The notes beneath the pieces are model-generated. The model saw only the letters and a program-made list of their open reading frames with translations, searched no databases and was not told the origin of the DNA. DNA of 64,000 bases, from the NCBI GenBank assembly GCA_003279455.1, contig QCHU01000004.1, positions 1 to 64,000 on the forward strand. The letters run 5' to 3'. This document shows, piece by piece, positions 1 to 64,000 of this stretch (its first letter is position 1; each line of letters begins with the position of its first letter). The DNA is from Prochlorococcus sp. AG-402-G19. GTDB lineage: Bacteria; Cyanobacteriota; Cyanobacteriia; PCC-6307; Cyanobiaceae. The position numbers and the translations under genes were made by a program.

Positions 1-1601
1 TTACGCGCATTAAAATTCCTAAGGAGAGTATTTCTAGATTTATAAGTATTCCAATTGAACTTCATGATAATGAATCAACAAAATACACAGGAATTGCCAT
101 TGAAGAAATCATTGCAAATAACTTATCCATGCTTTTCCCTGGAATGGGTGTTAAAGAATATTCGTACTTTCGCGTTACGAGAGACGCAGATCTAGAGCTG
201 CGCGACATTGAAGCTGATGATTTAATGAGCGCGTTAGAAGAAGGTTTACGCAAGCGGCGCAAAGGAGGTGAAGTAGTGAGGCTAGAAGTCTCCACGAATA
301 CGCCAACAGTAATTCTTGATCTTTTACAAGAAGGGATGAATATAGACAAGGAAAATTTATATCAAATTGAAGGATTCCTAGCATTAGATGAATTAATAGA
401 ATTAACAACTTTCAATCTTCCAAAATTAAAATTTAAAGAGCATCAAGGCATTACTCATAATTCACTCAAACATAGTCAGTTACGAGAACAAGAAGAATTA
501 GATACTAGAAATAAAAGTAATTTTAAAAGTATATTCTCCATAATTCGCCGTAATGATTTACTAGTTCATCACCCATACAATCTTTTCTCGACATCGGTCG
601 AAGAGTTGATAAATCAAGCTGCGGAAGATAAGCAAGTCATGGGAATCAAAATGACTTTGTATAGAATTTCCAAAGACTCTCTAATTATTGATGCACTAAT
701 AAGAGCTGCTGAGAAAGGAAAGCAAGTAATGGCTCTAGTTGAATTAAAAGCAAGATTTGATGAAGATAATAATATCCAATGGGCAAAACAATTAGAGCAA
801 GCTGGAGTTCATGTTGTCTATGGAGTCATTGGATTAAAAACTCATACAAAAATCGCTTTGATTATCAGGAAAGAAAAAAACAGATTACGAACATACTTTC
901 ATATTGGGACTGGAAATTATAATTCAAAAACGTCTAAAACATATACAGATTTTGGCTTGCTTTCTTGTCAACCTGAGCTTGGTCAAGATCTTATTGAGCT
1001 ATTTAATTATCTGACTGGATTTGCCAAACAACAATCCTATAGAAAATTATTAGTTGCACCGGTAACTCTTAGAAATGGAATAGAAAAACTAATCAAAAGA
1101 GAAATCAATTATGCAAAAAATGGCTTGCCGGCTAGGATAATAGCCAAAATGAATTCCCTGGTAGATCCAGAAATTATAAAACTTCTTTATTTGGCATCTC
1201 AAGAAGGAGTCAAAATTGAACTTATAATTAGAGGTATGTGTTGCCTGTATCCCCAGAAAAAAGGGTTAAGCGAAAACATATCTGTAACAAGCATTATTGG
1301 TAGGTTTCTAGAGCATTCAAGAGTCTTCTGGTTTAATAACGATGGAGATGCAGAAGTATTTATTGGCAGTGCAGATTGGATGAGGCGTAATTTAGATCGA
1401 AGAGTTGAAGCAGTTACACCTATTGAAGACAATAAAATTAAAAGAGAAATTAAACATTTATTAGACTCTTATTTAGAAGCAAATAAAGACTCTTGGAATA
1501 TGCAAAGTGATGGTAGCTACGCCAAAAATCAAATTTTGAATGATAAGAAAAAATATATTCAAGAAAAAATTATTAAGCTATACAAAAAAGAAGAAAATTA
1601 A
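1..1601 (+). CDS. ppk: Polyphosphate kinase 1 (5'-truncated by window edge)
   Basis: PPK1 reversibly transfers the gamma phosphate of ATP to polyphosphate. The reading frame is open from base 3 to the stop, giving about 532 residues of a family of roughly 700, so the N-terminal part lies outside the window. Two histidines stand out: one in a KTHTK context (codon at 843-845) and one in HIGTGN (codon at 900-902). They are 19 residues apart, the same spacing as the E. coli autophosphorylated His435 and His454. The LFPGM stretch near 130 and the C-terminal IGSADWM/RRVE stretch (PLD-like fold) also fit the family. A sigma factor gene follows on the same strand after a 150-bp gap. The family assignment is firm; only completeness is limited. 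Confidence 0.95.
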   Translation, partial: TRIKIPKESISRFISIPIELHDNESTKYTGIAIEEIIANNLSMLFPGMGVKEYSYFRVTRDADLELRDIEADDLMSALEEGLRKRRKGGEVVRLEVSTNTPTVILDLLQEGMNIDKENLYQIEGFLALDELIELTTFNLPKLKFKEHQGITHNSLKHSQLREQEELDTRNKSNFKSIFSIIRRNDLLVHHPYNLFSTSVEELINQAAEDKQVMGIKMTLYRISKDSLIIDALIRAAEKGKQVMALVELKARFDEDNNIQWAKQLEQAGVHVVYGVIGLKTHTKIALIIRKEKNRLRTYFHIGTGNYNSKTSKTYTDFGLLSCQPELGQDLIELFNYLTGFAKQQSYRKLLVAPVTLRNGIEKLIKREINYAKNGLPARIIAKMNSLVDPEIIKLLYLASQEGVKIELIIRGMCCLYPQKKGLSENISVTSIIGRFLEHSRVFWFNNDGDAEVFIGSADWMRRNLDRRVEAVTPIEDNKIKREIKHLLDSYLEANKDSWNMQSDGSYAKNQILNDKKKYIQEKIIKLYKKEEN

Positions 1602-1611
1602 AAATTTCAAA

Positions 1612-1625
1612 GCTTTTCGAAAAGC
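1612..1625. terminator. 14-bp perfect palindrome after ppk, possible weak terminator
   Basis: GCTTTTCGAAAAGC is a perfect palindrome starting 11 bases after the ppk stop. It is followed by a T-rich stretch (1634-1641). As an RNA hairpin it would have a tight loop and few GC pairs, so it would be a weak terminator at best. It could also be a protein-binding palindrome in front of the sigma factor gene. Confidence 0.3.
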
Positions 1626-1752
1626 ATTTAATCTATTTTTTTGATGCGCTTTATACCTAATTAGGCAAAAAGTCATAAATTTTTCGTTTCAATTAGTCAA
1701 CTTCTCCTTATAAGTGCTAACTTCTTAATAAATCTAATTTCAAGAGGCCAGG

Positions 1753-2778
1753 GTGATGGGGATCCCGCTGGAATCTGCCAAGGAAATTTCTGATGTTTCA
1801 TCAGAGAGTTCTAATTCGGCAAGCAAAAATCAAAAACTATCTACATCGACTGTTAGTAGTCAAAAATCTCGAAGTTCTAGAAGGCAAAGTAATCGTCTAG
1901 CAACTGATGCAATAGGTTTCTATCTCACAAGTATTGGAAGAGTTCCACTTCTGACACCTGCTGAAGAAATTGAACTTGCTCATCATGTTCAACAAATGAA
2001 AGATTTGTTGAACCTTCCTCTTGAAGAACGCACTGCCCGTCAAAAACACAAAATAAAAATGGGTAAGCGGGCAAGAGATCGCATGATGGCTGCAAATCTG
2101 AGACTCGTTGTAAGTGTTGCAAAAAAATATCAAAATCAAGGTTTAGAGTTACTTGATTTAGTGCAAGAAGGTGCAATTGGATTAGAAAGAGCTGTTGATA
2201 AATTTGATCCTGCAATGGGTTATAAATTCTCAACCTATGCATACTGGTGGATAAGACAAGGCATGACTCGTGCAATTGATAACAGTGCTAGAACTATTCG
2301 ACTACCAATACATATCAGTGAAAAACTCTCAAAAATGCGCCGTATATCGCGTGAATTATCTCATCGATTTGGTAGACAGCCAAATCGACTAGAACTAGCA
2401 AACGCAATGGGAATCGAACCTCAAGATTTAGAAGATCTTGTGTCGCAAAGTGCGCCATGCGCGTCTCTTGATGCTCATGCTAGAGGTGAGGAGGATCGTA
2501 GTACTCTAGGAGAACTAATACCCGACCCAAATTCAGATGAGCCCATGGAAGGTATGGATAGAAGTATTCAAAAAGAACACCTTGGAGGATGGTTATCTCA
2601 ATTAAATGAAAGAGAGCAAAAAATAATGAGACTTCGCTTTGGCCTTGATGGAGAAGAGCCACTTACTCTTGCTGAAATTGGAAGACAAATCAATGTGTCA
2701 AGAGAACGTGTAAGACAACTTGAAGCAAAAGCTATTTTAAAATTGAGAGTAATGACTACTCGTCAAAACGCTGCCTAA
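1753..2778 (+). CDS. Group 2 RpoD-like sigma factor
   Basis: Primary-like sigma-70 family factor of about 340 residues that directs RNA polymerase to -10/-35 promoters. A polar Ser-rich N-terminus is followed by region 1.2 (DAIGFYLTSIGRVPLL), region 2 (NLRLVVSVAKKYQ, DLVQEGAIGLERAVDKFD, YKFSTYAYWWIRQ), region 3 and a C-terminal region 4 helix-turn-helix (LTLAEIGRQINVSRERVRQLE). It lacks the large acidic region 1.1 typical of principal sigma factors, and cyanobacteria carry several such non-essential group 2 factors; which one this is cannot be told. Start is GTG 1753 or ATG 1756, with an AGAGG at 1743-1747 as possible ribosome binding site. The next gene begins 3 nt after its stop. Confidence 0.93.
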   Translation: MMGIPLESAKEISDVSSESSNSASKNQKLSTSTVSSQKSRSSRRQSNRLATDAIGFYLTSIGRVPLLTPAEEIELAHHVQQMKDLLNLPLEERTARQKHKIKMGKRARDRMMAANLRLVVSVAKKYQNQGLELLDLVQEGAIGLERAVDKFDPAMGYKFSTYAYWWIRQGMTRAIDNSARTIRLPIHISEKLSKMRRISRELSHRFGRQPNRLELANAMGIEPQDLEDLVSQSAPCASLDAHARGEEDRSTLGELIPDPNSDEPMEGMDRSIQKEHLGGWLSQLNEREQKIMRLRFGLDGEEPLTLAEIGRQINVSRERVRQLEAKAILKLRVMTTRQNAA

Positions 2779-2781
2779 CCA

Positions 2782-3435
2782 TTGCCTATTCAAATAGCTA
2801 TTTTTGTTATTGCATTATGGATAATTATACTTTTATTGATTGCATTTTTATGTAAAAGATTTTTTCCTAAAAAAGAAGAGTTAAGTAGAAAAATTATTCA
2901 TATTGGCACTGGGCCTGTAATTCTTATAGCCTGGTTATTTGATATTCCAAAAGATATAGCTTTCCTAACTGCATTATTGATCACCATAGCCTTAGGTGTT
3001 AATTACCAATATCGTTTATTACCATCTATTGAGGATATCGATAGAAAAAGTTTTGGAACAATTGCATATGGTATCAGCATCACACTATTACTTTTACTTT
3101 TCTGGCCTCGCTATGCATCTTCTATTTCCATAGGAGTACTATCGATGTCTTTTGGTGATGGATTAGCAGGTTTAATCGGTAGATCTATTAACTCTCCAAA
3201 ATGGTCAATCCTTGGACAAACAAAATCAATTATTGGAACATTAACAATGGCTACAGTAGTAGCTATAACGACATCAATTATTTCTTCACTCAATAATTTA
3301 GGCATACAGCCTCTAGAAATAGTAGTTATTTCGCTAATAGCAACTTTGTTAGAACAAATCAGTCCTTGGGGTATTGATAATTTAACTGTTCCTATTGGAG
3401 TAACTTGCATAGGGATATGGTTCATAGGAATATAA
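2782..3435 (+). CDS. Phytol/dolichol-kinase-like membrane protein (VTE5 family)
   Basis: Polytopic membrane protein of 217 residues with about six hydrophobic segments. It carries LSRKIIHIGTGP near residue 35, the conserved N-terminal motif of the dolichol/phytol kinase branch of the CDP-DAG synthase superfamily, and SFGDGLAGLIGR near residue 125. These enzymes use CTP to phosphorylate long-chain isoprenoid alcohols; in cyanobacteria the characterised relative salvages phytol from chlorophyll for tocopherol synthesis. Substrate here is inferred. The start is TTG at 2782, three bases after the sigma factor stop, so the two are likely co-transcribed. Confidence 0.8.
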   Translation: MPIQIAIFVIALWIIILLLIAFLCKRFFPKKEELSRKIIHIGTGPVILIAWLFDIPKDIAFLTALLITIALGVNYQYRLLPSIEDIDRKSFGTIAYGISITLLLLLFWPRYASSISIGVLSMSFGDGLAGLIGRSINSPKWSILGQTKSIIGTLTMATVVAITTSIISSLNNLGIQPLEIVVISLIATLLEQISPWGIDNLTVPIGVTCIGIWFIGI

Positions 3436-3446
3436 AAAAACCAAAT

Positions 3447-4517
3447 TTATTTAACTGATTCAGCTAGTTCCTCTAATAAAACTTCCGTTGTAGAAAAGTT
3501 TATACATGCATCCGTAACACTCTGGCCATAAGTAAGTTTTGACAAATCTGAATTTAATTTCTGATTACCCTCAACAAGATGACTCTCAATCATTACGCCC
3601 ATTACATTTTTTGAACCACCTTTTAACTGTGATGCAACATCCCGTAAAACTTCTGATTGTCTACGAAAATCTTTATTTGAGTTGCCATGACTACAATCAA
3701 CCATTACTCTTCCAGGCATTTGTGATTGTGCCAATTCTTCTGCAATTAAATTAATTGCCTCAAGATGATAATTAGTTCCATTCTTACCACCTCTTAGAAC
3801 AAGATGACCATCTGGATTACCTGTAGTACTGACTATCGAAGCGTGACCATCGTTATTAATTCCTAAAAAATGATGAGGTTTTGAAGCCGCTTGCATTGCA
3901 TTGATAGCAATCGTTGCTGTACCGTCAGTACCATTCTTGTATCCAACAGGCATTGATAATCCAGAAGCCATTTCACGATGCGTCTGGCTCTCTGTTGTTC
4001 TTGCGCCAATAGCAGTCCAACTAATTAAATCAGCAATATATTGAGGAACAACTGGATCAAGTAATTCAGTTGCTGCAGGCATTCCTTTCTTAGCTAAATC
4101 AAGCAACAAACCTCTTGCTTTTCTTAAACCGGTATTTATATCGTAAGAATCATCAAGATGAGGATCATTAATCAGTCCTTTCCAGCCAACTGTTGTGCGA
4201 GGTTTCTCAAAATAAACACGCATAACAATTTCTAAATACTGACTATATTTTTCTCTCAATGGAGCTAAACGGTTTGCATAGTCAATAGCAGCATCAATAT
4301 CATGAACCGAGCATGGTCCAACAATCACCAAAATTCTTGGATCGATACCATGAAGAATTGATTGAATCTTTTTTCGAGTAGTAGAGACAACCCCAGAGGC
4401 TGCCTTATCTAAAGGCAAATCTCTGTGAAGTAATGCTGGTGACATTAACGGGCGAGTCTCGACCACATGAAGGTCAGAGGTGCTATCCACCATTGAAAAA
4501 TATGATGAGGTGGACAT
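3447..4517 (-). CDS. aroG: 3-deoxy-7-phosphoheptulonate (DAHP) synthase, class I
   Basis: First committed enzyme of the shikimate pathway, condensing phosphoenolpyruvate with erythrose 4-phosphate. The 356 residues match the AroF/AroG/AroH class: GPCSVHD near residue 68, RVYFEKPRTTVGWKG near 100, INDPHLDDS, GARTTESQTHREMASGLSMPVGYKNGTDG in the centre, and VDCSHGNSNKD for metal and substrate binding. Whether it is feedback-inhibited by Phe or Tyr cannot be read from the sequence, so the aroG symbol denotes the family only. It converges on the phytol-kinase-like gene and diverges from acnB across a 153-bp gap. Confidence 0.95.
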   Translation of the reverse strand: MSTSSYFSMVDSTSDLHVVETRPLMSPALLHRDLPLDKAASGVVSTTRKKIQSILHGIDPRILVIVGPCSVHDIDAAIDYANRLAPLREKYSQYLEIVMRVYFEKPRTTVGWKGLINDPHLDDSYDINTGLRKARGLLLDLAKKGMPAATELLDPVVPQYIADLISWTAIGARTTESQTHREMASGLSMPVGYKNGTDGTATIAINAMQAASKPHHFLGINNDGHASIVSTTGNPDGHLVLRGGKNGTNYHLEAINLIAEELAQSQMPGRVMVDCSHGNSNKDFRRQSEVLRDVASQLKGGSKNVMGVMIESHLVEGNQKLNSDLSKLTYGQSVTDACINFSTTEVLLEELAESVK

Positions 4518-4651
4518 TTAAAGCGTGATCATAGATATAAGATTAGAGAAGTATCAGACATAGGGGGGTAATAAGTTGCATTATCTGAATGATTGTTCAA
4601 GAAACATGCAGTTGTAAACAATGAAAACAAAAGGCTCTCACTCAAATACAT

Positions 4652-4663
4652 TCTCAATTGAGA
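4652..4663. promoter_or_regulatory. 12-bp palindrome just upstream of acnB
   Basis: TCTCAATTGAGA is a perfect palindrome ending 7 bases before the acnB start codon. It overlaps the position expected for the ribosome binding site. It could be an operator or a chance event in AT-rich DNA; nothing else supports a function. Confidence 0.25.
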
Positions 4664-4670
4664 TTTAAAA

Positions 4671-7271
4671 ATGTTTAAAAATTATTTATCACATGTTGCA
4701 GAAAGAGAAGCGTTAGGGATCCCTCCGCTTCCTTTAGATGCAAAACAGACTCAAGCTTTAACAAAATTATTAGAAAAGCCAGATAAAGAAATCGATCAAA
4801 ACTTCTTACTTGATCTTCTTATTAATCGAATTCCTCCTGGAGTTGATGAAGCCTCTTATGTTAAAGCCACTTGGCTGAGCTCAATTGCTCAAGAAGAATC
4901 TAAAAGTCCATTAGTCAGTCCTTTAAAAGCAACTGAGCTTTTGGGTACAATGATTGGCGGATATAATGTAGCAGCATTAATTGAAATACTAGAATCTAAT
5001 AATAAAGAATTAGCAGCTTCAGCCTCTGATGCCTTAAGTAATACTCTTCTAGTTTATGATGCTTTAAATGACATTTTCGATTTAGCTAAAAATAACATTT
5101 ATGCAGAAAAAGTTATAAATAGCTGGTCCAATGGAGAATGGTTCACAAACAAACAACCTTTAGCAGAAGAAATAACAGTCACAGTTTTTAAAGTTGAAGG
5201 GGAGACAAATACAGACGACCTCTCACCAGCAACTCATGCCACAACAAGACCGGATATTCCTTTGCATGCTCTAGCGATGCTAGAAACCCGAGATCCAAAT
5301 GGTTTAAGCACTATTGAAGAATTAAAAAAGAAAGGACATCCTATTGCTTATGTTGGAGATGTGGTTGGAACAGGCAGCTCACGAAAATCAGCAATAAACT
5401 CTGTCCTTTGGCATACAGGACAAGACATACCCTTCGTACCAAATAAACGTGGAAGTGGAGTTGTAATAGGAGGTAAAATTGCTCCTATTTTCTTTAATAC
5501 TGCAGAAGATTCAGGTGCACTCCCAATTGAATGTGATGTAAGCAAGCTCAAAACAGGAGATATCATTACTATTTTTCCTTATAAAGGCGAAGTTAGAAGA
5601 AATGAAAACGACACAAACGATGGAGAACTTTTATCAAAATTTGACTTGAAGCCACAAACTATTACTGATGAAGTCAGAGCGGGTGGGCGAATTCCTTTAA
5701 TGATTGGACGAGCTTTGACAGACAAAGTCAGAGCAAAATTAAAACTTCCTCCCTCTACTCTTTTTATTCGTCCTGGTCAGCCACCGGCATCAAAGCATGG
5801 GTTTACACAAGCTCAAAAAATGGTTGGAAAAGCTTGCGGTCTAGAAGGCGTTCTCCCTGGGGCAAGTTGTGAGCCAATAATGACAACCGTTGGTAGTCAA
5901 GATACTACTGGTCCGATGACTAGAGATGAGATGAAAGAATTAGCCTGTTTAGGGTTTTCTGCTGATTTAGTCATGCAGAGTTTCTGTCATACGGCAGCAT
6001 ATCCCAAGCCCGTTGATATCAAAACTCAAAAAGAACTCCCTGATTTTTTTGCTGAAAGAGGAGGAATAGCATTAAAGCCTGGTGATGGAATTATTCACAG
6101 TTGGCTAAATAGAATGCTTTTGCCGGACACAGTCGGGACAGGTGGCGATAGTCATACACGGTTCCCATTGGGCATCTCATTTCCAGGAGGTTCGGGAGTC
6201 GTGGCATTTGCTGCAGCCATCGGTTCCATGCCTTTAGATATGCCGGAGTCAGTTCTTGTACGTTTTAAAGGGTCTTTAAAAACTGGGGTCACTTTAAGAG
6301 ATGTGGTTAATGCCATTCCGTGGATGGCTATCCAACAAGGACTTCTGACTGTCGCAAAAGAAAACAAAGTTAATGTGTTTAATGGAAAAATATTAGAAAT
6401 TGAAGGTCTACCAAACCTAAAATTAGAGCAAGCTTTTGAGTTAACTGATGCAAGTGCAGAAAGATCTTGTGCTGGATGTACTATTCAACTCTCTGAATCG
6501 ACAATAAGTGAATATTTAAAAAGCAATATTGTTTTACTTAAAAATATGATTGCTCGGGGATATAAAGACGCAAGAACAATAAGTAGAAGAATTAAAGAAA
6601 TGGAAGAATGGCTAAAAAAACCAGATTTACTATCCGCCGACTCAAATGCGCAATACTCAGAAATCATCGAAATAGACTTGAATGAACTCAAAGAACCTGT
6701 TTTAGCGTGTCCTAATGATCCTGATAACGTCAAACTTTTAAGCGAAGTCGCAGGAACTCCTATTCAAGAAGTTTTTATTGGTTCCTGTATGACTAATATT
6801 GGACATTATCGAGCGGCTGCAAAAATTCTCGAAGAAGAAGGGAGGATATCAGCTCGATTATGGGTATGTCCGCCAACACGAATGGACGAGGAAATTTTAA
6901 AAAAAGAAGGTTACTACGAGATCTTCAAGGCAGCTGGTAGCCGAATGGAAATGCCTGGTTGTTCTCTATGCATGGGCAATCAAGCTCGTGTAGAAGATAA
7001 TTCAACTGTTTTCTCAACCAGTACGAGAAATTTCAACAACAGATTAGGTAAAGGAGCTCAGGTATTCTTAGGAAGTGCAGAACTGGCTGCTGTTTGCGCT
7101 TTATTGGGTCATATACCTACACCTCATGAATATCTTGCAATAGCTTCCAAAAAAGTTTCCCCTTTAACTGACGAAATATACAGATACTTAAACTTTAATG
7201 AAATACCAAACTTTATCGAAGATGGTCGTGTAATAACAAAAGAAGAAGAGGCATCTATTTTACAAACTTAA
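4671..7271 (+). CDS. acnB: Aconitate hydratase B
   Basis: Interconverts citrate and isocitrate through a [4Fe-4S] cluster. At 866 residues it has the AcnB order: an N-terminal HEAT-like domain (about 1-155), the swivelling domain (about 160-370, with [12 protein letters not shown] and GTGSSRKSA), then the catalytic domains ([16 protein letters not shown]). The three cluster cysteines are visible as IGSCMTN and the pair in GCSLCMGNQ near the C-terminus. In a cyanobacterium it feeds isocitrate to 2-oxoglutarate for nitrogen assimilation. The ClC transporter gene follows after 9 bases on the same strand. Confidence 0.97.
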
Positions 7272-7280
7272 ATTAAGTAA

Positions 7281-8639
7281 ATGATCAAAAGTAAAAGTAA
7301 AAATCCAATACAAAAAAAATCAACTCAGAGCATCAACAGGCTCCTTGAAAGGAAATGGCTAAATGTGATTCTTGCCCTAATCCTGACAGGATTGGGAGCA
7401 GCATTAACTGGAATATTATTTAAAACTGGAATTCATACATTAGAAAATTATCGATCAAATCTTCTTGGATATTTACCTAGATGGATAGTTTTACCAATTT
7501 TAGGAGGATTAGGAGGATTAATTGCTGGATCAATTATTCAAAATTTTGCCCCTGCAGCAAAAGGTGCAGGAGTAAGTCACATCATTGCGTTTCTTCGCCA
7601 TAAACCAGTCCCTATGGGATTAAGAGTTGGTGTCGTCAAACTATTTACTGGAATAATTGCTATCGGCAGTGGATTCCCACTAGGTCCAGAAGGCCCAGCA
7701 GTTCAAATGGGAGGATCTGTCGCCTGGAAAATGGCCAAATGGCTAAAAGCACCTGTTTCATTTCGAAGAGTCATAGTTGCAGCAGGAGGAGGAGCTGGAA
7801 TTGCAGCTATTTTTAGTGCACCTATTGGAGGCTTTATCTATGCAATTGAGGAACTTCTAAATTCAGCCAGACCAGTAGTCCTTTTACTAGTAGTAGTAAC
7901 AACATTCTGGGCTGATAGTTGTGCTGATATTTTGCAGGCGATTGGACTAGATCAAAAAGCTGGTGGCTTCATTAATAATTTAGGTTTTCAATTAGAAAGA
8001 GCATATACACCAGTAATCAAATTCTTTCCGATAGATTTTTTATACCTAATAGTTTTAGGAATCTTACTTGGATTCCTAGCCGAAATGTATTGCCAATATG
8101 TTTTAAAAATGCAAGTACTAGGAAACAAATGGTTTAAAAATAAAAGTATACAAAGAATGAGTTTATCTGGTTTTTTACTTGGCTCAATGTATTCAATACT
8201 TCCAGAAAGCTTTCATAATATCGAAGGATTACAAAAAATCATTGTTAATGAAAGTAATAATTTTACGCTTGCAATAAGCATATTTTTAGTTTTATTTCTT
8301 GCTTCTGGTTTAGCAGCTTCCTCTGGGGCTCCAGGTGGTTTGTTTTATCCAATGCTCACCCTAGGAGGCTCTATAGGATTAGCCAGCGGCATAGGAGTAG
8401 AAACATTAACGGGCCATGTGCCAACAACTTTTATTTTTGCAGGAATGGGCGGATTTGTAGCTGGATGTTCAAGAACCCCCTTAACAGCAATGTTTTTAGC
8501 TTTCGCATTAACTAAAAATCTTTTAATACTAAAGCCACTATTAATTACATGTATAGCCAGCTTTTTAACTGCCAGAATATTTAATGAACATTCAATTTAT
8601 GAAAGACAGATTACAATTGAACAAGGAGAGTTAATATAA
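7281..8639 (+). CDS. ClC-family chloride/anion transporter
   Basis: Integral membrane anion transporter of 452 residues with the ClC signature motifs: GSGFPLGPEGPAVQMGG (about 132-148, selectivity filter and gating Glu), IEELL near 190 with the Glu that corresponds to the internal proton glutamate of Cl-/H+ antiporters, and GAPGGLFYPMLTLGG near 350. Both glutamates being present favours a proton-coupled antiporter over a passive channel. The usual GREGP is GPEGP here. No cytoplasmic CBS domains follow the membrane part. Likely co-transcribed with acnB. Confidence 0.9.
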   Translation: MIKSKSKNPIQKKSTQSINRLLERKWLNVILALILTGLGAALTGILFKTGIHTLENYRSNLLGYLPRWIVLPILGGLGGLIAGSIIQNFAPAAKGAGVSHIIAFLRHKPVPMGLRVGVVKLFTGIIAIGSGFPLGPEGPAVQMGGSVAWKMAKWLKAPVSFRRVIVAAGGGAGIAAIFSAPIGGFIYAIEELLNSARPVVLLLVVVTTFWADSCADILQAIGLDQKAGGFINNLGFQLERAYTPVIKFFPIDFLYLIVLGILLGFLAEMYCQYVLKMQVLGNKWFKNKSIQRMSLSGFLLGSMYSILPESFHNIEGLQKIIVNESNNFTLAISIFLVLFLASGLAASSGAPGGLFYPMLTLGGSIGLASGIGVETLTGHVPTTFIFAGMGGFVAGCSRTPLTAMFLAFALTKNLLILKPLLITCIASFLTARIFNEHSIYERQITIEQGELI

Positions 8640-8646
8640 TACTTTT

Positions 8647-9942
8647 TTAAATTTTCTTTGATAAAATATTATAATTTATTGAATTATAGAACATACATCT
8701 AAGCCCTATCAATAATATCCAACCTAAAATATTTATTCTGCTATCAAACAATGGAATATCAGTCGCATGGAAACAAATAAGAATTAAAGTAGAAGTCCAC
8801 CAAGCTCGATCAACTATTATATTCTTTTTTGAATTTAATTTATTGAATATTCTATAAAAGCCTGAAATTATTAATAAGCTAAAAACAAATATGTTAATCA
8901 AAAAAGAGACTAAAATACCATGGCTAATTGCTAACTCTAAAGGCAAATTATGGGAATGGCCATGAAATAAACCTGTCCTCAGAGGATAAAGAATTGAAAA
9001 AGCTGCTGCTCCCCAACCCAACCATGGCTTCTCAAAAATTAAATTAACTGCAACTTTCCATTGGCCAATACGTGTTGCTTCAAAAGTTCTAGTGTCTACA
9101 AACTGCATATCATTTAATCTCATCCAAATAGCATCAGGCACAATACTTCTTGCAAATTGTTGAATTCCAAAATCAAAAACAGGTAAAACCGCAATTATCA
9201 CTGGAAAAATAAAAATGAGCATTAATGGGATTAACCAACTCCATGATGCAGAACCAAAAACCAATGGCAAACCTAAAACGATTGCACCCCATGCGTTTCG
9301 AGAATCAGTCAAAATCATTGATGAAACAAAGGCAACTAAAAGTGCACAGGGAATAACTCGGTTTTTTCCACAAATAAAAGGATGGAGAACTGAAGCCAAG
9401 CACAATGGCCATACCCCCGCTAACCAAGCAGCCGTGATATTTGCATAATCAAACAACCCAGACAATCTTCCTAAAGGCTCTCCTCCTGGAGATATGTACC
9501 AAATTATTAAACCATCAAAAAACTGCCAAGGACCCTCCCATCCAAACCATAACTGACCAAAACCAGTTATCAAAACAGGTAGAGTTCCCAATACAAGACA
9601 AGAAGCGCATTTTGTTCTTCTTTCAGAGGTCAACAAATATGGTTGCAAACCCCAAAAAAACCAAAAGAATGGCAACCAATTAAAAAGACCTAACCAAGCT
9701 AGCCAACCAGTATGAGAACGAAGACAACCAATTGTCATCAAACAAGTTACGAGCACTAAAGGATAATTCCAATATTCCCTCCAATAGCAATCCCTTCTTT
9801 TTAGAGATTCATCAAAGAGAGCTACAAGCAAAAACACACAAGAAAGTAATGCACTAGAAGGCAAACAAAAAACACCTAACTGAAAACAATTCCAGCCAAT
9901 ATTCTCTGAAAATTTATTTTTTTTAATTAAAGAGAAAAGCAT
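8647..9942 (-). CDS. O-antigen ligase/Wzy-like (IctB-type) membrane protein
   Basis: A 431-residue protein with about ten hydrophobic segments. A large hydrophilic region follows RLSGLFDYANITAAW, and LTDSRNAWGA resembles the SRNAW motif of the O-antigen ligase/polymerase superfamily that also includes cyanobacterial IctB. IctB was first proposed to take part in bicarbonate accumulation, but the family is better known for glycan polymerisation or ligation, so the substrate is unresolved. It converges with the ClC gene 7 bases away and lies 6 bases downstream of purU, suggesting co-transcription with purU. Confidence 0.7.
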   Translation of the reverse strand: MLFSLIKKNKFSENIGWNCFQLGVFCLPSSALLSCVFLLVALFDESLKRRDCYWREYWNYPLVLVTCLMTIGCLRSHTGWLAWLGLFNWLPFFWFFWGLQPYLLTSERRTKCASCLVLGTLPVLITGFGQLWFGWEGPWQFFDGLIIWYISPGGEPLGRLSGLFDYANITAAWLAGVWPLCLASVLHPFICGKNRVIPCALLVAFVSSMILTDSRNAWGAIVLGLPLVFGSASWSWLIPLMLIFIFPVIIAVLPVFDFGIQQFARSIVPDAIWMRLNDMQFVDTRTFEATRIGQWKVAVNLIFEKPWLGWGAAAFSILYPLRTGLFHGHSHNLPLELAISHGILVSFLINIFVFSLLIISGFYRIFNKLNSKKNIIVDRAWWTSTLILICFHATDIPLFDSRINILGWILLIGLRCMFYNSINYNILSKKI

Positions 9943-9948
9943 TATTAA

Positions 9949-10803
9949 TCATGTAAATACAGCCGTTCTACCTCTATAAACAATCACTTGTCGTCTTAAA
10001 TGTAATCTTAAAGCTCTTGCTAAAGCGACTCGCTCCAGATCTCGACCCTTTCTTATTAAATCTGATACTTCATCGCGGTGACTCACATTAGATATAGTCT
10101 GTTCAATAATGGGACCAGCATCGAGATCCCTAGTGACATAATGGGCTGTTGCACCAATTAATTTTACTCCTCTTTCCCAAGCCTGATGATATGGTTGAGC
10201 ACCTTTAAAAGCAGGAAGAAAAGAATGATGAATATTGATGAAATGAGGAAACTTCTCTAAAAATGAACTACTTAAAATCTGCATATATTTGGCCAAAACC
10301 CCTAAATCAATTTTATATTCGTTTAATAAATCTAGAATTTTACTTTCTGAATCCGCTTTATTATTTTTGTCTACTTTTATAAGCTTAAAAGGAATAGAAA
10401 AACTTGAGCAAAGTTCCTCTAAATCCCTATGATTTGAGATAACTAAAGGAACATTCATACATAATTCGCCTGCCTTAACTCTCCATAAAAGATCAACCAA
10501 GCAGTGACTCTGCTTACTAACAAATATTGCAACATTGGGAAAATCATCAGAAAAACTCAATACGGCTTTTCCATTCAATCTCTGCTCAAGTAAAATTACT
10601 TCAGAATTTATTTCATTTTTATCAAGGAGAAATCCATCTAAATCCCACTCTATACGACTGAGAAACAATTTTGCATCTGCATCTGTATGGTGATCAGCAT
10701 GTCTAATATTCCCATTTTTACTTGCTATCCAAGTTGATAAATCACTTACAAGCCCAGGCTTATCAGGACAAATGAACTGCAAGATAACTGTTTTAATGCT
10801 CAC
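9949..10803 (-). CDS. purU: Formyltetrahydrofolate deformylase
   Basis: Hydrolyses 10-formyltetrahydrofolate to formate and tetrahydrofolate, balancing one-carbon units and supplying formate for purine synthesis. The N-terminal ACT domain (about residues 5-85, FICPDKPGLVSDLS) is followed by a formyltransferase-fold domain. NIHHSFLPAFKGAQPY contains the conserved Asn-His, and AHYVTRDLDAGPIIEQ the conserved Asp. At 284 residues it is family length. The start is GTG at 10803. It is divergent from the FAD oxidoreductase gene across 74 bp. Confidence 0.95.
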   Translation of the reverse strand: MSIKTVILQFICPDKPGLVSDLSTWIASKNGNIRHADHHTDADAKLFLSRIEWDLDGFLLDKNEINSEVILLEQRLNGKAVLSFSDDFPNVAIFVSKQSHCLVDLLWRVKAGELCMNVPLVISNHRDLEELCSSFSIPFKLIKVDKNNKADSESKILDLLNEYKIDLGVLAKYMQILSSSFLEKFPHFINIHHSFLPAFKGAQPYHQAWERGVKLIGATAHYVTRDLDAGPIIEQTISNVSHRDEVSDLIRKGRDLERVALARALRLHLRRQVIVYRGRTAVFT

Positions 10804-10877
10804 TAAAGCGATATCCTTAAACTATTCTCTTTTTTAGACCACTCATTGCAAATTAACAAGCTGATTTCAAAACATCT

Positions 10878-11990
10878 ATGCAAACGAATAGCCATAAAAC
10901 AGACATAAAGCAAACCGAAATTTCAATTATTGGTTGTGGGATAGCAGGAATTACAACTGCGTTTTATCTTGGGAAAAAAGGTTATAAAGTAAATTTAATC
11001 GACCCAATTGTAAATTCAGAAATAAATAATTTAAATCCCTTGAATGGAACACAAGCTAGTTTAGGTGTTCTAATGGGAAATATCTACAAAAAATCAAAAG
11101 GAAGAGCTTTCTCACTTAGAAATAAAAGTATGAAATTATGGAAAGAATGGCTTACTGAAATAAACTATTCTGAGTTCAATTTAATATTTGAAAAACCATT
11201 AATTAAATTAGCAAGTTCTGAAAAAGAATATCAATCAATGATTGATTTAATAAAAAATAAAAAGGATTTCGGAATTGAACTTTTAGACAAAAATTCTTTA
11301 GAATTTTGGAATTATACATTTGAAACAAAGTTAATAGGAGGATTAATATCTCATGAAGATGGTCGATTAAATCCCATAGAATTAATAAAAGTATTAATGC
11401 ATAGTCTTGATCAAATCAAAATAAATAAAATAGACAATAATGTTGTTCAAATAAATAAAAATAATAAGTTACATGAAAAAAGATGGAATATAAATCTAGG
11501 AAATAATAAATATATTAATCAAGATTTTATCGTACTTTGCTCAGCATTAAGTACTCAAAAACTACTAGAACCATTAGGTCATAAAATATTTTTAGAGCCA
11601 ATATTAGGACAAGTTATTGAATTAGAATTAGAAGATAAAACAACTAATTGGAAAAATTGGCCTGGAATATTAAATTATCAATCTATAAACTTTATACACA
11701 ATAGAGCCAATAATCTACTGATAGGAGCAACTGTAGAACGTGGCACTAGTCCAAGCCGACTTGAAAAACAAGTAATGTTAAAAATAAACAATACTGCTCC
11801 AAAATGGATCAGAAATGCAAGAGTCTGCCATGAATGGAGTGGCATAAGAGCTAGACCAACAAATGAACCTAGTCCATTAATAAAAGAATTAGAAGCTGGA
11901 TTATTAATTAATACAGGACATTATAGAAACGGTATTTTATTAGCTCCTGCATGCGCTGAATGGATTGGCCTTAAAATAGAGAACCAGTAA
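10878..11990 (+). CDS. FAD-dependent amino-acid oxidase-like protein (ThiO/DadA family)
   Basis: A flavoprotein of 370 residues with an N-terminal Rossmann motif (IIGCGIAGITTAFYLG, FAD-binding GxGxxG) and a C-terminal GHYRNGILLAPA, which closely resembles glycine oxidase ThiO and related D-amino-acid oxidases. ThiO makes iminoglycine for the thiazole of thiamine; another oxidative deamination is equally possible. No thiG or thiS lies beside it, although thiL is elsewhere in the window. The gene is rich in AAT/AAA codons. Confidence is high for the fold and modest for the substrate. Confidence 0.8.
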   Translation: MQTNSHKTDIKQTEISIIGCGIAGITTAFYLGKKGYKVNLIDPIVNSEINNLNPLNGTQASLGVLMGNIYKKSKGRAFSLRNKSMKLWKEWLTEINYSEFNLIFEKPLIKLASSEKEYQSMIDLIKNKKDFGIELLDKNSLEFWNYTFETKLIGGLISHEDGRLNPIELIKVLMHSLDQIKINKIDNNVVQINKNNKLHEKRWNINLGNNKYINQDFIVLCSALSTQKLLEPLGHKIFLEPILGQVIELELEDKTTNWKNWPGILNYQSINFIHNRANNLLIGATVERGTSPSRLEKQVMLKINNTAPKWIRNARVCHEWSGIRARPTNEPSPLIKELEAGLLINTGHYRNGILLAPACAEWIGLKIENQ

Positions 11991-11997
11991 AAATTAG

Positions 11998-13887
11998 TTA
12001 TTTTGTTTCGGTAAAGTCGGCGTCAATAACATCATCTCCATCGGGCTTACTATCAGTGTTTGAATCCGCAGCTTGTGAAGCAGCATTTGCTTGTTGATAT
12101 ACAGAAGCTCCTAATGAATACAATTCCTGTTGAACCTCCTCTACTAAAGACTTCATGGCTTCATAATCATCTTTTTCAATAGCTTCTTTTAGTTTGACTC
12201 GTTTCTCTTCAACTTTTGTTTTTGCTTCTTCATCAACTTTATCGCCAAGCTCACCTATTTGTTTTTCAGCTTGATAAACAAGAGTTTCAGCCTGATTTTT
12301 AATATCAATTTTGTCGCGCTTTTCTTTATCAGCAGAAGCATTCATTTCAGCATCTTTAACCATTTTTTCAACTTCGTTGTCCGACAAAGTTGATGCACCA
12401 GTAATTGAAATGCTTTGCTCTTTGCCGCTACCTTTATCTTTTGCGGTAACGCTTAGAATTCCATTGGCATCAATATCAAAAGTCACTTCGATTTGAGGTA
12501 CACCTCTGGGAGCAGGAGGAATTCCATCTAAACGAAAAGTTCCAAGACTTTTGTTGTCAGAAGCCATTTCACGTTCGCCTTGTAAAACGTGAATTTCTAC
12601 ATTCGTTTGACCATCAACTGCAGTTGAATATGTTTCGGCTTTTTTAGTGGGGACAGTGGTGTTTCTTGAAATCATTTTTGTCATCACCCCACCCAAAGTT
12701 TCAACTCCAAGAGACAAAGGAGTTACGTCAAGAAGCAAAATGTCTTTAACTTCACCAGCAAGAACTCCACCCTGAATTGCTGCTCCAACAGCTACAACTT
12801 CATCTGGATTAACTGTTTGATTTGGGTCTTTAGTAGTGACTCTTTTTACCAACTCTTTAACAGCTGGCATTCGAGTAGAACCTCCAACCATAACAATCTC
12901 ATCTATTTCTCCAGTAGATAATTTTGCGTCTTTCAAAGCTTGTTCAACTGGAACCCTACACCGATCGATAAGATTTGCTGCTAACTCTTCAAACTTGCCT
13001 CTTGTGAGTGTCAAATCTAGATGTTTAGGACCTTCAGGTGTAGCTGTGATAAATGGAAGATTTATTTCGCTTTGTGTAGCATTTGATAATTCTATTTTGG
13101 CCTTTTCAGCTGCTTCAGTTAAACGTTGAAGGGCTTGCTTGTCCTGTCGTAAATCAATACCTTCATTACTCTTGAATGTTGAGGCTAAGTGGTCAACTAT
13201 TGCACGATCAAAATCATCTCCACCCAAATGAGTATCTCCAGAAGTAGAGAGAACTTCAAATACTCCGTCACCAACCTCTAAAACAGACACATCGAAAGTT
13301 CCACCACCTAAATCAAAAACTAATATCCTTTCATTGCTTTTTTTATCCAAACCATATGCTAATGCTGCAGCAGTTGGCTCGTTAATAATTCTAAGAACCT
13401 CCAAGCCTGCAATCTTTCCTGCATCTTTCGTTGCTTGTCGCTGTGAATCATTAAAATACGCTGGAACAGTAATTACAGCTTGAGTGACTGTTTCACCTAA
13501 ATATTTCCCAGCATCCTCGGAAAGTTTTCTTAAAACTTGAGCACTAACCTCCTCAGGAGAAAACTGCTTATCAAGTATTGGACATTTTAACTTTACGTTT
13601 GAACCTGCTTTTTCAACTCCATAACTAACTTCTTTGGATTCATCATTTACTTCATCTACTCTTCGTCCTACAAATCTCTTGGAGGAATAAAAAGTATTTT
13701 CTGGGTTCATTACTGCTTGGCGCTTCGCAATTTGTCCAACCAATTGATCTTGGTTTTTTGTATAAGCAACCACTGATGGAGTAGTTCTAAAACCCTCAGC
13801 ATTTGCGATTACAGTGGGCTTACCCCCCTCCATTACAGCAACACAACTATTTGTAGTTCCAAGATCGATGCCAACAACCTTCCCCAT
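11998..13887 (-). CDS. dnaK: Molecular chaperone DnaK (Hsp70)
   Basis: ATP-driven chaperone of 629 residues. The nucleotide-binding domain begins [17 protein letters not shown] and carries [28 protein letters not shown] and [13 protein letters not shown]. The linker is [13 protein letters not shown], and the substrate-binding domain and lid end in [12 protein letters not shown], similar to the EEVD-like DnaK tail. Cyanobacteria have several dnaK paralogues; the short tail and length fit the main stress-responsive DnaK2 type, an inference. An AAGGAG Shine-Dalgarno lies about 10 nt before the ATG. The partner genes grpE and dnaJ are at 48.8-50.7 kb, not adjacent. Confidence 0.96.
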
Positions 13888-14006
13888 GGGTGATTAACTC
13901 CTTTAATTTCTTTCTTTAAGCATCATCCTCGTCAGTGAAACCTATTTGAGGCGAGGCGTGGTTCCCGAACAGTCTCTTGGAAATTTCAAATCAACTTCTT
14001 AACGAA

Positions 14007-14894
14007 ATGATTGCTATCACTGGAAAAACTAAACTGGTAGGACTTCTTGGACAACCAGTTAATCACTCTCTTTCTCCGATTATGCACAATGCCGCATATG
14101 AAGAAATGGGACTTGATTGGTGTTATTTAGCATTTCCTTGCGATAAAAAAAATATAGAGAATGTAACAACAGCCTTAAGAAATGTAGATTGCAAAGGATT
14201 AAATGTAACTATTCCACATAAGCAAGAAGTTCTTAAATCTTGCAATAAATTAACCAAAATTGCAAATGATATACAAGCAGTTAATACACTAATACCAGAA
14301 AAAAATAATCAATGGATAGGTGCAAACACTGATGTAGAGGGATTCTTAGTACCATTAAAAAGTCATAATTTAATGAATAAAAATGTAGTTGTTATAGGTT
14401 GCGGAGGCAGCGCAAGAGCAGTAGTTATGGGATTAAATTGTTTAAATGTTAAAAACATAACAATAATTGGTAGAAACGAAAATTCATTAGATATCTTTGT
14501 AAAAAACATGAAAAATTTATTATCTGAGAACGATATATCAATTGAAGCTATTAATAATAGAGACATAAATATTACATCACATATTGAAGAAGCAGATTTA
14601 ATTATTAATACGACTCCAATCGGAATGAATAATCTAGACACTGAAAAAAACAACATTCCACTAGGTAATCAAATATGGGATAACCTCTCTAACAAAACTA
14701 TTCTTTACGATTTAATCTACACTCCAAGACCAACAAATTGGTTAAAACTTGGGAAGAAAAAAAATTGTTTCACAATTGATGGTCTGGATATGCTGGTAGA
14801 ACAAGGTGCTTTATCAATAAAACTTTGGAGTGGTTTTAGTAACGTACCTACTCAAATAATGAAATCATCTGCAGAAAAACATTTAATCGTTTAA
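14007..14894 (+). CDS. aroE: Shikimate dehydrogenase
   Basis: Reduces 3-dehydroshikimate to shikimate with NADPH. Motifs are GQPVNHSLSPIMHNAA (substrate serines), NVTIPHKQEV (catalytic Lys), VIGCGGSARAVV (NADP-binding loop) and DGLDMLVEQGA at the C-terminus. The frame extends upstream to a TTG at 13977 (305 residues), but the ATG at 14007 gives 295 residues starting MIAITGKTK, closer to the usual AroE N-terminus, so I chose it. It diverges from dnaK and is 17-23 bp upstream of the Tic20-like gene. Confidence 0.94.
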   Translation: MIAITGKTKLVGLLGQPVNHSLSPIMHNAAYEEMGLDWCYLAFPCDKKNIENVTTALRNVDCKGLNVTIPHKQEVLKSCNKLTKIANDIQAVNTLIPEKNNQWIGANTDVEGFLVPLKSHNLMNKNVVVIGCGGSARAVVMGLNCLNVKNITIIGRNENSLDIFVKNMKNLLSENDISIEAINNRDINITSHIEEADLIINTTPIGMNNLDTEKNNIPLGNQIWDNLSNKTILYDLIYTPRPTNWLKLGKKKNCFTIDGLDMLVEQGALSIKLWSGFSNVPTQIMKSSAEKHLIV

Positions 14895-14917
14895 TCTAAA
14901 AAAAAATAGAGTTGCTT

Positions 14918-15376
14918 ATGCCTTCACCAGGAGCAAAAATATTAGGAGTTATTCTCTATATGATTCCATGGGCTGATTCTCTTACGTTTGGTAATCATTT
15001 ATATATAAAATATCCTTTTACTCAAATTATTCAAATACCAGCAATTCCTATTATTTTAATAGAAAGATCAATACCTTTTGGAAATTTATTATTATTTTTA
15101 GCTATCTTTATAGGACTAATTAGAAATAGTAAAATATCTTATTTTTTACGTTTTAACGCAATGCAATCATTGCTAATCAATATAGGCATAATCATAGTTA
15201 GTTTTATATTTGAAATTATTTTTAGTCCTTTTTTAAACTCATTAATTATCAGAACCTTCTCTAGTACTTTATTCATTAGTCTTTTTTCAGTGATTATTTA
15301 TTGTGTTTGGTCTTGCACACAAGGAAAGGAACCTGATCTGCCAATAATTAGCGAAGCAACAAAAATGCAATTGTGA
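14918..15376 (+). CDS. Tic20/Ycf60-like membrane protein
   Basis: A 152-residue membrane protein with about four hydrophobic segments. The conserved-looking MPWADSL-like start (ILYMIPWADSLTFG) and YFLRFNAMQSLLINI are features of the Tic20 family; chloroplast Tic20 is part of the inner-envelope protein import channel. The role in cyanobacteria is not settled. I prefer ATG 14918; a TTG two codons upstream (14912) is possible. It follows aroE closely and is probably in the same transcript. Confidence 0.75.
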   Translation: MPSPGAKILGVILYMIPWADSLTFGNHLYIKYPFTQIIQIPAIPIILIERSIPFGNLLLFLAIFIGLIRNSKISYFLRFNAMQSLLINIGIIIVSFIFEIIFSPFLNSLIIRTFSSTLFISLFSVIIYCVWSCTQGKEPDLPIISEATKMQL

Positions 15377-15453
15377 AAAGTTACCACCTCGGTATAAGAT
15401 CATAACTCCGTCGCTCTTTATGAGCCTTTAAGTCCTAGTCGGAAATTCCATCC

Positions 15454-15882
15454 ATGTCACAAAAACCCTATTACGAAACTATGTACATTCTTCGTCCGGA
15501 CATCCCGGAAGAAGAAGTTGATAGCCATCTAAAAAAATATAGTGAAATTCTCGAGAAGTCAGGAACTAAAGTATTAGATAATCAAATGAGAGGCAAAAGA
15601 AGACTTGCTTATCCAATCGCTAAACATAAAGAGGGGATATATGTGCAATTGAGCCATCAAGGCAATGGTCAGCAAGTTGCAACCCTAGAGAAAGCAATGA
15701 GATTAAGTGAAGATGTTATTCGGTACCTCTCAGTTAAACAATTTGGTCCTTTGCCAACTCCAAAATCAACATCAAAAGAAGAGGAAACTGATAAATCTGA
15801 AACAGAAAAAGAAGAAGTAAAACCTATTGAAGAAAAAGCTGAATCCCCAACAAAAGAAGATAAGAAAGAAGAACCCAACTAA
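15454..15882 (+). CDS. rpsF: 30S ribosomal protein S6
   Basis: Small-subunit ribosomal protein that binds with S18 to the 16S rRNA platform. The first 95 or so residues match S6 ([32 protein letters not shown]). After residue 107 comes a 35-residue low-complexity tail of Lys, Glu, Ser and Thr, longer than the E. coli acidic tail. A 77-bp gap separates it from the Tic20-like gene; the stop lies 38 bp from the convergent argG stop. No strong hairpin lies between them. Confidence 0.96.
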
Positions 15883-15920
15883 TAAAGATAAGAGATAAAT
15901 AAAATAAAGAATCCTATATT

Positions 15921-17123
15921 TTACTTGTTTATCAAAGACCAAATTCGACTGGGTAATCCCCATATATATATAAATCCTTCAGCAGATTTGTGGTTGAATT
16001 TATCCTCGCTTCCATAAGTAGACATATCTGAAACGTACAAACTGTTTTCTGGCGACTTTCGACCAATAACATCAGCATTACCCTTGAAAAGCCTCATCCT
16101 TACTGTTCCATTTACTTGCTTTTGAGAATGATTAATAAATCCATCTAATGCTTCTTTTAGAGGACTAAACCAGAAACCTTTATAAACTAGATCAGCCCAT
16201 TGCCTTTCCAATCTGAATTTAGTATTTAATAAGTCAGCGGGTAAAGTTAAACTCTCCATTTCTTGATGAGCTTTAATTAATAAAAGCAATCCTGGTGTTT
16301 CATAAATTTCTCGACTTTTGATTCCTACTACTCTGTCTTCAATAATATCCAAACGTCCAAAACCATGTTTTCCTGCAAGGCTATTAGCTTTTTTTATAAG
16401 AGATACTGGATCCATCAATTCTCCATCAATTGCAACTGGATAACCATTTTCAAACAAAATATCGACCATCTCAGGTGTATTAGGTGAATCAGCAATAGAA
16501 GAAGTAATACCAAAGACTTCATCGGATGGCATCTCAAATGGGTCTTCAAGTGGACCTGCTTCAATACTTCTGCCCAAAAGATTCAGATCAATCGAGTAAG
16601 GGGTTTTTTTACTAACAGGAGGAACTATTCCATATTGTTCTCCATAGGCAATCGTTTCTTCGCGGCTCATTCCCCATTCCCTCGCTGGTGTAAGCAATTG
16701 CAAGTCAGGAGCTAAAGCTCCAATTGTCACATCAAAACGAACTTGATCATTACCCTTGCCCGTGCATCCATGAGCGACTCCATCGGCATGTAATTCCCTT
16801 GCAATTTCAACAAGTTTTTTTGCAATTAATGGTCTAGCTAATGCAGTTGAGAGCGGATATTTACCTTGATACAAAGCATTAGACCTAATTGCTGGAAAAG
16901 CAAAATCTTCAATAAAAGGCTTTACTAAGTTGCCGACTATTGACTGTGAAGCTCCTGCTGAAATAGCTTTTTTTTTGATTACATCCAGCTCATCGCCCTG
17001 CCCAAGATCTGCCGCGAAAGCAATTACATGCTCAACTCCATACTCCTTCTTCAAATAAGGAATACAAACACTTGTATCGACTCCTCCTGAATAGGCCAAA
17101 ACAACTTTTTTAGCTATTCCCAT
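15921..17123 (-). CDS. argG: Argininosuccinate synthase
   Basis: Joins citrulline and aspartate with ATP in arginine synthesis. [16 protein letters not shown] near residue 8 is the ATP-pyrophosphatase loop; [15 protein letters not shown] and the C-terminal [12 protein letters not shown] agree with the family. The frame extends 20 codons upstream to 17183, but ATG at 17123 is preceded by AGGAGAG at a good spacing and gives a 400-residue protein beginning [14 protein letters not shown], so I use it. The partner argH is at 45.1 kb, not adjacent. Confidence 0.96.
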
Positions 17124-17253
17124 ACGGTTCTCTCCTATGAGGAATTCAATTCTTCTTATTAAATATAGAGAACTATTGGACAATATTTCTTATTTAGATT
17201 TTCAATGCTGATTCAAATTTTCAAAATCTGAAAATTGCAGAAAGATACACAAT

Positions 17254-17463
17254 TCATTCCCAAGGCTGCTTAATAGATTTTTCTGATTGGCTTTCATACA
17301 AGAATCCTATGAGCCACACTGCAACAAAAGCCAAAGCAGTTAACCCGAAAAAAATAAGTACATAACCTAACCAAGCATCAATATCATGACCAAAAATCAA
17401 TAAATCTTGAACATCATCATTTGAAGAAAAAATAAAAAAAAGAGATGCGAACATTAAAATCAC
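17254..17463 (-). CDS. Small conserved-type membrane protein, unknown function
   Basis: A 69-residue protein with a hydrophobic N-terminus (MILMFASLFFIFSS) and a long second hydrophobic segment (about 30-55) followed by a charged tail. I do not recognise a family. The GTG start at 17463 (ATG at 17454 possible) lies 22 bp downstream of another small membrane-protein gene on the same strand, suggesting a two-gene unit. Coding is supported by length, membrane architecture and compact spacing, but not proven. Confidence 0.6.
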   Translation of the reverse strand: MILMFASLFFIFSSNDDVQDLLIFGHDIDAWLGYVLIFFGLTALAFVAVWLIGFLYESQSEKSIKQPWE

Positions 17464-17485
17464 TTAAAAATTTAATTTAAATTAC

Positions 17486-17683
17486 CTAATTCATTGAAAA
17501 AGATCTCCTGGCCCAAAAATAAATTAAAAGAAAAATAGATGGACCAAAAAGCAAAAACCATACTAAAAAATGATTTATGGAAAAGGGTTGAGGATGAATA
17601 AAACCAGCCGCGCGAAGAGAGATACTTACCAATAAAGCCGCGAGCCAAGCACTAATCATCAGTGTCAGCTTTGAAGTCAGCAT
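17486..17683 (-). CDS. Small two-helix membrane protein, unknown function
   Basis: A 65-residue protein with two hydrophobic helices (about 5-25 and 36-58) linked by a short polar region FIHPQPFSINHF, and ending in basic ARRSFSMN. No family recognised. It starts with ATG 17683, is divergent from the DUF3134-like gene and is followed by a second small membrane-protein gene. Architecture and placement support a real gene. Confidence 0.6.
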   Translation of the reverse strand: MLTSKLTLMISAWLAALLVSISLRAAGFIHPQPFSINHFLVWFLLFGPSIFLLIYFWARRSFSMN

Positions 17684-17741
17684 AAAGATTAGAAAATTAA
17701 TCCATAATGCATTATGTTAATTGATCGATCATAATTCTGAT

Positions 17742-18017
17742 ATGAGCGATCTAGAAAAAATCAATTTATCTGATTTAGACGGTATTAACCCCGCACTAAC
17801 ACGCTATGGCAGGCAAGAGCCTGCCCCTGTCCTACCTCTGCGAGAGGAACCTGATTTATTATCATGGCTAGAAACTAGTGGAAGATTAGTTTCTGATGAA
17901 GATTCGAATGATCAAGAAATCAGCACAGTTGAAGAAGAAGAGCTTTCAGCTTTAATGGGAGAAAAAGAAGACTATAAAGCCGAAGAAGAAACAACAGATG
18001 AAGAGTGGGAAGATTAA
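17742..18017 (+). CDS. DUF3134-like acidic small protein
   Basis: About 91 residues from ATG 17742 (the frame also extends to a TTG at 17721). The segment NPALTRYGRQEPAPVLPLR and then EEPDLLSWL looks like the cyanobacterial DUF3134 family, from memory of that family rather than a search. The C-terminal half is very acidic (many Glu and Asp) and probably disordered. No enzyme motif is visible. It sits 15 bp before mraY, so co-transcription is possible, with no evidence of a functional link. Confidence 0.7.
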   Translation: MSDLEKINLSDLDGINPALTRYGRQEPAPVLPLREEPDLLSWLETSGRLVSDEDSNDQEISTVEEEELSALMGEKEDYKAEEETTDEEWED

Positions 18018-18032
18018 TTTACTTCTTAAGTT

Positions 18033-19148
18033 TTGGAAAAATATATCAAGCCTTTAAATAAAAAGAAAATATCATTTTTTAATAATATTAATTCCCAAAT
18101 ATTGATTTTATTTGGAATAATTACATGTGTATGTTTATTTTCTGATTTATATTTTAAAAATTACTCTTTAACTATTCCTTTTATAATTACAACTTTTGTA
18201 TCATCTCTTATTACTTATATAGGTATTCCTATATTAAAAACAATAAAAATTCAGCAGATAATTAGAGAAGAAGGACCTAAGAAACATTATATAAAGCAAG
18301 GGACTCCTACGATGGGTGGAATTTTTTTTATTCCAATAGCAATCATAATAGCTAATATCTTATATTTTAAAAATCAAGACTATAAAATTATATTAACTTT
18401 GAGCTTACTTATTATATCTTTTATGTTGATTGGCTTAATTGATGACTTAATTAGTTTGAAAAAAAAATTTAATACTGGCTTAACTTCGAATCAAAAATTA
18501 ATTTTTCAATTTTGTATCAGCCTTATTTTTATTATTTTTTGTGCCTCAAATAATCTTCTATCTAGTAATATTCAAATAGCAAATAGAATTGTTGATATAG
18601 GTAATTTACTTTATCCTTTAGGAATATTTGTATTATTAGCAGAAAGCAATTCGACTAATTTAACTGATGGTTTAGATGGCTTATTAAGTGGATGTAGCGC
18701 ATTAATTTTTACAGGTTTAGCTATTACGATTTTAGTAGAGAATCAAGCCAACGCTGAAACCCTTGCTCCTCTTTGCATAGTAATGGCTGGAAGTTCTATG
18801 GGTTTTCTTGTTTTTAATAAACATCCTGCGAAATTATTTATGGGTGATTCAGGGTCATTAGCTATTGGAGCATCGCTTGGCGGTATAGCACTGATATCTA
18901 ATAATCTTTGGTCTCTATTAGTTATGGGAGGAGTACTTGCAGCAGAATCAATCTCAGTAATAACTCAAGTAGGTATTTTTAAAATTTCTAAGAAAATAAA
19001 AGGGAAAGGGCATAAATTATTTTTGATGACTCCAATACATCACCATTTTGAGCTTAAAGGTAACAAAGAAACTCATATTGTGACTAGCTTCTGGTTGGTT
19101 ACATTATTATTAATAATAATCAATCTAGTATTTATCACTAAACCTTAA
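18033..19148 (+). CDS. mraY: Phospho-N-acetylmuramoyl-pentapeptide transferase
   Basis: Transfers phospho-MurNAc-pentapeptide from UDP to undecaprenyl phosphate, making lipid I on the inner face of the membrane. The 371 residues form about ten helices and contain QGTPTMGGI, the paired Asp in LIGLIDDLI, NLTDGLDGL, FMGDSGSLAIGASL and PIHHHFELKG, the metal- and substrate-binding signatures. The start appears to be TTG at 18033; no earlier in-frame ATG gives a better N-terminus. The gene is remote from murB/murC at 52-54 kb. Confidence 0.95.
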   Translation: MEKYIKPLNKKKISFFNNINSQILILFGIITCVCLFSDLYFKNYSLTIPFIITTFVSSLITYIGIPILKTIKIQQIIREEGPKKHYIKQGTPTMGGIFFIPIAIIIANILYFKNQDYKIILTLSLLIISFMLIGLIDDLISLKKKFNTGLTSNQKLIFQFCISLIFIIFCASNNLLSSNIQIANRIVDIGNLLYPLGIFVLLAESNSTNLTDGLDGLLSGCSALIFTGLAITILVENQANAETLAPLCIVMAGSSMGFLVFNKHPAKLFMGDSGSLAIGASLGGIALISNNLWSLLVMGGVLAAESISVITQVGIFKISKKIKGKGHKLFLMTPIHHHFELKGNKETHIVTSFWLVTLLLIIINLVFITKP

Positions 19149-19165
19149 ATCTTCAAATTAAACTG

Positions 19166-19417
19166 ATGACCTATTTTACTTGGAAAGAAGAAGGGTTAAC
19201 AAAGGACTGTGAAACTCTAGATTCTATGGCTGCCAGGTTTGAAGAATCTGCAAGGCTTATGAGAAAAATGTCAGCAGAAGGCTTTAAAGTAGAAAAAAGA
19301 AACAAACAACAAATAATCACTCATATAGATTCAAAAATTTTTAATGACTGGGGCTTCGTTAGTGAAGAGCCACCATTTCAACAACTTACATTAATCCTTG
19401 AAAAAGATATAAAATAA
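19166..19417 (+). CDS. Small hypothetical protein
   Basis: An 83-residue soluble protein starting MTYFTWKEEGLTKDCETLD, predicted mostly helical in the first half (DSMAARFEESARLMRKMSAEG) then mixed with WGFVSEEPPFQQL. No family recognised. It lies 17 bp after mraY on the same strand and ends 49 bp before the convergent sucrose-phosphate synthase gene. Balanced composition and context support a real gene. Confidence 0.65.
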   Translation: MTYFTWKEEGLTKDCETLDSMAARFEESARLMRKMSAEGFKVEKRNKQQIITHIDSKIFNDWGFVSEEPPFQQLTLILEKDIK

Positions 19418-19466
19418 ATTTATTTATGTTTAAAAAAATACTAAAAAAATATAAGAATAGTAAAGG

Positions 19467-21608
19467 TTAATGACTTGAAAAAAATCGAAAATGTTTTAAA
19501 CCATCTAAAACATCATCTTGATCAGCAGAAAAGAAAACTCTTTGTTGGGTTCTCAATCCATCTAATGATGAATCATGATCAAAAGGAATAACATTAGTAG
19601 TCAATCCTCTTATTAACTCATCATCACCTTGTTGACTTGCTACGACAAGACATTTATCTAATGATATACCCCAACGTAAAGTCAAAAATCTAATAGCTTC
19701 TGCTCGTGATGCTCGCAAAGGAACAATATCTAGATACCAATGACATTTAAGGTGAGGAGAAGCAGCAACTCCAAACTGCCTAAGTCTTTTTCGTACCAAC
19801 GGTAAAATTGCATAACTAGGTTCTTTTAATAAATAACTAACCTTAAAAGGACCTTGAAATTCAGTTAATTGAAGCTCTAGATAATCTTTTAAATCAAACA
19901 AGACCTTCTCTACCTCACTACGACTCCAATCAACAGATATTGAATCTTGCCAAAAAATATCTGATTTCTTTTCATCAGCATAATAAATCTCTGTACCAGC
20001 TTGACATATCCACACAGCAGGTTTGGGTAGTTGTGTTTCTGCGTATCGATAACGAGCAGCTTTAATTGATCTACCGGTTAAAATTCCTACTTGGATATTT
20101 TGATTAAATGAATGATCTTTTAATTTATTTCTTAATATTGATAAGCCTTTAGATTCCTCAAGATAATTATCTAAATCAAGAAATAATAGTTTTTGACCAA
20201 TAGGACTGGTTTCTTTAGTGTTTACAAATGTCAAATAACGAGGTGCAAGAAATTTCATACGCTTCTGCATCAATGCAATGTAATTACAAACATGTGCATC
20301 CCAACTAAAATGCCTGCTAACTCCCTCAAGTCCATTATTTCTCCAGGTTGTCCATAAGGATGGATTTGAACCAGCAATCTCTAAACCATCTCGCAATGCT
20401 TCCAAATCAGTTACATCTACAAGTAGACCATTTTCACAACGAGACAAAATATCCCTCGGACCTCCATCATCAGTACTAACCATTGGCAACCCACACGCAG
20501 CAGCTTCCAACAATGTCAAGCCAAATGGCTCAGTTAAGGCAGGATTAACAAACAATCCTTTCCTATTTGCAGCCCAACGATAAATTAAGGGGATTTGCTC
20601 TCTTTTATGTTGTTTTGGAAAAGCAACTTTTCCATATAAATTATATTTGTCAACCAATTCGAAAACTTGCTGAAATACTTCTCTTTGCTGTTTATCAAGC
20701 TGTCGTGAATCGTCTCGACAGCCTAAAATTAAAATGAGATTATGTCTTTGTTGTAATATTGATGAACGTCCATAAGTCTCAATCAACGCAGGAATATTTT
20801 TTCTCCTTACTGCTCTTGATATAGCCAAGAGAGGAGGAAGATTTAAATCTCTCAAAAAAGGTTTAAAAAGTTTATTTAATTCTTTCTCTTCTTTATCTAA
20901 AAAAGAATCTAGTGCATGAAAACGATTTAAATCAACACCAGGTGGAATTACCTCTACATTTTTAGAGCTAAATCGCCCATAGCGAGCGTATTGCACCTCA
21001 GCTTCCTGTTGGGTACTAGTTATGAGTAAGTTTGAGTGAGCTAAAGCCAATTCCTCTGCATCAATTCTTTTACTAATTGAGTAAGTTTGCTCTATTTGAT
21101 CGTGATCTATGCCAGCAGCCAATAATCTTCTAAGTTTTTCACGACCTAATGAATGGCCAGTAAAAACCAATGGCAAGCCTAATCTTCTGCTGACTAATGA
21201 TCCAACATAACCAGCATCGGCATAATGAGCATGGATCCAATGAGGAAGGTTATTTTCTTTATCTAATCTTTCAACTACTTGATCGGCTAAATCATCTAAA
21301 TAAGGCCATAACAATTCTTTCCTGATGTAACGCTTAGGACCAAAAGGTAATCGAATAATTTCAGCACAACTGGATATCTTTTCTACTGGCTTTGAATAGT
21401 CAGAGGATACTTTCCTATCAACAATTAATCTGGTAATAAGTTCTACTTTTTCAACTTCAGGTCTTGCTGCAAGTCCTTTTACTAACTCTAAAACGTATAA
21501 AGTTTGACCTCCAGTATCAGCATCTCTGCCCAATTCAAGATGATTTGAGCGGATTAGACCATGCAAATTTAAGTGTAAAAGTCTTAATCCCAAGCAAACC
21601 CTCATCAA
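19467..21608 (-). CDS. sps: Sucrose-phosphate synthase with C-terminal phosphatase-like domain
   Basis: Makes sucrose 6-phosphate from UDP- (or ADP-) glucose and fructose 6-phosphate; sucrose serves as compatible solute in picocyanobacteria. The GT-B glucosyltransferase domain covers about 1-455: LRLLHLNLHGLIRSNHLELG, DTGGQTLYVLEL, HAHYADAGYVGSL, FTGHSLGREK, and EPFGLTLLEAAACGLP as the nucleotide-sugar binding site. Residues about 465-710 form a HAD-type SPP-like domain with FLDLDNYL and ILTGRS, but the final acidic motif reads QQGDDELIRG rather than the usual GDSGND, so phosphatase activity is doubtful. The start is ATG 21608. A 181-bp gap with no recognised signal separates it from uvrA. 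Confidence 0.93.
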   Translation of the reverse strand: MMRVCLGLRLLHLNLHGLIRSNHLELGRDADTGGQTLYVLELVKGLAARPEVEKVELITRLIVDRKVSSDYSKPVEKISSCAEIIRLPFGPKRYIRKELLWPYLDDLADQVVERLDKENNLPHWIHAHYADAGYVGSLVSRRLGLPLVFTGHSLGREKLRRLLAAGIDHDQIEQTYSISKRIDAEELALAHSNLLITSTQQEAEVQYARYGRFSSKNVEVIPPGVDLNRFHALDSFLDKEEKELNKLFKPFLRDLNLPPLLAISRAVRRKNIPALIETYGRSSILQQRHNLILILGCRDDSRQLDKQQREVFQQVFELVDKYNLYGKVAFPKQHKREQIPLIYRWAANRKGLFVNPALTEPFGLTLLEAAACGLPMVSTDDGGPRDILSRCENGLLVDVTDLEALRDGLEIAGSNPSLWTTWRNNGLEGVSRHFSWDAHVCNYIALMQKRMKFLAPRYLTFVNTKETSPIGQKLLFLDLDNYLEESKGLSILRNKLKDHSFNQNIQVGILTGRSIKAARYRYAETQLPKPAVWICQAGTEIYYADEKKSDIFWQDSISVDWSRSEVEKVLFDLKDYLELQLTEFQGPFKVSYLLKEPSYAILPLVRKRLRQFGVAASPHLKCHWYLDIVPLRASRAEAIRFLTLRWGISLDKCLVVASQQGDDELIRGLTTNVIPFDHDSSLDGLRTQQRVFFSADQDDVLDGLKHFRFFSSH

Positions 21609-21789
21609 AGATTATGGATAAATAATTCATTTTTTAACCCTTAAACCTAAAGAAAAAATAATGATTTATTTAAATAAAAATTAAATTTTCAAATTTATTG
21701 CTATGACCTGGTTTTGACAATCTTTATAAAATAAAAGTAACAAAATCAATCCTATAGATTAAGGAATATGTACAAAGCCAATTACATAT

Positions 21790-24738
21790 TCAACCTTTAT
21801 TTGGAGGATGTAATTGCAATACTTTTTTTAAATAATTACCTGTATGACTATTTGAATCTTGCGCTACTTCTTCTGGCGTACCCATGACAATAATCTCTCC
21901 TCCACGATTACCCCCTTCCGGACCCATATCAATTATCCAATCTGAGCATCTAATAACATCCAAATTATGCTCAATAACAATAATTGAGTTTCCTTTATCT
22001 ACCAATCTCTGTATGACATCCATTAATTTATGAACATCATAAAAACTTAAACCAGTTGTAGGTTCATCAATTAAATAAAGGGTTTTACCAGTAGCTCTTC
22101 TAGATAATTCAGTAGCAAGTTTTACCCTTTGAGCTTCTCCTCCAGATAATGTTGGAGCAGGTTGACCAAGCTTAATGTATCCAAGACCAACATCTAAAAG
22201 TGTTCTTAATCTATCTGCAGCTTGAGGTATTGCTGAAAAAACATCAACTGCTTGCTCAACTGTCATTTCTAATACATCTGAAATAGAATAATTTTTATAT
22301 TTAACTTGTAATGTTTCTCGATTAAATCGAGCTCCTTTGCATACATCACATTGAACATAAACATCAGGAAGAAAATTCATCTCAATTACGTTTACACCCT
22401 GACCACGACAAGCTTCACATCTTCCACCTTTAACATTAAAACTAAATTGGCCTGCTTGATAACCTCGCGCTTTTGCTTCAACAGAAGTAGCAAAAAGTTG
22501 ACGTATAGGATCAAATGCACCCGTATAAGTAGCCGTATTAGATCGGGGAGTCCTACCAATTGGGGATTGATCAATAACAATAACCTTATCAATAGATTTA
22601 ATACCCTTCAGTTCTTTTAATCCTTTTGGAAAAGGAACTTTTAGACCTAAAGAGTGATTTAGAGCAGGGTGTAGTAATTCGTTTATCAAAGTACTTTTAC
22701 CGCTTCCACTAACACCAGTAACAGCTACTAATCTGCCTAATGGAAAATCTACTGAAACATTTTTTAGATTATTTTTATTACAATCAATCAATCGTAGTTT
22801 TCTTTGAACTGAATCTCTTCTATTAGCAGGAGTAGGTATGGATGAACGCCCGCTAAGATAAGCACCAGTTAATGATTCTTTTGCAGTCAACAAGCTATCG
22901 AGAGATCCCTCAGCAATAATTTCTCCTCCATGGACCCCAGCGCCAGGACCTATATCTACTAAATGATCAGCCGCTCTTATAGTATCTTCATCGTGTTCAA
23001 CAACAACCAAAGTATTACCTAAATCACGTAATTTTTTTAATGTAGATAATAATCGATCATTATCTCTTTGATGTAGTCCAATACTAGGTTCATCTAGGAC
23101 ATAGAGAACTCCTGTTAAACCTGCACCTATTTGCGTGGCAAGTCGTATTCTTTGAGCTTCCCCGCCAGACAACGTCATTGCTGGTCTATCTAGAGTTAAA
23201 TAGTCCAATCCAACATCTAAAAGAAATTGAAGACGTAATCGGATTTCTTTTAAAACTAATTCCCCAATCTTTTTTTGTTTATAAGAAAGCAATTGCTTTG
23301 AACTTTGAGTTGTCTCATGACCCATTAACTTCTGAACATTCTCTAGTGTGGTTGAAACACTTGATGAAGTGAGATCAGTGATTGCAAAAGGGCCAAGTTT
23401 TACAGCAAGAGCCTCAGGACGTAATCTCTTGCCATGACAGCTTGCACAAGGAACTAATTCAAGATATTTTTCTAACTTTTGACGAACCGCTTCACCATTT
23501 GCATCCTTTAACTGTCTTTCTAAAATAGGCAAAATACCTTCAAAAGGTCTTTTAAATCCAGAATCTTGTTTATATCTACTATCCACCTTTATTAAAATTG
23601 GTTCTTTACTGCCATTTAATAAAATATTTTTTTGCTCTTCTTTTAAATCTTTCCAAGGAGTTTTAATTTCAAAACCAAATGCCTCACCTACAGAAAATAA
23701 TAATGAAAAATAATATGAATTATCTTTATCACTCCATGGTGCAACAGCAGCATAAACGGGTAATGACGGATCAGGTATAACTCTCTCACAAGTGAATTTT
23801 TTCAAGTGACCAAGACCATGACAATCAGGACATGCTCCATAAGGACTATTAAAAGAGAATAATCTTGGAGATAGTTCTTCAATGACGGCCCCATGAACTG
23901 GACATGCAAAATTTTCAGAAAATAATCTTTCTCTATCAATACCTTTCGGAAGTTCTTCATTCTTTTTGGGTACCACTTCAACTATTGCTAAGCCGTCTCC
24001 CCTTTTCAAAGTAGTGCTTAATGAATCAGTTAATCTCTCTTCGATGCCCTCTCTCGCAATGAGTCTATCAACCACTACCTCAATAGAATGAACTTGATTT
24101 TTATCTAATTCAATATTATCTGCCAATTCTCTTACTTCTTTGTTAATTCTTACACGAACAAACCCCTCTGCAGCTAGTCCAGACAAAAGTTTTGAGTGTG
24201 TTCCTTTTTTACCTCTAACGACTGGTGCCAATAATTGATATCGAGTCCCTTCTGGAAGAGTCTTAATTTGATCAACCATTTCATCAATACTTTGAGGCTT
24301 AATTGGCCTAGAGCACTCAGGGCAATGGGGTTCACCTGCTCTTCCAAAAAGCAAACGAAAATAGTCTTGTATTTCCGTAACCGTTCCAACTGTTGAGCGA
24401 GGATTATGGCTAGTAGATTTTTGATCAATAGAAATTGCTGGAGATAAACCTTCAATTGAATCAACATCTGGTTTATCAACCTGACCTAAAAATTGTCTTG
24501 CATAAGCAGACAAACTCTCAACATATCTCCTTTGACCCTCAGCAAAAATCGTATCAAAGGCTAGAGAGCTTTTACCACTTCCACTAACGCCTGTAAAAAC
24601 GACCAATTTATTTCTTGGAATAGATAAATCAACATTTTTTAAATTATGTTGCCTTGCACCACGAATAGTTATGACTTCTTCGTTGGAAGAACCAATATTT
24701 AATGTCTTTTGTTTTGAATTAGGTTTTGAACTTCCCAT
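21790..24738 (-). CDS. uvrA: Excinuclease ABC subunit A
   Basis: DNA-damage recognition ATPase of nucleotide excision repair, acting with UvrB. The 982 residues include two ABC modules: the first with GVSGSGKSSLAF near 50 and LSGGEAQRIRLATQIG near 525, the second with GVSGSGKSTLINELL near 690 and LSGGEAQRVKLATELS near 875. Zinc-finger Cys pairs are seen at CPECSRP, CPDCHG/CASCHG and CEACRGQG/CDVCKG. It is slightly longer than E. coli UvrA (940). Its neighbour recN, 44 bp upstream on the same strand, is also a repair gene. Confidence 0.97.
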   Translation of the reverse strand: MGSSKPNSKQKTLNIGSSNEEVITIRGARQHNLKNVDLSIPRNKLVVFTGVSGSGKSSLAFDTIFAEGQRRYVESLSAYARQFLGQVDKPDVDSIEGLSPAISIDQKSTSHNPRSTVGTVTEIQDYFRLLFGRAGEPHCPECSRPIKPQSIDEMVDQIKTLPEGTRYQLLAPVVRGKKGTHSKLLSGLAAEGFVRVRINKEVRELADNIELDKNQVHSIEVVVDRLIAREGIEERLTDSLSTTLKRGDGLAIVEVVPKKNEELPKGIDRERLFSENFACPVHGAVIEELSPRLFSFNSPYGACPDCHGLGHLKKFTCERVIPDPSLPVYAAVAPWSDKDNSYYFSLLFSVGEAFGFEIKTPWKDLKEEQKNILLNGSKEPILIKVDSRYKQDSGFKRPFEGILPILERQLKDANGEAVRQKLEKYLELVPCASCHGKRLRPEALAVKLGPFAITDLTSSSVSTTLENVQKLMGHETTQSSKQLLSYKQKKIGELVLKEIRLRLQFLLDVGLDYLTLDRPAMTLSGGEAQRIRLATQIGAGLTGVLYVLDEPSIGLHQRDNDRLLSTLKKLRDLGNTLVVVEHDEDTIRAADHLVDIGPGAGVHGGEIIAEGSLDSLLTAKESLTGAYLSGRSSIPTPANRRDSVQRKLRLIDCNKNNLKNVSVDFPLGRLVAVTGVSGSGKSTLINELLHPALNHSLGLKVPFPKGLKELKGIKSIDKVIVIDQSPIGRTPRSNTATYTGAFDPIRQLFATSVEAKARGYQAGQFSFNVKGGRCEACRGQGVNVIEMNFLPDVYVQCDVCKGARFNRETLQVKYKNYSISDVLEMTVEQAVDVFSAIPQAADRLRTLLDVGLGYIKLGQPAPTLSGGEAQRVKLATELSRRATGKTLYLIDEPTTGLSFYDVHKLMDVIQRLVDKGNSIIVIEHNLDVIRCSDWIIDMGPEGGNRGGEIIVMGTPEEVAQDSNSHTGNYLKKVLQLHPPNKG

Positions 24739-24782
24739 TAGGGAAAATTATTAATAGTTAATTGTATAAAAAAATATGCTCA

Positions 24783-26468
24783 TCATGCAGCTTTATGTTC
24801 CAGCAAGCTCGCCGCATAAGCCTTAGCTTCTACAATCTCACCCCCAGCCAATAGAGCCAATTCTCTCTGCCTATCAGCGATTTCCTTTAAATCAATAAGA
24901 ATTGATTTTGTCTTATCAGCGATAACTGTCTTTTTTAAAGAAAAATGATTATCAGCATATGCTGCAATTAATGGTTGATGAGTAACGCAAAAAACTTGCT
25001 GATATCTTGATAAATCCAAGAGCAAATTAGCTACGTAGCTACTAACTGATCCACTAACGCCTGAGTCAATTTCATCAAAAATCAAGAGCTTTGATTGATC
25101 ATAGGTGGAAAAAATTGCCTTTATTGCAAGAAGAACACGGGACTTCTCTCCTCCCGAGGCTGTTTCTGCAATAGGCGCTAATGGAAGTCCTGGATTTGCT
25201 GAAAACATAAAGTTAATTTTATCAATCCCATTAATTGTTGCTTCACATTTTTCAAAAACAACTTTAAAACGAACATCAGGAATGCCTAAGTTTTTTAAAG
25301 TCATTAAAAGTTTATCCTCTAGTTGCAAAGCAATCTTCTTTCTAATTGCCGATAAATCTTTATTTGATTTATCTCTAATAATTCTTTTTTTATATTCAAA
25401 AGAAGAAAGGTGATTTATATCGATGGAACTATCATGAGAAGATAAGTAATTAATCAATTCAGTTTTATAGTTAATAAGATCTGGAATATTTCTATTGTAT
25501 TTTTTTTGATAAAATTTTAGATTAGACAATCTTACTTGAAGATTATTTAAAATAGATGGATCAATATCTAATGTTTGTTCATAATCATTGATCTGAGAAA
25601 TCAAGTGATTTATATTATTAATTATATTATAAAAATTATCAAAAATAGGTTCTAAAGAAGAATCTATTTGAGACAGTATTTTTAATTCATTAATACAAAA
25701 ATTAGTATGATCTAAAACGGATGGATATTCGTCTATGCTTTCATTTAAACGAATCAATAAAACTTTGACTCCTTCTTTTAGTCTTAAAAGATTAGATAAA
25801 CGATTCTGATCTCTTTCTAATTTTATTTGCTCGTCAGGATCCTCTAATTTTAATTTATTTAAATCTTCGTATATATACTCCATTTCCTCAAACTCTTTTT
25901 TTGAATCAGAGATTTTATCTCTTAATTTCTGTAGCCTTAAATTAGAATCTTGCCAAACTTTCCAATCATTCTTTACATTAGAAATGGATTCTTGAATTTC
26001 CTTTGCACCTAGGGAATCTAGCAAGCTTAATTGATGTAATGAATCATTCAAAATGTAAGTATCACCTTGTAGTGTAAAATCAAACAGAAATGATCTCAAT
26101 TCAGATATTTGATCTCTATTAACTAATACACCATTAATTCTAAATCTAGATTTATATTTATTATCTTTTAAACGCCATTCCCGAGTAACAATTAATTCCT
26201 CATCAATATCAATTTCTTGATTGCTTAACCAAGCTTTTGTATTTTTCAAAACAGAAAAAACACCCTCGATTGATGAAAAATCAGACCCTTTGGCTACCAA
26301 GCGATTATTCAGAGAGGTTTTTTTATTTGCCAATAATGCATTTAACGTATCAAGAAATATTGATTTGCCTGAACCAGTTTGCCCTGTAAAAACAGTAAAT
26401 CCCTTATTAAAGTCGATCTCTAAATTTCCAAATAGAGCTATGTTATGAAAACGAAGGCTATTTAGCAT
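24783..26468 (-). CDS. recN: DNA repair protein RecN
   Basis: SMC-like ATPase of recombinational double-strand-break repair. The N-terminal Walker A is GQTGSGKS near residue 30, a variant of the usual RecN GETGAGKS. Two coiled-coil stretches rich in Lys, Glu and Leu occupy about 150-380. The C-terminal part has TASGGEKSRVLLAIKAI (signature) and LLIFDEIDSGVSG (Walker B). The 561 residues equal family length. It is upstream of uvrA on the same strand and divergent from the ABC1 kinase. Confidence 0.95.
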   Translation of the reverse strand: MLNSLRFHNIALFGNLEIDFNKGFTVFTGQTGSGKSIFLDTLNALLANKKTSLNNRLVAKGSDFSSIEGVFSVLKNTKAWLSNQEIDIDEELIVTREWRLKDNKYKSRFRINGVLVNRDQISELRSFLFDFTLQGDTYILNDSLHQLSLLDSLGAKEIQESISNVKNDWKVWQDSNLRLQKLRDKISDSKKEFEEMEYIYEDLNKLKLEDPDEQIKLERDQNRLSNLLRLKEGVKVLLIRLNESIDEYPSVLDHTNFCINELKILSQIDSSLEPIFDNFYNIINNINHLISQINDYEQTLDIDPSILNNLQVRLSNLKFYQKKYNRNIPDLINYKTELINYLSSHDSSIDINHLSSFEYKKRIIRDKSNKDLSAIRKKIALQLEDKLLMTLKNLGIPDVRFKVVFEKCEATINGIDKINFMFSANPGLPLAPIAETASGGEKSRVLLAIKAIFSTYDQSKLLIFDEIDSGVSGSVSSYVANLLLDLSRYQQVFCVTHQPLIAAYADNHFSLKKTVIADKTKSILIDLKEIADRQRELALLAGGEIVEAKAYAASLLEHKAA

Positions 26469-26543
26469 AAGTCAAGGCAATCAAAAAGACACAAAATAGG
26501 CGTAAAATGAATTAGAAGGGATGTAAAACATTGCCATAACAAA

Positions 26544-28403
26544 ATGGCCGAAGAATTAAGCGATTTTATTGAAGCCTCAGGTCTACTTAAGTATGACCCT
26601 GTTGCTATTGATTCAATCTACAAAAAAAATCCAATTCGTCTACTCCGCAGACTTTGGCAGACACTTTTACCAATTGGATTATTTTTACTTGGAGTTGGTT
26701 GGGAAAAATTAATCGGTTCCTTAGAAAAAACCGAAAGAAAAACTTATAGAGCCAAAGAATTTACCCAACTCCTTGTGGATTTGGGACCAGCATTCATAAA
26801 AGCTGGACAAGCACTATCTACTAGACCAGATATTGTCCCCCAGGTAGTTCTAGAAGAATTAGCACAACTTCAAGACCAATTACCCGGTTTTGCAAGCACA
26901 CTTGCTATGGCATGCATTGAAGAAGATTTAGAAGATAAAGTAAGTAACATTTTTAAAGAAATTGATAAAGAGCCAATTTCTGCGGCATCTCTAGGTCAAG
27001 TCCATAAAGCAGTACTCAAAAGTGGAGAAAAAGTTGCTGTTAAAATTCAAAGACCAGGCCTAAGAGAACAAATCACATTAGATTTATATATAGTTAGAAA
27101 TATCGCAATATGGTTTAAAAATAATATCGGAATTATTAGAAGCGATCTTGTTGCATTAATCGACGAACTAGGAAAAAGAATTTTTGAAGAAATGGATTAT
27201 ATAAATGAAGCTAATAATGCAGAAAAATTTAAGGATCTACATAGCAAAAATAATAAAATCGCTGTTCCAAAAATCTATAGAAAAGCAACAAGCAGAAGAG
27301 TACTAACAATGGAGTGGATAGATGGCACGAAATTAACAAATATTGAAGCAGTAAAAAAATTAGGAATCGATCCAAATGAAATGATAGAAATTGGTGTAAG
27401 TTGTAGTCTTCAACAACTAATTGAACATGGTTTTTTTCATGCAGATCCTCATCCTGGAAACATATTAGCAATGAAGGACGGACGATTATGTTATCTCGAT
27501 TTTGGAATGATGAGCGATATTACACAACAATCAAGAGTTGGATTAATTAGAGCAGTTGTTCATTTAGTTAACAAAAGATTTGATAAACTTTCTAATGACT
27601 TTGTACAGTTAGGATTTCTATCAGAAGAAGTCGATCTAAAACCCATTGCTCCTGCATTTGAAAGTGTTTTTACCAGCGCTCTAGAAATAGGTGTAAATAA
27701 AATGGATTTTAAAGCAGTCACTGATGATATGTCAGGTATTATGTATAAATTTCCTTTTAAATTACCGCCTTATTATGCCTTAATCATTAGATCATTAATC
27801 ACCTTAGAGGGAATAGCGCTCAGTGTTGACCCAAATTTTAAAATACTTGGAGCAGCATATCCTTATTTTGCAAGACGTTTAATGGAAGATGAAAATCCAG
27901 AGTTAAGAAATAGTTTGAAAGAAATGCTATTTGATGAAAACAATCTGAAATTAGAAAGATTAGATGATCTTTTAACAAGTGCTAGTAAAGAAAAACAATT
28001 AAATAGTGAGAAAATTTTAGACCAAACTATTGATTTTTTATTTTCAAGTAAAGGTCATATTCTTAGAAATGAATTGGTAAATATTTTTGCTTCGAAAATT
28101 GATTCTATTGGATGGAAAACACTAATAAATATAAACAACAAGCTCCCATCAAAAATACGTTCAAAAACAATAGCAGGGTCATCAAAAGTTAATAGTAAAC
28201 AAATTTTTAATCTATCATCCATTAATAAAATATTAAATACATCAAAAACAAAGCCAGGGTTTAAAAGAAAAATATTGTTTAAAAAATTACCAAAAATTCT
28301 AACAACTAAAGATACTTACAAAATGGGTTATGGTTTAATGAAAAAAACATCTGAAAAAGGAATAATTAGACTGGTTAAAGTTGCAGCTGGTGTAAAACAA
28401 TAA
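26544..28403 (+). CDS. ABC1/UbiB-family atypical protein kinase
   Basis: Member of the ABC1K/UbiB/ADCK family, 619 residues. Family signatures are LGPAFIKAGQALSTRPD (KxGQ motif, near 80), ISAASLGQVH (Ala-rich nucleotide loop), KVAVKIQRPG (ATP-binding Lys), ffHADPHPGN (catalytic loop, near 305) and CYLDFGMMSD (metal-binding DFG-like). Members act in isoprenoid-quinone metabolism; plastid and cyanobacterial ones are linked to plastoquinone and tocopherol, but the substrate here is unknown. The next gene's ATG begins immediately after the stop codon, so they are likely co-transcribed. Confidence 0.93.
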   Translation: MAEELSDFIEASGLLKYDPVAIDSIYKKNPIRLLRRLWQTLLPIGLFLLGVGWEKLIGSLEKTERKTYRAKEFTQLLVDLGPAFIKAGQALSTRPDIVPQVVLEELAQLQDQLPGFASTLAMACIEEDLEDKVSNIFKEIDKEPISAASLGQVHKAVLKSGEKVAVKIQRPGLREQITLDLYIVRNIAIWFKNNIGIIRSDLVALIDELGKRIFEEMDYINEANNAEKFKDLHSKNNKIAVPKIYRKATSRRVLTMEWIDGTKLTNIEAVKKLGIDPNEMIEIGVSCSLQQLIEHGFFHADPHPGNILAMKDGRLCYLDFGMMSDITQQSRVGLIRAVVHLVNKRFDKLSNDFVQLGFLSEEVDLKPIAPAFESVFTSALEIGVNKMDFKAVTDDMSGIMYKFPFKLPPYYALIIRSLITLEGIALSVDPNFKILGAAYPYFARRLMEDENPELRNSLKEMLFDENNLKLERLDDLLTSASKEKQLNSEKILDQTIDFLFSSKGHILRNELVNIFASKIDSIGWKTLININNKLPSKIRSKTIAGSSKVNSKQIFNLSSINKILNTSKTKPGFKRKILFKKLPKILTTKDTYKMGYGLMKKTSEKGIIRLVKVAAGVKQ

Positions 28404-28967
28404 ATGAATTTAAATTTTAAAATTATTCTACTTTTAGTAATTTTATTTTTTATTCCTAGTGCAAAAAGTGCAGAGAACCTTTTTCTCTATAAAGGGAACT
28501 TTAGTAGAACAATAAAAATACAAGATTTAAATGACTTTAAAAAAACAAAAAGACCAAATAAAAAATTAAAAAATCTAATGAAAATTACTTTTCAAAACGA
28601 TGAAGATCTACACAAAATCCTCTCTTACAAAATAGAGGTTCCACTAGAAGCAAGCAGTAGATTACTAAATAGTAAAATAGGTGAAGTATTTTTAAGTAGA
28701 TTATCTAAAATTATTTATCCTAATAAAATATCAAATATAAAAACAAGTACAAAAGCTATAAGATCTGCAATTATTTTAAGTTCTTATAAAAAAAATGAAA
28801 GAATCAATCTTATAGATTTTTTTAAAGAATATCCAAATAAAAATATTGCCATAGATCTAAATGCATTGAATAAAGCTCTAGAAAAAGTAGAATCATTAAA
28901 AGAATTAATTGATTTCTATTCAAATTCGCCTTTTCAAAAGCTAAAAGATGGAAGGTCTAGCACTTAG
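28404..28967 (+). CDS. Secreted DUF1400-like protein, unknown function
   Basis: A 187-residue protein with a clear signal peptide (MNLNFKIILLLVILFFIPSAKS, cleavage likely after AKSA). The mature part (LFLYKGNFSRTIKIQDLNDF, then LLNSKIGEVFLSRLSKII, AIRSAIILSSY, LIDFFKEYPNKNIAIDLNAL) resembles DUF1400, a domain usually found in front of alpha/beta hydrolases in cyanobacteria. That similarity is from memory. No hydrolase domain follows, so it is a stand-alone version. The gene starts right after the ABC1 kinase stop and ends 26 bp before thrC. Confidence 0.65.
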   Translation: MNLNFKIILLLVILFFIPSAKSAENLFLYKGNFSRTIKIQDLNDFKKTKRPNKKLKNLMKITFQNDEDLHKILSYKIEVPLEASSRLLNSKIGEVFLSRLSKIIYPNKISNIKTSTKAIRSAIILSSYKKNERINLIDFFKEYPNKNIAIDLNALNKALEKVESLKELIDFYSNSPFQKLKDGRSST

Positions 28968-28993
28968 ATTGTTCAAAATTACTTGTAAAGTAA

Positions 28994-30100
28994 GTGGCAT
29001 TTTCTAAAAAATTAAAGCAACTATTCTTTTCTGGCCAGAAAAAAAACAATTGGAATGGGCTAATAAACGCTTATAAACCTTGGCTACCAGTTACAAATAA
29101 AACTCCCATCATTTCTTTGAATGAAGGCGGAACACCTCTAATAGAAGTAAATTCAATAGCTAATCGAATTGGAAAAGGAGTAAAAGTTTATGTGAAATAT
29201 GACGGTCTCAATCCAACAGGATCCTTCAAAGATAGAGGAATGACTATGGCAATAAGTAAAGCAAAAGAAGATGGTTGTGAAGCAGTAATCTGCGCAAGCA
29301 CAGGCAACACCTCTGCATCTGCAGCTGCCTATGCGAGCAAAGGAGGAATAAAGTCTTTTGTGATTATTCCAGACGGATATGTAGCTCAAGGAAAATTAGC
29401 TCAGGCATTAGTATATGGAGCAGAAATATTAGCCATTAAAGGAAATTTTGATAAAGCATTAGATATTGTCAGGGAATTGTCTGAAAAATATCCAATAACA
29501 TTAGTTAATTCTGTAAATCCCTATAGATTACAGGGACAAAAGACTGCCGCTTTTGAAATAATAGAAAATCTTGGAAATGCGCCTGATTGGTTATGCATTC
29601 CAATGGGGAATGCAGGGAATATAAGTGCTTACTGGATGGGGTTTCAAGAATTTTTTAATGCTAATAAATCCAAAAAGCTTCCACGAATGATGGGCTTTCA
29701 AGCAAGCGGTTCTGCCCCTTTAGTCGAAGGGAGAAGTATTAGCAATCCAGAAACAATTGCCACTGCAATAAGAATTGGAAATCCTGTTAATAAAGAAAAG
29801 GCATTAAAAGCAAAAGAATCAAGCAATGGTAAATTTTCATCCGTTACAGATTCAGAAATAATTGAAGCTTATAAAATTCTTGGAAAAGAAGAGGGAATTT
29901 TTTGTGAACCAGCTAGCGCAGCTTCTGTCGCAGGTCTATTAAAAGTAAAAAATGATGTTCCAATGAATTCAACTATTGTTTGTGTTTTAACAGGCAATGG
30001 TCTAAAAGATCCTGATTGTGCCATTAAAAATAATGATGCAATCTTTCACACTGGTGTAGAAGCTGAAATAAGTTCAATAACTAAAAAAATGGGCTTTTAA
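28994..30100 (+). CDS. thrC: Threonine synthase
   Basis: PLP-dependent conversion of O-phosphohomoserine to threonine. [14 protein letters not shown] near residue 75 holds the PLP lysine; [15 protein letters not shown] and the C-terminal [10 protein letters not shown] match the short (about 350-residue) threonine synthase class. The start is GTG 28994. It is the last gene on the left side of the putative origin and reads toward it. Confidence 0.96.
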
Positions 30101-30156
30101 AGATATAGTAAATATCCAGATAAAAAACTGTCTGTTAATTTCGTCTTATTTTTCTT

Positions 30157-30279
30157 TTTTTTACTGTGGAAAAGAAAAAACAATATCTTCATTTTTTGTC
30201 TTTTTTTTCCACAATCATTTCTAAAGGTGGATAACTATGCTTTTATCCACTTTTAAGATATCTTTTCCACAGTAAAAAA
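30157..30279. repeat. Perfect 19-bp inverted repeat bracketing the DnaA-box cluster
   Basis: The left arm 30157-30175 reads TTTTTTACTGTGGAAAAGA and the right arm 30261-30279 is its exact reverse complement, with 85 bp between. Each arm contains a TTTTCCACA-type DnaA box in opposite orientation, and the other three boxes lie between the arms. The spacing is too wide for a simple terminator; it more likely positions DnaA protomers symmetrically. Confidence 0.8.
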
Positions 30280-30303
30280 TTGAGAGATGTCAGTTAAGAT
30301 CTT

Positions 30304-30332
30304 GGTTTTTTGAAAAAACCACAAAAACCACA
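30304..30332. repeat. Short inverted repeat and tandem AAAACCACA 9-mers in the origin region
   Basis: GGTTTTTT (30304-30311) pairs with AAAAAACC (30313-30320) around a single G. Overlapping this, AAAACCACA occurs twice head-to-tail at 30315-30323 and 30324-30332. The 9-mers share CCACA with the DnaA boxes but have AAAA in place of TTTT. Their role is unknown. Confidence 0.5.
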
Positions 30333-30472
30333 AGACCTACTACTACTAATTCATTTTCATATCAAGAATAAAGAAATATAATAGAAGAAGAAATTTTTGT
30401 TTTTTTTAACGGTATTGCTTTTTTTAAATAGCTATGAAATTCTTATATCAATGGATTTTTTGAAATAACGGA

Positions 30473-31633
30473 ATGAAGTTAAGTTGTTCACAATCAGATT
30501 TGAATACAGCTCTTCAGTTAGTTAGTAGAGCTGTTTCAAATCGACCGACACATCCAGTTTTAGCAAATGTTTTGTTGGCAGCTGATGAAGTGACAGGAAA
30601 ACTACGCTTGACTGGGTTTGATTTAAGTTTAGGAATACAAACTTCAATATCAGCTTCCATAGATGAAAGTGGTGCTATTACTTTACCAGCTAAATTATTT
30701 GGAGAAATTATTTCTAAGTTGTCTAATGATTCACCATTAGTTTTAACTTCTGATGAAGTTAGTCAACAAGTTGAATTCACCAGTAAAAGTGGTACATATC
30801 AAGTAAGAGGACTGCTTTCTGATGATTTTCCTGAGTTACCTTTAGTGGAAAGTGGAACTTCACTTAAATTAAATCCTCTATTACTATCTAATGCAATCAA
30901 ATCTACATTATTTGCAAGTAGTACAGACGACGCTAAACAATTACTAACAGGTGTTAATCTTACTTTTGATGGGTTTGGTATTGAATCTGCAGCTACAGAT
31001 GGTCATCGATTAGCTGTATTAAATTTAAAGAATATTTTATCTCAAACAAATGATATAAATAATTCTTCTGAATTTGAAAAATTTTCTATTACATTACCTT
31101 CTAAATCTTTAAGAGAAATTGAAAAGTTTTTAAGTGCTTGTGATACTAGTCAACCTATTAATTTATTCATTGATAAAGGACAAGTTGTTTTTATATCTTT
31201 TGATGAAATTATAACTATTAGAGCTTTAGAAGGTTCTTATCCAAATTATTCTCAATTATTACCTGATACTTTTTCTAATATATTGGAATTTGATAGGAAA
31301 GAATTTATTGCTTCTTTAGAAAGAATAGCTGTTTTAGCTGATCAACACAATAATGTTATTAAAATAGCTACTGATAGCTCTGCAAAAATAATTAAAATTA
31401 GTACAGATGCTCAAGATATAGGAACTGGTTTTGAGTCTCTTTCAGTCTCTTTTAAAGGTGAATCATTTCAAATTGCTTTTAATGTAAGGTATTTATTAGA
31501 TGGACTTAAAGTTATAGATTCAAATCTTATTAGGCTTAGTTGTAATGGACCTACAACCCCAGCTGTTTTTTCACCTATTAATAGTGATGTTAATTTTATT
31601 TATTTAGTTATGCCAATTCAAATACGAAATTAA
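30473..31633 (+). CDS. dnaN: DNA polymerase III beta subunit (sliding clamp)
   Basis: Ring-shaped processivity clamp. The 386 residues begin MKLSCSQSDLNTALQLVSRAVSNRP and contain LTGFDLSLGI, ATDGHRLAVL near 180 and the C-terminal VMPIQIRN that matches the YLVMPM-type end of beta clamps. It is the first gene to the right of the putative origin and is transcribed away from it. A hypothetical PRC-barrel gene begins 2 bases after its stop, then purL and purF, suggesting one unit. Confidence 0.97.
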   Translation: MKLSCSQSDLNTALQLVSRAVSNRPTHPVLANVLLAADEVTGKLRLTGFDLSLGIQTSISASIDESGAITLPAKLFGEIISKLSNDSPLVLTSDEVSQQVEFTSKSGTYQVRGLLSDDFPELPLVESGTSLKLNPLLLSNAIKSTLFASSTDDAKQLLTGVNLTFDGFGIESAATDGHRLAVLNLKNILSQTNDINNSSEFEKFSITLPSKSLREIEKFLSACDTSQPINLFIDKGQVVFISFDEIITIRALEGSYPNYSQLLPDTFSNILEFDRKEFIASLERIAVLADQHNNVIKIATDSSAKIIKISTDAQDIGTGFESLSVSFKGESFQIAFNVRYLLDGLKVIDSNLIRLSCNGPTTPAVFSPINSDVNFIYLVMPIQIRN

Positions 31634-31635
31634 TT

Positions 31636-32415
31636 TTGGACATTCAAAATAAATTATTATTAAGTGATATATTAAAAAGCAATGTTCGCTGTGAGAATGG
31701 AATTGATCATGGACCAGTCGTAAATCCATGGATGCATCCTCCTGTTCATCGAATATTAGGATTTATCTCCCGTCCTTCTAATCTAAGATTGCAAAGAGAG
31801 GTTTGGAGGTTAGATCAAATAAAAGGATTAAATCAACAAGAAGTATTTGTAAAAGGGCCTTGTTCTATTTCAGATAATCAAACTTTAGAACGTTTTCCTA
31901 CTTTAATTAATTCTAATGTTTTTAGCAGAAAAGGACAAAGATTAGGTTTAATAGCTGATTTCTTTTTTGAAATAAAAAATGGAAATATTGAATATTACTT
32001 AGTAAGTAGAACAAACCCACTTATTCCGGGAACAAGTCGTTGGTTATTATCACTATCTAAAATTATTGATAAACAACCAGGTTCTATTTCTTGTGATATT
32101 GATTCTTTTGAAGATTTACCTATACAAAAAGCAAGTTTTAAAGAAGAATTCTTAAGCAAAAGCAGAAAATGGAAAACACAATTTGAAGATCTTACTTATA
32201 ACGCTTCTGATAGACTTGAGGGATGGATTGATGATCAAATCAGAGAGAGTGAATTTGAATCTATAAATGATACTTCTACAATTGATAGTGACCCCTCTTA
32301 TGATGATTGGGTCGATAATTTAGATATAGATAGTTTAGAAGAATTTAATAGAATGAATAAACGATCAAAAAAAAAAGGTTTAACCCATGAAAGTGATCTT
32401 GATCCTTGGATTTAA
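31636..32415 (+). CDS. Hypothetical protein with PRC-barrel-like region
   Basis: A 259-residue soluble protein of unknown function. The stretch about 95-140 (RKGQRLGLIADFFFEIKNGNIEYYLVSR) resembles a PRC-barrel domain, a small beta fold found in photosynthetic reaction-centre H subunits and RimM. The C-terminus is acidic, with DPSYDDWVDNLDIDSLEEF. The start is TTG at 31636, two bases after the dnaN stop, and purL starts 3 bases after its own stop. The fixed place between dnaN and purL agrees with the picocyanobacterial gene order I recall. Confidence 0.75.
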   Translation: MDIQNKLLLSDILKSNVRCENGIDHGPVVNPWMHPPVHRILGFISRPSNLRLQREVWRLDQIKGLNQQEVFVKGPCSISDNQTLERFPTLINSNVFSRKGQRLGLIADFFFEIKNGNIEYYLVSRTNPLIPGTSRWLLSLSKIIDKQPGSISCDIDSFEDLPIQKASFKEEFLSKSRKWKTQFEDLTYNASDRLEGWIDDQIRESEFESINDTSTIDSDPSYDDWVDNLDIDSLEEFNRMNKRSKKKGLTHESDLDPWI

Positions 32416-32418
32416 TTT

Positions 32419-34830
32419 ATGACGATTTTTACAGAGAATAATGATTTTCAAGAATTAATTAATTCACCAAATTTTTTCGTTGAATACGATGTTTTAACTG
32501 CCTTAAGCCAAGAGGGTTTAAAACAATCTGATTATCTTGAAATTTGCAGAAGATTAAACCGATCACCAAATAGAAACGAATTAGGAATGTTTGGAGTTAT
32601 GTGGTCCGAGCATTGTTGTTACCGAAATTCTCGCCCGTTACTTAAAAATTTCCCAGTAACAGGTCCTAGAATTCTTGTGGGTCCTGGAGAAAATGCAGGA
32701 GTTGTAGATATTGGTTTTAATCAAAAATTAGTATTTAAAATTGAAAGTCATAATCATCCATCTGCTGTAGAGCCTTTTCAAGGTGCAGCAACTGGTGTAG
32801 GTGGAATATTGAGAGATATTTTTACTATGGGAGCAAGACCAATAGCGATATTAAATGCCTTAAGATTTGGTCCTTTAGAAGACGAAAAAAATATTAGTTT
32901 ATTAGAAGGTGTAGTAGCAGGTATTTCGCATTATGGGAATTGTGTAGGTGTTCCGACCGTAGGAGGCGAAGTTGGTTTTGATAGTAGTTATTCAGGTAAT
33001 CCTTTAGTTAATGCTATGGCATTGGGTTTGATGGAAACAGATGAAATAGTTTGTTCAGGAGCTAGTGGAATTGATTTTCCAGTTCTTTATGTAGGAAATA
33101 CAACGGGTAGAGATGGAATGGGAGGAGCAAGTTTTGCTAGTTCGGAACTTTCAAAAACTTCTATAGATGATCGACCTGCCGTACAAGTAGGTGATCCTTT
33201 TCTTGAAAAAGGATTAATAGAGGCATGCTTAGAGGCGTTTAAAACAGGATATGTAATTGCTGCTCAGGATATGGGTGCGGCAGGTCTTACTTGTAGTTGT
33301 TCTGAAATGGCTTCAAAAGGTGAGGTAGGTATTGAATTAAATCTTGATCTTGTTCCGGCGAGAGAAAAAGGAATGACTGCATATGAATTTTTGTTGTCAG
33401 AATCACAAGAAAGAATGTTATTTGTTATCAAGCCTGGTTCGGAAAAAGAATTAAGACAATTATTTATGAAATGGGGATTATATGTTGAAGTTGTAGGAAA
33501 AGTTTTAAAAGAAAAAGTTGTTAGAGTACTACATAAAGGGAAAATTGTAGCAGATCTACCAGCATCTGCACTTGCTGATGATACACCTGTAGAGAAACAT
33601 TTATTATTAAAATCTACTCCTGATTATTTAAAAGATCATTGGAAATGGACTGAAGATTTATTACCTAAAAATTCAAAAAATGGAACTATTAATATAAAGA
33701 ACAATTTATTTATTAGTTGGAATAATATTTTATTAAATTTATTAAGTAATCCCTCAATAGCATCAAAAAATTGGATATATAAGCAATACGACTATCAAGT
33801 TCAATCCAATACAATTATTGCTCCTGGAGAAGCGGATGCAGCTGTTATAAGAATACGTTCTCAAAATGAGTTTAAAACTAAATTAAATCAAAATAGAGGT
33901 ATAGCATCTTCAGTTGATTGTAATGATAGATGGGTTTATTTAGATCCTGAACGTGGAAGTATGGCTGCTGTTGTAGAAGCTGCTAGGAATTTAAGTTGTG
34001 TAGGATCTGAACCAATAGCGATTACTAATAATTTAAATTTTTCTTCTCCTGAAAAACAAGTAGGTTTTTGGCAATTATCAATGTCTTGTAAAGGTATAAG
34101 CAATGCTTGTAAAGCAATGAACACTCCTGTTACAGGCGGGAATGTGTCTTTGTATAATGATACAAAATTATCAAATAATACTGTTATACCAATACATCCA
34201 ACCCCTGTAATTGGTATGGTTGGACTAATAGAAGATATAAATAAAGTTTGTAAAAAATCTTGGATTAAAGCAGGTGATCAAATATGGATGCTAGGATTAC
34301 CCTTAGAAACTAATAGTAATCAAGATAGTAGAATTTCACTATCTGCTTCATCTTTTTTAGAGTATATACATGGTTTAAAAACAGGAAGACCGCCACAAAT
34401 AGATTTAGATTTAGAGAAACAAGTTCATTTTTTTCTTAGAAATATAATTAAAAAAAATATGATTAACTCAGCTCACGACTTAGGTGATGGTGGTTTAGTA
34501 GTAGCTTTAGCTGAATGTTGTATTTCTTCTGGATTTGGTGCAAATATTCAACTTCCTTCAAGTGAATCAAGATTAGATCGTTTACTTTTTGCTGAAGGAG
34601 GAGGAAGAGTTTTAGTTAGTTGTTCATTTAAACAAACTTTAGAATTAAAAAATTACTATAAGACGATATCGTTACAACAAACTACATGTTTTTCAATATC
34701 ACATTTAGGTACTGTAAACGATCAAAATAAATTATCAGTTAATCAAGCTAATGATTCGATTATAGATGTTGATATTAATCATTTAAGAGATACATATAAA
34801 AATGCTATTTTAAAAAAAATAGTTAAATAA
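32419..34830 (+). CDS. purL: Phosphoribosylformylglycinamidine synthase, large subunit
   Basis: ATP-dependent conversion of FGAR to FGAM in purine synthesis. At 803 residues it is the 'small' PurL that needs separate PurQ and PurS, neither of which lies in this window. Visible motifs are [15 protein letters not shown] near 55, [23 protein letters not shown] near 110 (catalytic His), [11 protein letters not shown] near 285 and [14 protein letters not shown] near 690, the two repeated PurM-like halves. purF follows after 61 bp on the same strand. Confidence 0.97.
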
Positions 34831-34891
34831 ATTCTTTTATGAATTATAATTATAAAATTAAATCTATTTTACTTAACCAAGGAATATAATT

Positions 34892-36349
34892 ATGTGTGGA
34901 ATTGTAGGAGTTGTTTCTAGAGATCAATGTAATCAACAAATTTACGATAGTTTGTTATTGCTCCAGCATAGAGGCCAAGACTCTACTGGTATCGCAACGA
35001 TGGATGGAAGCGTCTTTCACATTAATAAATCTAAAGGTCAAGTAAGAGAAGCTTATAGAACAAGAGACATGAGAAGTTTGATTGGAAAGGTTGGTTTAGG
35101 ACATGTTCGATATGCTACGAAAGGCGCTGCTCATCGAGAAGAGGAGGCCCAACCTTTTTATGTGAATGCTCCTTATGGAATAATTCTTGTTCATAATGGA
35201 AATTTAACCAATACAAGAGAGTTAGAAAAAGAGCTTTTTAAAGTTGACAGGAGGCATACAAATACTTCTAGTGACACCGAAATGTTATTAAATGTTTTGG
35301 CAACAGAATTGAATAGTTCAATAAAAGGAAAAGATATAAATCCAAACGATCTTTTTACTGCTGTAAGTAGACTTCATGCAAGAGTAGAGGGATCATATGC
35401 TTCCATTGCTTTAATAGCAGGTTATGGTCTTCTAGCTTTTAGAGATCCTTTTGGGATTCGTCCCTTGGTAATTGGTAAAAGACTAAAAGAAAATAATAAA
35501 CCCGAGTGGGTAATCGCTAGCGAATCATTAGTTATTGAAAATAATGATTATCAAATTGTTAGAGATGTTAAACCAGGAGAGGCAATTTTTATTACCTCAG
35601 AAGGTGAGTTTTTTTCTAAGCAATGTTCAAATCATCCTCAATTATTTCCTTGTTCATTTGAATATGTTTATTTAGCTAGACCTGACTCAATCATGAATGG
35701 CATTTCTGTTTATGAGTCAAGATTAAGAATGGGAGATTTATTAGCAGAAACAATCAAAAAACAAATTACATGTGGCGATGTAGATGTAGTAATGCCTATA
35801 CCGGATTCCTCTAGGCCTGCTGCTATGCAGGTAGCAAGACAGTTAGGAATTGAATATAGGGAGGGATTTTTTAAAAATCGTTATGTTGGAAGAACTTTTA
35901 TTATGCCAGGTCAATCATTACGAAAACGTTCTGTACGTCAGAAGTTAAATGCAATGAGTACTGAATTTCAAAATAAAAATGTTTTGATAGTCGATGATTC
36001 AGTTGTTAGAGGAACAACATCTCAGCAAATAGTGCAAATGGCAAGAACTGCAGGTGCTAATAAGGTTACTTTTACCTCTGCTGCTCCACCAATTAGATAT
36101 CCACATGTTTACGGAATTAACATGCCAAGCAGGAATGAGTTGATTGCATATAATAGAAATATAAATGAAATAGAAGAGAATTTACTTATTGATAAAATGA
36201 TTTATCAAGAAGTCGAAGATTTAACTAAAGCTATAACAAGTAATTCTAATATTAAGGAATTAGATTTATCTTGTTTTACGGGAAAATATGTTACGGGAAC
36301 AGTTACAGATGAATATTTAAATTGGGTTGAAAAAACTTCTTTATCTTAA
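34892..36349 (+). CDS. purF: Amidophosphoribosyltransferase
   Basis: Catalyses the first committed step of purine synthesis: PRPP plus glutamine to phosphoribosylamine. The N-terminus MCGIVGVV exposes the Ntn catalytic Cys after Met removal, so the ATG at 34892 is the functional start. The glutaminase part includes [10 protein letters not shown] and HNGNLTN. The PRTase motif [14 protein letters not shown] is near residue 365, followed by the C-terminal [13 protein letters not shown]. No Cys-rich Fe-S cluster set is obvious from position alone. Its stop overlaps the convergent gyrA/parC-like stop by 4 bases. Confidence 0.97.
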
Positions 36350-38829
36350 TTTTTTTCTGGCGTTATCATTGAAAAAATTGATTTTATGAATTCATTATCA
36401 TTTAATTCTAAATTCAACTTCTTTTCTTTTTTATATAAACTATTATCAATTTGACTTTTTTCTAATTTTTTATATCTATCTTTATTTGTTCTTATATAAA
36501 CATATTTATTATTTATAAAACAATTAATTATTCGGTTATTTATTTTTGTATTATCTTTTAAATTGATACCCATTGTTCCTAGTTCTCCTTTTAGAGATTC
36601 TTTTATTTCTTTCGTTTTATGCTTAATAAAATTTCCTCTATTGGTTATTAAAACTAAGTCTTCAATTTGTTTCTCTGGAATATTTATTGCTTCAATTATA
36701 TTTTCTCCTGGGAATAGTTTCATTATATTGGTTCCTTGAGCTAATTTTCCCATACAGGGAAAGCTTTTTTCTGTTATCTTAATTTTTAAAATTCTGCCAA
36801 TATCACTTATTATATATAAATAGCTATTTTCTTGACAAAGTAGACAAGATTTTAGTGTAATATCTTTTTTCAATTTTACAACAGTTGTTGATCTATTAGA
36901 TATTTCGGTGATTTCGTTAATTGAAACTCTTTTAAATTTTCCATCACTACTTATTAATCCTAGACTTATATTTTTTTGTTCTGGTAATGGAATAAGATTC
37001 ACTATTTCATCATTTTCAAAGCCTGCTGGTAAAAAGTCTTCTAATGGTCCAGGTTTTTGTCCCGCAAATTCCCATTTAAGAATACCTATTTTACCTAGTC
37101 GACTCACCGCTAATATTTTTGGTTCGTTATTAATAGGCCATATTAATTTCGAAGGTAGAATATCTTCTCTTTCTTGATTACATTCTTTTAATTTTAATTT
37201 TTTAATTGTTATGGATGGTATTATTTTTATTTCATTATTTGATTGAATAACAATCTCAGAATCTGTTGGTAATTGTTTGAGAGCATTTATTCTTTGAAGT
37301 TCTTTATTTGGTCTTTGATTTGCAAGTCGTTCTGCAATTAGAGCATCACCGCCTTCTATTAACTTTGTTTTTCTATCACTTCCAAACTTTTTTTTAAGTT
37401 CTTTTAGCTCTTTAATCAGTACTTTTAATAATTTTTCTCTATCATTAATAATTGATTCAAGACTCTCTCTATTGTTTCTTAAATCCTCTATTTCTTTTTT
37501 TAATGAATTCTTTTCAAGACTGGTAATCTTTTTTAATGGCATGCCTAAAATTCCATCAGCTTGTCTTTCATTTATTTTTAGGCTACTGATTAAATTATTT
37601 TTCGCTTCAGCTGTATCTTTAGATTTTTCAATTAAGTTTATTATTTCTCTAAGATTATTTATAGCTTGAATTAATGCTTCAACTATTTCTTGCCTATTCT
37701 TGATATTTTTTAATAGATGTTTACTTCTAAGTAAAATAGTATTTTCTCTAAATTCTAAGAAATTTTCTAATAATTTTCGTAATGTTAGTTGTACTGGTTG
37801 ACCATTAACTAATGCAAGTAAAATAGCGCCAAAATTACTCTGTAAAGAAGTTTTTTGATATAAAAAATCTAGAATTTTTTCAGGATTAGAATCTCTTTTT
37901 ATTTCTACAAGAATTCTCATTCCATCTCTATCACTTTCATCTCTAATATCAGCTATTCCAGAGACTTTTCCATTATTTACTAGGTCTGCTAATTTTTCAA
38001 TCCAAGTAGCTTTGTTTAGTTGATATGGAAGTTCAGTAATAACAATGCCACTTCTTTTGTGTTTCCCTTTTCCAGGGTTAATTTCTTCAATATGAGCTAT
38101 ACCTCTCATAGTTATACTTCCTCTTCCCTTTGTGTAAGTTTCTTTTATTCCATTACTTATTAAGATTTCTCCGCCTGTTGGAAAGTCTGGTCCAGGGATG
38201 AGTTCTAATAATTTTTCTTCGCTTAAGGAAGGCTTTTTTATGATTGCTATTAGAGCCTCTATTACTTCGTTTAAATTATGAGGAGGAATACTAGTTGCCA
38301 TTCCAACAGCAATTCCAGCACTTCCATTTAAAAGTAGGAAAGGTAATTGAGCTGGTAAAACATCTGGCTCTTGTTGCGACCCGTCAAAATTTGGAGAGAA
38401 ATCAACAGTTTCTTGATCTATTTCACTTAAAATTGCATCGTTAGATATTTGGGCTAGTCGAGTTTCTGTATATCTCATTGCAGCCGGGGGATCGTCATCA
38501 ATCGATCCAAAGTTTCCGTGGCCATCAAGAATTGGGTATCTTGAACTAAAAATTTGTACTTGTCTTACAAGAGCATCGTAAACGGCTTGATCTCCATGAG
38601 GATGATATTTACCAAGAACGTCTCCAACAACACGAGCACATTTTCTATAAGGTCTATCAGGTGTAAGTCCTAATTCGTGCATTGCAAAAAGAATTCTTCT
38701 TTGCACAGGCTTTAATCCATCTCTCGCGTCTGGCAATGCTCTTCCGACGATTACGCTCATTGCGTATTCGAGATAAGAACGTTGCATTTCTTGATGCAAC
38801 GATATTGGTTTCAGGCGTTCCTTGGCCAT
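36346..38829 (-). CDS. Type II topoisomerase subunit A (GyrA/ParC-like)
   Basis: DNA breakage-reunion subunit, 827 residues. The N-terminal domain has [57 protein letters not shown] (catalytic Tyr near 122) and [11 protein letters not shown]. The C-terminal domain has beta-pinwheel blades ([40 protein letters not shown]). I do not see the GyrA-box QRRGGKG, and the blades are poorly conserved, so it may be the ParC-like second A subunit rather than the supercoiling gyrase. The start is ATG 38829. Confidence 0.88.
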
Positions 38830-38912
38830 CTCTAAGTTCGTAAGAGGCCTAAATTTCTTTATTTAGGCTACTAACTAATCTGTTAAAAACCAGTTTTTTG
38901 TTAAACATTAAT

Positions 38913-39782
38913 TTATTGACTTTTTTCTTTGGCATCTTTAACTGCTTTTTTCATTTCTTCCATTTTAAATAAAAGTTGTGCTGAATTTTGTAATTTCTTT
39001 CCCCATAATTGTTTTGCTTGATAGTTTTTTGAAACATATTGAGGATCAGATTTTAAAGCATTTTTAGCTAAGTTAAATGATTCAATAGTTTTATTTTCTG
39101 AGGAAAATAATGCTATTGCTAAAGCTAACATTGGCTCTGGATTATTACTAATTTTAAGTGCTGATTTAAATTTTAATATAGCCTCTTTTAAATTATTTAA
39201 TTCATACAAGACAAGGCCTTCATTATTAATAGATTGCCAAAAATTTGAATTAATTCTTGAAGATCTTTGAAAAGCAATTAAAGCTAATTTATAATTATTT
39301 AACATTATTTCTGCATTTCCTAGCTGAAAATAACCTCTCTCATTCTTTTTATTGATTGATAAGCCTTTTTTTATATAAAATTTGGCTTTTTTTGGATTTT
39401 TCAAATCCATATATATATATGCTTTTCTGAAATATATACTTTCTTCTTTTGGTTTTAAATTAATTGCTTTATTTAATGATGATAATGCTTTATACTTCCT
39501 ATTTGCTTTAATTTGCGCTTCTGCAAGACTTGTCCAGAGTTCAATTTCTTTAGGATTTAATTTAACTGCTAGTTTTAAAAGTTTAATTGCTTCATTGTGT
39601 TGCCCAAATTGAATTAGTTGTATAGCTGTCCTACCTATTTGTATGGATGTAGATTCCAGTTCTTTTTGACTCGGCTCGTTAATTCTAGGAATAAATGCAT
39701 TCGATGATCTAGTTAAAATAGTAGATTCAAATAGAATTAAACAAATTAGAATATGATAGATTTTTGGAAAATAATTTTTCAT
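38913..39782 (-). CDS. TPR-repeat protein with signal peptide
   Basis: A 289-residue protein. The N-terminus (MKNYFPKIYHILICLILFESTILTRSSNAF) looks like a secretion signal. The mature part contains about five tetratricopeptide repeats, for example AIKLLKLAVKLNPKEIELWTSLAEAQ, KALSSLNKAINLKPKE and KAKFYIKKGLSINKKNERGYFQLG. TPRs mediate protein-protein contacts, probably in the periplasm or at the thylakoid membrane. Its ATG overlaps the queG stop by one base (TAATG), which suggests translational coupling; no functional link is known. Confidence 0.85.
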   Translation of the reverse strand: MKNYFPKIYHILICLILFESTILTRSSNAFIPRINEPSQKELESTSIQIGRTAIQLIQFGQHNEAIKLLKLAVKLNPKEIELWTSLAEAQIKANRKYKALSSLNKAINLKPKEESIYFRKAYIYMDLKNPKKAKFYIKKGLSINKKNERGYFQLGNAEIMLNNYKLALIAFQRSSRINSNFWQSINNEGLVLYELNNLKEAILKFKSALKISNNPEPMLALAIALFSSENKTIESFNLAKNALKSDPQYVSKNYQAKQLWGKKLQNSAQLLFKMEEMKKAVKDAKEKSQ

Positions 39783-40729
39783 TATAAATGATTATTTGAG
39801 ATTGAATTTATATTTCTACGCCACATCCATGGCTTAATTCGTTTTAATGCTGATTGGTTTAAAGTTTCTTTCCACTTTGAGTCACTCCAAGATAAAGCAT
39901 CTTTTTTGTTTATGTTCATAATCCATTCAGAGGGTTGTAGATCTGGTTCAGATGTATTTGGGATATTGTTTTCATTCCATGGACAGACTTCTTGACAAAT
40001 ATCACAACCTGCAATCCAATTCCCCATATTATTAACTATATTTTTTGGTAATTCTTTTTCTCTGTTTTCTAACGTGTGATATGCCAAACATTTATTTGCG
40101 TTAACAACAAAGGGTTCTTCAATTGCTTTGGTTGGGCATGCATCAATACATTTTTGACATTCGCCACAAATTGGTTTTGAAGGTTTGTCAGCTTCCAAAA
40201 TCTCAGTAGATAAAAGATGACCTATGAACATCCATGAACCAATTTGAGAATTAATTATATTGCTATGTTTTCCAATCCACCCAATTCCAGCTTCTTCAGC
40301 CCATGCTTTATCTAAAAAAGCGCTTGTATCAACGCATATTTTCCATTTAGAGTTAGGTCTTTCTTTTTCTAAAAACATCGCGACTTTTTTTAATTTTTTT
40401 TCAATAATTTTGTGATAATCTTTTCCCCATCCATATCTAGCTATGGATATATCTTTAGGGGTTTTGTCAGTATCTACATAGTAATTAAGTCCAACTGCAA
40501 GAATACTTTGAACCCCTTGAAGCATATTTTCAACATTTTTTCTTCTTGGGCTTTTCATCCATTCCATTTTTGCTTGATGACCAGCCTCTAGCCATCTTTC
40601 TAATGCAGCCGTTCGAAGATTTAATCGTGAAGATCCTGGAACTTTTGCAATCCCTACTGCATCAAAGCCTTCTTTAAAAGCTTCATCTTTAATTTTTTTT
40701 GTTAGAGCAATCGATTTCTTCAAGTTCAC
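39782..40729 (-). CDS. queG: Epoxyqueuosine reductase
   Basis: Last step of queuosine synthesis, reducing epoxyqueuosine in tRNA to queuosine with cobalamin and two [4Fe-4S] clusters. Visible: GRALSVGLNYY-like AVGLNYYVDTD near 80, DTSAFLDKAWAEEAGIGWIGKHSN near 135, and the ferredoxin-type motifs CGECQKCIDACPTKAI (about 195-210) and CDICQEVCPWN (about 250). At 315 residues it is family length. It is the first gene of a minus-strand pair with the TPR gene and diverges from the DUF502 gene. Confidence 0.95.
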   Translation of the reverse strand: MNLKKSIALTKKIKDEAFKEGFDAVGIAKVPGSSRLNLRTAALERWLEAGHQAKMEWMKSPRRKNVENMLQGVQSILAVGLNYYVDTDKTPKDISIARYGWGKDYHKIIEKKLKKVAMFLEKERPNSKWKICVDTSAFLDKAWAEEAGIGWIGKHSNIINSQIGSWMFIGHLLSTEILEADKPSKPICGECQKCIDACPTKAIEEPFVVNANKCLAYHTLENREKELPKNIVNNMGNWIAGCDICQEVCPWNENNIPNTSEPDLQPSEWIMNINKKDALSWSDSKWKETLNQSALKRIKPWMWRRNINSISNNHL

Positions 40730-40879
40730 AAGCAGCTTTTCATAAATAATTTTTTACCTTTACTAAAAAGGTTTTTTAGGCAATTGCGACTTTATTTGGG
40801 CCTTTAAATGCTTTCTTTTAATGTTTTATTTCTATTAATAGCTTAAATTATTTAATTAATGCACTGAATTTGGTTAGAT

Positions 40880-40893
40880 TGTATATATATACA
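40880..40893. promoter_or_regulatory. 14-bp AT palindrome, candidate -10 region upstream of DUF502 gene
   Basis: TGTATATATATACA is a perfect palindrome centred about 26 bp before the first possible start codon at 40913. It offers a good TATA-type -10 on either strand, in the 183-bp gap between divergent queG and the DUF502 gene. The rest of the gap is AT-rich and shows no gene. Confidence 0.4.
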
Positions 40894-40912
40894 TTGTTCG
40901 GACTCTCTTTAT

Positions 40913-41641
40913 TTGGTGCAGTCCTCCTCTCCAAAAGAAGACCTGACTCTTGGCTCAAGGCTTCAGCAGGATCTTAAAAATGACCTCATAGCTGGTCTTT
41001 TGGTGGTTATTCCTTTGGCTACCACTATTTGGCTGTCTACAATTGTCAGTCGCTTTGTTCTGGCAATATTAACTTCCATCCCAAAACAATTAAATCCCTT
41101 TATTACTCTTAATCCTTTATTGCAGGACTTAATTAATCTTGCTTTGGGTTTAACTGTTCCACTCCTAGGTATTTTATTGATAGGCTTAATGGCCAGAAAC
41201 TTCGTTGGGAGATGGTTGCTTGAGTTTGGGGAAGGAACGCTCTCTCGCATACCTCTTGCGGGCTCTGTTTATAAAACTCTTAAACAACTCTTAGAAACTT
41301 TTCTTAGAGATAATTCAACAAGATTTCGCAGAGTTGTGTTAGTTGAATATCCTCGTGAAGGTTTATTCAGCGTTGGTTTTGTTACGGGTATTGTTGGACC
41401 ATCTCTTCAAACTGAGCCAGATCAACCTTTATTAAGTGTCTTTATACCTACAGCTCCAAACCCTACAACTGGTTGGTACACCTTGGTTCCAGAAGGATCT
41501 GTTAAGGATTTAGATATATCTGTTGAAGATGCATTTAGAACAATTATTTCTGCTGGAATTGTAAATCCTGATGATAGGAATAATTCTACAAATACTTCTT
41601 TTTCTAGTTTGTTTTCTCAGTTAAGAGCTTCATCTTCTTAA
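40913..41641 (+). CDS. DUF502 family membrane protein
   Basis: A 242-residue protein of the DUF502 family: LKNDLIAGLLVVIPLATTIWL with a first helix (about 25-45), a second (about 70-95), then the soluble RIPLAGSVYKTLKQLLETFLRD and VVLVEYPREGLFSVGFVTG. The SVYxxxKQ and EYPRxG motifs are typical of the family, whose biochemical role is unknown; in plants LCV/COV1 proteins belong to it. The start may be TTG 40913 or GTG 40916. nusB follows 20 bp downstream. Confidence 0.88.
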   Translation: MVQSSSPKEDLTLGSRLQQDLKNDLIAGLLVVIPLATTIWLSTIVSRFVLAILTSIPKQLNPFITLNPLLQDLINLALGLTVPLLGILLIGLMARNFVGRWLLEFGEGTLSRIPLAGSVYKTLKQLLETFLRDNSTRFRRVVLVEYPREGLFSVGFVTGIVGPSLQTEPDQPLLSVFIPTAPNPTTGWYTLVPEGSVKDLDISVEDAFRTIISAGIVNPDDRNNSTNTSFSSLFSQLRASSS

Positions 41642-41661
41642 AGTGTTTTTCAATTATACTT

Positions 41662-42288
41662 ATGCAATTAAAATCAATTTCCAGAGAATTAGCTCTTTTG
41701 CTTTTAGGACAAATAAACAAAAAAGATACGAAGAGCGTCAATATTGAAAGTTTACTTAGTCAAGCGATTGAATCTTTAACTCAACATTGGCGTGAACAAT
41801 TAGATTTATGTGCTGCAAAATTAGAAAAAGCTAATCAGGAATTATTAGATAGTGAATTTCAAGAAGATGCAGGTTTGTTGAAAAAATCTCGTAATCATTT
41901 AAAAACTTGTTTAATTGATTCTGAGAATATACTTAATTGTTTATCTGAAAGTATTGAATTACCGAGACTAATAGCACTAGTTGATCAAAAAGAAATACGT
42001 GATTTAGCTCTTAAACGAGTTCATAAAGTTATTGACAAGCAAGACGAGATTGATAAAAATCTTGATAGTGTTATGGAAGGTTGGCGTTTAAAAAGATTAC
42101 CTAGAATTGATAGAGATATTTTAAGATTAGCTTTGGTAGATTTAATTGATTTTAATACTCCTACTGCTGTTACTTGTAATGAGGCTGTAAATCTAGCTAA
42201 TCGATACAGCGATGAACAAGGTCGCAGAATGATTAATGGGGTTTTAAGGAATCTTCAAAATTCTAATTTAATACTTAATACAAAATGA
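41662..42288 (+). CDS. nusB: Transcription antitermination factor NusB
   Basis: RNA-binding factor of rRNA antitermination complexes. The all-helical NusB fold is seen from VMEGWRLKRLPRIDRDILRLALVDLIDF near 140 to PTAVTCNEAVNLANRYSDEQGRRMINGVLRNL. At 208 residues it is longer than E. coli NusB (139) through an extended N-terminal half, as in other cyanobacteria. Its stop overlaps the ftsY start in an ATGA (42285-42288). Confidence 0.93.
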   Translation: MQLKSISRELALLLLGQINKKDTKSVNIESLLSQAIESLTQHWREQLDLCAAKLEKANQELLDSEFQEDAGLLKKSRNHLKTCLIDSENILNCLSESIELPRLIALVDQKEIRDLALKRVHKVIDKQDEIDKNLDSVMEGWRLKRLPRIDRDILRLALVDLIDFNTPTAVTCNEAVNLANRYSDEQGRRMINGVLRNLQNSNLILNTK

Positions 42289-43565
42289 AAGACGATTTTT
42301 CTCAGGAAGGAAAAGCTCCTTTTAATCAGGATAAAAGTGAGGACTCTCTACCTGCTAATGATGATTCTTTAGATTGGGCAAAACAAGCTTATTTGCAACT
42401 TAAACAAAAACAAAAAGAGGAGAAAGAATCACGTCAAAAAGAAATTAGCGAAAAAGATGTCTTTAATACTAAAAAAAATATAAAAGATGAACTTAAATTA
42501 GATATTTCTCAAGATAGTAAAGATTTAAAAGAAGAAGATGAGCCTGAACTTGGCGATTTTGATGATAATTTTACTTGGTCAGCAGAAGTTTTAGCTGCAC
42601 AAGGTAAAAAAATCAATCAATTTTCATTAGATGAAATTGATTGGCTTAGTAGATTAAAACAAGGATTAGAAAAAACTCGTAAAGGCTTTGTCACTGATTT
42701 ACTTGATAAATTAGGAGATGATCCACTGACGCCTGAAGTTCTTGATGATTTAGAAACTCTTTTACTTAGATCAGATGCGGGAGTTTCTGCTACTGATCAA
42801 ATTTTAGACTCTTTAAGAAAGAAATTAAACGAGGAAGTTGTTGAAGCTTCTGAAGGTTTGCGTTTTTTAAAAGAACAATTAGTTAATGTTTTAGAAAAGC
42901 CAATAAAAGATAGTGGTGTCGACTTACTTTCTCCAAAAAAAGGTTTTTTGAATATTTGGATGTTAGTTGGTGTTAATGGTGTTGGTAAAACAACGACTCT
43001 TGGCAAATTAGCAAGTGTTGCAAAAAGAAGTGGTTTTTCTGCAATGATTGCCGCTGCAGATACTTTTAGAGCTGCAGCGGTTCAACAAGTCAAGGTATGG
43101 GGCAATAGAACAGGGGTTGAAGTTATTGCAAACGAATCTAAAAATGCTGATCCAGCATCGATAGTTTTTGATGCTATTGGCGCATGTAAATCAAAGAATA
43201 TAGATTTATTATTGGTTGATACTGCAGGAAGATTACAAACGAAAAATAATTTAATGGAGGAATTAAAAAAAATTAGAAAAATTATTACCAAACTTGCTCC
43301 TACAGCAAATGTTGAATCTTTACTAGTTCTTGATTCTAGTCAAGGTCAAAATGGACTGAAGCAGGCTTTAGCTTTTGCTGAGTCAGCGGAATTAACTGGT
43401 GTAATACTTACAAAACTTGATGGATCTTCTAGAGGTGGTGTGGCGATGGCTGTTGCATCAGAAGCGAAACTTCCTGTCAGATTTATCGGCGCTGGTGAGA
43501 AAATAAGGGACTTAAGACCATTTAACAGCTTTGAATTTATTGAGGCACTTTTAACTGTTCGATGA
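42285..43565 (+). CDS. ftsY: Signal recognition particle receptor FtsY
   Basis: Membrane-associated GTPase that receives SRP-ribosome complexes at the membrane. An acidic, Lys/Glu-rich N-terminal region of about 110 residues (A domain) precedes the NG domain. GTPase motifs are GVNGVGKTTTLGKLA near 230, AADTFRAAAVQQ, LVDTAGRLQTKNNLMEEL near 310 and TKLDGSSRGG near 375. Translationally coupled to nusB by a 4-base overlap. Confidence 0.97.
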   Translation: MKDDFSQEGKAPFNQDKSEDSLPANDDSLDWAKQAYLQLKQKQKEEKESRQKEISEKDVFNTKKNIKDELKLDISQDSKDLKEEDEPELGDFDDNFTWSAEVLAAQGKKINQFSLDEIDWLSRLKQGLEKTRKGFVTDLLDKLGDDPLTPEVLDDLETLLLRSDAGVSATDQILDSLRKKLNEEVVEASEGLRFLKEQLVNVLEKPIKDSGVDLLSPKKGFLNIWMLVGVNGVGKTTTLGKLASVAKRSGFSAMIAAADTFRAAAVQQVKVWGNRTGVEVIANESKNADPASIVFDAIGACKSKNIDLLLVDTAGRLQTKNNLMEELKKIRKIITKLAPTANVESLLVLDSSQGQNGLKQALAFAESAELTGVILTKLDGSSRGGVAMAVASEAKLPVRFIGAGEKIRDLRPFNSFEFIEALLTVR

Positions 43566-43620
43566 GTTCTAGAAATTTTTGGCATATGTTGCTAAATTTT
43601 AATTTCTTCATTGCTGGAGA

Positions 43621-45018
43621 ATGGTGAAAGAAAATTCTCCGATTTCAGAAAAAAAATATCTACATTCAATTAACTTTTTATCAAGTGATGCGTCCAAGTC
43701 GCTTACAGAGTTGATTAATAGTCTTTCTCAAGAGCAAATCTTTAATCAAGACTTATTGCTTTCATTAAGCTTTGCTCTGCGAAGTTTTACCAATTTACAG
43801 CGCTTTCTTGAACTAATTCCACTTTTTGTGACTCAATTAGTTGGAGTTAAAGGGGCAATATTAATTCCTTTTCAAGATAATGGGAGTCTTTGGTGCGAAC
43901 AATTACAAATGTTTCCTAGTGATGAGGATCATGAACTGTTCAGAAAATTATTTCTTTTAGAAGACGGAAAAAAACCGGGTTTTGGCATGGAGGAAAAGAA
44001 TATTGCAATGATGGATCGCTTGGTTCAAAGATATTTTGATTCTTGTAATTTAATTACTACATCAATAGTTTCTCGAGGTAGAAAGAGAGGCCGATTGTAC
44101 GTAATTGATAAAAAAGGGATTATTTTTGGAAGTGATATTCATAGAAAACATATTCAAATAGTTGCTGATTTGACTGGAGTAGCGATAGAAAATGATGTCA
44201 TTTTTCAGGTGATTAGAAATCATGAAAAAGTCGATAGACAAATAAGTATTGGTGCTGAAATTCAATCGCAATTATTACCCGATCAATGTCCAATAATTGA
44301 TGGAGTTGAATTAGCTGCCTGTTGTAGGCCTGCTTTTCAAGTAGGTGGTGATTATTACGATTTTATGCCTACTCGTTCAGACTTGACTGCAACTGCAAAA
44401 TCCAGTGCTCGATGGGCTTTTGTGATTGGTGATGTTATGGGCAAAGGCGTACCTGCTGGATTGTTGATGACTATGTTGCGAGGAATGCTTCGAGCAGAAG
44501 TTCTATCAGGATTACCCCCTGATTCTATTTTGCATGACTTAAATCAATTAGCTCTTGAAGATTTAACTCAATCACATCGGTTTGTAACTTTGTTTTATTC
44601 GGATTTTGATGCTCAATCAAGAAAACTACGTTTTGCTAATGCAGCACATAATCCTCCATTGCTTTGGAGGGCTAAGTCAAAATCAATCAAGCGATTAGAT
44701 GCTCCTGGATTATTGATAGGTCTTCAACCTGAAGCTGAGTATGGATGTGGTGAGATTGTTCTTCAGCCTGGAGATGTTCTTCTTTACTATACCGATGGCG
44801 TTACAGATGCACCTGGTATCTCAGGTGAACGTTTTGACGAAAATCGTTTGATAACTTTTTTAGATAAATTTGCTAGAGAAGGATTAGGTGCTAAAAAAAT
44901 ATTAAATAAACTTTTTGAAAGATTAGATGGGTTTGTTGGTGTGAGCGATCATCATCTTGAAGATGATGCGTCAATGGTGGTTTTAAAAGTGAATGAAGAT
45001 CAACGGTTCCTGAATTAA
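43621..45018 (+). CDS. GAF-domain PP2C-type (RsbU/SpoIIE-like) phosphatase
   Basis: A 465-residue regulatory phosphatase. Residues about 50-195 look like a GAF-type sensor domain (LIPLFVTQLVGVKGAILIP). Residues 210-460 match the SpoIIE/RsbU PP2C domain: AEIQSQLLP, VGGDYYDFM and GDVMGKGVPAGLLMTMLRGMLR (metal-binding Asp), LRFANAAHNPPLLWR, LLYYTDGVTDAPG and EDDASMVVLKV. Such enzymes dephosphorylate anti-sigma-factor antagonists. No STAS or RsbW-like gene lies nearby, so the target is unknown. Start is ATG 43621 (GTG 43624 possible). Confidence 0.9.
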   Translation: MVKENSPISEKKYLHSINFLSSDASKSLTELINSLSQEQIFNQDLLLSLSFALRSFTNLQRFLELIPLFVTQLVGVKGAILIPFQDNGSLWCEQLQMFPSDEDHELFRKLFLLEDGKKPGFGMEEKNIAMMDRLVQRYFDSCNLITTSIVSRGRKRGRLYVIDKKGIIFGSDIHRKHIQIVADLTGVAIENDVIFQVIRNHEKVDRQISIGAEIQSQLLPDQCPIIDGVELAACCRPAFQVGGDYYDFMPTRSDLTATAKSSARWAFVIGDVMGKGVPAGLLMTMLRGMLRAEVLSGLPPDSILHDLNQLALEDLTQSHRFVTLFYSDFDAQSRKLRFANAAHNPPLLWRAKSKSIKRLDAPGLLIGLQPEAEYGCGEIVLQPGDVLLYYTDGVTDAPGISGERFDENRLITFLDKFAREGLGAKKILNKLFERLDGFVGVSDHHLEDDASMVVLKVNEDQRFLN

Positions 45019-45072
45019 CTTAGTAGACCTCCTGACAATTGCTAAGACTCTTGCTTTATTTGTATTAGTGAT

Positions 45073-46464
45073 TTGGAAAATGCATTGAGCAAAACTTGGA
45101 GCGATAGATTTGATAAAGGACTAAATCCTTTTATAGAAAAATTTAATGCTTCAATTGAGTTTGATATTTATTTATTAGAGGAAGATTTGGATGGATCAAT
45201 TGCTCATGCACGAATGCTTGGAATTCAAGGGATTATTACTAAGGAAGAGGCTATAAAATTAGAAAATGGTCTTCAACAAATTAGGAAGGAGGCATCTAGT
45301 GGTTTGTTTCAACCTGTTATTTCTGATGAGGATGTACATTTTGCAGTAGAAAAAAAATTAATAGATTTGATAGGTCCTTTAGGAAAAAAACTTCATACTG
45401 GTCGTAGTCGTAATGATCAAGTTGGAACAGATTTGAGATTATGGCTTAGAAAGCGTATTGATGAAATTGATTTGGATTTGAAGCGTCTTCAGAAAGCCCT
45501 TTTTTTATTAGCAGAGCAAAATCTTCATACACTTATTCCTGGCTATACGCATTTACAAAGAGCACAACCTTTGTCACTAGCCCATCATTTATTAGCATAT
45601 GTTGAGATGGCACAAAGAGATAGAAATAGATTAATAGATGTAAGAAAACGCGTTAATATTTCTCCACTGGGAGCAGCTGCTTTAGCTGGAACTTCTATCG
45701 CTATAGATAGAAAAATTACTTCTTCAGAATTAAATTTTCAAGAAATTTACTCTAATAGTTTAGATGCTGTCAGTGACAGAGATTTTGTTGTAGAGTTTTT
45801 AGGAGCCTCATCATTAATCATGGCTCATCTAAGTAGATTATCTGAAGAAGTTATCTTATGGGCATCTGAAGAATTTGCATTTATTCAATTAACAGATCGA
45901 TGTGCTACCGGCAGTAGTCTTATGCCTCAAAAAAAGAATCCTGATGTTCCAGAACTAGTGCGAGGTAAATCAGGGAGAGTCTTTGGGCATTTACAAGCTA
46001 TGCTTACTATGATCAAAGGGTTGCCTCTAGCATATAATAAAGATTTTCAAGAAGATAAAGAAGCAATTTTTGATAGTGTGAAAACTGTTAAGAATTCGTT
46101 AGTTGCAATATCAATTTTATTCGAAGAAGGTTTAATTTTTAGAAAAGAAATACTTAATCGTGCTGTTTTATCGGACTTTTCTAACGCTACTGATGTTGCC
46201 GATTATTTAGTGGCTAAGAAGATACCATTTCGAGAGGCTTATCAATTAGTTGGGCGAATTGTAAAGACTTCCATAGAAGAAGGAATTTTATTAAAAGATA
46301 TTCCTTTGGAAACATGGAAAACATTTCATAAATTTTTTGAAAAAGATATTTATGAAAAGCTGTTGCCTTCAAGTGTGGTTGAGTCGCGTTTGAGTGATGG
46401 TGGGACTGGCTTTGAAAGAGTTCAAGAGCAGCTTGTTTTGTGGCGAGAAAAATTATTTAAGTAA
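45073..46464 (+). CDS. argH: Argininosuccinate lyase
   Basis: Cleaves argininosuccinate to arginine and fumarate. The superfamily signature [21 protein letters not shown] is near residue 280; [17 protein letters not shown] near 110 and [17 protein letters not shown] near 160 hold catalytic and substrate residues. The 463 residues equal family length. The start is TTG at 45073 ([13 protein letters not shown]). It follows the phosphatase gene by 54 bp on the same strand. Confidence 0.97.
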
Positions 46465-46514
46465 AAAAATTGCTTTAAATCTATTTGAGGGCTTTCGGTA
46501 TTAAAGTGGTTAAT

Positions 46515-46556
46515 GATAACTCATCTTAGAGTTATTAATTTTGGCTATTCATAGCC
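46515..46556 (+). promoter_or_regulatory. Two consecutive hairpins in the leader of the RNA-binding protein gene
   Basis: ATAACTC (46516-46522) pairs with GAGTTAT (46529-46535) around a 6-nt loop. Then GGCTAT (46543-46548) pairs with ATAGCC (46551-46556). Both lie 36-77 nt before the GTG start of the RRM gene. Cyanobacterial RRM genes are known to be controlled through their 5' leaders in response to cold, so this may be a leader regulatory structure; that role is inferred. Confidence 0.4.
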
Positions 46557-46591
46557 TATTAGTTACATTTTATTTTCAGTCCAATTTTCAA

Positions 46592-47113
46592 GTGAGTATT
46601 TTTGTCGGCAACTTACCCTTCCGCGCTGAGCAGGAAGATGTCATTGAATTGTTTTCTCCTTTTGGGGAGGTGGCAAATTGTTCTTTACCTTTAGAACGAG
46701 ATACAGGACGCAAAAGAGGTTTTGCTTTTGTTGAGATGGCTGATGAAGCAGTTGAAGCTTCAGCAATTGAATCTCTACAGGGTGCTGAGCTCATGGGCCG
46801 TCCTTTAAGAATCAACAAAGCTGAACCCAGAGGCAGTGCTCCCAGAAGAGGCGGCGGTGGCGGCTATGGCGGTGGCGGTTACGGCGGTGGCGGCCAAGGT
46901 GGCGGTTACGGCGGTGGCGGCTATGGCGGTGGCGGCCAAGAGCAATCAACTCAAGATAGACCTTCTGGAGCTAAAGGTTGGGAAGATCGTAGTCATGGGA
47001 ATGCTTCTCAAGATGCTAGCGGCTTTGATCAAGGTCGTAGTAGAAGAAGAAGAGGAGCTTCTCCTGAAGGTGGAGATGACACAACTGCAGATTATGGCGG
47101 CGCAGAATCTTAA
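46592..47113 (+). CDS. Glycine-rich RRM RNA-binding protein
   Basis: About 173 residues from GTG 46592 (MSIFVGNLPFRAEQEDV). I reject the upstream frame start at 46541 because the RRM beta-1 strand (RNP2, IFVGNL) should begin almost at the N-terminus. RNP1 is KRGFAFVEM. A glycine-rich tract of GGGGY/GGGGQ units (46850-46939) follows the single RRM, then an Arg-rich, acidic tail. Family members are often cold-induced and bind single-stranded RNA. The glycine tract is much richer in GC than its surroundings. Confidence 0.92.
   Translation: MSIFVGNLPFRAEQEDVIELFSPFGEVANCSLPLERDTGRKRGFAFVEMADEAVEASAIESLQGAELMGRPLRINKAEPRGSAPRRGGGGGYGGGGYGGGGQGGGYGGGGYGGGGQEQSTQDRPSGAKGWEDRSHGNASQDASGFDQGRSRRRRGASPEGGDDTTADYGGAES
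46850..46939 (+). repeat. In-gene 15-nt tandem repeat encoding the glycine tract
   Basis: Six units (five of 15 nt, one of 12 nt) of the form GGCGGTGGCGGCTAT, each encoding four Gly plus Tyr or Gln, lie inside the RRM gene. They differ only at wobble and the last codon (TAT, TAC or CAA). The block is very GC-rich in an AT-rich chromosome and is a natural site for length variation. Confidence 0.85.
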
Positions 47114-47129
47114 AGATTTTGTTCCTTTT

Positions 47130-48137
47130 TTAATGCCCAGCATCTTCAAGTTGCTGGGCTATTTTTTTTAAAATAGAAATATCAGCTTTATTATTTTGAC
47201 ATTTCTCGCTTAACTCTTGTCTCAATATTTTTGCATTTGGTATGTTTTCTATCAGGTTTAGGATGTGTTTAGCTATGTGCCACAGACGTCCATTCTTTTC
47301 TAGATGTTTTTGAGCAAAAGGAATAGTTTTTATTATTATTTTTGATCTAGATAGGTGTTCTTCTTGTTGTCCGAAAATCATTGAATCTATTTTTGTCCAC
47401 ATGAATGGATGTGAGTATGCTGCTCTGCCTATCATTACTCCATCAAATACTTTTAGAGTTTTAATACAATCATTTATTGTATTTATTCCACCGTTAAGTT
47501 CGATAATTAATTCAGGTCTGTTTTTTTTTAACTTCGCAACTCTTTCATATTGAAGAGGTGGAATTGTTCGATTTTCTTTAGGATTTAATCCGTTTAGCCA
47601 AGCTTTTCTTGCATGAACAATAAATCTCTCTGCTCCTGCAAATGAACAATTATCAACAAATTTCATAAGATATTCATCACTATCGAGGTTATCAATACCA
47701 AGTCGATGTTTCACTGTTATTGGGATATTGCATGAGTTTTTCATTGTCTCTATGCAATTGGCTACTATCTTTGGTTTTCCCATTAGACAAGCTCCAAAGT
47801 TGCCAGATTTTACTTTTGGACTTGGGCAGCCAATATTTAAATTAATTTCGTCATATCCCCAATCTTCTGCCATTTTAGCTGCTTCAGCTAAAAGTTTCGG
47901 ATTGTCTCCTCCTAGCTGTATGGCAATAGGATGCTCAATCTCATCAAAATCTAATAATTTCCTTCTGTTTTTGCTGTAATGGAGAGCTTGGGCCACAATC
48001 ATTTCTGTGTATAAAAGCGATTTTTTTGTGATTTGGCGCATAAGGACACGAAAATGCCTATCTGTGCAATCCATCATTGGAGCAATACTTAACCTGTAGG
48101 TAGTTATTTCATTTGTTTTTAAAGAATTGGAAATCAT
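47130..48137 (-). CDS. dus: tRNA-dihydrouridine synthase (DusA type)
   Basis: FMN-dependent reduction of uridines in the tRNA D-loop. A TIM barrel with APMMDCTDRHFR near 20, IQLGGDNPKLL near 72, EINLNIGCPSPKVKSGNFGACLM near 95 (the Cys of GACLM is the catalytic acid), ITVKHRLGID near 140, ELNGGIN and GVMIGRAAYSHPFMW near 235. The 335 residues and motif details fit DusA. The 3' end doubles as the + strand terminator of the RRM gene. Confidence 0.93.
   Translation of the reverse strand: MISNSLKTNEITTYRLSIAPMMDCTDRHFRVLMRQITKKSLLYTEMIVAQALHYSKNRRKLLDFDEIEHPIAIQLGGDNPKLLAEAAKMAEDWGYDEINLNIGCPSPKVKSGNFGACLMGKPKIVANCIETMKNSCNIPITVKHRLGIDNLDSDEYLMKFVDNCSFAGAERFIVHARKAWLNGLNPKENRTIPPLQYERVAKLKKNRPELIIELNGGINTINDCIKTLKVFDGVMIGRAAYSHPFMWTKIDSMIFGQQEEHLSRSKIIIKTIPFAQKHLEKNGRLWHIAKHILNLIENIPNAKILRQELSEKCQNNKADISILKKIAQQLEDAGH
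47135..47169 (+). terminator. Intrinsic terminator of the RRM gene, inside the dus 3' end
   Basis: GCCCAGCA (47135-47142) pairs perfectly with TGCTGGGC (47152-47159) around a 9-nt loop and is followed by a T tract (47162-47169). It is 21 bp after the RRM stop and lies wholly within the last codons of the convergent dus gene. It is the strongest intrinsic terminator I see in the window. Confidence 0.85.
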
Positions 48138-48210
48138 TGTTTATGAATTAATTTTTTTTCGACTTTTAGGGAGGAAATTTTATTAAGATCCATCGAATTG
48201 AGGAATTTCT

Positions 48211-48696
48211 TTGAAGCGTAGATTTTTTATGCTTGGACTCTTGAATAATCTTTTTGGATTTATTATCAAACCAAAAAGCGCTTTTGCTGAACCTAAACCT
48301 ATGGAAAACTATAAGACTTTAACGGATAAAGAATGGGAAAATCGTTTGCCCAAAGACGCTTTTTACGTTTTACGTAAGGAAGGAACAGAGAGACCGTTTT
48401 CAAGTCCTTTAAATGATGAAAAAAGGAAAGGACTTTTTCGTTGTGCAGGATGTGGGCTTTCTTTATTTTCCTCAAAAACAAAGTTTGACAGTGGAACAGG
48501 CTGGCCAAGTTTTTTCGATCATTTACCGGATGCAATAGAGACAAAAACAGACTTCAAATTAATTGTCCCTAGAACTGAATATCATTGTCGACGATGTGGT
48601 GGGCATCAAGGCCATGTTTTTAATGATGGTCCAAGACCAACTGGTAAGCGATATTGCAATAATGGTGTCGCTCTTGCGTTTGAAGTTGATTCGTAA
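48211..48696 (+). CDS. msrB: Peptide-methionine (R)-S-oxide reductase with export signal
   Basis: Reduces methionine-R-sulfoxide in proteins. The MsrB core has two CxxC zinc pairs (CAGC and CRRC), FDSGTGWPSF, TEYHCRRCGGHQGHVF and the catalytic RYCNNG near the C-terminus. The first 30 residues (KRRFFMLG, hydrophobic stretch, then SAFAEP) look like a signal peptide with a twin Arg, suggesting action in the periplasm or thylakoid lumen. The start is TTG 48211; ATG 48229 would shorten the signal and lose the Arg pair. Confidence 0.9.
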   Translation: MKRRFFMLGLLNNLFGFIIKPKSAFAEPKPMENYKTLTDKEWENRLPKDAFYVLRKEGTERPFSSPLNDEKRKGLFRCAGCGLSLFSSKTKFDSGTGWPSFFDHLPDAIETKTDFKLIVPRTEYHCRRCGGHQGHVFNDGPRPTGKRYCNNGVALAFEVDS

Positions 48697-48740
48697 ATGA
48701 TTTTCTTTTCTATTTAATAGGTGTGGGCTTCCGTAGCTTG

Positions 48741-48746
48741 TACAAT
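48741..48746 (+). promoter_or_regulatory. Candidate -10 box (TACAAT) upstream of grpE
   Basis: TACAAT lies 43 bp before the grpE start, preceded directly by TTG. A convincing -35 element is not visible. In marine picocyanobacteria a lone -10 is common, so this is plausible but unproven. Confidence 0.35.
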
Positions 48747-48789
48747 AAACCCTTTGCTATCAACATGGTCTAATAGCTGATCGATTTAT

Positions 48790-49569
48790 ATGAATTCAGA
48801 CGTTTCTTCCTCAGAACATGAATTATCTCAAGATGATTCATCACAAGATAATTCCAATGAAAATTCTGTAAGTTCTCATACAAGTAATGAATCACTTAAT
48901 CAAGTTGACCTTTCTGATAATCCTGAAGTAGAGCCTCAATTGAACAATGCTTCAGTAGATACAGCAGACGAACAATCTTCAACTAGCTCTGATTCAAATA
49001 TTAAAGGTCCAGATACTGAAGCAAGATTACAACAATTAGAAAAAGAGCATGAAACTTTAAATAGCCAATATATGAGAATAGCTGCTGACTTTGATAACTT
49101 CCGAAAGCGTCAGACGCGTGACCAAGATGATCTAAAAATTCAACTTACATGCACTACGCTTAGTGAAATACTTCCTGTTGTCGATAATTTTGAAAGAGCA
49201 AGACAGCAATTAAATCCTGAGGGCGAAGAAGCTCAAGCATTGCATCGGAGTTACCAAGGACTTTATAAGCAACTAGTTGAAGTTCTTAAGCAACTAGGTG
49301 TTGCTCCAATGCGTGTCGTTGATCAGCCTTTTGATCCTTCTCTGCATGAAGCTGTTATGAGAGAGCCCAGTGATGAAAAGGCTGAGGATATTATCATTGA
49401 AGAATTACAAAGGGGATATCACTTGAATGGTCGTGTTTTAAGGCATGCTTTGGTCAAAGTTTCTATGGGACCAGGATCGAAAGCAGTTAATGAAGAGATT
49501 CCAGATCAGAGTGCTGCTAATCAAGAACAAAATCAACCTTCAGACGACTTAACTAAAGATGAGAATTAA
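48790..49569 (+). CDS. grpE: Nucleotide exchange factor GrpE
   Basis: Co-chaperone that releases ADP from DnaK. The N-terminal 75 residues are very acidic and Ser/Asn-rich and probably disordered. The long-helix dimerisation region follows ([29 protein letters not shown]), then the beta domain with [12 protein letters not shown] and [17 protein letters not shown]. The 259 residues are longer than E. coli GrpE (197) because of the N-terminal and C-terminal polar extensions. It is 44 bp upstream of dnaJ. Confidence 0.95.
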
Positions 49570-49613
49570 CTACATGATGATTGAAACGGAATTGAATTTA
49601 TTTAAATGAACTA

Positions 49614-50744
49614 ATGGCTGATTTTTACGATCTATTGGGTGTCAGTAGAGATGCTGATGCTGACACTTTAAAAAGAGCTTATAGACAGCAAGCTCGGAAA
49701 TATCATCCTGACGTCAATAAGGAAGCAGGTGCGGAGGATAAGTTCAAAGAAATAGGTAAAGCATATGAAGTTTTAAGCGATTCTCAAAAGCGAGCTCGTT
49801 ACGACCAATTTGGTGAAGCTGGAATCGGTGGAGCTGCTGGTATGCCGGACATGGGAGATATGGGCGGCTTTGCAGATTTGTTTGAGACTTTTTTTAATGG
49901 CTTTGGTGGTTCTGGGTCTCCAGGAGGTTCTCGCCCTCAAAGACGTGGACCTCAACAGGGAGACGATTTACGTTACGACCTAACGATTGATTTTGATAAA
50001 GCTATTTTTGGACAAGAAAAAGAGATCACCGTTCCTCATTTAGAAACTTGTGATGTTTGCAGAGGGAATGGAGCTAAGAAAGGCACTGGTCCTGTTACTT
50101 GTTCTACATGTAGTGGTGCAGGTCAAGTAAGAAGAGCTACTCGTACACCTTTTGGAAGTTTTACTCAAGTCGCTGAATGTCCAACTTGTGTTGGTACTGG
50201 ACAAGTAATTAAAGATCCTTGTAATTCTTGTGGTGGAAAAGGGGTTAAACAAGTAAGAAAAAAATTAAAAATTAATATTCCTGCTGGAGTTGATAGCGGA
50301 ACACGACTAAGAGTTTCAGGAGAGGGTAATGCTGGATTAAAGGGTGGTCCATCTGGAGATCTATATGTCTTCTTAAAGGTGAAAAATCATCCTAATTTAA
50401 AGAGAGATGGATTGACAATTTTATCTGAAGTTAATATTAGTTACCTTCAGGCAATTTTAGGAGATACTATTGAAATAGATACTGTAGATGGTCCTACTAA
50501 GTTAAAAATTCCAGCTGGAACTCAACCTAACTCTATTCTAAATTTAGAAAATAAAGGAGTGCCGAAACTAGGTAATCCTGTTGCTAGAGGTAATCATCAA
50601 GTCTCAGTAAAGATTAAATTACCTATAAAACTATCAGATTCTGAAAGAGATTTATTAGAAAAATTGGCTGGACATTACTCTGCACGGGGACCTCAGCATC
50701 ATTATCATAAAAGTGGCTTATTTAGTAAGTTATTTGGCAAATAA
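49614..50744 (+). CDS. dnaJ: Chaperone protein DnaJ (type I)
   Basis: Hsp40 co-chaperone stimulating DnaK ATPase. The J domain (1-70) carries YHPDVN with the HPD motif. It is followed by a Gly/Phe-rich linker ([16 protein letters not shown]) and a zinc domain with four CxxCxGxG repeats ([32 protein letters not shown]), then the substrate-binding C-terminal domain. The 376 residues equal E. coli DnaJ. The TusA-like gene begins 2 bases after the stop. Confidence 0.97.
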
Positions 50745-50746
50745 TA

Positions 50747-50992
50747 GTGGAGAAAAATATTTTCATTGATCACTATTTAGATTTGTGTGGCCTTATTTGT
50801 CCAGTCAATTTTGTTAAATGCTGTTTGGCTTTGGAGAACTTATCTTCAAATCAAATTTTAAAAGTTGATCTAGATATAGGCGAAGCTGAAACCAGTGTGA
50901 TCGATGGTTTAAGAGAGAAGGGGTATAAAGTAAAAATATTGAATAAAGACTCTAAAAAAGTAACTTTAATAATATCGAGTGAAGAAAAATAA
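50747..50992 (+). CDS. TusA/SirA-like small sulfur-carrier-fold protein
   Basis: An 81-residue protein with the TusA fold: LDLCGLICPVNFVKCCLALENL near the N-terminus, where the conserved Cys-Pro is kept but the usual CPxP is CPVN. The remainder (LKVDLDIGEAETSVIDGLREKGYKV) fits the family's alternating strands and helices. TusA relays sulfur for tRNA 2-thiouridine; relatives have other, uncertain roles. The GTG start is 2 bases after dnaJ, and the 3' end overlaps rsgA by 14 bases, so the three are one unit. Confidence 0.78.
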   Translation: MEKNIFIDHYLDLCGLICPVNFVKCCLALENLSSNQILKVDLDIGEAETSVIDGLREKGYKVKILNKDSKKVTLIISSEEK

Positions 50993-51917
50993 ATCTAAGA
51001 ATTTAAAAGGGATTGTTGTTGCACTTAAGGCAAATTTTTTAATCGTAGAGATTGACTATAAAGATTTTAAAGATGAGTCTTTTGATTATTTCTATGAAAA
51101 AATCAGACTTCTATGCACAAGAAGAAGCAAGTTAGATTATCAAGGTTTATTTATAGATGTAGGTGATATAGTTTTAGTAGAGTCTATAGATTATAAAAAC
51201 AAAAGAGCTGTCATTTCTGAAGTTGAGCAGAGAAAAAGCTTTTTAAAACGTCCAGCTGTAGCAAACGTTACATTAGTTGCTATTTGTATCTCAGTTGATG
51301 AGCCTTTATTTGATATTGAGCAAGCTAGCCGTTTTTTATTAACCGCTGAATGTGCAAATATAAAGCCTTTGATAGTTTTAACAAAAATAGATTTAATTAC
51401 AAAAAATGATTTGATGTTATTTATAAATAAATTAAAATCTTGGGGTTATGATTGTATACCAGTATCTATTCATACTTCTCAGGGTATTGATTCATTAATA
51501 GAACGATTTAGAAAAACAAAATTAGCTGTACTTGCTGGTCCATCTGGAGCAGGAAAGACAAGTTTAATTAATCAAATAATCCCAAATGTTTCATTACCTA
51601 CTTCATCTGTTTCAAAAAAATTAAAAAGAGGTACACATACGACTAGACATGTCGAACTTTTTTCTATTGGAAATGGATCACTTCTTGCTGATACACCAGG
51701 GTTTAATCGTCCAGAAATAGTATGCGAGCCATCTGACTTTGCTTATTTGTTTCCTGAGTTTCGAACTCAGTTAAGTAAATCAAAATGCAAGTTCCGTAAT
51801 TGTTTGCATAGAGACGAGCCTGGTTGTGTAGTTAATAAAGATCTTGAAAGATATCCTTTTTATCGTGAGAATCTTGAGAAAATGATTAATCCTCATCTCC
51901 CATACCAGGCAGGTTAA
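50979..51917 (+). CDS. rsgA: Small ribosomal subunit biogenesis GTPase RsgA
   Basis: Circularly permuted GTPase that tests maturation of the 30S decoding centre. An N-terminal OB-fold (about 1-80) precedes the permuted G motifs: LTKIDLI (G4, near 130), [10 protein letters not shown] (G1, near 187), TTRHVEL (G2) and [10 protein letters not shown] (G3). A zinc site [14 protein letters not shown] is near the end. The start is GTG 50979 inside the TusA-like gene. The last 32 bases overlap the convergent ebfC 3' end. Confidence 0.95.
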
Positions 51918-52233
51918 GCTTAAATCCACCAGTTAAATCTTCCATTCGATCTTTCATAGTTGATGTTGAAAGTTCGTGAGCAGATTTCATAGCATCTAGT
52001 ATCGCTTCCTCTATTATTGCTCTGTCTTCAGAAAGAAGAGATTGATCAATTTCTACGCGTAAAGGTTTTTGATTTCCTGACATCCATATTTTTGCTCGAT
52101 TGTCATTATTCTTTCCTTCTATTTCCATAACTTCAAGTTCTTCTTGAAGTTTCTGAGCATTCTGCTGAATTTGTTGAGCTTTTTTGAAAGCTTCAGTGAG
52201 TTGTCCAAAATTTGGTAGTCCGAATCCAGCCAT
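51886..52233 (-). CDS. ebfC: YbaB/EbfC nucleoid-associated protein
   Basis: A 115-residue member of the YbaB/EbfC family of DNA-binding nucleoid-associated dimers. [32 protein letters not shown] forms the long helix, and [31 protein letters not shown] the C-terminal helix typical of the family. Its stop codon lies inside rsgA. murB ends the gap 37 bp upstream on the same strand, so it may be part of a murC-murB-ebfC transcript. Confidence 0.92.
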
Positions 52234-52270
52234 GAAAATTACCTATTGATATTGATTTTAGGGTTTAAAT

Positions 52271-53146
52271 TTAAAATCCACATTGTTTGACTTCTGTTTC
52301 TAACAAGATTCCATAAGAATTAAATACTTTTTTTTGAATGTATTTAATCAACTCTCTGACGTCACAAGAAGAAGCATTGTTTGCATTGATTATAAAATTT
52401 GAATGTATTTTGGAAATTTCAGCTCCACCAAAACGAAATCCTTTTAAACCAAGTTCATCAATTAATTTTGCAGCTTTTAAAGGTTCTGGATTTCGAAAAA
52501 CACTTCCGCATGTTTGTGATTTATAAGGTTGAGTTCGTAATCGATGGTTTAGGTTTTCATTAGTAACCTGTCGAATTTGTTCTGCGTGACCTGATACCAG
52601 CTTCAGTCGGGCAGATATGACAATCAAGTTCTCATTTTGAAGCAGACTGTGTCGATATCCAAAATTGAGATCCTTTCCTTTGATCATTTTGTATTCTCCT
52701 TTCAAAGATAGCGTTGTAATACTTTCGAGATAGTCGGATATGCAATGTTCTTGTGCTCCTGCATTCATAACTACTGCTCCACCAATTGTGCCTGGTATCC
52801 CTACAGCCCACTCGAGTCCATGAAGTCCATTTGCAGCAGCTTTTCTGGCTAAGGTAGGAAGCATTTCACCACCAAGGACTTCGATAATTCCACTATTTTT
52901 ATCAATTTGTATACCTTTGAAATTACGCATACATATGCTTAAACCTTTAATTCCTTTGTCATTAATTAAAAGATTTGATCCGGCACCAAAAATATTGCAG
53001 GGAATGTTTTTCTTATTTATCCAATTAATTAGATATTTTATTTCTTCCATATTTTTCGGTTGAGCAATCCATTCTGCTGGCCCTCCTATTCGCCAAGTAG
53101 TAAAATTTGATAATGAAATATTTTTTTCTAATTGAATGCAACTCAT
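52271..53146 (-). CDS. murB: UDP-N-acetylenolpyruvoylglucosamine reductase
   Basis: FAD-dependent reduction giving UDP-MurNAc. TWRIGGPAEWIAQP near residue 15, FGAGSNLLINDKGIKG near 60, GLEWAVGIPGTIGGAVVMNAGA near 112, and SCGSVFRNP-like TCGSVFRNPEPLKAAKLID near 215 (catalytic Ser) identify the type without the E. coli-like insertion. The 291 residues match that shorter (type II) class. It starts 3 bases after the murC stop. Confidence 0.95.
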   Translation of the reverse strand: MSCIQLEKNISLSNFTTWRIGGPAEWIAQPKNMEEIKYLINWINKKNIPCNIFGAGSNLLINDKGIKGLSICMRNFKGIQIDKNSGIIEVLGGEMLPTLARKAAANGLHGLEWAVGIPGTIGGAVVMNAGAQEHCISDYLESITTLSLKGEYKMIKGKDLNFGYRHSLLQNENLIVISARLKLVSGHAEQIRQVTNENLNHRLRTQPYKSQTCGSVFRNPEPLKAAKLIDELGLKGFRFGGAEISKIHSNFIINANNASSCDVRELIKYIQKKVFNSYGILLETEVKQCGF

Positions 53147-53149
53147 TTA

Positions 53150-54634
53150 TTAAGCAGCCAAATTGTTTTTTATTGATTTATTATTGATTAATTCTATAAA
53201 TAGATTTGAACATATCATATTAATATCTCCTGCACCCATAATTAAAAGTAAATCTTTTTCCATTGTATTTTCTTTTATTAGTTTAATTAGATCTTGATTA
53301 TTATCTGGATTATATACTTCTAGATTAGGCTTTAATTTTCTTAACTCATTTCCAATAGTCTTATTATTTATTCCTTCGATTTCATCTTCTCCAGCAGAGT
53401 AGATAGGAGCTATAAATACTAAATCAGATTTACTTAGACTTCTTGCAAATTCTTTATGAAATTTTTTAGTTCTACTATATCTATGAGGTTGGAATATTGA
53501 TATTAATCTTTTTGGTAGAATTTCGGAAAAATTATTTTTTGTATTTTGCATAGTAGAAGCAATTGAGATTGCAGCATCAATTTCACTGGGGTGATGAGCA
53601 TAATCTTCGACTATTATTCTTTTTTTCCATAAACCTCTATAATCAAATCTTCTTGAAGGAAGTTGTAAATATTCAATTCCTTTTTTTATATCTTTAAAAT
53701 GAATTCCAGCTATTCTGCAAGCTGCTATTGCAGCTACTGTATTACTTAAATTGTGTATGCCAGGAATAGGCACACTTATGAGATCAATAAATTTTTCTTT
53801 TTCATAATATTCTGCAATAATTTCACATCCATTAGATTCTTTTGGAATTAGAGCAAAATCTATATTATTAGTTTCTTGAATTGAAAACCATTCAGAAGCT
53901 TCTATATTATTTTTGAGGTTTTGACAGTCATAATTTGCAATTAGGTTATCAGAATTTTTTGCAAATTTTTTCATTGTTCTTATTAAATCTTCTAGATCTT
54001 GATAATGATCAACATGTTCGAGTTCTACATTTGTAATAATTCCAATATTAGAATTAAATGTTACTAATGATCCATCTGATTCGTCTGCTTCTGCTATTAA
54101 TGTTTCACTATTACCAACGTTGTAATTTTTATTATACAGAGGAACAATACCACCAATTATAGCAGTAGGATCTTTATTTAAAATTGAAAAAATAGTTGTT
54201 ATGTAAGTACTTGTAGTTGTTTTACCGTGAGAACCTGAAATAACTATAGATTTTTTTTGATCGATTAAGAATTTTAGTATTTCTGAACGATGTTTTATTT
54301 GTAAATTACACTCTTTAGCTTTTTTTAATTCGAGATTGTCAGGACGTATTGCAGAGCTGATTACAACTAAAATATTTTTATTTTTTTTTTCAAGAATTTT
54401 ATCAATGTTTGATTCTGTTTGAGTGTTAAATATATTTACATGATCATTAGTTAATTCTTTTAAAATATGGCTATTTTTTATGTCAGATCCTGAAATGGAA
54501 TATCCATTTTTAGCGAGAATCATTGCGAGGGCAGACATGCCAATGCCTCCAATCCCAATGAAGTGGATATGTGGAGGTAAGATTGGTAACTTCTTCAATT
54601 TCACTTTGGTGTCGAGTGAAAGATAACTCTTCAT
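53150..54634 (-). CDS. murC: UDP-N-acetylmuramate-L-alanine ligase
   Basis: Adds L-Ala to UDP-MurNAc with ATP in the cytoplasmic stage of peptidoglycan synthesis. [18 protein letters not shown] near 25 is the UDP-binding Rossmann loop, [14 protein letters not shown] near 132 the ATP P-loop, ADESDGSL near 195 and [12 protein letters not shown] near 345 the Mur ligase motifs. The 494 residues equal the family. It is immediately upstream of murB and divergent from gap2. Confidence 0.96.
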
Positions 54635-54773
54635 CTTTCAAAAGGCACATTTTTTAAAGAATTAGAGTGATTTTGTACTTTTTTATTTGCTGAAGGCATC
54701 ATATTTTTTTCAAAATGCTCATCGTTCTGTATGATCAGCGGCCAGTAGCTTATGCGGTTTAACCGTTTTTGAA

Positions 54774-55796
54774 ATGACTTTGCGTGTTGCGATTAATGGA
54801 TTCGGAAGAATTGGACGCAATTTTATGCGTTGTTGGCTTAGTAGGGGTGCTAATACAAATATTGAGGTAGTCGGTATCAACGTTACCTCTGACCCAAAGA
54901 CCTGTGCTCACCTACTTAAATACGACTCTATTCTCGGTGCAATAAATGATGCTGAAATTTCACATACCGACGATACATTTGAAATTAATGGCAAAACTAT
55001 TAAATGTTATTCGGATAGAAACCCGTTAAATCTTCCATGGAAAGATTGGGGTATTGATCTAGTTATTGAGTCAACAGGTGTATTTAATACAGATGTTGGA
55101 GCCAGTAAGCACTTACAGGTAGGAGCTAAGAAAGTCATTCTTACTGCTCCTGGAAAAGGTGACGGTGTGGGAACATATGTGGTTGGTGTTAATGCTGATC
55201 AATATTCTCATGGAGATTTTGATATTCTCAGCAATGCAAGTTGCACTACCAACTGTCTAGCGCCAATAGTGAAAGTTTTAGATCAAAAGTTAGGCATAAA
55301 TAAAGGTTTAATGACCACAATTCACAGCTATACCGGAGATCAAAGAATATTGGATAATGCTCATCGTGACTTGCGTAGAGCAAGAGCTGCCGCAATGAAT
55401 TTGGTTCCTACTTCAACAGGTGCAGCAAAAGCTGTAGCTCTTGTTTACCCAGAAATGAAAGGGAAGCTTACAGGTATTGCTATGCGTGTACCAACTCCAA
55501 ATGTTTCTGCCGTTGATTTAGTTTTTGAATCAAGTCGTAAAACCAGTGCTGAAGAAGTAAATACATTGTTGAAAACTGCTTCGGAGGGTGAAATGAAAGG
55601 AATAATTAAATATGGAGATTTGCCTCTGGTTTCCTCTGATTATGCTGGAACTAATGAATCAACTATTGTTGATGAAGCATTAACAATGTGTATTGATGAC
55701 AATATGGTCAAAGTTTTAGCTTGGTATGACAACGAGTGGGGTTACAGCCAGAGGGTTGTTGATTTAGCTGAAATTGTTGCTCAAAAATGGCAATAA
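54774..55796 (+). CDS. gap2: Glyceraldehyde-3-phosphate dehydrogenase (Gap2 type)
   Basis: Calvin-cycle and glycolytic [21 protein letters not shown] is the NAD(P)-binding start, [15 protein letters not shown] near 155 holds the catalytic Cys, and [11 protein letters not shown] near 182 the catalytic His. At 340 residues it matches cyanobacterial Gap2, which uses NADPH for reduction of 1,3-bisphosphoglycerate in photosynthesis; assignment to Gap2 rather than Gap1 is by length and organism. The upstream 139 bp contain CGGTTTAACCG (54755-54765), a short inverted repeat 8 bp before the start. Confidence 0.95.
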
Positions 55797-55812
55797 AATT
55801 TATTTTCGATAT

Positions 55813-56796
55813 TTAAAAGTGTTGAAATAGGCTTGCTTGGTCAATATTAATTTCTTCTAGGTTGTCCCAGAAAATTTTGGGTTTACCCTTTCGAGTAAAT
55901 CCTATTATTCTGGCACTTTTTAATTGTTTTGATAACTTTTCAGCCCATTTTTTAGGCAAACTGAGTATCAATTCATAATCTTCGCCTCCATATAGAACCC
56001 AGTCATTCCAATTTGGATTTTTTGGCCAGTGAGGGTCTTTTAATAAAGAAGATTTTGACAAAACTGCTTGACAATTACTGCTTTGGCAGATCCCTCTAAT
56101 TGATTCAATGAGTCCATCGCTACTATCAGTTCCTGCCGCTCTCCAGCTCGTTAGAATAGGTTTACAACTAATTAACGCTTTAAGCTCTTTCAAGGCGGGA
56201 TAGGGCCGTTTGTGAGCCTGTATAGCTCTATTGATTAGCTCAGGACTTATTTTGTCTGTACTGGGTAATTCTTCTGATCTTAAGAGAGCTAAACCTAAGC
56301 GACTTAATCCATGATATCCAGTGCTAACGATGTAATCCCCTGGTAAAGCATTTCCTCTATGAAGTCTGGCTTTGTTCATTTCTCCAACTGCCGTAATAGA
56401 GATCATTTTTGTTTCTCCCGAAGTGCAATCTCCACCAATTATTTCTCCACCAAATTCCTGAATTGCTACCAACATCCCTTCGTATAGTTCTTCTACCCAT
56501 TTCCAATCTGTGCTTGGTGGTAAAACAAGTCCAACACTGAAGGAGATTATTTTTACTGAACCGCTGCAAATCAGATCCGAAACATTTGTTGCAATACATT
56601 TCCAGCCAATATCTTTAGCATCCGAAATACTTTCACAAAAATGAATTTTCTCTACAAGTAAATCGGTATTTATAAGTAAATTTTTTTTTCTTGTTTTTAT
56701 TTCAGCAACATCATCATCTATTTGTTTGTCACGCATAAACTTTTTTATGCGATTGAGTAGCTCTATTTCTCCAATATCTTTTATCGTAGTTGTCAC
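55813..56796 (-). CDS. thiL: Thiamine-monophosphate kinase
   Basis: Phosphorylates thiamine monophosphate to thiamine pyrophosphate. It has the PurM/ThiL fold with DDVAEI near 28, LLINTDLLVEKIHF near 45, DIGWKCIATNVSDLICSG, GGDCTSGE near 125 and GGEDYELILSLP near 270. The 327 residues match the family. It follows the cyclophilin gene on the same strand by 10 bp and converges on gap2, with 16 bp between stops. Confidence 0.93.
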   Translation of the reverse strand: MTTTIKDIGEIELLNRIKKFMRDKQIDDDVAEIKTRKKNLLINTDLLVEKIHFCESISDAKDIGWKCIATNVSDLICSGSVKIISFSVGLVLPPSTDWKWVEELYEGMLVAIQEFGGEIIGGDCTSGETKMISITAVGEMNKARLHRGNALPGDYIVSTGYHGLSRLGLALLRSEELPSTDKISPELINRAIQAHKRPYPALKELKALISCKPILTSWRAAGTDSSDGLIESIRGICQSSNCQAVLSKSSLLKDPHWPKNPNWNDWVLYGGEDYELILSLPKKWAEKLSKQLKSARIIGFTRKGKPKIFWDNLEEINIDQASLFQHF

Positions 56797-56806
56797 TTTT
56801 TTATAT

Positions 56807-57883
56807 TTAAGCGTTAAGTTTTAGATTTTCTGAGCCATTTAATACTTTGATTTCAATAATTTTATCATCTACTCCTAATTTATTTAATATTTCAGAACCT
56901 TCTATTACATAACCAAAGGCTGCGTTCCTTCCATCTATAAGGTTACGCCCAGCGGGATTTAATTCGGCTTCATATAAGAAGAAGAAAAATTGTGATGAAC
57001 CATCATTTAAATCATATTCAGAATGAGCCCAGCCAAGAGTTCCTAAGGTTGCAAATGGAAGAGTAGGTGTTTCTGTATAGAGGCCAACATCTTCAAAAGT
57101 TTCTCCATAAAGTGTATCGTCAAAATTAGGTGTTCTTATTTCTAATGGAACTTTTCTCAACTCATTATTATCAGGGTTTATATATCCAATAGCTTCTCCT
57201 TTAGGATCACCAGTTTGAAGAATAAAAAATTCTTCAGCTCTATTAATTGGTAAACCATCGTAAAAACCTTTCAATGAAAGATCTATAAATGCACCAGCTG
57301 TGAGCGGAGCATTATATCCATCAATAATTGCGGTCATATTTCCTTTTGATGTTTTTATTTCTACATTTGCTCTACCTAAAAGTCTTGGTAGATTGTCATA
57401 TTCCATAGGTATTTTATATGGAAATTCATCAGTGATTAAAAGAGATTCAATATCATCAATTGTTTTTAGACCTTGACGTCGGACATTAAGAAATGAGACT
57501 TTATTTTTTTCGTTTGTTATTTCTCCTAAGTCATCAAGCTCTTCTTTCAATTTAGAGAGCAGATTACCTGCTTTTTCTCTATTTTCCTCTGGTATTGATT
57601 CAAGAATTTGATTTTTTCTATTACTTACCAAGAATTGACTTCTTGAGGTGGCTTTGCTGATAGCTGACCATCTACTTCCTCGAAGATCGTCGCTGGTATC
57701 CTCTAGTTTGTTTTGTAATTCACGTAATTCTTTTTGGTCAATCGGTAAAGAATTTCTTAATATGGCATATGGATCTTTGAGTCGGTTACCATTTGGAAGG
57801 CTTGCAACAGCAGGGTCAATCCATGGTGAGCTCAAAGAAAATATGATTGTTACCAGGGCAAGAATGCAAATCTTTTTTGCCAT
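56807..57883 (-). CDS. Secreted cyclophilin-type peptidyl-prolyl isomerase (TLP40/CYP38-like)
   Basis: A 358-residue protein with a signal peptide (MAKKICILALVTIIFSLSSPWIDPAVAS), a helical N-terminal region (about 40-150: LPIDQKELRELQNKLEDTS, LLSKLKEELDDLGE) and a C-terminal cyclophilin domain (TSKGNMTAIIDGYNAPLTAGAFIDLSLKGFYDGL, GSSQFFFFLYEAEL, GRNAAFGYVIEG). The architecture matches plant TLP40/CYP38, a lumen cyclophilin needed for photosystem II assembly; lumenal location here is inferred. The prolyl isomerase active-site Arg/Phe set is only partly recognisable, as in CYP38. It is transcribed with thiL. Confidence 0.85.
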   Translation of the reverse strand: MAKKICILALVTIIFSLSSPWIDPAVASLPNGNRLKDPYAILRNSLPIDQKELRELQNKLEDTSDDLRGSRWSAISKATSRSQFLVSNRKNQILESIPEENREKAGNLLSKLKEELDDLGEITNEKNKVSFLNVRRQGLKTIDDIESLLITDEFPYKIPMEYDNLPRLLGRANVEIKTSKGNMTAIIDGYNAPLTAGAFIDLSLKGFYDGLPINRAEEFFILQTGDPKGEAIGYINPDNNELRKVPLEIRTPNFDDTLYGETFEDVGLYTETPTLPFATLGTLGWAHSEYDLNDGSSQFFFFLYEAELNPAGRNLIDGRNAAFGYVIEGSEILNKLGVDDKIIEIKVLNGSENLKLNA

Positions 57884-57946
57884 GTTAATTCTATGTTTTG
57901 CATGACTTTGGCACAGACTTATGATCGATAGGTATATTTTGTGTGA

Positions 57947-58510
57947 ATGATTTCAAGTAACGACTTTCGCACTGGCACTACGATCGAGTTAGACGGTGCA
58001 GTTTGGCGTGTAATTGAATTCCTACATGTCAAGCCTGGTAAGGGTTCTGCGTTTGTCAGGACTAAATTAAAAGCTGTTGTAAGCGGAAGTGTTGTCGAAA
58101 AGACTTTTAGAGCTGGTGAAATGGTCCCACAAGCTCTTCTGGAAAAATCAAAATTACAACACACATATATGGACGGAGATGATTTTGTATTTATGGATAT
58201 GACTTCTTATGAAGAAACACGTCTAACAGCTAAACAAATTGGTGAAAGTAGGAAATATCTAAAGGAGGGGATGGAGGTTAATGTAGTGTCTTGGAATGAA
58301 AAACCTCTTGAAGTTGAATTGCCCAACTCAGTTGTTTTAGAAATAAAAGAAACTGATCCTGGGGTAAAAGGTGACACTGCATCGGGAGGTACAAAGCCTG
58401 CAATCTTGGAAACAGGAGCCCAAGTTATGGTCCCATTATTTATTTCAATTGGTGAGAAAATTCGAGTAGATACTCGAAATGACAGTTATCTAGGCCGAGA
58501 AACACAATGA
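57947..58510 (+). CDS. efp: Translation elongation factor P
   Basis: Relieves ribosome stalling at consecutive prolines. The 187 residues carry [19 protein letters not shown], the loop [12 protein letters not shown] with a Lys at position 32 at the tip (site of beta-lysylation in E. coli), and the C-terminal [14 protein letters not shown]. The start is ATG 57947. The stop overlaps the accB start by 4 bases. Confidence 0.97.
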
Positions 58511-59004
58511 CAATGAATCTTGATCACGAAGAGCTACATCGCTTATTAGCAACTTTAGCTGAGAGCGATATTCAAGAGTTTCGACTTGAGGGACAAGACT
58601 TTTACTTGGAAGTTAAACGTAATTTAGGAACTTCCTCGGATTCAATTATTTCTCAAAAGAAACAGATATTAGAAGAGAGTGATTCAGCACCACCTCAACG
58701 TAAAATTGAAGCTTCTGCAGTTCCAAGCACTCCTCCTCCTTCAGTCCCTGGCTCCCGCTCTGATTTGGTTGAAGTGACTGCTCCTATGGTTGGAACCTTT
58801 TATCGCGCACCAGGGCCAGAAGAACCCCCTTTTGTGGAAATAGGATCAAGAATTAGTGTTGGACAAGCTGTTTGTATTCTTGAGGCGATGAAATTAATGA
58901 ACGAATTAGAGTCAGAGGTGAGTGGTGAAGTTATTGAAATTCTTGTTGAAAATGGAACACCAGTTGAGTTTGGACAAGTTTTAATGAGATTAAAACCTGT
59001 TTAA
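58507..59004 (+). CDS. accB: Biotin carboxyl carrier protein of acetyl-CoA carboxylase
   Basis: Carries the biotin of acetyl-CoA carboxylase for fatty-acid synthesis. A Pro/Ser-rich linker (about 65-90) joins the N-terminal region to the lipoyl-like domain with [19 protein letters not shown] and [10 protein letters not shown], whose Lys is biotinylated. At 165 residues it is family length. Its ATG lies in an ATGA overlap with efp, indicating translational coupling, a conserved efp-accB arrangement in cyanobacteria. Confidence 0.97.
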
Positions 59005-59013
59005 AAGTTCTGC

Positions 59014-60039
59014 TTATCTAGAAAGAAGCCAGGCATTATTAATTGCAGCAACCATACTTGTTTCTCTTGCCTTGAACTTACCTGCAATATCAAGAGCAGT
59101 TCCATGATCTGGAGATGTTCTTACAAAAGGTAGTCCAAGAGTTGTATTAACAGCTTCATCAAAGGCAATCAGCTTTACTGGTATTAGACCTTGATCGTGA
59201 TACAAAGCTAGAATTCCATCAGGTGCATTATTTTCATTTGAGGGGCGATTCCATGCATCTGCTGATGAAATCCAGCAGCTATCTGGAGGTATAGGTCCAA
59301 TAATTTTGATACCTGGATTGTCTATTTGCCATTCATTCAAAGTGGGAATAATTAAGTTTTGTTCTTCTATTCCAATTTTTCCTTCTTCTCCTGCGTGAGG
59401 ATTTAAGCCTGCTACATGTATTAATGGTTTTTTTGTGAATTGACGACAAAAATTCAACAAATCGTCTAATTTATATTTAATTAACTCTTTGGTTAAATTA
59501 TTATTTATTTTATTAAGAGAAATATGTGTTGTAGCTAATAAAGTATTAAACCTCCAACCATTTTTCGGTGATATTGCTGTAAAAAGCATAGATGTTTTTT
59601 TATTAGTTAATTTACCTAATAACTCAGTTTGTCCTGCAAATTTATGCCCCGCTTTATGCCATGCGATTTTTGAGATAGGTGCTGTTATTAGAGCTTCAGC
59701 TTTACCTTCTAAAAGGAGATTTGTCGCATTTATAAGCCATTTAAAGCTCGCTGAGCCAGTGTTCTCGTTTACTATTCCAGGAATAATTTCTTTTTCTAAA
59801 GGAATATCAATAATATCAAGTTCCTTAGGGTCAGGAATATTATATATTCCATGATTGATTAACTTTATATATGTTTGATAAATATTTTTTTTACATCCTA
59901 CTAGTAAAGGATGTATATTTTCATGTAAGCACTTAGAGCCAAGCGCTTTTAGTGTTATTTCAGTTCCTATTCCTGCGGGATCACCCAACGAAATAATAAG
60001 AGTATTTTTCTTTGATTCTGGTGTTTGATTTCTTGTCAT
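59014..60039 (-). CDS. pdxA: 4-hydroxythreonine-4-phosphate dehydrogenase
   Basis: NAD-dependent step in the deoxyxylulose-dependent pyridoxal phosphate pathway. SLGDPAGIGTEI near residue 17, ITAPISKIAWHKAGHKFAGQTELL near 120, HVAGLNPHAGEEGKIG near 205 (metal-binding His) and ALYHDQGLIPVKL near 280 are PdxA motifs. The 341 residues equal the family. It converges on accB, with 9 bp between stops, and is followed upstream by a 174-bp gap in which I see no gene. Confidence 0.95.
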   Translation of the reverse strand: MTRNQTPESKKNTLIISLGDPAGIGTEITLKALGSKCLHENIHPLLVGCKKNIYQTYIKLINHGIYNIPDPKELDIIDIPLEKEIIPGIVNENTGSASFKWLINATNLLLEGKAEALITAPISKIAWHKAGHKFAGQTELLGKLTNKKTSMLFTAISPKNGWRFNTLLATTHISLNKINNNLTKELIKYKLDDLLNFCRQFTKKPLIHVAGLNPHAGEEGKIGIEEQNLIIPTLNEWQIDNPGIKIIGPIPPDSCWISSADAWNRPSNENNAPDGILALYHDQGLIPVKLIAFDEAVNTTLGLPFVRTSPDHGTALDIAGKFKARETSMVAAINNAWLLSR

Positions 60040-60213
60040 GTTTCGATGTGATTTTAATTTTTTACCTAAACTAAATGATTGAGTAATGTAAGGCTTGTGA
60101 TGAATCTGAGTATTTTTTTGATGTTGGATCTACTTTATTAGACTCTAGTGATACATCAAAGTTAAGTGTTTTATGAAAAGAATAGAAATTAAAGATCATT
60201 TATAGTCTAAAAA

Positions 60214-61113
60214 CTATTTATTCATTTTTAATCTAGAGAAACAATTTTTTAGACCAGATTTAAAATCTGGATAAATTAGAGAATATCCAAGCTTTTTACA
60301 CAAAAGCTTGTTATCAACTTTTCGATTTTCTTGCCAAAAAGATAGTGCCATTGGACTCATCTCTTTTTTTGCAATTTCAAAAGGAATTGCTAAGGGAACA
60401 GATTTTTTGGCTATTTTTGCTGCGAAATTAATTACTTCAAGATTATTGGTTGGCAAGTTATCGGCTATATTTATCACTAGTGGATTCTTCCCTTGAGAAT
60501 AGAGATTGATTAAAAATAATACAGATCCAGCAATATCATCGACATGAATTCTTGAAAAAACTTGACCGGGTTTATCTATCATTTTTGTTGTTCCTTTAAA
60601 TAGATTTTCAAATGCAGATCTTCCAGGTCCATAAATACCTGGCAATCTAAGGATTTGAATAGGAAGCTTAGTTTTTATCCATTGTTTTTCACAGGCAAAT
60701 CTACGAATACTTCTTTCTTGTTGAGGATTAGGAGAGGTATTTTCATCTACCCATCCTCCTTTAGAATCCCCATAAACGCCAGTAGTCGATAAATAGCCAA
60801 CCCATTTTAAATTTTTTGAATTTAATAATTGAGTTTTAACTTTAAGTAGTACTGGATCTTCTCCATTCAATAAAGGAGGTATGCAACTTAATACATGTGT
60901 TGCTCCTTCGAGAATTTCATTTGATAATTGTTTTTCTGTGTTGAATATAAAATCAGCTCCTTCGCTTTCTTCACTTCTTCTGCTGCACAAAACCTTTACC
61001 CCTAAACCTCTTGCTAAATTTGCAATTCTCTGCCCACTAAATCCACCTCCAAAAATGATGAATTTTGATTTAGGTGGTAAAGGATCAAATCGCTTGACAA
61101 TATCCAGATTCAT
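60214..61113 (-). CDS. NAD-dependent epimerase/dehydratase-family protein (YeeZ-like)
   Basis: A 299-residue SDR-fold protein. FIIFGGGFSGQRIANLARGLG near residue 20 is the dinucleotide-binding loop, WVGYLSTTGVYGDSKGGWVDE near 105 is the substrate and Ser/Thr region, and LRLPGIYGPGRSAF near 155 a late Rossmann strand. The catalytic YxxxK is not obvious, as in many atypical extended SDRs, so substrate and activity are unknown. It is separated from pdxA by 174 bp and divergent from a small unknown gene. Confidence 0.82.
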   Translation of the reverse strand: MNLDIVKRFDPLPPKSKFIIFGGGFSGQRIANLARGLGVKVLCSRRSEESEGADFIFNTEKQLSNEILEGATHVLSCIPPLLNGEDPVLLKVKTQLLNSKNLKWVGYLSTTGVYGDSKGGWVDENTSPNPQQERSIRRFACEKQWIKTKLPIQILRLPGIYGPGRSAFENLFKGTTKMIDKPGQVFSRIHVDDIAGSVLFLINLYSQGKNPLVINIADNLPTNNLEVINFAAKIAKKSVPLAIPFEIAKKEMSPMALSFWQENRKVDNKLLCKKLGYSLIYPDFKSGLKNCFSRLKMNK

Positions 61114-61144
61114 TAGTACAAATGTATTATGTTGTTATTGAGCA

Positions 61145-61369
61145 ATGATTGCTTCTTCTTTTAAGCCTAGTCTGAATCCCATCAATGGTCCTAGCAAATT
61201 AAGGAACCATGAAAGATTATCTGGACAGAATCAAAACCAAAGCTTGATAAAACCTTTGCTTGCTTCAATTTGCTTTCTTCTTTGTATAGCTTTTGTTCCT
61301 CAAAAGTCTTCTAATTTAGTTTCTATATGTGAAAAATATAATTCTTCTGTAGCTTGTCAAGTTTGGTAG
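61145..61369 (+). CDS. Small hypothetical protein with one membrane segment
   Basis: A 74-residue protein with a polar Asn/Ser/Lys-rich N-terminus, a hydrophobic segment (about 36-51, PLLASICFLLCIAFVP) and a short C-terminal tail with two Cys (ICEKYNSSVACQVW). No family recognised. It starts ATG 61145, between a divergent SDR gene and a convergent HNH gene 4 bp away. The Cys pair and length support a real gene, but evidence is limited. Confidence 0.55.
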   Translation: MIASSFKPSLNPINGPSKLRNHERLSGQNQNQSLIKPLLASICFLLCIAFVPQKSSNLVSICEKYNSSVACQVW

Positions 61370-61373
61370 AACC

Positions 61374-61784
61374 CTAGGCTAGTTTCCAAGAATAATCTTC
61401 ATTTAAAATTGATCTTGATTTATCAATGTTTTCATTCAGTTTAGGTTCAGCCCATTGTAAAAGTCTCATAGCCAGACGTATATCACCCTCTGTCCATGCT
61501 CTGATAGCCATTGAACGCCTTGGGTCGTAAAAACGTTGTTTTCTATACCATTCAAAAGCATTATTGTCTGTTTTGCTCCCGTTACAAGATAAGCAGGCTG
61601 GTACGCAATTTTCGGTGATACTTAACCCACCTTTGCTTTGCGGTAAGACATGATCTATTGATTCTGAATTTTTTCCACAATATATACAACGGTTACCAGT
61701 GAATTCATGCAATGATTTGCGCCATCTTCTATCACTTAGTTTTGGGCAGAGATCTTCTAAGAAAACCGCATCCCTGTTGTGCAT
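61374..61784 (-). CDS. HNH endonuclease-family protein
   Basis: A 136-residue protein with an HNH nuclease core: CIYCGKNSESIDHVLPQSKGG and then ENCVPACLSCNGSKTDN, containing two CxxC zinc pairs and the conserved Asp-His and Asn. The C-terminal part (WYRKQRFYDPRRSMAIRAW) fits cyanobacterial stand-alone HNH proteins. Such single-copy genes are common in picocyanobacteria with unknown role; no methylase or phage gene is beside it. Confidence 0.88.
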   Translation of the reverse strand: MHNRDAVFLEDLCPKLSDRRWRKSLHEFTGNRCIYCGKNSESIDHVLPQSKGGLSITENCVPACLSCNGSKTDNNAFEWYRKQRFYDPRRSMAIRAWTEGDIRLAMRLLQWAEPKLNENIDKSRSILNEDYSWKLA

Positions 61785-61931
61785 ACGAATTTATTAATTA
61801 GTTTAATTTTGCCTTGATAGAGCAATAAGTCAATGTATCGAAAATAACGTTTTTTGATTTTATAAGATTTATTTTTTAATTGCGAATGATTGATTCCTTG
61901 TTTTTTTGTCTTAGTACAAAAAATAAACTAA

Positions 61932-62354
61932 TCAATAATTATATCGATCAATATATTTTCCTTTAGGAGTTTTTTCCGTGCTGTTGATTGATGTAGTTGC
62001 TCCTTTTTCTAATTTTTTATCATTATTAACTCCCATTGAGCTCGATTCTCCTGTATAAAGATCGCCTAAATAATTAATACAATCTTCGTATTTTACAGGA
62101 TTTTGAACTACTTGCTCAACAATCAATGAGGCAGCTTGTTTGGGTGAGGTCTTGAATAAACCTTGTTTTTTGCTTTTTATAAATTGATATGCTGCTTCCC
62201 AGCTTGGTTCATGTGTATTGCCCCCATTCCTCATAAAGCAATATATGTCTGCTCCGTTTGTTACTGCTCCATTAACTTTCAACCCTAAAGTAGTACTGCA
62301 TACTAAACAAATTATTGAAATTGGTAAGAAGTTTCGCTTTATCTCAATTGGCAT
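61932..62354 (-). CDS. Secreted conserved-type protein, unknown function
   Basis: A 140-residue protein with an N-terminal hydrophobic signal (about 9-30, FLPISIICLVCSTTLGLKVNGA). The mature part has YCFMRNGGNTHEPSWEAAYQFI and KTSPKQAASLIVEQVVQNPVKYEDCINYLGDLY, which resembles a small secreted family seen in marine picocyanobacteria, from memory. Two Cys (YCF, DCI) could form a disulfide. The C-terminus is polar, Ser/Lys/Thr-rich. Function unknown. Confidence 0.72.
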   Translation of the reverse strand: MPIEIKRNFLPISIICLVCSTTLGLKVNGAVTNGADIYCFMRNGGNTHEPSWEAAYQFIKSKKQGLFKTSPKQAASLIVEQVVQNPVKYEDCINYLGDLYTGESSSMGVNNDKKLEKGATTSINSTEKTPKGKYIDRYNY

Positions 62355-62541
62355 GATTTTAAGAAAATTATCAATCTTAAATTATCTATTTTTCTTTCCT
62401 CTGTCTAGCTTTATTTCGTAATTCTATTTCCGCTTTATTCATTAATCTTATTTTTTTTTAATTGATTAAAAATTTTATTTAAAATTCCTTAAATTAAATA
62501 TTAAGTTGTTGACATCACTTGTTTTTTAAATGTGACTATGA

Positions 62542-62563
62542 TGACTATCTTTTGATATAGTCA
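62542..62563. repeat. Short hairpin with a duplicated left arm
   Basis: TGACTAT (62542-62548) pairs with ATAGTCA (62557-62563) around an 8-nt loop. The same TGACTAT also occurs at 62533-62539, so two alternative left arms compete for the right arm. Confidence 0.5.
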
Positions 62564-62564
62564 G

Positions 62565-62598
62565 ATTGCTAAATTTTTTGTGCAAAAAATTTAGCAAT
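62565..62598. repeat. 34-nt palindrome (16-bp arms) in the gap
   Basis: The left arm 62565-62580 (ATTGCTAAATTTTTTG) and the right arm 62583-62598 are exact reverse complements with only TG between. As RNA it folds into a long AT-rich stem with a 4-nt loop. It is not followed by a T tract, so it does not look like a standard terminator in + orientation; in minus orientation the flanking sequence is also not T-rich. Confidence 0.7.
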
Positions 62599-62811
62599 GA
62601 ATTAATTATTAGTCAAGAAATAAGCATTTTTAAAAGAAGCTGTTTATTTTGTAAAGAATTCATCATTTCATTCTGATGAAGGCGATTTGCAATTATTTGT
62701 TGGTTTGATTTTGAAAGCACTTGAGCAAGAGGGAAGGGTTATTAGTTGTGCTAAATCAGTTTTTCTTCTTATTAATAAAACTAGATAGTTATTTTATAGA
62801 TTATTTAAATA

Positions 62812-63966
62812 TTATTCGTTGTTTAGCACTGAAATTGTTTTAGCAATTCCGTTACCAATTGGCACGTTTAATTTGCCTATTTTATCAAGAGTGCTTTCTA
62901 AAGCTGATATGACACTAATAATGTCTCTATCATTTACGAATCCTAAGTGACCGATTCTAAATATTTTTCCTTTCAAGTGGTCTTGTCCTCCAGCAAGGAG
63001 TATGTCGAAGTCATTCTTTATTACTTTTCTGATTGTTTCTGCATCTATATTCTCAGGTTTAACAGCTGTTATAGCTGGGCTTCCAAAATTGTCTTTTGTA
63101 AATAAGTTTAAACCCATTGCTTTTATTCCTTCTTGCGTTGCTTTTTGATGACGAGCGTGGCGGGTGAAGATATTATTTAGGCCTTCTTTTTGCATCATTG
63201 TTAGTGATGCTTCCAAAGCAAAATATAAATTTACTGCAGGAGTAAATGGATTACTATTTTTATTAGCTGTTTTTAAATATTGCTTTAAATCTAAATAAAA
63301 TTTAGGTAAATTTGATTGTTTATTTGCTTCCCATGCTCTTTTGCTCATGGCAACAAAACTAAGACCCGGCGGAATCATATAACCTTTTTGAGATCCCGAA
63401 GCTATTACATCAATTCCCCATTCATCCATTGGAATATTACATGCACCAAGACTTGTTACACAATCAGCAATAGTAATTGCTGAACCATGATTTTTTACCT
63501 CGTTATTAATTGATTTAAGATCATTAATCACTCCTGTTGAAGTTTCTGAGTGAGTTACAATTACAGCTTTAATTTTTTTATTAATGTCCTCTTCGAGAAG
63601 TCTTTTGAATTGATTTGGATCAAGAGGTTCCCCCCAATCAGCTTTTACAATTTTTACATCTAGCTCATATGCTTTTGCAACCTTTACCCATCTTTCACCA
63701 AATTTTCCATTATCTCCACAGATGACTTGATCACCTTTGCTTAATGTATTAATTATCCCTGCCTCCATTGCAGCTGTTCCGCTGCCTGTAATGGTTAGTA
63801 CGTCTGCTTGTGTTTGATGAAGCCATTTGAGTTGCTCAGTCGTTTTTTGAACAATTGTTTGAAAATCTCCACTTCTATGACCGATGGGATGCTTACTCAT
63901 AGAATTCAAAACATTCTCTGGTACCGGAGTTGGACCAGGGATCATTAGATTGAGTTTGTCTTGCAT
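62812..63966 (-). CDS. Class V aminotransferase (alanine-glyoxylate/serine-pyruvate type)
   Basis: PLP enzyme of 384 residues. MIPGPTPVPENVL and HRSGDFQTIV near the N-terminus, GSGTAAMEAGI near 60, DCVTSLGACNIPMDEWGIDV near 165, and SGSQKGYMIPPGLSFVAMS near 190 with the PLP Lys identify the alanine-glyoxylate/serine-pyruvate branch. In a cyanobacterium it likely handles glyoxylate from photorespiration. Relatives are often misnamed soluble hydrogenase subunit; there is nothing hydrogenase-like here. Start ATG 63966, near the window edge. Confidence 0.9.
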   Translation of the reverse strand: MQDKLNLMIPGPTPVPENVLNSMSKHPIGHRSGDFQTIVQKTTEQLKWLHQTQADVLTITGSGTAAMEAGIINTLSKGDQVICGDNGKFGERWVKVAKAYELDVKIVKADWGEPLDPNQFKRLLEEDINKKIKAVIVTHSETSTGVINDLKSINNEVKNHGSAITIADCVTSLGACNIPMDEWGIDVIASGSQKGYMIPPGLSFVAMSKRAWEANKQSNLPKFYLDLKQYLKTANKNSNPFTPAVNLYFALEASLTMMQKEGLNNIFTRHARHQKATQEGIKAMGLNLFTKDNFGSPAITAVKPENIDAETIRKVIKNDFDILLAGGQDHLKGKIFRIGHLGFVNDRDIISVISALESTLDKIGKLNVPIGNGIAKTISVLNNE

Positions 63967-64000
63967 TTACTTATTTAAATCTAGATTATTATTATTTTAA

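Follow-up and report, generated by a model that had tools for sequence, protein, structure and literature searches.

The DNA analysed here, a window of 64 kb in all, lies on contig C4 of a 1.28-Mb draft genome that comprises 45 contigs and is 66.7% complete; the genomes of congeners span 1.6-2.0 Mb. The local gene order is thrC-dnaN-purL-purF-gyrA, and the first two genes are separated by a gap of 372 bp (30101-30472) with a GC content of 24.7%, compared with 33.6% for the window (table 1). Base composition, this gene order and the size of the congener genomes suggest a Prochlorococcus-like picocyanobacterium. An earlier note, made from the letters alone, had described this gap as a replication origin lying next to dnaN without dnaA. 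That description holds for the window, where no dnaA is present, while for the genome as a whole it is bounded by the draft state of the assembly, in which a profile search yielded a single Bac_DnaA match, on contig C6. The gene is intact, with one 466-aa ORF carrying the DnaA_N, Bac_DnaA (ATPase) and Bac_DnaA_C (helix-turn-helix) domains, and from this three-domain ORF the DnaA of the draft genome is predicted to be functional. A box about 1.2 kb to the left of dnaA (C6:25889) falls within the adjacent ORF.

Table 1. Coordinates of features in the thrC-dnaN region (positions in the window) and at the second box array (locus L134, contig C28).
Feature	Position	Strand	Remarks
thrC (threonine synthase), left neighbour	28994..30100	+	TIGR00260, 332.8 bits; stop ends at 30100
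DnaA box 1, TTTTCCACA	30165..30173	-	exact in 21/27 congeners
DnaA box 2, TTTTCCACA	30205..30213	+	exact in 26/27 congeners
DnaA box 3 (weak), TTATCCACC	30226..30234	-	at most 2 mismatches in 26/26 congeners aligned there
DnaA box 4 (weak), TTATCCACT	30243..30251	+	at most 2 mismatches in 25/27 congeners
DnaA box 5, TTTTCCACA	30263..30271	+	exact in 20/27 congeners; at most 1 mismatch in 27/27
Degenerate platform box, AAAACCACA	30315..30323	+	CCACA core in 28/29 congeners
Second degenerate platform box, AAAACCACA, abutting the first	30324..30332	+	CCACA core in 29/29 congeners
DnaA-trio: bottom strand 3'-(GAT)4, top strand (CTA)4	30337..30348	-	box-spacer-trio layout
Stretch of high AT content, the least stable of the gap	30340..30410		probable site of first opening
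Strongly conserved block just upstream of dnaN	30401..30448	+	97% identity in 29 congeners
dnaN (DNA polymerase III beta subunit)	30473..31633	+	TIGR00663, 323.1 bits; ATG at 30473
DUF2811 gene	L134:486-749 (C28)	-	Pfam
Second array: TTTTCCCCA, TTTTCCACA, inverted TTTTCCACA	L134:941-1027 (C28)		upstream of DUF2811
DUF1818 gene	L134:1054-1434 (C28)	-	Pfam

A DnaA-box cluster beside dnaN

The five DnaA-box-like 9-mers that the earlier note had listed beside dnaN were all located, as were the T-rich tracts downstream of them. With up to one mismatch allowed, the five sites fall within 107 bp of the non-coding gap. When 64-kb windows were shuffled 60 times, no 112-bp segment held more than three sites, and none of 2000 shuffled gaps held five. 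The total of exact TTWTCCACA matches in the whole window, also five, is unremarkable, since at least five were found in 3 of 100 shuffles. To assess conservation, the dnaN upstream regions of 29 members of the genus, the draft itself among them, were aligned; 27 of these have the full gap. Across these 27, mean identity was 92% within the boxes versus 62% between them, and the positions of the boxes are fixed.

The dominant box, TTTTCCACA, had been taken for a one-base departure from the consensus, a view that has to be abandoned, as the literature gives this sequence as the standard cyanobacterial box. Cyanobacterial origins usually adjoin dnaN and carry TTTTCCACA boxes (PMC4674748, PMC6323995), and the placement of dnaA elsewhere is likewise the usual arrangement (PMC4674748, PMC6323995, PMC3480399). 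The experimentally confirmed oriC of S. elongatus PCC 7942, for example, lies between dnaN and another gene, with dnaA elsewhere at 1.1 Mb (PMC3480399). Since both a dnaA placed elsewhere and the TTTTCCACA boxes are the norm, the probable dnaN-side origin described here is of an already known type. It shares with that of S. elongatus the intergenic position beside dnaN, the TTTTCCACA boxes and a dnaA located elsewhere (PMC3480399), but has five boxes plus two degenerate ones and thrC on its left, where S. elongatus has 11 boxes and a different left neighbour. The oriC of the circular chromosome of Cyanothece ATCC 51142 also lies upstream of dnaN with TTTTCCACA boxes and an AT-rich stretch, and binding of DnaA to it was shown in vitro; the available sections of the source describe three boxes and mention no trio (PMC4674748), whereas five boxes and a trio module are found here. 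A dnaN-side origin is not universal in the phylum: no box (up to one mismatch) was present in the 900 bp upstream of dnaN at loci L226, L227, L232, L233, L236-L238, L240 and L242, all from other families.

Platform boxes, a DnaA-trio and an AT-rich stretch

About 43 bp to the right of box 5 lies a box-spacer-trio module (30315-30348) that was absent from the earlier list of features, consisting of two abutting 9-mers, a 4-bp spacer and CTACTACTACTA. The last of these occurs at 30337-30348 and nowhere else in the draft genome. The trio is perfect in 22 of the 29 congeners and near-perfect in the remaining seven, and the 9+9+4 spacing that precedes it shows zero indels in the genus alignment; at least three tandem trio repeats arose in just 19 of 20,000 shuffled gaps. 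The platform boxes are more variable. The one at 30315-30323 reads TTAACCACA or TTACCCACA in many congeners, while the inner one (30324-30332) differs from TTWTCCACA at three positions in 28 of the 29 genomes of the genus. Other genera have the same layout with boxes closer to the consensus, for example TTTTCCACC GTTTCCACA AAAC CTACTACTACTA. There, 17 of the 37 sampled loci have the trio, which is absent or degenerate mostly in GC-rich genomes, and among other cyanobacterial families 5 of 20 dnaN loci have the layout of the module. The platform boxes of this genus have moved away from the consensus; their simplest reading is a low affinity that would be retained by selection. The 60 bp from 30340 rank at the 97.7th percentile of instability within the window. 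We consider the module a likely candidate for the DNA-opening element of the origin.

The arrangement resembles the basal unwinding system (BUS) of B. subtilis and H. pylori, with which it shares tandem boxes, a short spacer and 3'-GAT-5' repeats that occupy a single strand in the same orientation (PMC8287927). It differs in that both trio-side boxes are degenerate within the genus, each with three mismatches to TTATCCACA in the draft genome. The rule for a BUS asks for at least three DnaA-trios (3'-NAN-5', mostly GAT), here represented by (GAT)4 at 30337-30348, and for a DnaA box no more than 16 bp from the trio, with at most two mismatches for the better of the pair. The boxes of the draft genome lie 4 and 13 bp from the trio, and each exceeds this mismatch limit when compared with TTATCCACA; 25 of the 29 congeners fall within the rule when scored against TTWTCCACA. 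Because of these three mismatches per box, we describe the module as one that would work like a BUS and not as a rule-compliant member. The deviation of both trio-side boxes from the consensus also counts against reading the gap as an origin.

A route to initiation can be proposed, with the order of binding, the direction of the filament and the site of opening all borrowed from the B. subtilis and H. pylori system (PMC8287927). DnaA, encoded elsewhere, would bind the five-box array (30165-30271), composed of TTTTCCACA and weaker boxes, and would next occupy the two abutting degenerate boxes (30315-30332). From this platform a DnaA filament would grow rightward on the bottom strand, across the (GAT)4 trio, so that the AT-rich DNA to the right of the trio would open, the helicase would be loaded there and bidirectional replication would begin. 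Between the trio and dnaN, the block at 30401-30448 is better kept than most of the origin, and inspection by eye across the 29 congeners revealed no conserved reading frame in it. It is probably the promoter or leader of dnaN, or else part of the origin.

Strand asymmetry and the siting of the origin

On several occasions cyanobacteria have dispensed with DnaA for initiation, and replication independent of DnaA is documented in some of them (PMC7198777). The boxes might merely place the dnaN promoter under DnaA-responsive control, with initiation elsewhere or, as reported for Synechocystis PCC 6803, at multiple sites without DnaA. The block at 30401-30448, conserved at 97% and possibly the promoter of dnaN, fits such an arrangement, as does the presence of DnaA-independent initiation in the phylum (PMC7198777). 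A promoter, however, has no need of a trio and two abutting boxes, and strand asymmetry also speaks against this reading. Within the window, GC skew turns from negative to positive around dnaN. The genome itself being an incomplete draft, skew was sampled in 20 segments, each 20 kb long, along the chromosomes of two complete congeners. In both, mean GC skew was negative to the left and positive to the right of dnaN and AT skew was the opposite (Mann-Whitney, GC p about 0.01 in both; AT p = 0.0003 and 0.002), and, on a grid with 25-kb steps, the switch was best placed no more than 8 kb from dnaN. By this sampling, the gap thus sits at the chromosomal switch of GC and AT skew in the two congeners. 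The orientation of coding sequences showed no switch at dnaN, which weighs against an origin there. Species that initiate without DnaA lack such a skew switch; the present genomes are of small size, and a V-shaped skew accompanies dependence on DnaA and oriC. We therefore regard control of the dnaN promoter alone as very improbable. Coverage in natural Prochlorococcus ecotypes is bilinear about one origin, whose coordinate is not given in the sections available of PMC9589681.

We predict with high confidence that the thrC-dnaN gap is the chromosomal oriC, because the boxes are fixed in the genus, a trio adjoins them, skew switches at dnaN in congeners, DnaA is intact and the literature offers precedents. 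The same evidence bears out the earlier identification of the gap as the chromosomal origin.

A second DnaA-box array upstream of DUF2811

A genome-wide listing of TTTTCCACA yielded one other tight recurrent cluster, situated between the DUF1818 and DUF2811 genes on contig C28. In it, TTTTCCACA is followed after 35 bp by an inverted TTTTCCACA, with identical offsets in 24 of 24 congeners. The exact pair at 34-36 bp occurs once per genome in 73 of 200 family genomes, compared with none for the reversed control pattern, and two distant genomes with the pair again have it ahead of a DUF2811-like ORF. A set of 32 DUF2811 loci from across the phylum had 66 exact boxes upstream versus two downstream. 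In named cyanobacteria, the array was present at 78 of 78 DUF2811 loci (the best matches to one profile, many of them from close relatives), with 152 exact boxes upstream versus none downstream. The boxes are mostly spaced by 22, 21 or 11 bp, approximately two or one helical turns. Of 107 arrays, 31 have an inverted box 44-45 bp past the last direct one, the same spacing as in picocyanobacteria. The left-hand neighbours of the array vary among the species inspected, so its conservation does not stem from shared synteny. The genomes listed above whose dnaN upstream regions are free of boxes have kept the array. DUF2811 matches scored above the family cut-off in 49 sampled genomes, and none was found in G272, G324 and G333 (one family, f13) or in G268. 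The protein itself is small and resembles a ribbon-helix-helix by eye; its AlphaFold model (mean pLDDT 57) is too low in confidence for a fold search.

The array is real and conserved, and apparently undescribed: no description of it, nor any mention of DUF2811, was found in the parts of the literature searched, which included papers on cyanobacterial TTTTCCACA, an absence that applies to those texts and not to the literature overall. The inverted TTTTCCACA pair was also considered as an RNA stem and rejected, as changes in single arms are uncompensated and there was no Rfam match. Elsewhere, another inverted TTTTCCACA pair, with some 203 bp between its members, lies downstream of a LexA-like gene (L135:952-1162, contig C24); it has the same spacing in the complete congeners G002-G006 and no Rfam match.

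DnaA likely binds the DUF2811 array, which may act as a DnaA-controlled promoter, a titration or reactivation site, or an auxiliary initiation site. It could even be imagined as the main origin, with the dnaN-side cluster secondary, given its retention in genomes that lack boxes up to 900 bp from dnaN. But in complete congeners it lies 384-398 kb from dnaN, where the sampled skew switches, and no trio abuts its boxes in the draft genome; we rate the chance of this as close to negligible. With the origin placed in the thrC-dnaN gap, a tentative and somewhat doubtful extension is that initiation there is coupled to the phylum-wide array, whose phased boxes would bind DnaA and either control DUF2811 or adjust the level or nucleotide state of DnaA, in the manner of datA or DARS. 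Any role of the array in the timing of replication is speculative.

These results place the predicted origin of a picocyanobacterium at base resolution in a draft genome, together with its probable opening element, a placement that can be used for growth-rate estimates from origin/terminus ratios and for tests of the DnaA-trio in cyanobacteria. The DUF2811 array outweighs the origin in importance: if it binds DnaA, cyanobacteria would own a conserved DnaA locus outside the origin, and this would offer a way into the tuning of DnaA activity in the phylum.
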